DNA of 41,401 nucleotides. Source: Methanolobus sp. Lineage in GTDB: Archaea; Halobacteriota; Methanosarcinia; Methanosarcinales; Methanosarcinaceae. Below the pieces are notes generated by a model that ran no database searches, was not told the origin of the DNA, and saw only the letters and a list, made by a program, of their open reading frames with translations. Shown piece after piece: positions 1 through 41,401 of this stretch (position 1 is the stretch's first letter; each line of letters starts with the position of its first letter). Location of the stretch: NCBI GenBank assembly GCA_029762595.1, contig JARVGJ010000020.1, positions 1 to 41,401 of the forward strand, in the 5' to 3' direction. The translations under genes were made by a program, and so were the position numbers.

Positions 1-648
1 CCGCTGTGCGGTTTTAAGTCTTGCCATTGACTTTTTCAAATGACGAGGATTCTCGATCTTTTCACCAGTCGAAAGAATGGCAAAATGACTAACACCAACA
101 TCGACTCCGATACTTGGTCCCGAACAAACTTTCTCTGGGATTTCCCCTCCATCTTCGACCAGTATGCTTATGAAATACTTGCCAGTTGGTGTTCTGGATA
201 CAGTAGCTGTCCGAGTTTCCCCATCAAATCCACGATGGAATTTGACCTTAACAGGTTCCTTTAGCTTGGGTAATTTAACCGTACCTTTGTCAATGTCAAC
301 AACATAATGCTGTGGGATCTGGAACGATTGAACAGGGTTATTCTTGGACTTGAACGTAGGATATTCTGCCTCTTTCCTAAAAAACTTCTTAAAAGCGTTA
401 TCCAGATTATCAACCGAAGCCTGTAAGGATTGGAAATTGACATCCTTTAACCAGTTATACTGGTCCTTGAGACCAGGAAGCATGTTCTTGAGTTCATTCT
501 TACTTATGGATCGGTTCTCATCCGTATAAGCTGTACTCTTCAGATTCAACGCCCAGTTATAGATGAACCTACACGTACCAAATTGTTTCTCAAAGAAATC
601 TATCTGCGATTTATTTGGATATAATCGATATTTATAGGCTCTTAACAT
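1..648 (-). CDS. tnpB: TnpB (IS200/IS605-family OrfB), N-terminal part, runs off window
   Basis: An open frame of 216 codons runs leftward from an ATG at 648 to the window edge with no stop. It begins MLRAYKYRLYPNKSQ, the usual TnpB opening, followed by the N-terminal helical part (FEKQFGTCRFIYNWAL), the FPTFK-like segment PTFKSKNN, and near residue 190 the RuvC-I motif IGVDVGVSHFAILSTG with its catalytic Asp. TnpB proteins are RNA-guided nucleases that accompany IS200/IS605 transposons. The zinc ribbon, RuvC-II/III motifs and omega-RNA would lie beyond base 1 and cannot be judged. No TnpA (Y1 transposase) is visible on the upstream side, so this may be a tnpB-only (IS1341-type) element. Confidence 0.9.
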   Translation of the reverse strand, partial: MLRAYKYRLYPNKSQIDFFEKQFGTCRFIYNWALNLKSTAYTDENRSISKNELKNMLPGLKDQYNWLKDVNFQSLQASVDNLDNAFKKFFRKEAEYPTFKSKNNPVQSFQIPQHYVVDIDKGTVKLPKLKEPVKVKFHRGFDGETRTATVSRTPTGKYFISILVEDGGEIPEKVCSGPSIGVDVGVSHFAILSTGEKIENPRHLKKSMARLKTAQR

Positions 649-943
649 AATCAAAGTCTTTTACGTTATAATAACATATATATTTAATGTTTGACCTTGT
701 ATACGATTCCAGACATATTTCAAATACAAATGGACGTAATTCATCCACCTGTTCCATTTCGAAGAAATGGAACTCCCATTAAATCTTCGATTTAATGCGA
801 GTATAAATACGGTGGTCTTCTTACTCCAACGAAGATAAAATGAAAGTTCCTGATTCCAGTAGCATCTGTTTTGGCTGCAGGACCCATGAATTAGATTCAA
901 AGCATCAATAAACCTAAAAAGCAGCCAAACCTTTTAACCTGTA
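649..943. other. intergenic region between tnpB and dinB
   Basis: No convincing gene. It holds two adjacent hairpins (751-796) and a TATA-like box at 801-808 (tataaata) facing dinB, about 140 bases before its start. A second weaker AT box (ataaacc) near 907-913 is better placed for a short leader. An open frame of 79 codons on the minus strand (661-900) has no recognisable protein character. Confidence 0.5.
751..796 (-). repeat. pair of hairpins upstream of tnpB, possible IS605-type left end
   Basis: Two perfect inverted repeats lie side by side. At 751-773 GTTCCATTTC and GAAATGGAAC flank a 3-base loop. At 778-796 ATTAAATC and GATTTAAT flank a 3-base loop. Subterminal hairpins are how IS200/IS605 elements mark their ends, so these may belong to the element carrying tnpB. 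No target site or boundary could be fixed. Confidence 0.45.
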
Positions 944-2032
944 ATGGAACGTGTGATCATCCATGTGGACATGGACTACTTCTATGCAGCCATAGAAGAG
1001 AGGGAGGACCCGTCCCTTAAGGGTAAGGCCGTGGTCGTCTGCATGTATTCGAACAGGGGAGAATCAGGTGGTGCTGTAAGTACCTCCAACTATGTTGCCA
1101 GGGAAGCGGGAATAAGGTCTGCCATGCCCTGTAAACTGGCAAGGTCCAGAATGCCTGATGCTGTGTTCCTCCCTGTGCGCAAGGAATTCTATGAAGAGGT
1201 ATCTGCAAAGATAATGGAGATCCTCAGGTCCAATGCCGACAGCGAGGAAGCTTTTGAAAAGATCAGTATTGACGAGGCATTCCTGGAGATAAGCCAGTCC
1301 TGCAGAGGCAACTATGAGCTTGCAAGAGAGATAGGCCAGAAGATCAAGGAGGAGGTCAGATCTGAGGAAGATATCACATGCTCTGTTGGGATCGGCCCTA
1401 ACAAGCTTATTGCAAAAATGGCATCATCCTTCAGAAAACCGGATGGCATCACCGTTGTCAGACCACAAGAGGTACAGCAATTCCTGGGTCCTATGCCTGT
1501 GAAAAAATTGTGGGGAATAGGTAAGGTCACAGAAGAGAGCTTATCTGAAATGGGCATAAGGACAGTTTCAGAACTGGCTTCTTATGATGTCATGGAACTT
1601 ATCTCTGTATTCGGGAAGAATAAAGGCATGTGGCTTAGCCAGGCTGCAATGGGTATTGACAGGACAGCTGTTAAAGAGAGAACAGCAACCGACCAGATAG
1701 GGAGAATGGCTTCCCTTGAGCATGACAGCAGGGATGAGAACATGATATTGACACTTATGGATGAACTGATCGATGATGTGATCAGTAAAGTTAAAACAAG
1801 GAAAGTATCATTCCGCTCAGTAAGTGTGACTGTCATATTCTCGAATTTCAAAACCTCAACAAAGAGCCGCACACTGGGTCACGCCGTCAGTGACATGAGC
1901 ATCCTTAGCGAAAATGCAAAGGCGATGATGAACCAGTTCCTTGAGGAAAGTACCATGAACTTCAGGCGTATAGGGGTCAGGGTAGGCAACCTGCAGGAAA
2001 ATACCGGACAAAAGAGTCTTTTTGATTTCTGA
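944..2032 (+). CDS. dinB: DNA polymerase IV (Y-family translesion polymerase)
   Basis: A 362-residue Y-family polymerase, full length for archaeal Dbh/Dpo4 proteins. Catalytic acidic residues sit in IIHVDMDYFYAAIE (residues 5-18) and in KISIDEAFLEIS (about 105-116). The helix-hairpin-helix segment VKKLWGIGKVTEESL is near residue 187, and the little-finger domain follows. The last residues, QKSLFDF, fit a PCNA-interacting (PIP) box, so the enzyme is probably recruited by the sliding clamp. No clear Shine-Dalgarno precedes the ATG, so the start was chosen because the family motif begins right after it. It acts alone, with no operon partner. Confidence 0.95.
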   Translation: MERVIIHVDMDYFYAAIEEREDPSLKGKAVVVCMYSNRGESGGAVSTSNYVAREAGIRSAMPCKLARSRMPDAVFLPVRKEFYEEVSAKIMEILRSNADSEEAFEKISIDEAFLEISQSCRGNYELAREIGQKIKEEVRSEEDITCSVGIGPNKLIAKMASSFRKPDGITVVRPQEVQQFLGPMPVKKLWGIGKVTEESLSEMGIRTVSELASYDVMELISVFGKNKGMWLSQAAMGIDRTAVKERTATDQIGRMASLEHDSRDENMILTLMDELIDDVISKVKTRKVSFRSVSVTVIFSNFKTSTKSRTLGHAVSDMSILSENAKAMMNQFLEESTMNFRRIGVRVGNLQENTGQKSLFDF

Positions 2033-2403
2033 AGAAAGAATGTTTGCTGCAACGTAGAGTAAAAGCATATCAATGGACATTATATCACAATATTGTATTT
2101 TGAGTGGCAAATATTCTTTTTCATTAAATATCTGAGATTACATATAAAAATATTATATAAAATTATAAGAGCTTCTCACACACATTCTGAAATCATGCTA
2201 ATAGAGTATTTCAAAGACATTGGGATTATATCAACATCATTCTCATCATCATAGAAATTAAAATCAGATACTTATAAATAGGAGAATTTAAGACAGTTTT
2301 GTGAAACATAAATCAGTATAAAATTATACTATCGATATATTATACTATTGATATAATTAGTTTATTAAAATCGGTATATTAAGATTGCAGACTTCAATAA
2401 TGG
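2033..2403. other. AT-rich intergenic region before the PAS-GAF kinase
   Basis: No gene is visible. The stretch is very AT-rich with many possible TATA boxes (for example around 2140-2165) and contains the 16-base tandem duplication listed separately. It presumably carries the kinase promoter. Confidence 0.5.
2323..2354. repeat. 16-bp tandem duplication
   Basis: Two adjacent copies of ATTATACTATcGATAT (2323-2338 and 2339-2354) differ at one position (C or T at base 11). They lie about 50 bases before the kinase GTG start. The core TTATACTAT also recurs as an inverted pair at 29605 and 29768 in this window. It may be a duplicated promoter element or simple AT-rich drift. Confidence 0.6.
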
Positions 2404-4023
2404 GTGATCCACATTTGGATATGTGAACAAAAAAACGATGAGCTGAAAAATGACCAGCTTAAACTCCTGAAAAAGACCTTTGCATCAGTACAGGATCTTA
2501 TAGTCGTAATCGACCGTGACCTGAGAGTTGTTACAAGCAACTGGAAGAATTGTGATCCGATACCTGCAAATGAAAAGCATGGGCATCCGTTTTGCTATAG
2601 CTGTCTTATGAAAAGGAACACTCCCTGTGAGCCCTGCCGGCTGCTTGAGGTATTTGCAACTGGTACATGCAGGAAATTTGAGATAGAGGACCCACTTGAT
2701 GAAAAGACAAAACTGATAGAGCTATCTCCTCTTTTTGATGAAGAAGGAAAAGTAGTAATGGTCGTAAGGCATGCAAAGGATATCAGTGAGCGCAGAGCAG
2801 TTGAAAGGAACCTGCAGATGAGAGAAAGGCAGCATGCTGCTGTTGCAAAGCTTGGCCAGGAAGGACTTGCCGGAGCAGAAACAGAAGAACTGATGCAGCA
2901 ATCTGTCAGACTTGTGGCCAGCACACTTGAAGTTGAATACTGCAGAATAATGAAATATGTTGATGGAGAGCCTGTCATGGCTGCAGGCTTTGGATGGGAA
3001 GGAAAGCCTGAAAGCAAAGCCACTACAAATGGGAATGATATTGTGTGTTATACACTTTATTCAGGTGAAAATGCACTAATCAATGTGAATAAATCCCCTG
3101 AAATATTCAGTGGTCTGTCCCTGCTGAAAAATAGCGGTATTGTCAGTGGTATGGATGTGATGATCGGAAGCAAGGATAATCCCTATGGGACCATGAACGT
3201 GCATACCACCCAGAACAGGGTGTTCACAAACGATGATATGTACTTTATACAGTCAGTGGCCAACGTACTTGCTGAATCCCTGAGCAGAAAACAGACAGAA
3301 GAGGACCTCAAAAAATATGCCTCAGAACTTGAGGATGCAAATTATCTCAAAGTGCTGTTCACTGACATACTCACCCATGATCTGCTCAATCCTGCAAATA
3401 TTATCAGGGGGTTCACCGAAGAGCTCATTATTGTGGAAGATGAGGATAGCAAGAAGAACCTGCTGGATAAGATACATAAGAACAATGAAAAGCTGATATA
3501 CATGATAGAATCGGCTTCCAAGTTCATCAAGCTTGAATCCATCGACGATATAAGGTTTGAGAAGCAGGACCTGTTAGCTGTGCTTGAGAGGGTGATCAGG
3601 AACTTCGAACCGGAGATCGACAAAAAACATATTGAACTGGATTTCAGCCCTGTGAATGAATATCCTTCACTTATAAATCCACTTATAGAAGAGGTATTCA
3701 TGAACCTGTTGTCCAATGCTGTCAAGTACAGCCCGCATAAAGGAAAAATAAGTGTAAGGGTCTCTGACATGGGTGACAGGTGGAAGATCCATGTAGCTGA
3801 TATGGGCCCGGGTATAAGTGATGATGACAGGACAATGATATTTGAACGTTTCAGGCGTGCAGACAAGGGAAGCGTAAAAGGTAGCGGGCTTGGACTTGCC
3901 ATTGTCAAAAGGATAGTTGAGCTTCATGGAGGAAAGGTAGGAGTTGACAAAAACCCAATGGGAAGGGGAAGTATATTCTGGTTCACTGTTAAAAAAGCAT
4001 TGGAAAACGATCTACCAAAATAA
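2404..4023 (+). CDS. soluble sensor histidine kinase (PAS-GAF-HisKA-HATPase) with a Cys cluster
   Basis: A 539-residue kinase without membrane segments. A PAS domain (about 22-130) carries C64-x2-C67-x7-C75-x2-C78. A GAF domain follows (about 145-295). The phospho-acceptor box has H325 in ILTHDLLNPANI. The ATPase domain shows an N box (EVFMNLLSNAVKYSP), G1 (DMGPGISDDD) and G2 (GSGLGLAIVKRIVELHGG). It starts at a GTG one codon after an in-frame stop, with no good Shine-Dalgarno; the next in-frame Met is residue 69, inside the PAS domain, so GTG is the best choice. Soluble PAS/GAF kinases of methanogens such as MsmS are redox or haem sensors; a redox role here is inference from the cysteines. 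No response regulator is adjacent. Confidence 0.85.
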   Translation: MIHIWICEQKNDELKNDQLKLLKKTFASVQDLIVVIDRDLRVVTSNWKNCDPIPANEKHGHPFCYSCLMKRNTPCEPCRLLEVFATGTCRKFEIEDPLDEKTKLIELSPLFDEEGKVVMVVRHAKDISERRAVERNLQMRERQHAAVAKLGQEGLAGAETEELMQQSVRLVASTLEVEYCRIMKYVDGEPVMAAGFGWEGKPESKATTNGNDIVCYTLYSGENALINVNKSPEIFSGLSLLKNSGIVSGMDVMIGSKDNPYGTMNVHTTQNRVFTNDDMYFIQSVANVLAESLSRKQTEEDLKKYASELEDANYLKVLFTDILTHDLLNPANIIRGFTEELIIVEDEDSKKNLLDKIHKNNEKLIYMIESASKFIKLESIDDIRFEKQDLLAVLERVIRNFEPEIDKKHIELDFSPVNEYPSLINPLIEEVFMNLLSNAVKYSPHKGKISVRVSDMGDRWKIHVADMGPGISDDDRTMIFERFRRADKGSVKGSGLGLAIVKRIVELHGGKVGVDKNPMGRGSIFWFTVKKALENDLPK

Positions 4024-4085
4024 TCATAAAGAGCCATATCCCTGAAAAAACTGCATGATACCATTAACCTGTTCCCTTTCATGCT

Positions 4086-4916
4086 CTACTTCTTTTTCTT
4101 CTTAGCTATCTGTGCATCCACTTTGACCTTCTGTATGGCAAGATCGGTTGCCAGACCACGCAACATCCATCTCAGTGCAGAGGCCTGGAGGCTGACATCA
4201 TCAGGAAATTCCTTGAGGATAAGAGAAGATGGTTTTTTCCCGGCTTCTGTTTTCAGTTCATCAATCCTCTTTCTGGAAAAAGCATCAAAGCCACCTACTT
4301 TCAGTTTAGCGAATGAACGAAAGCCCGGTGAAGGATCCGTGTTCAATTCGTTTATCCTTACTTTCAACTGTGGGGAGACAGAAGTTGAATTCACATCTGC
4401 GACAAATTTCCTGTTTTGCGGGCTGACAGATGAGTCATTGGACGCGTTCATTGAAGATGGAAAAGGTGAAGCATTTGATGATGGTCTTGATCTGGAAGCT
4501 GGCATTGCCAGTCTGTCAGCAGTGCTGTTCTGTTCCCTGGGCACCCAGGTGAATTTAACCTTAAGACCATGTTTTTTGATCACATACAGTGTTTTCTCTT
4601 TAATTGCAGCAAGGTTTTTGTTATTGACCTTCCACTTACCTGACATCTGGTTTATCACCAGGCTGCTGTCCCCGTAAACCTGCAGAGGACCTTTGCCTCC
4701 ATGTTCAAGATAGTCTGATATCCCTTCTTTTAATGCCGTGTATTCAGCAACATTATTGGTGTTTGTGGGAGAAGGCTTTTTTTCTTTGCTGCCCTCTTTG
4801 GCAGCCTTGCCGCTGCTCCAGTGAATCACCCAGCCAAATCCCATTATACCACCGGGGTTGGGGTCGCAGGAACCATCAAAGTTCATTGTATCCATGATAT
4901 GTTGAAAGCTGGTCAT
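4086..4916 (-). CDS. RNase HI-like protein with C-terminal extension, UAG stop
   Basis: 276 residues. The N-terminal RNase H fold shows all four catalytic carboxylates: D14 (NFDGSCDPNPGG), E59 (NNVAEYTALKEG), D83 (YGDSSLVINQ) and D134 (NSTADRLAMP). It is of the archaeal/bacterial RNase HI type that cleaves the RNA strand of RNA-DNA hybrids. After a Ser/Pro/Asn-rich linker (about 140-165) comes a charged helical tail ending in KKKKK, which is not part of the standard fold. The stop codon is TAG (4086-4088), unusual in a pyrrolysine-using organism; readthrough would add roughly 55-60 codons antisense to the kinase 3' end. M8 or M11 are alternative starts. Convergent with the kinase. Confidence 0.85.
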   Translation of the reverse strand: MTSFQHIMDTMNFDGSCDPNPGGIMGFGWVIHWSSGKAAKEGSKEKKPSPTNTNNVAEYTALKEGISDYLEHGGKGPLQVYGDSSLVINQMSGKWKVNNKNLAAIKEKTLYVIKKHGLKVKFTWVPREQNSTADRLAMPASRSRPSSNASPFPSSMNASNDSSVSPQNRKFVADVNSTSVSPQLKVRINELNTDPSPGFRSFAKLKVGGFDAFSRKRIDELKTEAGKKPSSLILKEFPDDVSLQASALRWMLRGLATDLAIQKVKVDAQIAKKKKK

Positions 4917-5192
4917 TACTTTTGTATCTTTAGGTTATAAAGTTAAAATAATGGTTCTGTCGAAATCCTTTCTTTATTAATAAACCACAGATAAATACGA
5001 ATGCACTTACCTCCTAATGAGTTGAGTGTATCTGCGGTTCACAAATTATTGATAATAGGTTTTCTACAGAGCCAAAATAGTACAAAAATAAATGATACAG
5101 GCATTGCGTACATCATCTTTTATTCACAGTCATATAATGTAATCATGTATCATATAGACTTAGATCATGTACTGTTTTGACTATAGAGCAGA

Positions 5193-6155
5193 TCATGCAT
5201 TGTATAGAGCTGCAAATTCCACAAAATCATAGAAATCAACAATACCATTATCATCAAAATCAAATACAGACAGGAAATTTGCATCAGACGATCTTGAATT
5301 ATAGGCTCCGGCAAATTGTACGAAGTCATAGAAATCAATAACCCCATTCCCGTCGAAATCTCCTTTCACAACACCTGAGGGGCCTGAAGATATCACTTCC
5401 AGTGACCAGATCACCGAATCACTTTCTCTGGAACTTACAGCATTGGCTTTTATGTCATAGCTTCCCTGTGCAGGTGATATCATAGTAAAGGAGGAGCTTG
5501 TAACAGCCTTATCCGTCCTGACAACCGTACCGTTAACCAGCCATGTGACATCGCAGATATCACTTGCATGCACGCTAAAGAACTGATCATCACCTTCTGA
5601 GCTTAGAGTTCTTAATAGCGGTTCAAAGCCTTTTATTGAAAAGGGAATCTGAGCCTCTGCATCCGGATCCCATCCGAAGTTCTGAGTATACATGGCAGTG
5701 TTCTGATATGAGTGATATTCTCCCACCCATATACCTATACCTATCTCATTGTAATCAGCATTCAGTATATTGGCCCTGTGACCGGGGGAGCTCATCAGGT
5801 TATTGTGTGCCTTTACGACATCCGGAGGAAAGTTCATGGCAATGTTCTCGGCAATACGGTACACAGGATAACCGCAAGAGCTTATCCTTTCTGAGAAATG
5901 TGTACCATCATATGAATCGTGGGAAAAATAATCCATGTCTATCATCTCTTTGCTGTGCTCCCTGGCAACCTGGGTCAGTAACGGGTTGAGGGTAAGAGGC
6001 TCAAGACCATGAGCTATCCTTTCGCTGTTGATCATGTTCAGCATCTGCCGTTCCTGTGCTTCATAGCTGGTTTCTGCCAATGCAAATGTTGTTAAACATG
6101 ACAGCAGCAGAATAAAGATGATAATAATTCCTGATAGCTTGTACGTTTTGTTCAT
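5193..6155 (-). CDS. secreted CAP/SCP-domain protein with dockerin-like repeats
   Basis: A signal peptide (MNKTYKLSGIIIIFILLLSC..., cleavage near ALA-ET) is followed by a CAP (SCP/PR-1) domain at about residues 30-165, seen from NMINSERIAHGLEPL, AREHSKEM, RIAENIA and MSSPGHRANILN. A beta-rich segment follows, and two C-terminal EF-hand/dockerin-like repeats (DFDGNGVIDFYDF and DFDDNGIVDFYDF, about 22 residues each) would bind Ca2+. The start at 6155 is preferred because GAGGGAT lies just before it; the frame could be extended to an ATG at 6170. CAP proteins are often extracellular and of unclear function. The dockerin-like tail suggests attachment to a cohesin-bearing surface protein, which is inference. 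Confidence 0.88.
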   Translation of the reverse strand: MNKTYKLSGIIIIFILLLSCLTTFALAETSYEAQERQMLNMINSERIAHGLEPLTLNPLLTQVAREHSKEMIDMDYFSHDSYDGTHFSERISSCGYPVYRIAENIAMNFPPDVVKAHNNLMSSPGHRANILNADYNEIGIGIWVGEYHSYQNTAMYTQNFGWDPDAEAQIPFSIKGFEPLLRTLSSEGDDQFFSVHASDICDVTWLVNGTVVRTDKAVTSSSFTMISPAQGSYDIKANAVSSRESDSVIWSLEVISSGPSGVVKGDFDGNGVIDFYDFVQFAGAYNSRSSDANFLSVFDFDDNGIVDFYDFVEFAALYNA

Positions 6156-6170
6156 GACATGATCCCTCAT

Positions 6171-6427
6171 CGGAAATTTTCATGCTAAGGTTCTTTTACA
6201 GAAAAAGTATCTGATATGATATATGCATTCTTATATAATAATTTGAAAGGGATAATTACGTTGTATGAAATTAACATCAAGAACCAGAATTAAAAAAGAA
6301 TTGATATGCGAATATGCACACTGAATTATCAAGAAATATAAAACGCTTTAGCCAAAGAGTTTTTATTTCCTGCTCGCCCAGATATAATGAAACAAAAAAA
6401 TGGAACATATAAGAGTGGAGGGATCTT
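6171..6427. other. divergent promoter region between CAP gene and cooS-like gene
   Basis: No gene is seen. A TATA-like box (atataaaa, about 6337-6344) lies about 85 bases before the cooS-like start, and AT-rich boxes around 6210-6240 face the CAP gene. Confidence 0.45.
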
Positions 6428-8332
6428 GTGGAAGAAGATAGGATATCGTATCATGATTCAGTGCGTACAGTGTACAAAAGAATAAAAGAGGACGGTATGA
6501 CCAATATATGGGACCGTTATGAAGCCCAGGGGATGGGAGGCAACCCGGACAGGAGATGTACCTTCTGCCAGGGGGGCATGCGTTGTGATCTGTGCTCTAA
6601 CGGACCATGCCGTGCTGATGCCGCTAAAGATAAAAGAGGAGTCTGTGGAATAACTGCAGATGGTATGGCAATGCGTATGATGCTGCTGCGCAATGTCATG
6701 GGTGCCTCGACCTACCAGTACCACACCAACCAGACCATAAAGACATTGAGAGCCACTGCAAAGGGTGAGACTCCCTTTAAGATAAGCGAGGAAGACAAAC
6801 TGAGAAACTTTGCAGGCAGGCTGGGCGTGGATAACAGTGGTGATGTGAATGACCTTGCCCTGAGACTCTGTGATTTCGTGGAAGCTGATTTTACCAGGGA
6901 GTACGGAAAGCCCAGCAGGATTGTGGAGATGCTTGCTCCCCGGGAAAGGCAGGAATTGTGGAAGAAGATCGGCATCTTTCCCGGAGGTATACAGACCGAG
7001 ATACTCAGGTCAACAAGCTCTTCCCTGACAAACGTGGACGGGAACTATGTCAGCCTTGCATTGAAGGCCATGAAACTGGGAGTTGCCATGGCATACCAGA
7101 GCCAGATAGTCAACGAGTACTGCCAGGATATTATTTTCGGATTACCCCGTCCTCACAACATGAGGGTTGACCTGGGAGTGCTTGATCCTGATTACGTTAA
7201 TATGCTGCCTAACGGGCATGAGCCTTTCCTTGGCTTTGCAATGGTGCAGCTTGCCCGAAAGCCGGAGTGGCAGGACAGGGCAAAACAGGCCGGTGCAAAG
7301 GGTCTTCGCATAATTGCCAACATCGAGACAGGCCAGGAAATGATACAGAGATGGGCCATGGATGATGTGTTCTATGGATTTACCGGGAACTGGATCATGC
7401 AGGAAGCAATAATGGCCAGCGCTTGTGTGGATGTGTTTGTCGCAGACATGAACTGTTCCATGCCCATCGACCCGATGTATGCTGAAAGATACAAGTTCAG
7501 ACTGATTCCCGTAAGTGATCTGGTATCATTTGAGGGGGTCAGTGAGCGCCTGGATTACATACCTGAAAAGGCAAGCGAGCAGGCAGCCCGATTGCTGGGG
7601 ATGGGAATAGATAATTTCAAAGAGCGACATGGCTCCGTTACACCTGTCACAGGCCTGCCGCTAAGTGAAGCAGTTGTCGGGTTCTCCACCGAAAGCATAC
7701 TGGAAGCCCTTGGAGGAAAACTGGACCCGCTCCTGGATGCTATCAAAAGCGGAACCTTACGCGGGGTTGCGGGGCTTGTTTCATGTACTACACTGAGGGA
7801 TTCCGGACAGGACAGCCACAGCATTGCAGTTGCAAAGGAACTCATAAAAAGGGATGTACTTGTACTCTCCATGGGATGCGGCAATGCAGCAATGCAGGTT
7901 GGCGGCTTGTGCAGTCCACAGGCAAAGGAACTTGCAGGTCCCGGACTCAGGTCCATATGTGAGGCGCTGGGAACTCCGCCGGTGCTCAGTTACGGGACAT
8001 GCACTGACACAGGCAGGATAGCTGACCTGATAGCTGCGGTTTCAGCAGGTCTTGGAGGTGTTCCCATACCTGATCTCCCGGTGGTTGCCACGGCTCCTGA
8101 GTACATGGAGCAGAAAGCTACAATTGATGCTGTCTTTGCACTGGCACTGGGACTTTACACGCATGTGAATCCGATTCCTACGGTAACCGGAGCACCAAAC
8201 CTTGTGAAACTGCTGACAGAGGACTGTAAAGACGTTACAGGCGGGGTCTTGAGTGTGGAGACCGATGCAGTGAAAGCAGTCGAGCTCATGCTTGAGCATA
8301 TAGAGCAAAACCGCAGGAAACTTGGAATATGA
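6428..8332 (+). CDS. cooS: CooS-family (Ni-CODH scaffold) protein with altered cluster ligands
   Basis: 634 residues, full length for monofunctional CODH. It starts at GTG behind GGAGGGATC. Conserved features: B-cluster cysteines C53, C56, C61 and C73; C-cluster region H264 (NGHEP), C343 (DMNCSMP), C453 (GLVSCTTLRD), C484 (SMGCGNAAM), C525 (SYGTCTDTGR) and K563. Departures, judged by motif alignment from memory: the CCTGNE motif reads IETGQE, so a C-cluster cysteine is E300; the His-channel motif (AHSxH) reads TYQYH, putting Y96 at the first His; and the D-cluster cysteines are C44 and C47 (CxxC). CO oxidation is therefore doubtful; a hybrid-cluster-like or CODH-V-like reductase is an alternative. 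No cooC, cooF or hydrogenase gene is adjacent. The downstream P-ATPase follows after 69 bases. Confidence 0.85.
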   Translation: MEEDRISYHDSVRTVYKRIKEDGMTNIWDRYEAQGMGGNPDRRCTFCQGGMRCDLCSNGPCRADAAKDKRGVCGITADGMAMRMMLLRNVMGASTYQYHTNQTIKTLRATAKGETPFKISEEDKLRNFAGRLGVDNSGDVNDLALRLCDFVEADFTREYGKPSRIVEMLAPRERQELWKKIGIFPGGIQTEILRSTSSSLTNVDGNYVSLALKAMKLGVAMAYQSQIVNEYCQDIIFGLPRPHNMRVDLGVLDPDYVNMLPNGHEPFLGFAMVQLARKPEWQDRAKQAGAKGLRIIANIETGQEMIQRWAMDDVFYGFTGNWIMQEAIMASACVDVFVADMNCSMPIDPMYAERYKFRLIPVSDLVSFEGVSERLDYIPEKASEQAARLLGMGIDNFKERHGSVTPVTGLPLSEAVVGFSTESILEALGGKLDPLLDAIKSGTLRGVAGLVSCTTLRDSGQDSHSIAVAKELIKRDVLVLSMGCGNAAMQVGGLCSPQAKELAGPGLRSICEALGTPPVLSYGTCTDTGRIADLIAAVSAGLGGVPIPDLPVVATAPEYMEQKATIDAVFALALGLYTHVNPIPTVTGAPNLVKLLTEDCKDVTGGVLSVETDAVKAVELMLEHIEQNRRKLGI

Positions 8333-8401
8333 GACAGGGGCTGAAAGCTGGATCTGATAGTCGGCTATAAGGACAGAAAGAAGGGGTTAAGAGGAGATAA
8401 G

Positions 8402-10498
8402 ATGGATCATGATAAGACCACCGGGGACATGGATGAACATGTAATGCATGAGTCAATGCATGAAAATGAAATCCATCAAGCTCACAAAGGCAATCAGGAT
8501 CATCAGGAACATAAAGGACATGCAAACCACCATGAAATGATGGTGCAGGATTTCCGGAAGAGGTTCTGGGTATCGGTTATACTTACAATACCGATACTTT
8601 TGCTCTCACCCATGATCAGGCAGTTCCTGCATTCGATATCCGGGATCATTATCCCCTCCTTTACAGGGGATACTTATCTTCTTTTTGCATTTTCCACATT
8701 GATCTTCTTCTACGGGGGATGGCCTTTCCTTAAAGGGATAATTGAGGAGCTCAGGTCAAAGAATCCCGGTATGATGACACTTATAGCTGTTGCCATCACA
8801 GTTGCGTACAGCTACAGCAGCCTGGTGGTCTTCGGACTTGAAGGCAAGCTCTTTTTCTGGGAACTGGCAACACTGATAGACATCATGCTGCTGGGACACT
8901 GGCTGGAGATGAAGTCTGTTATGGGCGCTTCCATGGCCCTGCAGGAACTGGTAAAGCTCATGCCGGCCGATGCCCACCTGATAGGCTCCGATGGAAAAAT
9001 GGAAGATGTACCTGTAAACCAGCTTAAAATGGAAGATAAGGTCCTTGTAAAACCAGGGGAGAAGATCCCTGTAGATGGTGTTGTCCTGGAAGAGCAGAGC
9101 TCTGTGAATGAAGCAATGCTCACAGGTGAATCAAACCCCGTTCCAAAGGAAACAGGGGATGAAGTTATAGGCGGGGCTGTCAACGGAGAAGGTTCTCTGA
9201 CAATTGAAGTACGCAAGACAGGGAAGGAATCTTTTCTGTCCCAGATGCTTGACCTTGTATCACAGGCCCAGCAAAGCAAATCCAGAACGCAGAATCTTGC
9301 CGACAGGGCAGCCTTGTGGCTTACGATAATAGCCCTGACAGCCGGAACACTCACTTTTTTCACCTGGCTGAGATTAATGGATACAGATATTGCCTTTTCA
9401 CTTGAAAGAGCGGTGACTGTCATGGTCATCACCTGCCCGCATGCACTGGGACTGGCAATCCCTCTTGTTGTTGCTGTCTCATCTGCCATAGGTGCCAGGA
9501 ACGGTCTGCTTATCAGGAACAGGGGGCCATTTGAAAGAGCACGGAACATAGATGCGGTTATCTTTGACAAGACAGGTACCCTCACAAAAGGGGAATTCGG
9601 CGTCAGTGATGTTGTCCCTTTAACCGGAAATATGGAAAAGGATGAAATACTGAAATATGCCGCATCCATAGAAGCAAACTCCGAGCATCCCATAGCCAAG
9701 GCCATCCTTGATTCATCGGATGGGGTCTACAAGGTCGAAAACTTCAATGCAATTGCCGGGAAAGGAGCGGAAGGAGTAGTAAATGGAAAGGAAGTCAAAG
9801 TGGTAAGTCCCGGATACCTGAAAGAGAAAGGTATCGATTACCAGGAAGGGCGACTGAAAGATATTGACAACACAGGAATGACTGTGGTCTTTGTATTGAT
9901 CCAGGGAGAAGCTGTCGGGGCCATTGCACTGGAAGATGTGATCAGGCCACAATCAAAGGAAGTGGTCAGCAGGCTGAAGGATATGGGCATCAAATGCATC
10001 ATGCTTACAGGTGACCGGAAACATGTGGCTGAAAGAGTGGCCGGGCAGATCGGCCTTGATGAATACTTTGCAGGTGTCCTTCCAGATGAAAAGGCCTCCA
10101 GGATAAAAGAAGTACAGCAAAGGGGACTCACTGTTGCAATGGTGGGTGATGGCATCAATGACGCACCTGCCCTGGCACAGGCAGATATCGGAATAGCCAT
10201 TGGTGCAGGTACCGATGTTGCAGTGGAAACAGCGGACATTGTCCTGGTAAAAAGCAATCCTCTTGATGTTGTTGCAAGCATAGAACTCTCCCGTGCCACA
10301 TACCGCAAGATGCTGCAGAACCTTTTCTGGGCCACAGGTTATAATGCACTTGCAATACCACTGGCAGCCGGGGTGCTTTACCAGCAGGGAATACTGCTCT
10401 CACCTGCCGCAGGGGCTGTACTGATGTCCCTGAGTACCATCATCGTTGCAATCAACGCCAGGTTACTATCAATTGACAAGAACATGAGTATCGATTAA
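8402..10498 (+). CDS. copB: CopB-type heavy-metal P1B-ATPase
   Basis: 698 residues. The N-terminal tail has eleven histidines in the first 44 residues, a metal-binding signature. Further on are membrane helices, the actuator TGES (241-244), the CPH motif (345-347, VITCPHALG), the phosphorylation site D389 ([12 protein letters not shown]), the ATP-binding segment SEHPIAKAI, the hinge [16 protein letters not shown], and a last helix with [15 protein letters not shown] with a His-rich tail and MSxST fits subgroup P1B-3 (CopB), usually Cu(I)/Cu(II) export. A GAGGAGAT Shine-Dalgarno sits just upstream. It may be cotranscribed with the cooS-like gene; a functional link is not evident. Confidence 0.92.
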
Positions 10499-10504
10499 TT
10501 TCAA

Positions 10505-10516
10505 TATATATATAAA
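10505..10516 (+). promoter_or_regulatory. TATA box of a probably leaderless gene
   Basis: TATATATAAATA is centred about 27 bases before the ATG at 10539. With the usual archaeal TATA-to-start-site distance, transcription would begin at or next to the start codon, and there is no Shine-Dalgarno. Confidence 0.6.
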
Positions 10517-10538
10517 TAAAAATGTACAATATATTGCC

Positions 10539-12215
10539 ATGGATATCCTGATACCGGACATTGTTGATACGGCCCTTATAAGTGGTGTGATATCACTTTT
10601 CATTTTTGCAGACATACTGTTGAAGAACTATCTTAAAATTGATCTTAAGGAGGTCGGAGCTGACCTTGCTATCGGTGCATTTGTTATCCAGCTTGCATTC
10701 CTTGCAACGTTGCTAACTGATCAGCAGATGGATCATTTCAAGTATAACGTAATCCTTGCTATCTGTTTTGCATTCTTCTGGCTTTTATGCCTCTGGCTGA
10801 CAGCTAAGGGAAATGTTTTAACTGAAATGTTTTCCTACACCATCGGAACATTGTCTCTTGCAGCAGCAACCATGCATTTTTTGGGAAGTTTCAAAGCCAC
10901 GGGCATGATGTTGTTGTTTGCATACGCTTTTGTCCTGTCTGTTGTGGCCTTCCTTCTGGCAGACTATCTCAAAAAGGAAGCAGTCAGATCGGATCTTGAG
11001 AAACTTGTTAAAGACCTGCAGATCTATGATATGAACGAAAGTTACAGGAAACTGGCAGCCGGAAAAAGAAATACAGATCCGCTCCAGCCGCTTATCGACG
11101 TTATCCGCGGGGCTGTCAGGAATAATAATGATATGCTTGCTATCACAGGTATCCGGATAATCCCTGAGCTGGCTACAAAGGTCCTGGCCTTGGGTGCTAA
11201 CAATGGCTTGATCATAAAACATCTCAATATGCATCTTTACCAGATAGCCATTCTTGCAGATCATGAAAGGAACCGATACGTACTGATGGAAACCATCGAT
11301 GCTTTCGGTTCAATGGGAAAACAGTGTTCTATGGCAGGTATGGATGATCTCACCCTTCATACCATCAACAATATAAACAGCTTTTTTGAAATGCACAGAG
11401 AAAGAGGGTATTTCCCAAAGCCTGATAAACTGGCATTGCTGATGAACTCAAAAAACCCAAAGGACATTATTAACATCGCCAGGAAGAAAACAATAGCTAC
11501 CCCACTGCATAAGCTTGCAATAGCTATTGGTGACATCGGGACGACATCTGCAAAGAAAGACATGCTGGACCCTACTGAAAAGTCCGTGGTACTCCTGAAA
11601 AGAATAGCCCTTGATGCTGCAGATAACAGGGATAAGGCTACCCTTGATAATATCAGGAAGGTACTTTTGGGGCTTGCGGCAACAATTGATAATAAGGATC
11701 TTGAGAGTTTAAAAAGACTGATGATCTATGCATTGAGGGACATAGGAATAAAGACCGTTCAAAAGTCCCATGACCGGAAAAAGCATGAATGCCTTGACAG
11801 GGTGATAGAGGCTTTGAAAGAGATAGGAGAGGTCTTCGGGGACGATTCCATCCCTGATGTGGCAGCAGCCCTGAAGGATATAGGAATAGTTGCCGCAAGA
11901 ATGCATGCCGATGAAAAGGTCACTCAGGTCATTCCGGTAATGGAACATTTCTGTACGGTTGCGGCACAAAAAAATCTGGGGGACCAGGCTTCACAGGCTG
12001 TGCATGGGATACTTGAGGTCTGCGAGATATCCATACGCGAACAGATGGTAGAATCCACCGCAAGTTCCTCAAAGAGCCTTGCAAAGCTTTCAAGGATCGA
12101 ATGTATCTCTGTTATTGTCAACGATGCCGTATTTGAGATAGGAAAGTACAGGGAAATGGACAGGGAGATGTTCGCACTTTTTGATAAGACCTACCGCAAG
12201 TCGGGCGGGAGGTAG
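10539..12215 (+). CDS. membrane protein with large alpha-helical cytosolic part, UAG stop
   Basis: 558 residues; not recognised. The N-terminal third holds about five hydrophobic segments (roughly 9-29, 42-62, 74-92, 96-117, 121-142). From about 150 onward it is soluble and helical with repeated patterns of the kind ...I..A...IG..... (for example IAIGDIGTTSAKKD, ALRDIGIKTVQKS, ALKEIGEVFGDDS, ALKDIGIVAARM), suggesting HEAT/ARM-like repeats of about 40 residues that could form a protein-binding scaffold. It is probably leaderless. The stop is TAG at 12213-12215; a second in-frame TAG follows 18 codons later, and TAA only further on, so pyrrolysine readthrough would give a 3' extension. Nothing in the context indicates function. 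Confidence 0.85.
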   Translation: MDILIPDIVDTALISGVISLFIFADILLKNYLKIDLKEVGADLAIGAFVIQLAFLATLLTDQQMDHFKYNVILAICFAFFWLLCLWLTAKGNVLTEMFSYTIGTLSLAAATMHFLGSFKATGMMLLFAYAFVLSVVAFLLADYLKKEAVRSDLEKLVKDLQIYDMNESYRKLAAGKRNTDPLQPLIDVIRGAVRNNNDMLAITGIRIIPELATKVLALGANNGLIIKHLNMHLYQIAILADHERNRYVLMETIDAFGSMGKQCSMAGMDDLTLHTINNINSFFEMHRERGYFPKPDKLALLMNSKNPKDIINIARKKTIATPLHKLAIAIGDIGTTSAKKDMLDPTEKSVVLLKRIALDAADNRDKATLDNIRKVLLGLAATIDNKDLESLKRLMIYALRDIGIKTVQKSHDRKKHECLDRVIEALKEIGEVFGDDSIPDVAAALKDIGIVAARMHADEKVTQVIPVMEHFCTVAAQKNLGDQASQAVHGILEVCEISIREQMVESTASSSKSLAKLSRIECISVIVNDAVFEIGKYREMDREMFALFDKTYRKSGGR

Positions 12216-12349
12216 ACTTCTCTTTTCGAAGATTATATGTATTGTAATTGTCTTGTATTACTGCTATAGTCATGTTGGCATGCAAACATGTCCCAAACTA
12301 TAATGTCTGATATGTCGACTTAAAGTTCAACTTAAAGCAAGGGATTATT

Positions 12350-13243
12350 ATGGAAATCAACGGAGTAGAAATCGAAGATACTTTTGCAGAAGCGTTCCCG
12401 ATCAAAATAGCAAGAGTGCTTATCACCGCAGCAACAAAACGCTGGGCTGAGGTAGCTGCACTTGAAGCAACAGGATTTGGTACATCTGTTATTATGTGTC
12501 CTGCTGAGGCAGGTATTGAGAAATTCGTGGGTCCTGATGAGACACCTGACGGAAGGCCCGGTGTTTATATACAGATCTGTACCTTCGGATACGATGCACT
12601 TGAACACCAGTTACTTGAGCGCCTTGGCCAGTGTGTACTCACAGCACCTACAACAGCGGTCTTTAACGGGCTTCCTGATGCTGAGAAACAGTTCAACGTA
12701 GGTTTCAAGCTCAAGTTCTTCGGTGATGGTATGGAATCCGAGACCGAGCTAGCCGGTCGCAAGATGTACAGCATCCCTATAATGGAAGGTGACTTCCTCG
12801 TGGAAGAGAACATCGGCGCTGTTGCAGGTATCGCAGGCGGTAACTTCTTCATCTTCGGTGACAGCCAGATGACAGCACTCACAGCAGCAGAGGTTGCGGT
12901 GGAAGCTATCAAGGACATGGAAGGTACTATCACTCCATTCCCAGGCGGAATCGTTGCAAGTGGCTCAAAAGCAGGTTTTAACAACTACAAGTTCATGAAG
13001 GCAACTGCAAACGAGAAGTTCTGCCCATCCATCAGGGACAAGGTCGAAGGCACCGAGATCCCAGAAGGTGTAAAGGCAGTTTACGAGCTTGTCATTAACG
13101 GCCTTGACGAGGATGCTATCCAGAGAGCCATGAAGGCAGGCATCGAAGCAGCTGTTGCCGTCCCCGGTGTCTCAAAGATCACCGCAGGAAACTACGGCGG
13201 AAAGCTCGGAAAGTACCAGTTCCACCTGAAAGACCTTTGTTAA
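12350..13243 (+). CDS. ftr: formylmethanofuran:tetrahydromethanopterin formyltransferase
   Basis: 297 residues, the normal length for Ftr. It starts [19 protein letters not shown] and contains the conserved stretches [40 protein letters not shown] and SITPFPGG-like [17 protein letters not shown]. The cytoplasmic enzyme moves the formyl group between methanofuran and H4MPT (H4SPT), the second step of CO2 reduction. In methylotrophic growth it runs in reverse, in the oxidative branch that yields reducing power. It is monocistronic by its surroundings. AAGGGA sits 7-12 bases before the ATG. Confidence 0.97.
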
Positions 13244-13282
13244 AGGTTCTTTCTTTTTTCATATTTTTGCTTTTCTTTTAAA
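13244..13282 (+). terminator. T-tract terminator after ftr
   Basis: Several runs of T (ttctttcttttttc, attttt, cttttctttt) follow the ftr stop directly. Oligo-T tracts are sufficient for archaeal transcription termination. Confidence 0.6.
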
Positions 13283-13355
13283 TAACTATCTTCTTATCCT
13301 TAATCCCTGTTCAAGCGTTAATTATACCTTAAGTGCATAATACGACTGATACATA

Positions 13356-14660
13356 ATGGTACAAATAGACAGGCTTAGCAAATTACTGAGAAACACCCCA
13401 CTTAACGCATTTACCGGGTGGGCAATGGTAGTACTGCTTTTTGTGCTTGGGATTGTTAACCTGATGAACGGAAGGCTCACATGGTTTGCGCTTATAGTTC
13501 TTGTTATCTGCATCATAATAGCGCCTGCGTTGCTATTGCGCAAATTCTCTGTCATGCCATCCTGGTATTTCGTTGTACTGGCAATAATACCAATACTTGG
13601 CAGCACCACAGCTTATTATTTATTTCTCACGGCCATACCTGTTTATTTCTCAGTGGCAACTATTGCACTGCTGCTGGCAGCGGAGATCAGCTGGTTCACA
13701 TCTGTGCGCATGCACTATAAGTTTGCCATAGTCCTTGTGGTAGTCACAACGCTTGCAATGTCAGGACTGTGGCACCTGCTGCAATGGCATATGGATATTA
13801 GTCTGGGTACTTCATTCCTTCTTGATGGGAGAACGTCTGAAGAGATCAATGCCCATGTAATGTACAGGTTTATTTATGCAACAATAACCGGTATTATTGC
13901 AGGACTGTTTTTTGGCTGGTACTTTAAAAAAGAGCGCCCTGGGGAAAGGATCGAACTTCCACCACAGGGATCAATGAAGACACCTGATTTTCCTTCAACT
14001 GTACCCCCTGCACCAATCTACAAACTTCTTGGCATGTCAGATGAGAAACAGAAACTTGCAACAAGGATTATGCAAGCAGGACTTTTCATGTTATTTATGG
14101 TTGGAATTGGCATGAAGGATCTGCACACTACCCTGAATGCAATTGCCGGGCTTGCCATTACATTCGTCCCTGCCATTATAAGAAATAAATATAGTATTGT
14201 CCTTGACCCCGGGCTGGCCCTGTGGATCACACTTGCGATCTTCCTGGATGTTCTTGGAACATTTGCATTCTACAATAATATAGCAAGATGGGATAACTTA
14301 ACTCACACTGTATCAGCCATTGTCGTAGCTGCTGCAGGTTATGTGCTGATAAGATCCATAGATATACACTCAGATAAGATATACATACCTCCCAAAGTAC
14401 TGTTCCTTTTTATTCTGCTATTCATACTTGCAACCAGTGTACTCTGGGAAATACTGGAGTTCCTTACCGATGAAATGGCTAAGGAACTTGGCATCAAGGT
14501 TTTTTTGATCCAGCACGGTATTAACGATACAATGACAGACATGTCATTCAATTTACTGGGAGCCATCCTTGTAGCTATCTGGGGCACTGCCTATCTTTCC
14601 GACATATCCTACAGGCTTGCGGATAAGTTCGGGGAGAAGGCTGCTAAAAAGAAGGAATAA
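13356..14660 (+). CDS. polytopic membrane protein, unknown function
   Basis: 434 residues with about ten hydrophobic segments in two halves, separated by a cytosolic loop near residues 195-230 (KKERPGERIELPPQ). The second half has conserved-looking charged residues within membrane segments: DNLTHTVSAIVVAAAGYVL, ATSVLWEILEFLTDEMA, GINDTMTDMSFNLLGA. This pattern (H, WExxE, DTxxDMxxN) resembles the YjdF/DUF2238 family of inner-membrane proteins, a guess from motif memory only. No Shine-Dalgarno precedes the ATG and an AT-rich box lies about 35 bases upstream, so it may be leaderless. Not part of an operon. Confidence 0.8.
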   Translation: MVQIDRLSKLLRNTPLNAFTGWAMVVLLFVLGIVNLMNGRLTWFALIVLVICIIIAPALLLRKFSVMPSWYFVVLAIIPILGSTTAYYLFLTAIPVYFSVATIALLLAAEISWFTSVRMHYKFAIVLVVVTTLAMSGLWHLLQWHMDISLGTSFLLDGRTSEEINAHVMYRFIYATITGIIAGLFFGWYFKKERPGERIELPPQGSMKTPDFPSTVPPAPIYKLLGMSDEKQKLATRIMQAGLFMLFMVGIGMKDLHTTLNAIAGLAITFVPAIIRNKYSIVLDPGLALWITLAIFLDVLGTFAFYNNIARWDNLTHTVSAIVVAAAGYVLIRSIDIHSDKIYIPPKVLFLFILLFILATSVLWEILEFLTDEMAKELGIKVFLIQHGINDTMTDMSFNLLGAILVAIWGTAYLSDISYRLADKFGEKAAKKKE

Positions 14661-14708
14661 AATTTTTTATGATAATGTCAGTTTTTTTAGGGTTTTCTGC
14701 CAATATGA

Positions 14709-16142
14709 TCATCCCATGCCAAGGGACATGAGTCCTGCACTTATACCGGTCTGGATGACTTCCTTGGGGTTAATTCCTGTGACCTCAAGCATCACATAGA
14801 CTCCCAGGAACGTTCCGACAACGCTGCCAAGATTTGCAAGGGCAGCCACCATTACCACACGAAAGAGATTGTTCTTCATCATATCGCCAGTGGTTTCGAT
14901 CTCAACAAGCTCTTTGAAATCATCGGTGGTTGGTTTACGATATTTTGCCTCTGTCAGACCCGCGAACCATCCGGCTGCTATCATCGGGTTAAGAGATGTG
15001 AGCCATGCAACCGAGAATGCTGTAAGCACTGAATACGGATGGCCTCTTGCTATTATGGCGCCGGCAGCGCTGAGCACTCCGTTTATGATGAACCACCAGG
15101 CAAATGCGATGGCAAGGGTTTCCAGGGGAACGCCTGATAGTATCAGCAGGGCAAATGTTCCAAGAGCTAACGCAACAATAGCAGCTCCGAAAAGTTTTAG
15201 TATGTTAAAGCGTTTTTTCGGAGCCTCTGCTGCATAATTGATCCTGGGGATAGTCTTTGGATTCTCAAGGTAACGCTGGATACCTGCTCTATGGCCTGCA
15301 CCAATTACAGCGACTATCTTCCTGTTGCCACTGGAAGCCGCCCTGATGAGATTATTGGCCATGTATGCGTCCCTTTCATCTATGAGGACCCTGACAGCAT
15401 TGGGGGATGATTCCCTGAACTCTTCCACCAGCATGGAGACCACATCCTTATTTGTGATGGTGTCCATATCGATGTCCTTGGTGCCACCTATACCCAGGAC
15501 TGCTGCAACAAGACCTGCAAGCATCTTCAGTTTCTCGACAAAACCCATCTTGCTCCAAAAACGCTGCAGGGTTATCTGTACATCCCTGTCTATCAGAAGT
15601 ATCTGCGCACCGCTTGCTTCGGCAGCCTTGATAGCACTTATCATCTCAGCACCCGGCTGCACACCCATCTGGTCCGCGAACTTTTTCTGTATATGGGCCA
15701 GAAGCATATGAACAAGATAGAAATAGACCTTGCCCTCTTTTAAGAGTTCTTTTACCGGTATGTCACTGTTCTTTACATTGCCTTTGATGGCCTCATACCT
15801 GGACCTGCAAAGCTCAACTGCAACAATGTCCGGTTTTTCCCTTTCTATCGCTGCATTGACTTCCCGGACACTCTTTTCAGAAACGTGGGCTGTACCGATC
15901 AATATTATCTCGGTTGGCTTTTTAACATCTTCTGGCAGTGATCCAAAACCTTGCCCGTTTGATGTTGAGCCGGCTGTTGATTCAGGTTCTATTAGCTCTT
16001 TTATCACCTCTATCTCAGAAGGACCTGAGCTTGAGAATGAGGAATTTCCCGCAGAGTCCTTAGAATGCAGATCATCATCCGTACTACTGTAATCATAAAT
16101 TGGGTCATTCTGCTGTGAATCACTTAAATTATCATGTTTCAA
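14709..16142 (-). CDS. TraB/PrgY-family membrane protein, TTG start
   Basis: 477 residues. The first ~75 are Ser/Asp/Glu-rich and probably disordered. The TraB domain then starts with EIILIGTAHVSEKSVREV and continues through AVELCRSRYEAI, FADQMGVQPGAEM, DRDVQITLQRFW and VAVIGAGHRAGIQRYL, ending with four hydrophobic helices. It belongs to the archaeal/bacterial TraB (pheromone shutdown-like) family, thought to be membrane-bound peptidases or peptide-binding proteins; substrates here are unknown. The start is TTG: no in-frame ATG occurs before the domain, and AGAGGATC lies about 8 bases upstream. It follows the site-2 protease gene by 34 bases on the same strand, so an operon is likely. Confidence 0.88.
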   Translation of the reverse strand: MKHDNLSDSQQNDPIYDYSSTDDDLHSKDSAGNSSFSSSGPSEIEVIKELIEPESTAGSTSNGQGFGSLPEDVKKPTEIILIGTAHVSEKSVREVNAAIEREKPDIVAVELCRSRYEAIKGNVKNSDIPVKELLKEGKVYFYLVHMLLAHIQKKFADQMGVQPGAEMISAIKAAEASGAQILLIDRDVQITLQRFWSKMGFVEKLKMLAGLVAAVLGIGGTKDIDMDTITNKDVVSMLVEEFRESSPNAVRVLIDERDAYMANNLIRAASSGNRKIVAVIGAGHRAGIQRYLENPKTIPRINYAAEAPKKRFNILKLFGAAIVALALGTFALLILSGVPLETLAIAFAWWFIINGVLSAAGAIIARGHPYSVLTAFSVAWLTSLNPMIAAGWFAGLTEAKYRKPTTDDFKELVEIETTGDMMKNNLFRVVMVAALANLGSVVGTFLGVYVMLEVTGINPKEVIQTGISAGLMSLGMG

Positions 16143-16154
16143 TGTAGATCCTCT

Positions 16155-16182
16155 TTTAAAGATTAGAGTTTAAAGATTAGAG
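16155..16182. repeat. perfect 14-bp tandem duplication at a gene junction
   Basis: TTTAAAGATTAGAG occurs twice in a row (16155-16168, 16169-16182). The right copy contains the stop codon of the site-2 protease gene, and the left copy contains part of the Shine-Dalgarno region of the TraB gene. It looks like a recent slippage duplication. Confidence 0.8.
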
Positions 16183-17271
16183 TTCGTTCGATAACATCAG
16201 CAACCTCATAAGGTCCGTTCTGGAAAGGATACCTTTAACAGTCCCATCATCCACTACCAGAACACGTCCTATATTGTTCATAGTCATCGTTTTGAAGGCT
16301 TCTGCCGCATTGGCACTCAAAGGAAGGGAGATCACATCCTTTGTCATTACATCAGATACAAGATTAGCATAGCGTTCATGGGGAAGAACGTTACGTATAT
16401 CTGTAAAGGTCACAATACCTTTTAAAGAATTGCCCTTTATCACAGGATACCCCAGATGCTTGTGCTCGAACATGAAATGAGATAATTCCTCAACTGTCAT
16501 CTCAGGGTGAACCGAAAGCACTTCCTTTGTCATCACATCTGCAACCTTATACTTTTCAAGGCTTACGGTTACTGTCGTTGACTTATCTTCTTCTGAAGCA
16601 CCGATGTACACAAAAAGGGCTATCAATATAAGCCATGCATTAAAGAAAAGACCTATTATTGCCATAAAAAAAGCAAACATTTTCCCAATATAAGCAGCAT
16701 AGTGGGTTGCCTTTACATAGTTCATTCTTTTTGCATACCAGGCACGCAGGATCCTTCCACCATCCATGGGGAAAGCAGGAAGCAGATTAAAAACTGCCAG
16801 TACGATATTAATGGTACCCAGTATACCCACCATGAGGTACACAGGTGTATTCTCATATGATGGCACGATATTAGCTGTCACTATGTTCAGACCAAGCAGA
16901 CCAAAACCTATTATAAGACTTACCAGTGGTCCGGCAAATGCCATCTTTAATTCCTGTGAAGGCTCCCTTGGGATCTCTTCCATGGAGGAGACTCCGCCAA
17001 ATAGTAACAACGTTATATCCTTTATCTCAACTCCGTAGCTTTTGGCGATATAAGAGTGACCCAGTTCATGGAGCAGTATGCAGCCGAATAAAAGTATTGT
17101 TGTCAGCAGGGATAAAGCATAGTTCATTGTAGTAGAACTAATATCTGCAAAGCCATATGGTTGCGGGTTTGTTGCAAAGACAAGGGCAAAAACAGGAAGT
17201 ATCAGCAAAAAAGTGATATGAAGCTTGATAGGAATTCCCATGATGCTTCCGATCTTAAATGAGCTTTTCAT
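16177..17271 (-). CDS. site-2-protease-family zinc metalloprotease with CBS pair
   Basis: 364 residues. Membrane segments surround the zinc motif HELGH (ILLHELGHSYIAKSYG, near residue 65) and the third-ligand motif NLLPAFPMDGGRIL (near 163). After the sixth hydrophobic segment come two CBS domains (about 240-360; VADVMTKEVLSVHPEMTVEEL and VSDVMTKDVISLPL). This is the archaeal M50B intramembrane protease type; the CBS pair probably binds adenine nucleotides or SAM and gates activity. The client is unknown. It is the first gene of a likely two-gene unit with the TraB-family protein. Confidence 0.92.
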   Translation of the reverse strand: MKSSFKIGSIMGIPIKLHITFLLILPVFALVFATNPQPYGFADISSTTMNYALSLLTTILLFGCILLHELGHSYIAKSYGVEIKDITLLLFGGVSSMEEIPREPSQELKMAFAGPLVSLIIGFGLLGLNIVTANIVPSYENTPVYLMVGILGTINIVLAVFNLLPAFPMDGGRILRAWYAKRMNYVKATHYAAYIGKMFAFFMAIIGLFFNAWLILIALFVYIGASEEDKSTTVTVSLEKYKVADVMTKEVLSVHPEMTVEELSHFMFEHKHLGYPVIKGNSLKGIVTFTDIRNVLPHERYANLVSDVMTKDVISLPLSANAAEAFKTMTMNNIGRVLVVDDGTVKGILSRTDLMRLLMLSNEL

Positions 17272-17722
17272 GACACCATGTTAGATGGGTTAATATTTAT
17301 TATTATCTTATTGGAATGAGTTTAGTTCCGATGATATCTAATTAGCTCCAAAATCCTCCCATTATAATTAGACATATGAACTTCAATAACCTTCAAAATG
17401 AATTCCTCTTCGTAAACTCACTCTGCAGTTCTGTAAGTACAAGCAACTGCTACGATACAAAACTCAGTAGAGAACAGAATTTCCTACTCTCTGCTCTAAG
17501 TCTTCTGATATCAAACTTGAGCACATCCTGAATGTGTCCAGCTTTTGCTTCATACTCTCCTCTTTTTTTAACACTTTCACTCTGAATACTTTCACCCCGC
17601 TTGGTGCAGGATTATATGTAAAAAAAGAGTACTTTCAATTACGACAGGCGAGATGAACACACGCCTTACACGCTTCAAGGCCAGGTGTCATCGAGCCTTA
17701 TCCCCTCAAATAGAAGACAATT
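17272..17722. other. 451-bp intergenic region, no gene found
   Basis: Stops break all frames. A TATA-like box (attatatgta, 17611-17620) on the plus strand is followed by a more GC-rich stretch (17640-17700), which could be a small RNA, but neither strand folds into a tRNA or shows clear C/D boxes. Confidence 0.4.
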
Positions 17723-18865
17723 TCATGACCTTAGAACCTCATGAAGATCCCGCACAAAAGAACCGATAATCTCAGCTGTCACATGAGGCATTATCACAAG
17801 ACGCAAGCAATGTGGATTCTGGGTAATTGATACTTGCCAGTTGAATTCCTTTGCCAGCCTGTTTCTCACAAGATCGGCCTCTGGAACTTTCAGTGCAACT
17901 ACATTCATAACAGGCTCTATCAGGGGATAGACCTCAATCCTTTCAAGTTCCTGCAAAAGATAAGCAGTTAATTCCATACATTTAGATACCGTTTTTCTGT
18001 AACCTTCCTGACCAAGATAATTAATAACTGCCCAGGTTGCTGCCACTGAAGCTCCACTCCTTGTTCCCGTAAGTGTGTATTGGGTAGAAACTGTCAAGTA
18101 GGGTGTGTCTGCTTTAAGGCCCTCGAGTTGTTCGGATTCCCTGAAGAGCAGGACACCTGACGGTATTGTACTCAGGCCCATCTTATGAGGATCTATTGCA
18201 ATGGAACTAACTCCAGGTAATTTGAAATCGAATTCATAGACAGCATCAAGGAAGGGAAGGACAAAACCACCAAAAGCAGCATCTACATGCAGGAAGATAT
18301 TATTTTGGAGGGCAATCTCAGAAAGCCTTTCTATTGGATCGATCTGGCCAAATTCCGTTGAACCAGCTATAGCCACAAGACCTATGGTGTTCTTATCTAT
18401 AAGATCCTCAACAGAATTAACAGACACTTTTAAGTTTGTATCAAGACTGGCTTTTCTCAACTCGATGTCAAGGATATCCGAAACCTTGTCAAAGGAAAAA
18501 TGAGCTGAATCCGGAACAACGATATTTGGTCTTTCGCAGCATGAAGCTGGTCTTGAAACATTTCTCATGGACCTTATAGCCTGAATATTGGATTCAGTAG
18601 CTCCAGTTGTCATGTAACCTGCTGCATCAGGATAATTCAAAAGCTGACCCAATGAACTTATCACCTGTCTTTCAAGCTCATACGTTCCTCTGAAAAGACC
18701 AAAATCACCCATGTTGGATTCGATAAAATCCATATGAGCTTCAACAGCTACCCTGTGAGGATACGTACACATGGAACTCAATACACGTTCATATTTCAGG
18801 TCCTGTCCTTTTGAAATTTTTAAAAGATCACGTATTTGAGCTTCAGATAGACCAGTTTTATTCAT
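17723..18865 (-). CDS. mfnA: L-tyrosine decarboxylase (MfnA), PLP-dependent
   Basis: 380 residues, typical of archaeal MfnA. PLP-fold motifs: [19 protein letters not shown] (84-102), [15 protein letters not shown] (118-132), [15 protein letters not shown] (191-205) and the lysine motif [13 protein letters not shown] with K228 as Schiff-base lysine. In methanogens it makes tyramine for the methanofuran side chain; close relatives act on aspartate to give beta-alanine for CoA, and sequence alone does not separate the two here. No Shine-Dalgarno precedes the ATG, so a short or absent leader is likely. It sits next to the replication origin. Confidence 0.93.
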
Positions 18866-19049
18866 TTGCTATATCAATAAAAGAAGATACTTAAAACAAT
18901 TGTGTTAGGGATTGTTTTAGAAGCTGATTGGAAAGAGATTTTTAAAATTTGACTAACTTTATATAATTTGACCGTTCTAAATTTTGGTTTACCCGATTTC
19001 GATTCTTTAATCCTGTTAACTGAACAGATATTGTTTTTAGGCTATACAG

Positions 19050-19071
19050 ACCCCATTGTTTCAACTGGAAC
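19050..19071 (-). repeat. ORB element 1 (leftward)
   Basis: Reads accccattgtttcaactgga plus ac; its complement is GTTCCAGTTGAAACAATGGGGT, a full ORB with the G-string. It is identical over 22 bases to element 2. Confidence 0.85.
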
Positions 19072-19187
19072 ATTTGTTGTGGGAAAATCCGAATTTTTAT
19101 CTGATTTTTTAAACATCTCAATATCCTTCAAGTTTTCAATTTAAAACTTCAATATAAAGTCAATGTCAAGTTTTTATTTTATGTCCT

Positions 19188-19209
19188 ACCCCATTGTTTC
19201 AACTGGAAC
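19188..19209 (-). repeat. ORB element 2 (leftward)
   Basis: Exact 22-base repeat of element 1, and the identity continues for several bases (catttgtt) beyond the box, suggesting duplication of a longer unit. Confidence 0.85.
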
Positions 19210-19229
19210 ATTTGTTTTAGAAGAAAAGT

Positions 19230-19340
19230 TTCTGAATTTTGTTTATACTAAACAAAAAGCTTATATAGAAAGATATTGATATATACACTGCCATTTTTTT
19301 TTAAAATTATTAAAAAAGATAGTTATATCTTTTTTTTCTA
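19230..19340. other. AT-rich duplex-unwinding element of the origin
   Basis: About 110 bases made almost wholly of A and T (for example 19250-19285 and the T/A runs at 19295-19340), lying between inverted ORB sets. This is the likely melting site. Confidence 0.7.
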
Positions 19341-19361
19341 TTCCAGTTGAAATCTTAGGGT
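19341..19361 (+). repeat. ORB element 3 (rightward, degenerate)
   Basis: ttccagttgaaatcttaggg followed by t; it matches the ORB core but the G-string is AGGGT instead of GGGGT. Confidence 0.7.
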
Positions 19362-19378
19362 CACTGTCCTTTATAAAG

Positions 19379-19400
19379 TTTCCACTTGAAACCAAGGGGT
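19379..19400 (+). repeat. ORB element 4 (rightward)
   Basis: ttTCCACTTGAAACCAAGGGGT, the canonical mini-ORB with G-string. A partial box, attccagtggaagc, follows at 19405-19418 without a G-string. Confidence 0.85.
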
Positions 19401-19515
19401 CTCCATTCCAGTGGAAGCGTTATTTTTGTTTTACCTTATATAATCAAATTACTCCCAGCAAAAATAACAGCTTGATACTAATCGTTTTTTATATTCACCG
19501 TTATTTTTATCTCTA

Positions 19516-19537
19516 TCTCCACTTGAAAGCAAGGGGT
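19516..19537 (+). repeat. ORB element 5 (rightward)
   Basis: tcTCCACTTGAAAGCAAGGGGT, one base different from element 4 in the core. Confidence 0.82.
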
Positions 19538-19567
19538 CTTAACCATAAGCATTAATAACCTCCCCTT

Positions 19568-19585
19568 CCATTGTATCGTTTGGAA
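19568..19585 (-). repeat. possible degenerate ORB (leftward)
   Basis: CCATTGTATCGTTTGGAA matches elements 1 and 2 at 14 of 18 positions but lacks the full C-run. It also lies inside a small inverted repeat (TCCATT...AATGGA). Confidence 0.4.
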
Positions 19586-19706
19586 TGGAGAGAACAAATC
19601 CAATCTCATGATTGGTAGTCCTTACTCCCTTAAAAAATTAGTTTGGATGCAAATTTTGGATAATTCTTTGTTCTGTTCTGTTAAAAGGATTGGGTGAGAT
19701 AAGTAA

Positions 19707-20942
19707 ATGCAAAGTAAATCATTAGATGGACTGTTCCAGGAATTACTGGAAAATGAACCTATTTTCAAAAATAAAGAGGTTTTAAGGCATTCATATACTC
19801 CTGACTCCCTTGTTCACCGTGATGACCAGATCAATGGTCTTGCATCAATCCTTGTTTCAGCCCTTAGGGGTGATACCCCATCTAATATTCTCATATATGG
19901 TAAAACAGGTACTGGTAAAACCGCTGTGACAAGACATGTGGGTATAGAGCTGGAAAGAAAAGGTGAATCCCTCGGTATTTCCTGTAAGGTCGTTTATCTT
20001 AACTGTGAAGTTATTGACACTCAGTACAGGCTTCTTGCCAATCTTACACGACAGTTCGGTGAGGACGTGCCGATGACAGGGTGGCCTACAGATCAGGTCT
20101 TTTTCAAGTTCAAGGAAACCATTGATACTGAAAGGCAGGTTGTTATAATAATTCTGGATGAGATTGACAAGCTGATAAAGAAAGGTGATGATGTCCTTTA
20201 TAATCTTTCAAGGATCAATACGGACCTGAACCATGCTAAAGTCAGTATGATAGGAGTTTCAAACGACCTCAAATTCACTGAATTCCTTGATCCAAGAGTT
20301 AAAAGTTCCCTTGGGGAAGAAGAAATAATCTTCCCTCCTTATGATGCTGACCAGATCAGTGATATACTTAATGAACGAGCTCAGATAGCCTACAAACCCG
20401 ATGCGCTTGATGAAATGGTCATCCCTCTGTGTGCCGCCTTTGCAGCCCAGGAACATGGTGATGCAAGACGTGCCCTGGATCTTCTAAGAGTAGCAGGAGA
20501 GATTGCAGAAAGGGAAAACAAATCACTTGTTAATGAACAGCATGTTAAAGGTGCACAGGAAAAGATTGAGATCGATCGTGTTATTGAAGTGGTGCGCACT
20601 CTTCCCACGCAGTCAAAACTTGCACTTTACAGTGTTATGCTTTTGAGGAATAACGGTTATAAGAATGTTACCACAGGAGAGGTCTATAATGTCTACAGGC
20701 AATTATGTCTCCAGGTGGATATGGATATTCTCACACAGCGCAGAGTGACTGATCTTATGTCGGAACTGGATATGCTTGGTATCGTTAATGCTGTTGTTGT
20801 AAGCAAAGGCAGATACGGCAGGACAAAGGAGATTGTATTAAGCGTTCCAATAAACAGCACAAAAAAAGTGTTGTTTGAGGATTACAGGCTCAAACCACTG
20901 GAGCTCTTCAAGCCTGTACTCACAACCCAGTTGCACTTGTAA
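19707..20942 (+). CDS. cdc6: Orc1/Cdc6 replication initiator
   Basis: 411 residues, normal for archaeal Orc1/Cdc6. The AAA+ domain has Walker A IYGKTGTGKTAVTRH (about 68-82), Walker B VVIIILDEIDKLIKK (about 145-160), a sensor-1 region MIGVSNDLKF and sensor-2 region EHGDARRALDLLRVAGEIA. A C-terminal winged helix (about 315-405) binds the ORBs. The ATG is preceded by GGGTGAG. Position right beside the origin implies that it is the cognate initiator and probably represses itself by binding element 5. It is convergent with the signal peptidase gene, with only 6 bases between stops. Confidence 0.96.
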   Translation: MQSKSLDGLFQELLENEPIFKNKEVLRHSYTPDSLVHRDDQINGLASILVSALRGDTPSNILIYGKTGTGKTAVTRHVGIELERKGESLGISCKVVYLNCEVIDTQYRLLANLTRQFGEDVPMTGWPTDQVFFKFKETIDTERQVVIIILDEIDKLIKKGDDVLYNLSRINTDLNHAKVSMIGVSNDLKFTEFLDPRVKSSLGEEEIIFPPYDADQISDILNERAQIAYKPDALDEMVIPLCAAFAAQEHGDARRALDLLRVAGEIAERENKSLVNEQHVKGAQEKIEIDRVIEVVRTLPTQSKLALYSVMLLRNNGYKNVTTGEVYNVYRQLCLQVDMDILTQRRVTDLMSELDMLGIVNAVVVSKGRYGRTKEIVLSVPINSTKKVLFEDYRLKPLELFKPVLTTQLHL

Positions 20943-20948
20943 ATTTGC

Positions 20949-21533
20949 TCAGAAGCTCGGTATCATCAATCTCAGATAACCTATGTAAGGTATCCTATAG
21001 CGTGCTACGCCTATTACCCATTCCTCTTTCACGGGCAACAAATAACTGACCTGGCCCTGCTGGTCGTAATACCTGTTAGTTATCTCATTGTCGCCCTTTG
21101 TGATATATCCTGGATGAGGTGCGGCAGGCCCACCTTCCCACATCTGCTCTCCCTCTTCAACATAGTACATCGCCCTGTGGATTATTGGAGTAACTCCTTC
21201 CTGCCCATAGGGTTTGTATAATATCACATCTCCATAGTTTTTAAACGAACTGTATTTTTTTGCACCCTCATCATATGTAATAACCTGGGTCCTGTCAATA
21301 CTCTGGATGAAAACAATATCACCCACATTCATATGTGGTTCCATGCTGCCTGATTCCACAGCCACCATTGGTGTCCACATACCAAAGACCACCTGAGAGA
21401 AAGATGCAAATATCAATACGGCTAACAGGACAGTTATGATGTCCCGCGCAAGTGAAACAAAGAAATTATCACTTTCTTTGAAAGCATGAAAGGTTTCTTT
21501 TAAGCTCATTGTTCTTACCTGTATTCTGCCCAT
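20949..21533 (-). CDS. signal peptidase I (archaeal Sec11/S26B type)
   Basis: 194 residues. An N-terminal membrane anchor (about 32-54) is followed by the catalytic Ser motif VESGSMEPHMNVGDIVF with S63, a His in place of the bacterial Lys (H119 in PIIHRAMYY), and D148 in GYITKGDNEITN. The Ser-His-Asp arrangement marks the archaeal/ER type. A second hydrophobic patch is found at the C-terminus. It cleaves Sec signal peptides at the outer face of the membrane. M9 (start at 21509) is an attractive alternative start because AGGTAAG sits just before it. Confidence 0.93.
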   Translation of the reverse strand: MGRIQVRTMSLKETFHAFKESDNFFVSLARDIITVLLAVLIFASFSQVVFGMWTPMVAVESGSMEPHMNVGDIVFIQSIDRTQVITYDEGAKKYSSFKNYGDVILYKPYGQEGVTPIIHRAMYYVEEGEQMWEGGPAAPHPGYITKGDNEITNRYYDQQGQVSYLLPVKEEWVIGVARYRIPYIGYLRLMIPSF

Positions 21534-21614
21534 AAAAGAATGTATTTATGAGTTAAGGAATAATATTTGCAAAATAAAATGTTTACGCTTAAAAATGATT
21601 TTGTAAGTTCTTGT

Positions 21615-21679
21615 TATTGTAGTACCGATTGTAGTATATGTAGTATTGATTGTAGTTGTAGTATCGATTGTAGTATCAT
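21615..21679. repeat. short imperfect repeats (GATTGTAGT) before polB
   Basis: The unit ATTGTAGTA recurs four times in 65 bases (21615, 21628, 21649 and 21667), with extra TGTAGTAT copies between. It ends about 35 bases before the polB ATG. It could be slippage DNA or a set of regulator sites. Confidence 0.65.
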
Positions 21680-21715
21680 TATATTGCCTGTTGACTTAAG
21701 TGTAGTTGTAAGATT

Positions 21716-23305
21716 ATGAATGAAATAGATATACTGACCGCTTTTATCGAAGAAGGGTATCAGATAAGTCCAAAAGCAGTAGACCTTATATGTTCTCATT
21801 GTTCCCCTCAGGAACTTGTTGCACATATACTTAAGAGTATAGATCTTTCAGTGCTTGTGATCGATGTCGAGCACATAGACCTCGAAGGTTTCAGTTCCAC
21901 TGTCAAGACCGGGGAAAAGTTGCCTGCCTCCACTTATGGGAAGATCTCTGACTTTGAACCTGTAAATCAAAGACAGAGCCCTCTACTTTCCAAAAGTAGC
22001 TCTTCTGTCCACAATCAAATGTTCCCGGCAAGCAACCCGGGCAGCATATCTAATACTGTTAGTCCCGTTTCAGTTATTTCAGACATAACGGATAATTCCA
22101 CCTGTGTAGGTGAATATATGGAATTTGTCCAGTTCTTCAGGAACCGTTACAGCAGGATCAGCGATATAATCAGAGGCAGGATCAATGCCCGTCCTATAGA
22201 GAGCCTGAAAAAGAATAAATCTATCAATTACAGGGGAAGCAAAGAGGCAGGTGAGATCTCTATAATAGGAATGATATCCGAGATAAAAAGCACAAGCAAT
22301 GGACATAAGATACTGGAAGTCGAAGATCCCACAGGATCCTTCTCAGTATTGATACGCATGGCAGACAAGGAACTTTTTGAGCAGGCCAGTCATTTTGTGC
22401 TTGATGAGGTTGTAGGGTTTACGGGTAACCTTACAAACGATGGTAATCTGATGATAGCACAGAAGATAACCCTGCCAGATCTGCCCAACACGTGCATAAA
22501 GAGAAGTGGGAGCCATGGAAAAGCTATACTCACATCTGACATTCATGTGGGGAGTTCAACATTTCTGGAGGAGCCCTGGGAGCGTTTCCTGGATTTCCTT
22601 AACTGTGACACTGATAATGAAGCCATGATTTCCATTGCAAAGGAAGTACGTTACCTTCTTGTGGCAGGAGACCTTGTTGACGGGATTGGTATATACCCCG
22701 GGCAGGAAAAAGAACTCTCGATCCTGGATGTCTATGATCAGTACAAAAAGGCAGGTGAGTATTTTTCCAGGATACCCCGCCACATAAAGATCATCATATC
22801 TCCGGGCAACCATGATGCTGTGCGCCAGGCTGAGCCCCAGCCAAGATTAGGTGAGTGCATAAGGGAATATTTCCCGGATAACGTCACATTTGTCGGGAAT
22901 CCTTCCATTGTTGACCTGGATGGTGTTAAGGTACTTCTATATCACGGCCGTTCCATTGATGACCTTGTGGCCTCGGTTCCCGGTGTCTCATACCATGATC
23001 CCACAAAGGCAATGGTGGAAATGATGAAGTTCAGGCATCTGTCACCAATATACGGAAGCCGTGTTTCCATTGCACCTGAAAAGAAAGATTATTTTGTGAT
23101 CAGCAATGTCCCTGATATCCTTCATTGCGGGCATGTACACACTTTGGGTATTGAGTGGTATAAGAATGTCCTGCTGATAAACTCCGGCACATGGCAGGAC
23201 CAGACTGAGTTCCAGAAAAGGGTTAATGTTGTTCCCACACCTGCACAGGTGCCTGTGGTAGATCTGGAAACCCTCAAAACGACCATACTGAAATTCAATG
23301 AGTGA
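21716..23305 (+). CDS. polB: DNA polymerase D small subunit (DP1, PolD)
   Basis: 529 residues. The N-terminal part (1-150) is variable. An OB fold (about 185-255, EISIIGMISEIKSTSNGHKIL) precedes the calcineurin-like phosphoesterase domain: LTSDIHVGSS (about 270), VAGDLVDGIG, SPGNHDAVRQ, LLYHGRSIDD and LHCGHVHTLG. The conserved end segment INSGTWQDQTEFQ follows. DP1 carries the 3'-5' proofreading exonuclease of the euryarchaeal replicative polymerase; the large subunit DP2 is not in this window. Location close to oriC and cdc6 is common in Euryarchaeota. It is convergent with ramA, with five bases between the stops. Confidence 0.96.
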   Translation: MNEIDILTAFIEEGYQISPKAVDLICSHCSPQELVAHILKSIDLSVLVIDVEHIDLEGFSSTVKTGEKLPASTYGKISDFEPVNQRQSPLLSKSSSSVHNQMFPASNPGSISNTVSPVSVISDITDNSTCVGEYMEFVQFFRNRYSRISDIIRGRINARPIESLKKNKSINYRGSKEAGEISIIGMISEIKSTSNGHKILEVEDPTGSFSVLIRMADKELFEQASHFVLDEVVGFTGNLTNDGNLMIAQKITLPDLPNTCIKRSGSHGKAILTSDIHVGSSTFLEEPWERFLDFLNCDTDNEAMISIAKEVRYLLVAGDLVDGIGIYPGQEKELSILDVYDQYKKAGEYFSRIPRHIKIIISPGNHDAVRQAEPQPRLGECIREYFPDNVTFVGNPSIVDLDGVKVLLYHGRSIDDLVASVPGVSYHDPTKAMVEMMKFRHLSPIYGSRVSIAPEKKDYFVISNVPDILHCGHVHTLGIEWYKNVLLINSGTWQDQTEFQKRVNVVPTPAQVPVVDLETLKTTILKFNE

Positions 23306-23310
23306 TCTTT

Positions 23311-24948
23311 TCAGTTATTGTTCTTCTTTTCCTTTATCTTCAACAGACTGTGGTTCATTGTCTGCTCAGGACATATGGTCACACAACGCTTGCAGCTTGT
23401 ACCCAGGCAGTGCTGGCTGTCAATGTTGGCAAATCTATTTCCTTCTCTTTCCACTATCACAACTGCATCCTCAGGGCATTCCTTTTCGCATTTGTGGCAG
23501 AGTATACATTTTTCCACCGGTGCCTCAAGTATGATACCTATATCCTTGACTATATCCAGACCCATGTAGCCTATATCATCAATATCCCTGTAAACCCTTT
23601 TTTCGATTTGTACTTTATCCAGGTCTTTCGGGAATCCGGGGATATCCGACATATCCAGCATCTGATTGTACATATCATAAGGCATCCCTTGCTGCCAGGT
23701 AGCCAGTTCACATACGTATATATCCTTGAAAGTCTCACTGGTGGCCATCATAAGGTGATCTGCCTGTATCTTCTTTGCAATGGCGATAACTTCATTCAGC
23801 TTTGAACTGTCCAGAGCTATCTTCTTTGCAAGACCCAGGGAAGTATTACCAAACTGCACGATATTCGGGACAAAACCAGGAACTGAACCTATATGCCTTG
23901 CTTTGTTGGCATCAACATAGGTGCCTGTGGCCCCGGACATATATGCGTAGCTTAGATCCTCATATTTCATTCCGGATTCTACCATCAAAGTCATGTGTGC
24001 TGCTCTGATGGCCCCAATGGCTTTACCCACTTCTTCGACATCCTTATTGGTTATAATTATACTGTCACCAAGTATCAGCTTTCCATTGGGTAGCTCTGGA
24101 AGTTTGGTGATGAGGCCTTCTTTGATCGCAAGTGCTATTGTTGATATCACTCCAGTACCTGTCACACCCTTTGGTATCACCATGCAGCCTTCAATACAGT
24201 TCCCAGTTATAGGATCAACAAGTGGTCCTTTTATAGGTTTCATTCTATCGTCAAGTACGGTGAGCCTCCACCATTCCCCTTCGCTGTTCACATCACTGAT
24301 GGCTCCCGGACCAGCAAGCATCCCGCATGCTATACCCTGGCCTTCTATAGCCGGACCTGCAGCAGCGCTTGCGGTTATTATCCTGTCGCCTATCTTCAGC
24401 GCCATTTCCGCATTGGTACCGTAGTCTGTTACAAGGCATGGTTCTGTCTGATGAATGAAATCGGTTTCAAGCATCATGGCAAGCGCATCTGCACCTATCT
24501 CATGCTTTATAGCTGGGGGAACGATGATCTCACAGTTATCCATTTCAAAGATGCCTTTGAAGAGTTCGTTTGCAGGGAATGTCCGTGCATCTCTTTTAAC
24601 ATCCTTTACACCAAGTGATCTCTTTTTGTTGTCTCCGGCGTATGCAAGGTCCCTTATTTCGATATTCTGGAACAATGACAGTTGTATAGGATTCCCACAG
24701 ACTGCAATACGCTTTATTTCCTGAGGATTAACATCTAATTTCCTGAGTATTTCCTTAACTGTTTCAATGATCAGTTTGTGGGCAACATCAGCCCCTGTAT
24801 TGATGGCAAAGTCAAGATGGTCCATCACGTTGCCACCCGGGAGCGGGTGACCCATGGTTATCACAGTCTTAACTGTCTCTTTTTTCTCAAGGTCGATCAG
24901 CTGGGACCTGAAACCACTTGTTCCAAGGTCAAGGGAAATCACATACAT
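23311..24948 (-). CDS. ramA: RamA, methylamine corrinoid-protein reductive activase
   Basis: 545 residues, the size of RamA. The N-terminal ASKHA-type ATPase part starts MYVISLDLGTSGFRSQLID and includes CLVTDYGTNAEMAL and GPAIEGQGIACGML. The C-terminus carries two ferredoxin-like 4Fe-4S motifs: CILCHKCEKECPEDA and CLGTSCKRCVTICPEQ. It uses ATP to reduce inactive Co(II) in MtmC, MtbC and MttC to Co(I). It follows pylD by 60 bases on the same strand, so cotranscription is likely, although an AT box (24971-24983) and GGAGTG precede its ATG. Confidence 0.96.
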   Translation of the reverse strand: MYVISLDLGTSGFRSQLIDLEKKETVKTVITMGHPLPGGNVMDHLDFAINTGADVAHKLIIETVKEILRKLDVNPQEIKRIAVCGNPIQLSLFQNIEIRDLAYAGDNKKRSLGVKDVKRDARTFPANELFKGIFEMDNCEIIVPPAIKHEIGADALAMMLETDFIHQTEPCLVTDYGTNAEMALKIGDRIITASAAAGPAIEGQGIACGMLAGPGAISDVNSEGEWWRLTVLDDRMKPIKGPLVDPITGNCIEGCMVIPKGVTGTGVISTIALAIKEGLITKLPELPNGKLILGDSIIITNKDVEEVGKAIGAIRAAHMTLMVESGMKYEDLSYAYMSGATGTYVDANKARHIGSVPGFVPNIVQFGNTSLGLAKKIALDSSKLNEVIAIAKKIQADHLMMATSETFKDIYVCELATWQQGMPYDMYNQMLDMSDIPGFPKDLDKVQIEKRVYRDIDDIGYMGLDIVKDIGIILEAPVEKCILCHKCEKECPEDAVVIVEREGNRFANIDSQHCLGTSCKRCVTICPEQTMNHSLLKIKEKKNNN

Positions 24949-25008
24949 GTTATCAACACTCCGTTAATTTGGATTTATATTTGCACTCATTTTACTTAGT
25001 TCCGTATC

Positions 25009-25794
25009 TCAATTTCCTATCACTGAATACAGCATTGAAGCAACCCCTATCACAAGAGGTTCCATTACAAGGTCCACATGATACTTCTTTCCAATCTCAG
25101 GGGGTAGCCCGCACGGTATACCAGGTGTGGAGACAAGGCATCTTTCCTCGATCATGCCTTCAGATATTGTGTCTGCATTGGGTGTGGCCTCAAATACCAT
25201 GGAGAACTTCTTCCTGTCATCGCTGCAGTAAGGTCTTATACCAAGTTCAGCAACGGCTTTTTGAAGGAATTCCCTGTTCGGGTCACAGGCATATACGTTA
25301 AAGCCTTTTTCAACAAGGTGCGCTGCTCCTGCATAACCAACCCTGCCAAGCCCGATAACAAGTATATCCTTTGAGTTTGCTTCTGTGAATCTGGAAGCGA
25401 TGTCCGCATATATCACCCCTGTAGCTACATGATTGCTGACTATCTTCTCGTTGCGCAGGTTATGCGCCGTAAAAATATGATCATCAGCCATCATGATGAT
25501 ATCCGCACCCTGGGATACGGCCTCATAATATCCGGTAACATCAGGATGCTCTGTTACAAATCCCTCAAAACCGAAGTACTCAACGATGAACAGGAGTGAT
25601 GATGTGAAATTACCGATAATGCCATTGCCTGCGGTTATAGGTATAATACCCACTTTCTCTGAACCTGGTTTTGTGCCGTAAAGAGATTCGCATATTCCCC
25701 TTACATCAAGCCCTGTAACTTTTTTAAGTATCTGATCATTCTGCTCAAGCTGCGCTGAAAGATTTTCCAGATCCTCAGGTGTCAATAGTGCCAC
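25009..25794 (-). CDS. pylD: pyrrolysine biosynthesis protein PylD
   Basis: 261 residues. The NAD-binding Rossmann segment DILVIGLGRVGYAGAAHLVEKG (split glycine motif at about 145-160) and IIPITAGNGIIGNFTSSLL fit PylD, which oxidises the terminal amine of 3R-methylornithyl-N6-lysine so that it cyclises to pyrrolysine. It is the fourth gene of a tight pylS-B-C-D unit; its start lies one base after the pylC stop, pointing to translational coupling. Confidence 0.95.
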   Translation of the reverse strand: MALLTPEDLENLSAQLEQNDQILKKVTGLDVRGICESLYGTKPGSEKVGIIPITAGNGIIGNFTSSLLFIVEYFGFEGFVTEHPDVTGYYEAVSQGADIIMMADDHIFTAHNLRNEKIVSNHVATGVIYADIASRFTEANSKDILVIGLGRVGYAGAAHLVEKGFNVYACDPNREFLQKAVAELGIRPYCSDDRKKFSMVFEATPNADTISEGMIEERCLVSTPGIPCGLPPEIGKKYHVDLVMEPLVIGVASMLYSVIGN

Positions 25795-25795
25795 T

Positions 25796-26899
25796 TTATT
25801 CCCCCTCCTGATACATTTGGTAATATCCGGCGATAAGCTCCATTCCTTTATGTCTCATTTTTTCAGCCTCCACAATTTCCTTTCCTACACTTATGAGCGT
25901 AAAAACACTGTTTTTTCCTTTCCTGCAGGACTTAAATATCTCAAGTCCTTCACTGGCATGGAACTGTATGTATTCATAACCCTGGGAGAGAACATGCTCG
26001 CCAACAGGTTCCAGTTTTCCGTTCTTAAGAAGAAGGTGCTCATAGATGCAATAGTTCTTTACGGGAGTGTTTTCAATTTCAGTCACACCTTCTGAGAATG
26101 CCTTGATGAGCAATTCCACAAGGTTGATACCTGTTGAATGGTATACAACCGTAGGTGTCTGGCTTGGGAACCTTGCATCTATCTCAAGTACTTTCAGGCC
26201 CCTGGGACTGTCTATTGCTTCAACATCCATTATTCCGAAAAGATTGAGATTCTTTGCCAGTTCATAGCATATTTTCCTGAATTCTGGATACTTTTCCATT
26301 GGAGTGACCATGTGGCAGTCGTAATTACTGTCAATGTGTATAAGCGTCTCCTTTACAACTGCAAAATGTTTTCCATCCCCGATCACCTCAAGGGAGACAA
26401 CATCACCTTCCAAATATTCCTCTATGATCATCGAAGGATCAAGTCCTTCCAGTTCCCTGTTATCATATATTATTGAAGTTCCGATGCTGCTGCTCTCACA
26501 GGGTGGTTTTACAAAATAGGGTGGTTTTTCAGGTTTGTCTGCAGGAGCAGGGATCCCAATGGATTTGAAATAATCCTTTGATCTTTTCTTATCCATGCTT
26601 ACATAGTAGGCATCAAAATCGAAAATGACGGGACATGTAAGCTCTTTTTGTATGCTTCTGAGGAATTCGATGGTCCTGAGGTTCTCATTCACAGGAATGA
26701 TGGCATCAACATTTTCGCAGATCCTCCTGAGCTTTTCAGGCTCATGTATTATATCAAAGCAGTGAAAACTGTCAACCATGCTGCGTATCAGGGGCTGTTC
26801 CCTGCGGTCAACGAGTACGACATTGATACCGGCCTTGTGTGCCAGGTAAGTGACCTCAAAACCCTGTAATTTTCCACCGATGATACATATTGTGCTCAT
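25796..26899 (-). CDS. pylC: pyrrolysine biosynthesis protein PylC (ATP-grasp ligase)
   Basis: 367 residues. It begins MSTICIIGGKLQGFEVTYLA, and ATP-grasp elements follow: PPYFVKPPCESSSIGTSII (about 127-145), MIIEEYLEGDVVSLEVIG and VLEIDARFPSQTPTVVYH. It joins 3R-methylornithine to the epsilon-amino group of lysine. Its ATG overlaps the pylB stop by four bases (ATGA). Confidence 0.95.
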   Translation of the reverse strand: MSTICIIGGKLQGFEVTYLAHKAGINVVLVDRREQPLIRSMVDSFHCFDIIHEPEKLRRICENVDAIIPVNENLRTIEFLRSIQKELTCPVIFDFDAYYVSMDKKRSKDYFKSIGIPAPADKPEKPPYFVKPPCESSSIGTSIIYDNRELEGLDPSMIIEEYLEGDVVSLEVIGDGKHFAVVKETLIHIDSNYDCHMVTPMEKYPEFRKICYELAKNLNLFGIMDVEAIDSPRGLKVLEIDARFPSQTPTVVYHSTGINLVELLIKAFSEGVTEIENTPVKNYCIYEHLLLKNGKLEPVGEHVLSQGYEYIQFHASEGLEIFKSCRKGKNSVFTLISVGKEIVEAEKMRHKGMELIAGYYQMYQEGE

Positions 26900-27993
26900 A
26901 CTGGCACCACCGGTGTTTCAAATATTCCCGTGGATGCTTTTTTTATAAACCTGTGAAATTCTTCCTGGCTTGCAGGTTCCATACCCATGGCCTTCAGGCG
27001 TATAACAACACTTTTTGGGTCCCTGTCCCTTTCTTCAAGATCCCGGTCGTAGTTGACCACCCCTTCCAGTGAAGAATCAGAGGGTATTATGGATGTGACC
27101 ACATTGGCACCTGCATTAAGGCGATGGACCATGCCATCGATACCCTCAAGGTCAAGAGAAGCTGGAATGAGTTTACCGGGGAATAAAAGTCTCAATACGG
27201 ATATTATTTTCAGTTCACTAAGACTTGACTCCTGGCTGACTTCCTCAAGAGGGGTCCCTTCCTGTGGGACAAAGGTCATGACACGGACCATGTCAGTATG
27301 GCCTTGTTGCATTCCCCTGAGGGATCTTATGGTGGATTCGATGTCATTCCCCACACCTGTGAGTATGCCGTCTTCCACACAATAGCCGATCTTCTTGGCA
27401 AATTCCCTTGCGTGTACCCTTCTTTCAAACGACTGGCCAATCCTCAGTTTCCTGTAGAGTTCACGGTCATGGGTTTCCTGATACAGTGCCAGGAAATCCG
27501 CTCCGTTTTCATGGAGCATGCTCAGCGTCCTGTCATCCATGACACCCGGGGAGACCATAATTGGGAGCCCCAGCTCTTTTTTAACTGTTCTCACGATATC
27601 AACGAACCTTTCAGGTTCATTATGGAAGTAAGGGTCTTCTCCCATTGTCAGGTCGACCATGTGGATGTTCTCATTTTTCAGGGCCCTGCAGATATTAGCT
27701 ATTTCTTCGCTATCCAGTCGGTATCGCTGTATATCATTGCATCTGTTATAGTAACAGAAGGCGCAGTTGTTCTTACAGTAGGTGGAGAAGTAGACGAAAC
27801 TGTAGAGGAAAACCCTGTTCCCGAAGAAATGGTCCCTCACTTTTCTTGCCACATAATACAGTTTTTGAATATCACCGGTATCTTCCATGGAGAGCAGTTC
27901 CCTGAGATAGTCATCTGTGAGCTTAAGACCACGCACTATATCAGTTGCAAACCTGTCAAGCTGGTGGTCATCCATGTCCTTTATCATTATCAT
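26896..27993 (-). CDS. pylB: PylB, radical SAM methylornithine synthase
   Basis: 365 residues. The radical-SAM cluster motif is C-x3-C-x2-C in STYCKNNCAFCYYNRCN (about residues 70-86). The barrel includes VDLTMGEDPYFHNEPERF, GILTGVGNDIEST and VTSIIPSDSSLEGVVN. It rearranges lysine to 3R-methylornithine. Several ATGs are clustered at the start (residues 1, 3 and 7), with GTGAGG just before the first. It lies four bases after pylS. Confidence 0.95.
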   Translation of the reverse strand: MIMIKDMDDHQLDRFATDIVRGLKLTDDYLRELLSMEDTGDIQKLYYVARKVRDHFFGNRVFLYSFVYFSTYCKNNCAFCYYNRCNDIQRYRLDSEEIANICRALKNENIHMVDLTMGEDPYFHNEPERFVDIVRTVKKELGLPIMVSPGVMDDRTLSMLHENGADFLALYQETHDRELYRKLRIGQSFERRVHAREFAKKIGYCVEDGILTGVGNDIESTIRSLRGMQQGHTDMVRVMTFVPQEGTPLEEVSQESSLSELKIISVLRLLFPGKLIPASLDLEGIDGMVHRLNAGANVVTSIIPSDSSLEGVVNYDRDLEERDRDPKSVVIRLKAMGMEPASQEEFHRFIKKASTGIFETPVVPV

Positions 27994-27997
27994 CGCC

Positions 27998-29443
<1,446 letters not shown>

Positions 29444-29547
29444 CTATCATATTTGCTTTATTGTTAGTACATGCCTGTTTGCATTATCTTGCATCTTTCC
29501 GGATAGAGTTCTCGAAATAAATGCACTATGGAATCTAACCCATCGGC

Positions 29548-29560
29548 ATATATATATATC
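29548..29560 (-). promoter_or_regulatory. TATA box, likely promoter of pylSBCD
   Basis: An alternating AT tract (GATATATATATATG on the minus strand) lies about 220 bases before pylS and would place transcription start near 29530, giving a leader of about 200 bases. Confidence 0.5.
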
Positions 29561-29604
29561 GCTCATATTGATGGTATTTAAAACTTTCTAAAAAAGAGAG
29601 TGAC

Positions 29605-29768
29605 TTATACTATATATAAATGACCAGTCTTCAGGAAGTGATAGGGTGCAGAATTTGCACCCCTATGGATATAGATCCGGTGGATAGACCGATTTCAAAG
29701 GTCTTTCTACCAAGATTAGCTCTAACACCGAGCTAATACAAAATAGATATGGATGATATATAGTATAA
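29605..29768. repeat. 13-bp inverted repeats flanking a structured element
   Basis: TTATACTATATAT at 29605-29617 is repeated exactly in inverted orientation at 29756-29768. Each copy can serve as a TATA box pointing inward, so the 138 bases between may be transcribed from either side. The pair also resembles terminal repeats of a miniature element. Confidence 0.65.
29641..29737. ncRNA. candidate structured RNA, three consecutive hairpins
   Basis: Hairpin 1 (29641-29666): ATAGGGTGCA pairs with TGCACCCCTAT, one bulge. Hairpin 2 (29679-29711): GGTGGATAGACC with GGTCTTTCTACC, 11 of 12 pairs including one G-T, 9-base loop. Hairpin 3 (29715-29737): ATTAGCTC with GAGCTAAT, perfect, 7-base loop. Inward-facing TATA boxes lie on both sides. 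Read on the minus strand the order resembles D-arm (TAGCTC...GAGCTA), anticodon arm and T-arm, but no acceptor stem forms, so it is not a normal tRNA. It could be an independent small RNA, or part of the pyl leader if transcription begins at the far TATA. Strand unresolved. Confidence 0.5.
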
Positions 29769-29859
29769 TTCTGTGTAATTTGTAAGATGGAATGTGAATT
29801 GTAAAGGGACATGATTTTTGCTACCCTTCCATGGTATCAGGAAAAAATCTTAAAATGGC

Positions 29860-30264
29860 TTATGTTTCTTTTTTGTTATCCCTTTGAAGCAACTGGTAAT
29901 TGTACAATGCTATCTCTATGGTAGTACGCAGATCATTTTCTTCAAAGGGTTTTAATATGTAACCACATGGGTTTGTCAGCTTGGCCTTCTGGAGGGTCTC
30001 ATCATCAGCATAGGCTGTAAGGTAGACAATAGGGACATCCATCCTCTCCAGGATCTGTCGGGATGCCTCTATACCGTCCATATTTCCTTTCAGCATGATA
30101 TCCATTAGTATAATATCCGGTGAAAATGCTTCAGCCTTGTTTATAGCTTCCTCACCTGTTGAAGCTACACTGGGTACCACATACCCAAGTTTTTTTAACC
30201 TGCTTTTAATTTCCAGCGCTACTATGTTTTCGTCTTCAACAACCAAGACTTTTATCTTTTCCAT
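29860..30264 (-). CDS. stand-alone response-regulator receiver (CheY-like)
   Basis: 134 residues, receiver domain only. Acidic pocket E10-D11 (VVEDENIVALEI), phospho-acceptor D55 (DIILMDIMLKGNMDG), switch Thr in VYLTAYADDE and Lys in YILKPFEENDL are all present. It has no DNA-binding output, so it must act by protein contact. It lies 11 bases after the Cache-domain kinase gene on the same strand and is its obvious partner. Confidence 0.92.
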   Translation of the reverse strand: MEKIKVLVVEDENIVALEIKSRLKKLGYVVPSVASTGEEAINKAEAFSPDIILMDIMLKGNMDGIEASRQILERMDVPIVYLTAYADDETLQKAKLTNPCGYILKPFEENDLRTTIEIALYNYQLLQRDNKKET

Positions 30265-30275
30265 TTATTACACCT

Positions 30276-32363
30276 TCAATCAGAATTCTCTATATTGAAT
30301 AAAATACTGAAAACAGTACCATGTTCTCTTTCTATTTCAATTATTCCATCTATCTGTTCCACAAGGATCATTACAAGTTTCAGTCCCAGAGACACATTAC
30401 TCTCGATATCAATGTCTTCCGGCAGTCCGATACCGTTATCTTTTATCTGAAGCAGGATATTCTCATCTTTGCGCCGGATAATAACTTCTATCTTTCCACG
30501 CATCTCCTGCGGGAAAGCATATTTAAGGGCATTTGATACAAGCTCGTTTATTATCATCCCAAGAGGAAGCACCGTATCTATCGAGAGAAGAATGTATTCT
30601 GTACTGGTATTGATATGAACATGCTGTTTTTGGATTGGATAGGCATCCACAATGTTCTGAAGTAGTTTCTGGCTGTACTCCTGAATGTCAATTTCCCTGG
30701 AACTACCTGTCTTGTAAAGTTTTTCATGGACAAGCGCCATTGATTTGACACGGTTCCTGCTGTCAAGGAAAGCTCCCACTACTTTTTTATTGTTGAATCG
30801 TTCTGATTCCAGGAATAGAAGGCTTGATATGATCTGCAGGTTGTTCTTTATTCTGTGATGCAGTTCCTTCTCACGAACCTTATCTGCCTCCCGGAGTGCC
30901 TTTTCAGCCCTGATGCGCTCGTTTGTAGTCTGAAGTAATGTTTTGCGTGTCTCTTCTATTCCTTCAGTGAGCACTTTAAAGTCTCCTTCCCCATTAATAA
31001 ACACTTCACGGGAAAAGTTATTTTCCTGAATGGATTTCAGCACTGCATTGGAATCGTCAATGACATCATCAAGATGTTGTGCCAGGTCATCCAGGGAATC
31101 CCCCATCTGTTTGAATTCTCCTTTAAGGGCCAACCGGCACCTTGCAGAAAGTTTGCCTTCTGACAGGGATTTACTCATTCGGATAGTTTCACGTATCGGA
31201 ACGATGAAAGCATCAAGTATCTTGTTCAACCCCCGGGGTATATCCCGGAAATCAATATCAACATCAAGGTCAGCTCTTGAGTTCAGATTTCCGTTAACAG
31301 CATCCTCAGCTATTTCCCCGAAATCTGAAATGATCTTACTGATCGAATCTGTGATGGACACTGCAATAAAATAAGAGAGCATTAACATGAAAAATATAGA
31401 TAGTGAGGATATCATTACCAATTCCACGGCAAGGATCTTTGAACCTGCGAATATCTCCTCTTTTGGGATAACAAGCAGAAAAGAATAGTTCCCTGTGCTT
31501 ATTGGTTCATAGAAAACCACTACTTCCTTATCTGTAGCAGGATCCATGGTCTCGAAAGTGCCGCCCTTACCATTCTTGATATTGCCTGCAGCAGCTGATA
31601 TTGCAGGATCATCAAAATCGTACAGGGTTTTTTTACTTGCCCAATCCCGGTATATGGGGTGAGTCACCAGCATTCCGTTGTTATCTGTTATGAAAGCATA
31701 TCCGTTATCAAAGGCTTTTATGCTGCCCACACTCTTATCCAGGTACTCCAGGGATACATCTACACCTGCAATACCTATGAATTCCCCTTCATATATTATT
31801 GGGGAAACATAACTGACCAGGTATATACCCTGGTAAAAATAAGGGCTTGTAACTGTATCCTGAAGTCTTCTTTTTGTGAGCTGGTAATAGTCTCCGGAAT
31901 TGTAATCTACCAGTGGCTCCATATCGATTTCCCCGTTGATGGTATTCCAGTAGGGAACGAACCTTCCGGTTTCATCGTGTCCGTAGGTTCCGGCGTATTC
32001 GGCATCCTTACCATCAAATGCATCAGGCTCAAATCCAATATAGATGCCCACTAAATTCGGATTATGGTACATCAGGTTGTTTAGCATCTGGTTGATTTCT
32101 TCCCTGTCCCTTGAATCATATTCTTCCAGGGAATGGGCAAAGGTCCTTGCTATTGCCATGTTCTTCTGCATTTCTCCGTCAAGCTGGTGTGATGATGCTT
32201 TAGCCAGTTCCACACCCTGAAGATATGCAAGTCTTTCAGCCTGATAATTCACCGTCGAGATTGTCACTGCAGTTGAAATACTGAGTATAACCAGGACGGC
32301 ACCGACAATATATAACATCAGTTTTATCTTAAGAGGCACATCTTTCCATCTTTTCAATGGCAT
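30276..32363 (-). CDS. membrane sensor histidine kinase, dCache-HAMP-HisKA_2-HATPase
   Basis: 695 residues. TM1 (about 13-34) and TM2 (about 306-332) bracket an extracellular double-Cache domain (GRFVPYWNTINGE, DYNSGDYYQL, VSPIIYEGEFIGIAGVDVSLEYL). HAMP and linker regions follow to ~470. The kinase core is of the HisKA_2 kind (KELHHRIKNNLQIISSLLFLES) with the ATPase motifs LGMIINELVSNALKYAFP and DNGIGLP. It probably senses a small extracellular molecule; an amine is tempting given the neighbours but unproven. GAGG precedes the ATG. It forms an operon with the receiver gene. Confidence 0.92.
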   Translation of the reverse strand: MPLKRWKDVPLKIKLMLYIVGAVLVILSISTAVTISTVNYQAERLAYLQGVELAKASSHQLDGEMQKNMAIARTFAHSLEEYDSRDREEINQMLNNLMYHNPNLVGIYIGFEPDAFDGKDAEYAGTYGHDETGRFVPYWNTINGEIDMEPLVDYNSGDYYQLTKRRLQDTVTSPYFYQGIYLVSYVSPIIYEGEFIGIAGVDVSLEYLDKSVGSIKAFDNGYAFITDNNGMLVTHPIYRDWASKKTLYDFDDPAISAAAGNIKNGKGGTFETMDPATDKEVVVFYEPISTGNYSFLLVIPKEEIFAGSKILAVELVMISSLSIFFMLMLSYFIAVSITDSISKIISDFGEIAEDAVNGNLNSRADLDVDIDFRDIPRGLNKILDAFIVPIRETIRMSKSLSEGKLSARCRLALKGEFKQMGDSLDDLAQHLDDVIDDSNAVLKSIQENNFSREVFINGEGDFKVLTEGIEETRKTLLQTTNERIRAEKALREADKVREKELHHRIKNNLQIISSLLFLESERFNNKKVVGAFLDSRNRVKSMALVHEKLYKTGSSREIDIQEYSQKLLQNIVDAYPIQKQHVHINTSTEYILLSIDTVLPLGMIINELVSNALKYAFPQEMRGKIEVIIRRKDENILLQIKDNGIGLPEDIDIESNVSLGLKLVMILVEQIDGIIEIEREHGTVFSILFNIENSD

Positions 32364-32428
32364 GGCCCTGTTCCTCTTTTAGAGAAAATGCTGTATTTTC
32401 CGGATTTTATCATGGATTTTCCCCTTGT

Positions 32429-33223
32429 TTACTGCAGCTCGGTCAACCTTATTGATGCCCTGTCCTTGTAGTAGCTGAAAAGCTCTCTGCCCCACTTCAG
32501 GGCATTTTCGTTGCTGCTAAATATATCCTGATGGTCATACCTGCCGTTCTTATTGAAGAAGCTTATAAGAAGCGTATTGTCTGTGACCGTGAATGCAGGG
32601 GGTGATATACTTTCATGTAAACAATATATCTCTGTATTGTTGAATTTGCTCATCTCACAGAATGTCTCGGGAAAATTCTCCTGAAGTGTCTCACATACAC
32701 CTTCTGTCAATATCAGGGATACTTTCCCTCCTTTTTTAGCAACCGCATTATAAAGATAAAGTTGTTCCGGATAGAAAAAAGAGAATACTGACATTACATT
32801 CTCAGTTTTGGATGTAGAGTTAATGAATTTCTGGGGAAGCTGGAACATATGCCCCAGGTCCTGCTCGAATAATTCACAATCACCAAGTTCACCCAGTCTT
32901 CTGGCAAAAGTCCTTGGTATATTTGCAAGGTTACGGCTTGTCCAATAGGTACTATTGTTCTCGAACAGGTTTGTAAGACCATAGGCAGGTTTGGCATTTA
33001 TACTTATAATCCTTCCAAGTTCGGATAGGACAAAAGTATCATCCTCCTGTGTTACCAGTCTTTCTTCCTTAAGTTCCTTCAAAGGAAGGTGCAGGGCACG
33101 CAGGTCCAGTTCAAGTTCGTTTTTTATTTCTTCGGCCGTTTTTGGTCCCAGGGTCAGAAGCATTAATATTTTTATTCTTTTCTGTGACAACCATACTATA
33201 TCTACCAGTGGAAAGGATGACAT
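32429..33223 (-). CDS. FilR1-type (DUF1724) winged-helix regulator, second copy
   Basis: 264 residues. An N-terminal ArsR-like winged helix (about 10-70, WLSQKRIKILMLLTLGPKTAEEIKNELEL) precedes the FilR1 domain typical of methanogen regulators (YWTSRNLANIPRTFARRLGELGDCEL and the end motif LLISFFNKNGRYDHQDIFSS...ALKWGRELF). Relatives such as Msr proteins control methyltransferase genes in Methanosarcina. GAGGGA precedes the ATG. It lies 22 bases after the first copy, in the same transcript. Confidence 0.85.
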   Translation of the reverse strand: MSSFPLVDIVWLSQKRIKILMLLTLGPKTAEEIKNELELDLRALHLPLKELKEERLVTQEDDTFVLSELGRIISINAKPAYGLTNLFENNSTYWTSRNLANIPRTFARRLGELGDCELFEQDLGHMFQLPQKFINSTSKTENVMSVFSFFYPEQLYLYNAVAKKGGKVSLILTEGVCETLQENFPETFCEMSKFNNTEIYCLHESISPPAFTVTDNTLLISFFNKNGRYDHQDIFSSNENALKWGRELFSYYKDRASIRLTELQ

Positions 33224-33245
33224 TACGTTCCCTCTTGTTCAAAGA

Positions 33246-34037
33246 TCAATTATCTGCCAGCAATTTAATAGCCATGGACCTTTTGCCATGATATTCAATA
33301 AGCTCTTTACCCCAGGAGACTGCACTCTGGTCAAAACTGAGGATATCTCTGTGTTCATACCTGCCGTCCTTGTTAAAAAGACTTAAATAAAGGAACTTTT
33401 CAGTAACACATAATATTGGTATATTGATTTTTTCCTCTGTCAGGAAAACATTTGATTTTGCAGATGAGAGCAATTTATCTGTGATATCTGGAAAATCTTT
33501 TTCCATTCTCTTGAATGCCTCAGGCAGCATGAACAATGAATATTCATCTGAGTTTTCTATTATCTGTGTGCAAAGTTTAGGATATGCCGGATGTATGTAT
33601 GTTTTTAGCATCATGACCTTTTTGCATTTGAGAATGTTTTCCCTGAATTCTTTAGGATAATTGTATATATTGTGCAGATCAGGCTCGATCAAATAATAAT
33701 GGCCAAGTTCACCTATCCTTTCAAGCAAATGGACGGGGATCCCTTTAAGATCCCGGGTATCCCAGAAATCCCTGTTCTCGTCTATTACCATTATAGTATC
33801 AAGGAAAAGCCTCATGTTGTCAACCAATAGTTCTCCTATCGCAGATAACTCCAAATTCTCTTTCTCTCCTACAACCAGGAAATCTTTTTTCAATTTTTTT
33901 ATCTGGGGCATTATCTCGCGTGTGGAAAGGTTCAGGGACTTTTTTATATGCTCTATGTCCCTAGAACCTTCTGCCAGGAGAAATAAAATCTTGATTCTTT
34001 TTTCAGAAAACCATAATGTTCCGGTAAGTTCTAGCAT
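33246..34037 (-). CDS. FilR1-type (DUF1724) winged-helix regulator, first copy
   Basis: About 263 residues, same architecture as its neighbour: winged helix (LWFSEKRIKILFLLAEGSRDIEHIKKSL) and FilR1 domain (FWDTRDLKGIPVHLLERIGELGHYYL; LYLSLFNKDGRYEHRDILSFDQSAVSWGKELIEYH). The ATG at 34037 is preferred; a GTG at 34043 is possible, but it forms part of the GGGTG Shine-Dalgarno. It is divergent from mtmC, with about 430 bases between, so it is a strong candidate regulator of the mtm genes. The copies are diverged paralogues. Confidence 0.85.
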   Translation of the reverse strand: MLELTGTLWFSEKRIKILFLLAEGSRDIEHIKKSLNLSTREIMPQIKKLKKDFLVVGEKENLELSAIGELLVDNMRLFLDTIMVIDENRDFWDTRDLKGIPVHLLERIGELGHYYLIEPDLHNIYNYPKEFRENILKCKKVMMLKTYIHPAYPKLCTQIIENSDEYSLFMLPEAFKRMEKDFPDITDKLLSSAKSNVFLTEEKINIPILCVTEKFLYLSLFNKDGRYEHRDILSFDQSAVSWGKELIEYHGKRSMAIKLLADN

Positions 34038-34138
34038 GTGCACCCTTATTAGTTGTAATTTCCATTCCTTATTAAGCTATTTCGCTTATCTTCCCTATTC
34101 TTCATTTTCCCCAAATCAGCAACTCTATCTGAACAACA

Positions 34139-34161
34139 TACCTGTGTACATTTCACAGGTA
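34139..34161. promoter_or_regulatory. operator-like inverted repeat
   Basis: TACCTGTG and CACAGGTA are perfect 8-base arms separated by 7 bases. It sits about 100 bases from the regulator start and 160 bases before the mtmC TATA box. Inside it the string GTGTACATTTCAC resembles GTGAACACATTTCAC before mtbC. Confidence 0.5.
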
Positions 34162-34319
34162 ATCATCCAGATCACAGACTTACAGGCAAATCATATTCCA
34201 TACGTTAAGTAGTATTCTCCTTGATAATCAACATTCCTTCCTGCAATATCAAAGGGATTGAACAATGACAATGTCTAGTTACATATCTTAGAACCGGTGA
34301 AAAATAACCAAGGGTCATT

Positions 34320-34331
34320 CTATATTTAAAA
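34320..34331 (+). promoter_or_regulatory. TATA box of mtmC
   Basis: ctatatttaaaa about 140 bases before the mtmC ATG; transcription would start near 34350, at the base of the leader hairpin. Confidence 0.55.
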
Positions 34332-34347
34332 AAGTATAACGGTTGTT

Positions 34348-34377
34348 AGGAGGTATCCGGTTTTAGGGATACGTCCT
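34348..34377 (+). promoter_or_regulatory. leader hairpin of mtmC
   Basis: AGGAGGTATCC pairs with GGATACGTCCT (10 of 11 pairs) around an 8-base loop, near the predicted 5' end of the mtmC transcript. It may stabilise the message or bind a regulator. Confidence 0.5.
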
Positions 34378-34465
34378 CATTGGTTGTATCTTCTGATTGC
34401 CATTATTCGGTTTATTGGTCGGTAAGATGGGATACAGTAAGAAAATAGGAGAAAGAGGTAGTAAA

Positions 34466-35119
34466 ATGTCAAATCAGGAAATATTAGACAAACTTAGGGA
34501 CACAATAGTGACCCAGAACATCAATGGCTGCAAGGAAGCTGCCCAGGAAGCCCTGGCTGCAGGCATGAGTCCTGTAGAAGCTATTGACAAAGGCCTTGCC
34601 GTAGGCATGAGAATAATCGGTGACAAATTCGAGGCAGCTGAGATCTATCTTCCGCAGATCATGATGTCTGCAAAGGCCATGAACAATGCAATGGAAGTAC
34701 TCAAGCCGGAATTGGAAAAAGTACAGGTTGGAGAGGGAACAGGTACAGCCATCACTTTTGTACAGGAAGGTGACATCCATGATATTGGGCACCGTCTTGT
34801 TTCGACAATGCTGGGTGCCAATGGTTTCCAGATAATTGACCTTGGAGTTGATGTTGCAAATGAGAAGATCATAGATGAGGTCAAGAAGAACAAAGGAAAG
34901 AAACTCATACTTGCAGGATCAGCTTTGATGACCACTTCAATGATGAGCCAGAAGGATACGATCGTAGCTCTAAAGGAAGAAGGGCTGAGGGATGATGTCA
35001 AAGTGATGTTTGGCGGAGCACCTGTATCACAGGCATGGATCGATGAGATCGGTGCAGATGCAACAGCAGAGAATGCTGCAGAGGCGGCCAAAGTGGCACT
35101 TGACCTGATGAGGAAATAA
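34466..35119 (+). CDS. mtmC: monomethylamine corrinoid protein MtmC
   Basis: 217 residues. A helical cap (B12-binding-2-like, 1-88) is followed by the B12-binding Rossmann domain with EGDIHDIGHRL, where H105 is the lower cobalt ligand, plus LILAGSALMTTSM and VMFGGAPVSQAW. It carries the methyl group from MtmB to MtbA. The start at 34466 was chosen because AAGAGGTAG precedes it and the family N-terminus begins MSNQEI. It is immediately upstream of mtmB (16 bases). Confidence 0.94.
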   Translation: MSNQEILDKLRDTIVTQNINGCKEAAQEALAAGMSPVEAIDKGLAVGMRIIGDKFEAAEIYLPQIMMSAKAMNNAMEVLKPELEKVQVGEGTGTAITFVQEGDIHDIGHRLVSTMLGANGFQIIDLGVDVANEKIIDEVKKNKGKKLILAGSALMTTSMMSQKDTIVALKEEGLRDDVKVMFGGAPVSQAWIDEIGADATAENAAEAAKVALDLMRK

Positions 35120-35135
35120 AGTGGGGTGAGAAGAA

Positions 35136-36512
35136 ATGACATACAGTAGATCTTTAGATGTTTATGAATTCTATGAGCGTGCTAAGACTGGCGAGAAGAT
35201 GTCCCAGGACGATTGGGATTTGATGGTAATTCCTTCAAAGACTGCAGAGCTCAAGCAGAAATATGGTCTGGACTTTAAGGGAGAGTTCGTTCCTACTGAC
35301 ATGGATATGGCAGAAAAGCTCTTCAAGGCAGGTTTTGAAATGCTCCTTGAAGCAGGTGTTTTCTGTACAGACACCAGCAGAGTTGTCAAGTATACTGAAG
35401 CTGAGATTTTAGATTCTCTTAACAATGTCCAGAGGGAATTCACACTTGGAACTGGAAGGGACCAGTCCTTTATCAGAAAAAGGAAAGTAGGTGACAAGAA
35501 AAAGCCACATGTCCAGGGTGGTCCTACGGGTGCTCCTGTATCTGAGAACATGTTCATGCCAGTTCACATGAGCTATGCACTTGAGAAAGAAGTCCAGACA
35601 ATTGTCAACGGTGTAATGGCTTCAGTCCGTGGTCATGGACCTGTACCCGGTAGTCCTTATGAAGTGCTTGCAGCCAAGACCGAAGGTCGTCTGATAAAAC
35701 AGGCATGTGCACTTGCAGGTCGCCCCGGTATGGGCATATAGGGACCAGAGACTTCCCTGTCCGCTCAGGGAAATATATCTGCTGACTGTGTCGGTGGCAT
35801 GGTTAGCAGTGACAGCCACGAGGTCTCCCAGCTCAATGAGCTTAAGATCGACCTTGATGCTATCAGTGTGGTCGCACATTATCAGGGCAACAGTGACATC
35901 ATTATGGATGAACAGATGCCTATCTTTGGTGGATACGCCGGTGGCGTAGAAGAGACTGCCATTGTTAATATTGCAACCCACATAAATGCTTTTGTAATGA
36001 ACAATGCAAGCTGGCACCTTGACGGCCCGATTCACATCCGCTGGGGATCCACCAACACCCGTGAGACCCTCATGATAGCAGGATGGACATGTGCAGCCAT
36101 TACAGAGTTCACTGACATACTTTCCGGTAACCAGTATTACCCATGTGCAGGTCCATGTACCGAGATGTGTCTGCTTGAGCTGTCCGCACAGTCCATTACA
36201 GACACTGCATCAGGACGTGAGATCCTCTCCGGTGTTGCATCCGCAAAGGGTGTTGCACTGGACAAGACCACAGGTATGGAAGCCAGGATGATGGGAGAAG
36301 TTGCAAGGGCAACAGCAGGAATGGAGATCGAAGAGGTCAACAAGATCCTTGATTCCCTTGTCAAGATGTACGAGGGCAACTATGCAAAAGCTCCTTCCGG
36401 AAAGACCTTCCAGGAATGCTACGATGTGAAGACCGTTACTCCTACTGCTGAATATCTGAAAGTGTATGACGGTGCACGCAAGAAACTTGAAGATCTGGGT
36501 CTGGTATTCTGA
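35136..36512 (+). CDS. mtmB: monomethylamine methyltransferase MtmB with in-frame amber (pyrrolysine)
   Basis: 458 residues when TAG at 35739-35741 (codon 202) is read as pyrrolysine; the same length and amber position as Methanosarcina barkeri MtmB. The frame is intact on both sides: CALAGRPGMGI before and GPETSLSAQGNISAD after the amber codon, with HEVSQLNELKIDLDAISVV and PCAGPCTEMCLLELSAQS further on. It transfers the methyl group of monomethylamine to MtmC; pyrrolysine positions the amine in the barrel. Annotating two short genes here would be wrong. GGGGTGAG precedes the ATG. It is the second gene of mtmCB, with mtmP and mtbA downstream. Confidence 0.97.
35739..35772 (+). promoter_or_regulatory. 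amber codon with downstream stem (PYLIS-like)
   Basis: TAG at 35739-35741 is followed, 11 bases on, by TTCCCTG (35753-35759) that pairs perfectly with CAGGGAA (35766-35772) across a 6-base loop. Its place matches the PYLIS stem described for mtmB; the element is thought to be helpful at most, not required. Confidence 0.6.
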
Positions 36513-36538
36513 ATGGATTGATCAAAGAACAAGATGGG

Positions 36539-36557
36539 CCGGCAATCTGATTGCCGG
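36539..36557 (+). promoter_or_regulatory. intercistronic hairpin between mtmB and mtmP
   Basis: CCGGCAAT and ATTGCCGG, 8 perfect pairs with a 3-base loop, with no T-run behind it. It may set the ratio of mtmCB to mtmP message by processing or partial termination. Confidence 0.55.
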
Positions 36558-36582
36558 TCTACTATAAAGGAAAGGAGGTAGA

Positions 36583-37830
36583 ATGATGAAAAATTTCGTT
36601 AACCTTGCATTGAAATTTTTCTTAATCATATTATTATTGAATATAATAGCTCCACCAGTTGCGGTTGCCCAGAGTCTTGAAGATATTTACAGCACTCCTA
36701 CCGGGGAAGAGGGCCTAACTGCTGATACGTCTCATCTGGAAGACGAGCTGCATAAGTGGAACAAGAACATGGACGTCTGGTTCATGCTGATGTTAGTCGC
36801 ATTCCTGATGCTTTTCATTAAGAAGTTCGAGTGGGGAGTGTGTCTTGCCGTGCTGCTTGTTACAGCTGGAAGTTTTATCACCTATATGGCAATACAGCAG
36901 TTCGTGTTCGGTCAGTTTGTCTGGACGCAGGACTGGACTATAATGGGTGTTTTTTGTGCTATTACGGTTGTGATAGCCATCGGGATCTTCCTGGGGACCA
37001 TTAAGATGTGGCAATATTTCCTGGCAGGAATACTCTTTGCACCAGCATGGATAGCAGTTGAATGGTGGATGTTCAGCTATCTGGAAGGTGTGGTCGATCC
37101 CGGAGGATCAATGCTTGTCCACATGGTAGCAGCTTACTGGGGCTGGGGAGTCATATTAACGCTCAGGGAAAAGAGAGCTTTTGATGTACCGGTCTTTACG
37201 ACCACGCACAGTGTGTCCTTTGTCTGGCTTGCATCCATGTTGTTGTGGGTACTTTGGCCCTCTTTCGTGACCGCATTACTACCTGCAGACCAGGTTACAT
37301 GGGCGATGTTCACATGTTATATGGCGGGTCTGGGTTCGATAATCACGACCTATATATTCTGTATGATATGGCAAAAGAAGGTCGATCCACTGGTGTTCAC
37401 ATACGCTATGCTGGCAGGCCTTGTGGCTATCGGATCACCGCTGACTTCTGTTGATCCGTGGACAGCTCTTGGAATCGGGCTTGTTGCAGGTGCAATATCA
37501 GCTACATGTTTCATCAAACTGCATCCCTGGCTTTGTGAAAAGATGGGAGTGCTTGATGTCATGGCAGTAAACAACCTTCATGGAATACCCGGTATCTTCG
37601 GAGCTATATGCGGAGGTATATTTGCCGGGGCACTGATGGCCAACTTTGTAAGCCTGGTAGGTGTTTTAGTTATTTCACTTGTGACCGGAGGAATAACAGG
37701 TTTGATTATCAGGGCTACAAGAGGAGAGATGGAAATAGGTAGTATGATGAGTGACGGTGCTGACTTTGTAGGATGGAAGCCGGAGCCTGTTGCAACAGAG
37801 GATGGAAAAGTAGTTGTTCAGGATGCCTGA
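36583..37830 (+). CDS. mtmP: Amt/Rh-like permease, probable methylamine transporter MtmP
   Basis: 415 residues. A signal-peptide-like N-terminus (ends near PPVAVAQ) is followed by about ten or eleven membrane helices. The Rh/Amt-like signature is in SMLVHMVAAYWGWGVIL (about 190) and in NNLHGIPGIFGAICGGIFAG (about 330), which carry the two pore-region histidines. In Methanosarcina a permease gene (mtmP) sits beside mtmCB, and monomethylammonium is an ammonium analogue, so methylamine uptake is the best guess. A perfect AGGAGGT Shine-Dalgarno lies close to two ATGs; 36586 has the better spacing. Confidence 0.85.
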   Translation: MMKNFVNLALKFFLIILLLNIIAPPVAVAQSLEDIYSTPTGEEGLTADTSHLEDELHKWNKNMDVWFMLMLVAFLMLFIKKFEWGVCLAVLLVTAGSFITYMAIQQFVFGQFVWTQDWTIMGVFCAITVVIAIGIFLGTIKMWQYFLAGILFAPAWIAVEWWMFSYLEGVVDPGGSMLVHMVAAYWGWGVILTLREKRAFDVPVFTTTHSVSFVWLASMLLWVLWPSFVTALLPADQVTWAMFTCYMAGLGSIITTYIFCMIWQKKVDPLVFTYAMLAGLVAIGSPLTSVDPWTALGIGLVAGAISATCFIKLHPWLCEKMGVLDVMAVNNLHGIPGIFGAICGGIFAGALMANFVSLVGVLVISLVTGGITGLIIRATRGEMEIGSMMSDGADFVGWKPEPVATEDGKVVVQDA

Positions 37831-37836
37831 ATCACT

Positions 37837-37853
37837 ATTTTTCATTTTTTTTT
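37837..37853 (+). terminator. T-tract after mtmP
   Basis: Two T-runs (5 and 9 bases) follow the mtmP stop. A TATA-like TATAAAT at 37887-37893 then precedes mtbA, so mtbA may have its own promoter as well as readthrough. Confidence 0.45.
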
Positions 37854-37920
37854 AGATTACACGAATTTCATGATTTTTTCATGATCTATAAATGACTATA
37901 ATGATGAAACAGAGGACAAT

Positions 37921-38943
37921 ATGGTTGAATATACTCCAAAAGAAAGGTTAGCACATGTGTTGACAGGTCAGTCAGTTGACAGGATGCCTGCTGTATCGTT
38001 CACACAGACTGCAACTGTGGAGCAGATGGAAGCTTGCGGTGCTTTCTGGCCCCAGGCGAACGATGATGCAGAAAAGATGGCAAAACTTGCCGAAGCGGGT
38101 CACACCGTTGTAGGATTTGAAGCGGTACGTGTGCCTTTTGACATCACCGCAGAAGCTGAGTTCTTCGGCTGTGAGATAAAGGCAGGTACAAAAGAGCAGC
38201 AGCCATCTGTTGTGGGTCATGTTGTAAAGTCAGTGGAAGATATCGAAAAGCTCAAGGACTATGATCTTGATCATGGAAGGATAGGCGTTGTCTGTGATGC
38301 TATAAAGATACTTGCTGATAAATACGGCAGCGAACTCCCTGTAATAGGGAGTATGATAGGCCCTTTCTCACTGGCTCAGCATCTCAATGGTGATGACTGG
38401 TTCATGGCTATCTTCACTGATGAGGCCTTTGGTCTTGCACTAATGGAATTCACTACCCAGTTCAACGTTGCTTACGCAAGGAAGATGGTAGAGAACGGTG
38501 CCGATACCATGGTGATCATCGATCCAACTGCCAGTGCGCAGCTCATTGGTGCTCAGTTCTATGAGAAGTTCGTTGTTCCGTACCACAGGAAAATAGTGGA
38601 TGCAATGCATGAGCTCGATGTTGCTACGGTTTTGCACATATGTGGTGATACTACTCAGGGTTTGTCCCTTATGGAGGCATGTGATGTCGATGCCATCAGT
38701 GTTGACCAGAGCGTCAATGTATCAGATGCCATGGATAAGGTCAGCGAGGCAATAATAGTAGGAAATCTCGATCCTGTGAATGTACTCTGGAACAAGACGC
38801 CTGAAGTCGTGAAGCAAAAATCAAAGGAATTGCTTGATATCGGCGTTCCGTTGCTGGCTCCGGGGTGTGGTATTGTCAGTAAGACCCCCACTGAGAACCT
38901 GCAGGCAATGGTTGAAATGGCTAAATCGCACAGTTATCCATAA
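37921..38943 (+). CDS. mtbA: methylcobamide:CoM methyltransferase MtbA
   Basis: 340 residues, matching methylamine-specific MtbA. A UroD-like barrel starts [20 protein letters not shown] and has [19 protein letters not shown] and [19 protein letters not shown]. Zinc ligands are H239 and C241 (VLHICGDTT) and C316 (APGCGIVS). It transfers the methyl group from methyl-MtmC, MtbC or MttC to coenzyme M. AGAGG precedes the ATG. It is the last gene of the plus-strand mtm cluster before a strong terminator. Confidence 0.96.
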
Positions 38944-39019
38944 AAGCTAAAGATTGCAAAAGCGATTGCAAAAGCAAGCTTGGAATATATAAAAGAATAA
39001 AAATGATCTGAAACGTATC

Positions 39020-39060
39020 AAGGCCTGAGGCAGGGCAAGTGCCTCAGCCTTCTCTTTTTA
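39020..39060 (+). terminator. hairpin-plus-T terminator after mtbA
   Basis: AAGGCcTGAGGCA pairs with TGCCTCAGCCTT (12 pairs, one bulged C) around a 7-base loop and is followed by tctcttttta. It looks like an intrinsic terminator for the mtmC-mtbA transcript. Confidence 0.75.
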
Positions 39061-39080
39061 TCGTGTTCAGATACATATGA

Positions 39081-39311
39081 TCAACAAACGGATGGTGAAA
39101 ATCCTTTGCAGATCATTTCTTCAGTGACCCACTGCCTTCCTTTCAGGGAATAGCCCGTTGTTTTGGTGTTCACAGTTTCCTCAGAGGGCATGTTGTCTTT
39201 AAATACACGCTGGCTGAGGGAATATTCCATGGAGGTGATCTTTTTTACAGTTGAAGGTGTTAATTCAACTTTCCTGTCTTTGAGGGAGTATTTAGTTACC
39301 AATTCATTCAC
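39081..39311 (-). CDS. small protein of unknown function (76 aa) with internal repeats
   Basis: Not recognised. Starts MNELVTKYSLKDRK after GGAAGTGA, with a TATA box (tatatataat, about 39371-39380) 60-70 bases upstream, so it is probably expressed. It contains three related segments: KYSLKDRKVEL, EYSLSQRVF and GYSLKGRQWVTEEM. No membrane segment, cysteines only near the end. It lies alone and opposite to the methylamine genes, between mtbA and the lone corrinoid gene. Confidence 0.6.
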   Translation of the reverse strand: MNELVTKYSLKDRKVELTPSTVKKITSMEYSLSQRVFKDNMPSEETVNTKTTGYSLKGRQWVTEEMICKGFSPSVC

Positions 39312-39916
39312 TTCCTTTCATGTTTTTGTCTGCAGCCTTACTGGCATACAGAATCTCTTTACCGCTTTCATATTATATATACCTATCGAAATATTCAGTA
39401 CTTCTATAATATCGGTTGATTTACATGATTACATTTTATAGTTGAAGACAATTTTTATATACGTTCAATGAAGAGCCACCATAGATCCCGCTCCACTGGT
39501 ATCTGCCTTCGAGCATAACTTTGTATGGGAGCTTAAGTATTAATACTTTTTGGTGGTCCTTGGCTGTAATCTATGTTTTTTTACAGACAATCTGGCAATT
39601 GATAGTGTTTTTTTGTTATAGATGTGCTGTTTATGCTTTCTATTAACAGAAACATATATATGCAATAATTATCCTCCTGCCCAGGATCTGAGCGATATTT
39701 GGGATCGAAACTATTAATTGCATTCCCTGGTGACCATTTATCTAAGCAAATTCATCAACGCAAATAATTCTTGTATATATATTTTGTGCACACTGTGATC
39801 CGCAGAATTTTTTTCCGGCCAAGTTTCTCATCGAACGGAAAACTAAAAAAAGCATATCAGGATAAGCTCAGACATAAAATCTTATCTGTATTGTTAAGAG
39901 TAGTTACTTATCAGAT

Positions 39917-39932
39917 CACAGTAATATCTGTG
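39917..39932. promoter_or_regulatory. operator- or stem-like palindrome
   Basis: CACAG and CTGTG separated by 6 bases. The overlapping decamer CAGATCACAG (39912-39921) also occurs before mtmC at 34168. Confidence 0.35.
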
Positions 39933-39946
39933 TGTATGTGAAAGTA

Positions 39947-39964
39947 GTATCAAAAGGATGATAC
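39947..39964 (+). promoter_or_regulatory. hairpin with Shine-Dalgarno in the loop
   Basis: GTATCA and TGATAC pair perfectly around the loop AAAGGA, which is the only Shine-Dalgarno candidate; the ATG follows one base after the stem. This could modulate initiation. Confidence 0.5.
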
Positions 39965-39965
39965 A

Positions 39966-40613
39966 ATGGCCAAAGAAGAAACACTCAAGGAACTGTCAGA
40001 TGCTGTAGTCTCATGCAAAAGGGACCTTGTAGAGACAGCTGTAGAAAAAGCAATTGCCGAATGCATCCTGCCTGAAGAGATAATAGAGAAAGGTCTTGCA
40101 GCCGGAATGAATAAGGCTGGTAATATGTTTGAGAATGGTTTATTGTTCCTGCCACATCTTATACTTGCAACCAATTGTATGGAAGCGGGTATAAGCGTGC
40201 TTGAGGCTGAGATGGGAAAAGAAACGATTCAAAAATCTGGAATCATAGTCAGTGGTACTGTCAGAGGGGATGTTCACGATATCGGTAAGATAATAGTATC
40301 AAGTATGTTCAGAATATCGGGTTTTGAGGTGCACGATCTTGGAAGGGATGTACCGCTTGAGGATTTCATTAATGCTGTTAAAAGAACAGGTGCGGATATG
40401 CTGTGTCTGTCAGCACTTACAACAACCTCGCTGTCCCGCCAAAAAGAAGTCATTGAAATGCTCAAAGAGGAAGGGCTCAGGGACAGGACCATTGTCATGA
40501 TAGGCGGTGCACCTGCAACTCAGGAATGGGCTGACATAATAGGTGCGGATTGCTATGCAAAGAATGCTGTTGAAGCTGTTGAAAAAGCAAAGCATTTACT
40601 TGGATATAAATGA
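39966..40613 (+). CDS. solitary methylamine-type corrinoid protein (MtbC paralogue)
   Basis: 215 residues. Same two-domain plan as MtbC: cap (1-90) and B12 domain with RGDVHDIGKIIVSS, H104 being the cobalt ligand, VHDLGRDVPLEDFI and MIGGAPATQEWADIIGADCYA. It is closely similar to the downstream mtbC throughout but clearly diverged (for example ENGLLFLPHLILATNCMEAG against ERGKLFLPHVMMAAGAMESG). No methyltransferase gene is next to it. It could be a second MtbC used under other conditions or serve a methyltransferase encoded elsewhere. Confidence 0.9.
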   Translation: MAKEETLKELSDAVVSCKRDLVETAVEKAIAECILPEEIIEKGLAAGMNKAGNMFENGLLFLPHLILATNCMEAGISVLEAEMGKETIQKSGIIVSGTVRGDVHDIGKIIVSSMFRISGFEVHDLGRDVPLEDFINAVKRTGADMLCLSALTTTSLSRQKEVIEMLKEEGLRDRTIVMIGGAPATQEWADIIGADCYAKNAVEAVEKAKHLLGYK

Positions 40614-40713
40614 TTCAACGGTGTAGATATCTGTTCAATTAATTATTCTGCGATTTCTACTTTTTCACACGATCAATTCTACATCTCTACATCTATTATA
40701 GTGTGGGTTAAAG

Positions 40714-40732
40714 ATTACAACGGCGTTGTAAT
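40714..40732. promoter_or_regulatory. 19-bp perfect palindrome, operator candidate for mtbC
   Basis: ATTACAACG-G-CGTTGTAAT: 9 perfect pairs around one base, about 75-80 bases before the mtbC TATA box. A second inverted repeat, AATAATGT-4-ACATTATT, follows at 40738-40757. Confidence 0.5.
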
Positions 40733-40781
40733 AGTTCAATAATGTACCAACATTATTCAGGGATTAACTAATTCATATACG

Positions 40782-40814
40782 GTGAACACATTTCACTGAG
40801 TTTATGATATATAG
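40782..40814 (+). promoter_or_regulatory. mtbC promoter region (inverted repeat and TATA)
   Basis: GTGAA-CACAT-TTCAC (40782-40796) lies just before the TATA-like gatatatag (40806-40814). The repeat resembles GTGTACATTTCAC upstream of mtmC. A site here could block or assist TBP/TFB. Confidence 0.45.
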
Positions 40815-40844
40815 TTTTTTCTTAATGCTTATTCTAACTAATTG

Positions 40845-40878
40845 TCTCCTGAACCACTTGTGTTTTTGTGTCAGGAGA
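40845..40878 (+). promoter_or_regulatory. leader hairpin of mtbC
   Basis: TCTCCTGA and TCAGGAGA form 8 perfect pairs around an 18-base loop, ending 23 bases before the ATG. The Shine-Dalgarno AGAGGTAGTA that follows is shared with mtmC. Confidence 0.5.
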
Positions 40879-40901
40879 GCGAAAGGTGAGAGGTAGTAGT
40901 A

Positions 40902-41401
40902 ATGAGTAAAGAAGAAATGTTCAAAGAACTCTCAGATGCCGTTATAACATGTAAGAAAGATGTTGTGACAGCAGCTGTTGAGAAGGCAAGAGGTGAAGGC
41001 ATTCCTCCTGCAGAGATCATAGAGAAAGGTCTTGCAGCCGGAATGAATGAAGTAGGCGTCCTCTTTGAGAGGGGTAAATTATTCCTTCCCCATGTAATGA
41101 TGGCAGCAGGTGCAATGGAATCAGGCGTCAAGCTCCTTGAAGCTGACCTTCCAAAAGATGCAGCCAGCAAGAAGCTTGGTGTGATCGTTAACGGTACAGT
41201 CGAAGGTGACGTTCATGATATCGGTAAGTCAATCGTCTCAACCATGCTCCAGTCAGCAGGTTTTGAGGTCCATGATATCGGCAGGGACGTACCACTGCAG
41301 GATTTCATTGACAAGGCAAAGGAAACAAATGCTAATATGATAGGCATGTCCGCGCTCATGACAACCACATTGCCGGGTCAGAAAGAGGTCATCGAGATGC
41401 T
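40902..41401 (+). CDS. mtbC: dimethylamine corrinoid protein MtbC, truncated by window end
   Basis: The first 166 residues of a corrinoid protein beginning MSKEEMFKELSDAVITCKKD. The B12 motif is VEGDVHDIGKSIVSTML with H105 as cobalt ligand, and VHDIGRDVPLQDFI follows. The match to Methanosarcina MtbC is strong over the visible part (GTVEGDVHDIGKS, FERGKLFLPHVMMAA). MtbC accepts methyl groups from the amber-containing dimethylamine methyltransferase MtbB, whose gene may follow beyond the window. Confidence 0.9.
   Translation, partial: MSKEEMFKELSDAVITCKKDVVTAAVEKARGEGIPPAEIIEKGLAAGMNEVGVLFERGKLFLPHVMMAAGAMESGVKLLEADLPKDAASKKLGVIVNGTVEGDVHDIGKSIVSTMLQSAGFEVHDIGRDVPLQDFIDKAKETNANMIGMSALMTTTLPGQKEVIEM

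Follow-up and report, generated by a model that had tools for sequence, protein, structure and literature searches.

The locus analysed here lies in a 41,401-nt stretch of Methanolobus sp. DNA (the whole of which is referred to below as the window) and raises the question of what a protein with the fold of a CO dehydrogenase does when its active site carries a glutamate in place of a cysteine. CooS-V-type proteins are annotated everywhere as CO dehydrogenases and the one that has been studied is not, while in two surveys the gene neighbourhoods of clade D or of its structural group D-1 proved uninformative (PMC13056359, PMC6344411), the eLife 2026 survey describing clade D as having no clear neighbourhood pattern (PMC13056359). 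The neighbour families that we find point to the Hcp system, and what they add is a functional link that can be tested.

Identity and active site of the Methanolobus protein

The encoded protein matches the Prismane family (Pfam PF03063, E 2e-138 in a profile search) and scores 731 bits against NCBIfam TIGR01702, for which the cut-off is 478. Of the PDB entries, its sequence matches CooS-V from Carboxydothermus hydrogenoformans best (694 bits, 51% identity; the next CODH reaches 400 bits), and the AF2 model (pLDDT 85, pTM 0.89, with low confidence in the N-terminal metal-binding loop at about residues 30-60) finds its best fold match in the same protein, with a TM score of 0.95 and an rmsd of 1.8-1.9 Å, as against a TM score of 0.92 for the Thermococcus CODH. 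In a tree built by a quick method, which leaves the deep branching order unsettled, it falls within a subgroup (82 sequences, support 100) that stands apart both from CooS-V and from another subgroup of the same order. Because the protein has the D-1 residue set and its best PDB match, in sequence and in fold, is CooS-V, we assign it to the CooS-V type, that is, to structural group D-1 of Ni-CODH clade D. The structural comparison and the tree placement had both been suggested as checks in an original prediction made for this DNA, which had treated CODH-V as a loose analogue; the two proteins in fact belong to the same group.

In phmmer alignments E300 lies opposite the first C-cluster cysteine of the solved CODHs, where ETGQE aligns with CTGNE, and also opposite CooS-V Glu295 (Table 1), which bears out the prediction that IETGQE stands at the canonical CCTGNE site; a cysteine at the C295-equivalent position was looked for in the alignments and not found. 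The residues that had been listed as kept (H264, C343, C453, C484, C525 and K563) are all present at these numbers, and the reading of TYQYH in place of AHSxH and of C44 and C47 as a CxxC D-cluster proved equally sound. What had been overlooked, besides CooS-V as the best PDB match, is Glu561, which sits two residues ahead of K563 and is missing from canonical CODHs. By its equivalence to Glu556 of CooS-V and Glu494 of HCP, Glu561 is predicted to be the second hybrid-cluster ligand, and the hybrid-cluster ligand set (H264, E300, E561 and four Cys) is complete in the Methanolobus protein. The full C-cluster Cys set of classical Ni-CODHs (clades A, E and F) is absent, with Glu at the Cys295 position, and the Hcp hydroxylamine reductase model NF003658 returns 24 bits, below its cut-off of 367.

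Table 1. Features of the cooS-V locus, in window coordinates.
Feature	Position	Strand	Basis or remark
Candidate archaeal BRE/TATA promoter element CCAAAGAGTTTTTAT	6352..6366	+	upstream-region alignment, 17 Methanolobus copies
cooS-V-type gene, assigned to clade D structural group D-1	6428..8332	+	634 aa, GTG start
D-cluster C44 + C47	6557..6568	+	CxxC, type III; invariant in 81/81 sequences; expected [2Fe-2S]
B-cluster C53, C56, C61, C73	6584..6646	+	CX2CX4CX11C; invariant (81 sequences)
TYQYH (residues 95-99) replacing AHSxH	6710..6724	+	Y96 where the acid-base His would be; H99 retained
H264, cluster ligand (CooS-V His259)	7217..7219	+	phmmer alignments; homologue set
IETGQE, with E300 codon at 7325-7327	7322..7339	+	Cys295-to-Glu swap; CooS-V Glu295
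N342 + C343 (CooS-V Asn337 + Cys338)	7451..7456	+	CooS-V paper; homologue set
C453 (CooS-V Cys449)	7784..7786	+	CooS-V paper; homologue set
C484 (CooS-V Cys480)	7877..7879	+	CooS-V paper; homologue set
C525 (CooS-V Cys521, persulfide-forming Cys)	8000..8002	+	CooS-V paper; homologue set
E561 (CooS-V Glu556, HCP Glu494) + K563	8108..8116	+	alignment, homologue set, Inoue 2019
CopB-like heavy-metal P-type ATPase	8402..10498	+	TIGR01511, 634 bits; CPH motif at 345, His-rich N-terminus

A wholly new active site was considered and rejected, since the site was described in 2019 (Inoue) and 2022 (Jeoung). Group D-1 was defined by a type III D-cluster, a His, a Glu, four Cys, a Tyr, a Lys and the extra Glu, and its site was noted as equal to that of HCP (Inoue 2019, PMC6344411). 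The Glu swap with a CxxC D-cluster and a Tyr is the already published D-1 signature, and the Methanolobus protein is a typical representative of a group that is described but poorly understood; the original prediction that it is probably not a classical CODH and may be a reductase agrees with the CODH-V-type match but is not new. The solved CooS-V has a [4Fe-3S]/[4Fe-2S-S-2O] hybrid cluster ([4Fe-3S-nO]) and no Ni, and performs neither CO oxidation nor CO2 reduction (Jeoung 2022, PMC9311411). Its cluster rearranges reversibly, its gas channel is open only in the reduced state, its bridging cluster is [2Fe-2S] and its B-cluster motif is CX2CX4CX12C (PMC9311411). It reduces hydroxylamine slowly (kcat/KM 20 M-1 s-1, lower even than R. 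rubrum CODH) and NO not above background, and the C295E variant of CODH-II has lost both Ni and CO oxidation (PMC9311411). Given such slow turnover by CooS-V, hydroxylamine was not a good choice as the likely substrate in the cell.

With CooS-V (PDB 7B7Q and related entries) the Methanolobus protein shares the fold, the Glu295/Glu556 pair, the His and Cys ligands, those of the B- and D-clusters and the proton-channel Tyr, but it has a loop 5-6 residues longer ahead of the D-cluster and a B-cluster spacing shorter by one residue, and it belongs, at the identity given above, to a separate well-supported subgroup. Every feature tabulated for group D-1 (a D-cluster of type III and the residues H, E, C, C, C, C, Y, K; PMC6344411) is present and the ligand set is identical, whereas the neighbours reported below are FrdX, cupin and Rrf2 instead of the COG1063, HypA and HypB named by Inoue 2019 (PMC6344411). 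Hcp, a monomer in classes I and II and a dimer in class III, has the same hybrid-cluster ligands and, in other genomes, homologous operon partners; in contrast to Hcp, the Methanolobus protein has a CODH-type scaffold with a bridging D-cluster, phmmer similarity reaches only E 1e-6, and the cluster potential is much lower in CooS-V (PMC9311411). Canonical CooS Ni-CODHs (CODH-II, Desulfovibrio vulgaris CODH) are alike in overall fold (TM about 0.92) but differ by the change of Cys295 to Glu, the Glu two residues ahead of K563 and the change of the proton-channel His to Tyr, at about 30-33% identity.

A scan of named genomes yielded 80 loci at 74-92% identity, distributed over archaea (Methanosarcinaceae, Lokiarchaeota, Helarchaeota, Jordarchaeia, Bathyarchaeota, Methanofastidiosum, Methanophagales and Thermoplasmata) and bacteria (WOR-3, Dehalococcoidia, Actinomycetota and Desulfobacterales), among other lineages. 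All 80 named homologues have Glu at the E300 position, and all 17 diagnostic residues are identical in 81/81 sequences (these homologues and the Methanolobus protein), so E300 is neither chance nor sequencing error; a sequencing error or lone mutation was rejected also on the dN/dS of 0.03-0.04 among the Methanolobus copies. Since one of the two peptide patterns with which the 80 loci were found, YMEQKAT, contains Glu561, the count for this residue is partly selected for; it is also kept in the members of alignment A1 drawn from the first 60 relatives, which were searched without patterns. The closest named relatives are those of M. psychrotolerans (92% identity) and M. vulcani (91%), and a CooS-V copy is present in 18 of the 26 Methanolobus congeners searched, at 82-92% identity. 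Bacterial and archaeal sequences are interleaved in the tree, with at least five domain changes of which strongly supported branches force only one, and no close plasmid-borne relatives were found (identities to the Methanolobus protein of 31% and 28%). One copy from another genus of the same family (L026; G030:C1:1841650-1843548, minus strand) has an in-frame TAG at codon 85, where other copies have Leu, in a frame that is open for the remainder; the TAG either arose by recent nonsense mutation or encodes pyrrolysine, in a methylotrophic methanogen.

Partners shared by cooS-V and hcp

ORFs were called up to 10 kb on each side of the 80 loci and then clustered, and partners were counted by profile searches. 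Across phyla, the gene met most often near cooS-V encodes a ferredoxin (about 270 aa) that has two [4Fe-4S] motifs (CDGLGACIGxCPEGAI) and whose C-terminal part is conserved. Within five ORFs of cooS-V, the FrdX-type ferredoxin occurs at 23 of the 80 loci, a cupin at 15 and an Rrf2 regulator at nine; any of the three is present at 32 loci and none at 48, and 47 of 48 partner genes share the direction of cooS-V. A rough binomial estimate, which assumes one ferredoxin copy per 2500 genes and ignores relatedness, puts the chance of 24 ferredoxin loci at about 3e-33. Whether the ferredoxin gene lies upstream or downstream of cooS-V varies with the lineage, and its adjacency implies at least 12 changes on the tree. 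No report of a link of FrdX or cupin to cooS-V was found in a literature search that had most subscription journals outside its scope. At seven Lokiarchaeota loci (L053, L061, L063, L065, L069, L094 and L114) a divergently oriented gene for an NAD(P)H oxidoreductase that ends in a rubredoxin domain is found along with genes for flavodoxin-type proteins; their products likely form an electron-supply set.

The same partners are found beside hcp. In the Methanolobus genome itself a cupin gene lies 52 bp downstream of hcp, and every one of the 25 Methanolobus cases, this genome among them, has a cupin gene 28-88 bp behind hcp in the same orientation; in four actinobacterial-type MAGs, homologues of this cupin (54-63% identity) are encoded immediately upstream of cooS-V. 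At another locus (L148), hcp is flanked by a second cupin type behind and a ferredoxin on the other side; this cupin is 50-60% identical to cupins adjoining cooS-V in Freyarchaeota, Jordarchaeia and Lokiarchaeota. A homologue of the ferredoxin (41% identical) is encoded on a Roseburia plasmid, where the order is hcp, Crp/Fnr regulator, ferredoxin. Because that order matches the published hcp-hcpR-frdX arrangement (PMC1274295, PMC545781), the ferredoxin is called FrdX-type here. In bacteria hcp and frdX are NO-induced (PMC12915319, PMC1274295), knockdown of either one renders C. difficile NO-sensitive (PMC12915319), and the cupin adjoining hcp in D. desulfuricans is NO-induced as well (PMC5701242). 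FrdX is not an exclusive partner of HCP or CooS-V, since it lies clearly near HCP in only 3 (G078, G079 and G097) of the 21 FrdX-bearing genomes of the phylum.

At the Methanolobus locus, neither frdX nor a cupin gene adjoins cooS-V, in the window or in Methanolobus generally, and FrdX was not found in three Methanolobus genomes searched at E 1e-30; the role of cooS-V may differ in this genus, or its partner genes may lie at other loci. Among the flanking genes that were scanned (Pfam, NCBIfam) there is no cooC, cooT or cooJ and no Ni-maturation or CO-metabolism genes. Upstream, CCAAAGAGTTTTTAT is the sole strongly conserved stretch in the alignment of the 17 copies and occurs once in the window; it is probably the archaeal BRE/TATA promoter element of the gene. 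The CopB-like ATPase gene starts 69 bp downstream of cooS-V, and co-transcription of the two is possible. Such a gene stands next to cooS-V in 9 of 20 Methanosarcinaceae relatives, the pairing being absent in the other 11, and a CopB-type ATPase as a general partner was rejected as confined to part of this family. Beyond it the window encodes a 558-aa membrane-anchored protein without a Pfam or NCBIfam match (10539-12215), which is kept beside cooS-V in several Methanolobus, a DUF2238-like membrane protein (13356-14660) and, in the same gene run, the core methanogenesis gene ftr (12350-13243), for formylmethanofuran:tetrahydromethanopterin formyltransferase.

A proposed reductase role and its alternatives

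The best-supported reading is that of an HCP-like low-potential reductase acting in nitrosative or oxidative stress. We consider it probable that the Methanolobus protein is a CooS-V-type hybrid-cluster reductase, for which Hcp-like protection against NO or related reactive nitrogen and oxygen species would be the likeliest function. The ligand set, the fold, the family placement and the partners shared with hcp in other genomes are computed results; the cluster type and the lack of CO activity are carried over from the solved homologue CooS-V. The protein would thus be a homodimer of CODH fold in which the Ni-containing C-cluster gives way to a hybrid cluster of the Fe-S-O kind, with His264, Glu300, Cys343, Cys453, Cys484, Cys525 and Glu561 as its ligands, and it would not be expected to oxidise CO. 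A ferredoxin-type donor would pass electrons into the bridging [2Fe-2S] D-cluster and the B-cluster; on reduction the hybrid cluster would collapse to [4Fe-3S] and the channel would open, and the reduced, open cluster would bind and reduce a small oxidised molecule. The electron donor, the substrate and the stress role are read from genome context alone, according to which the molecule would be a member of the nitrosative/oxidative stress set served by Hcp; for such a role the shared neighbours are indirect support. Counter to it stand the lack of all these partners at 48 of the 80 loci, the absence of frdX and cupin genes beside cooS-V in Methanolobus, the failure of CooS-V to reduce NO above background and its slow hydroxylamine turnover, and in Methanolobus a stress role would be redundant because the genome has two HCPs.

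The genetics of M. acetivorans also run counter to an Hcp-like role: Rother 2007, as cited in later work, reportedly suggested that CooS1F and CooS2 aid CO removal at high CO pressure. Together with the CooS fold, this would suit a functional Ni-CODH with an unusual ligand that removes CO. We regard such an enzyme as highly improbable, given that CooS-V has neither Ni nor CO activity, that the C295E exchange deprives CODH-II of both, that Glu300 and Glu561 belong to the HCP ligand set, that Ni-maturation genes are missing near cooS-V, and that five single-contig chromosomes (CP070802, CP070834, CP070664, CP070682 and CP070724) carry the CooS-V gene as their sole CODH/HCP-family gene.

The slow turnover and reversibly rearranging cluster of CooS-V would suit a redox or small-molecule sensor or regulator, in which the cluster would change its form with the redox state and so give a signal without substrate turnover, and redox-sensing or regulatory roles have been proposed for clade D from co-occurrence (PMC13056359). 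The conservation of a complete electron-transfer chain (D- and B-clusters) in all 81 sequences, the ferredoxin partner at more than a quarter of the loci and the strongly conserved, reductase-like site make a sensor unlikely. The CopB-like ATPase gene directly downstream, in the window as in some of its relatives, could instead mean that a hybrid-cluster reductase handles species other than those of N and O, for example in metal stress; this strikes us as quite improbable, the pairing being missing in over half of the Methanosarcinaceae relatives and the recurrent partners outside that family being those of hcp.

Co-occurrence with other CODH and HCP genes

Among 44 genomes of the subgroup, the CooS-V gene is the sole PF03063 match in 15, which include the five single-contig chromosomes; the others of these are mostly MAGs, which may lack part of the genome. 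In the majority of the remaining genomes CdhA or CooS is encoded, with CODH/ACS or CooF as neighbours, and an HCP was recognised, by frame length and the reading of 20 loci, in one of the 44. Mutual exclusion of HCP and CooS-V is only suggestive, and counter to it the Methanolobus genome carries both, encoding in addition to CooS-V one Cdh-type CODH (C4) and its two HCPs (C1). In Chloroflexota the gene occurs in 1 of 121 genomes, that one being the comparison's own centre. We tentatively propose, giving it a somewhat smaller chance of being right than wrong, that the CooS-V subgroup is a second, independently evolved hybrid cluster protein, which replaces Hcp beside FrdX, cupin and regulator in many anaerobic Bacteria, Archaea and Asgard and would serve as the nitrosative-stress reductase where Hcp is absent. 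Since concrete partners (FrdX, cupin) and lineages with CooS-V as the sole CODH/HCP-family member can now be named, the role of CooS-V is directly testable.

Thermoplasmata and Methanomassiliicoccales MAGs encode a protein of 1374-1378 aa (L143:3700-7836, L144:1666-5790 and L145:1932-6068); in the first of these, a complete CODH (Prismane) and the acetyl-CoA synthase domains CODH_A_N, CdhC and ACS_CODH_B_C are fused in a single chain, and the gene adjoins those of a small ferredoxin and of CODH/ACS.
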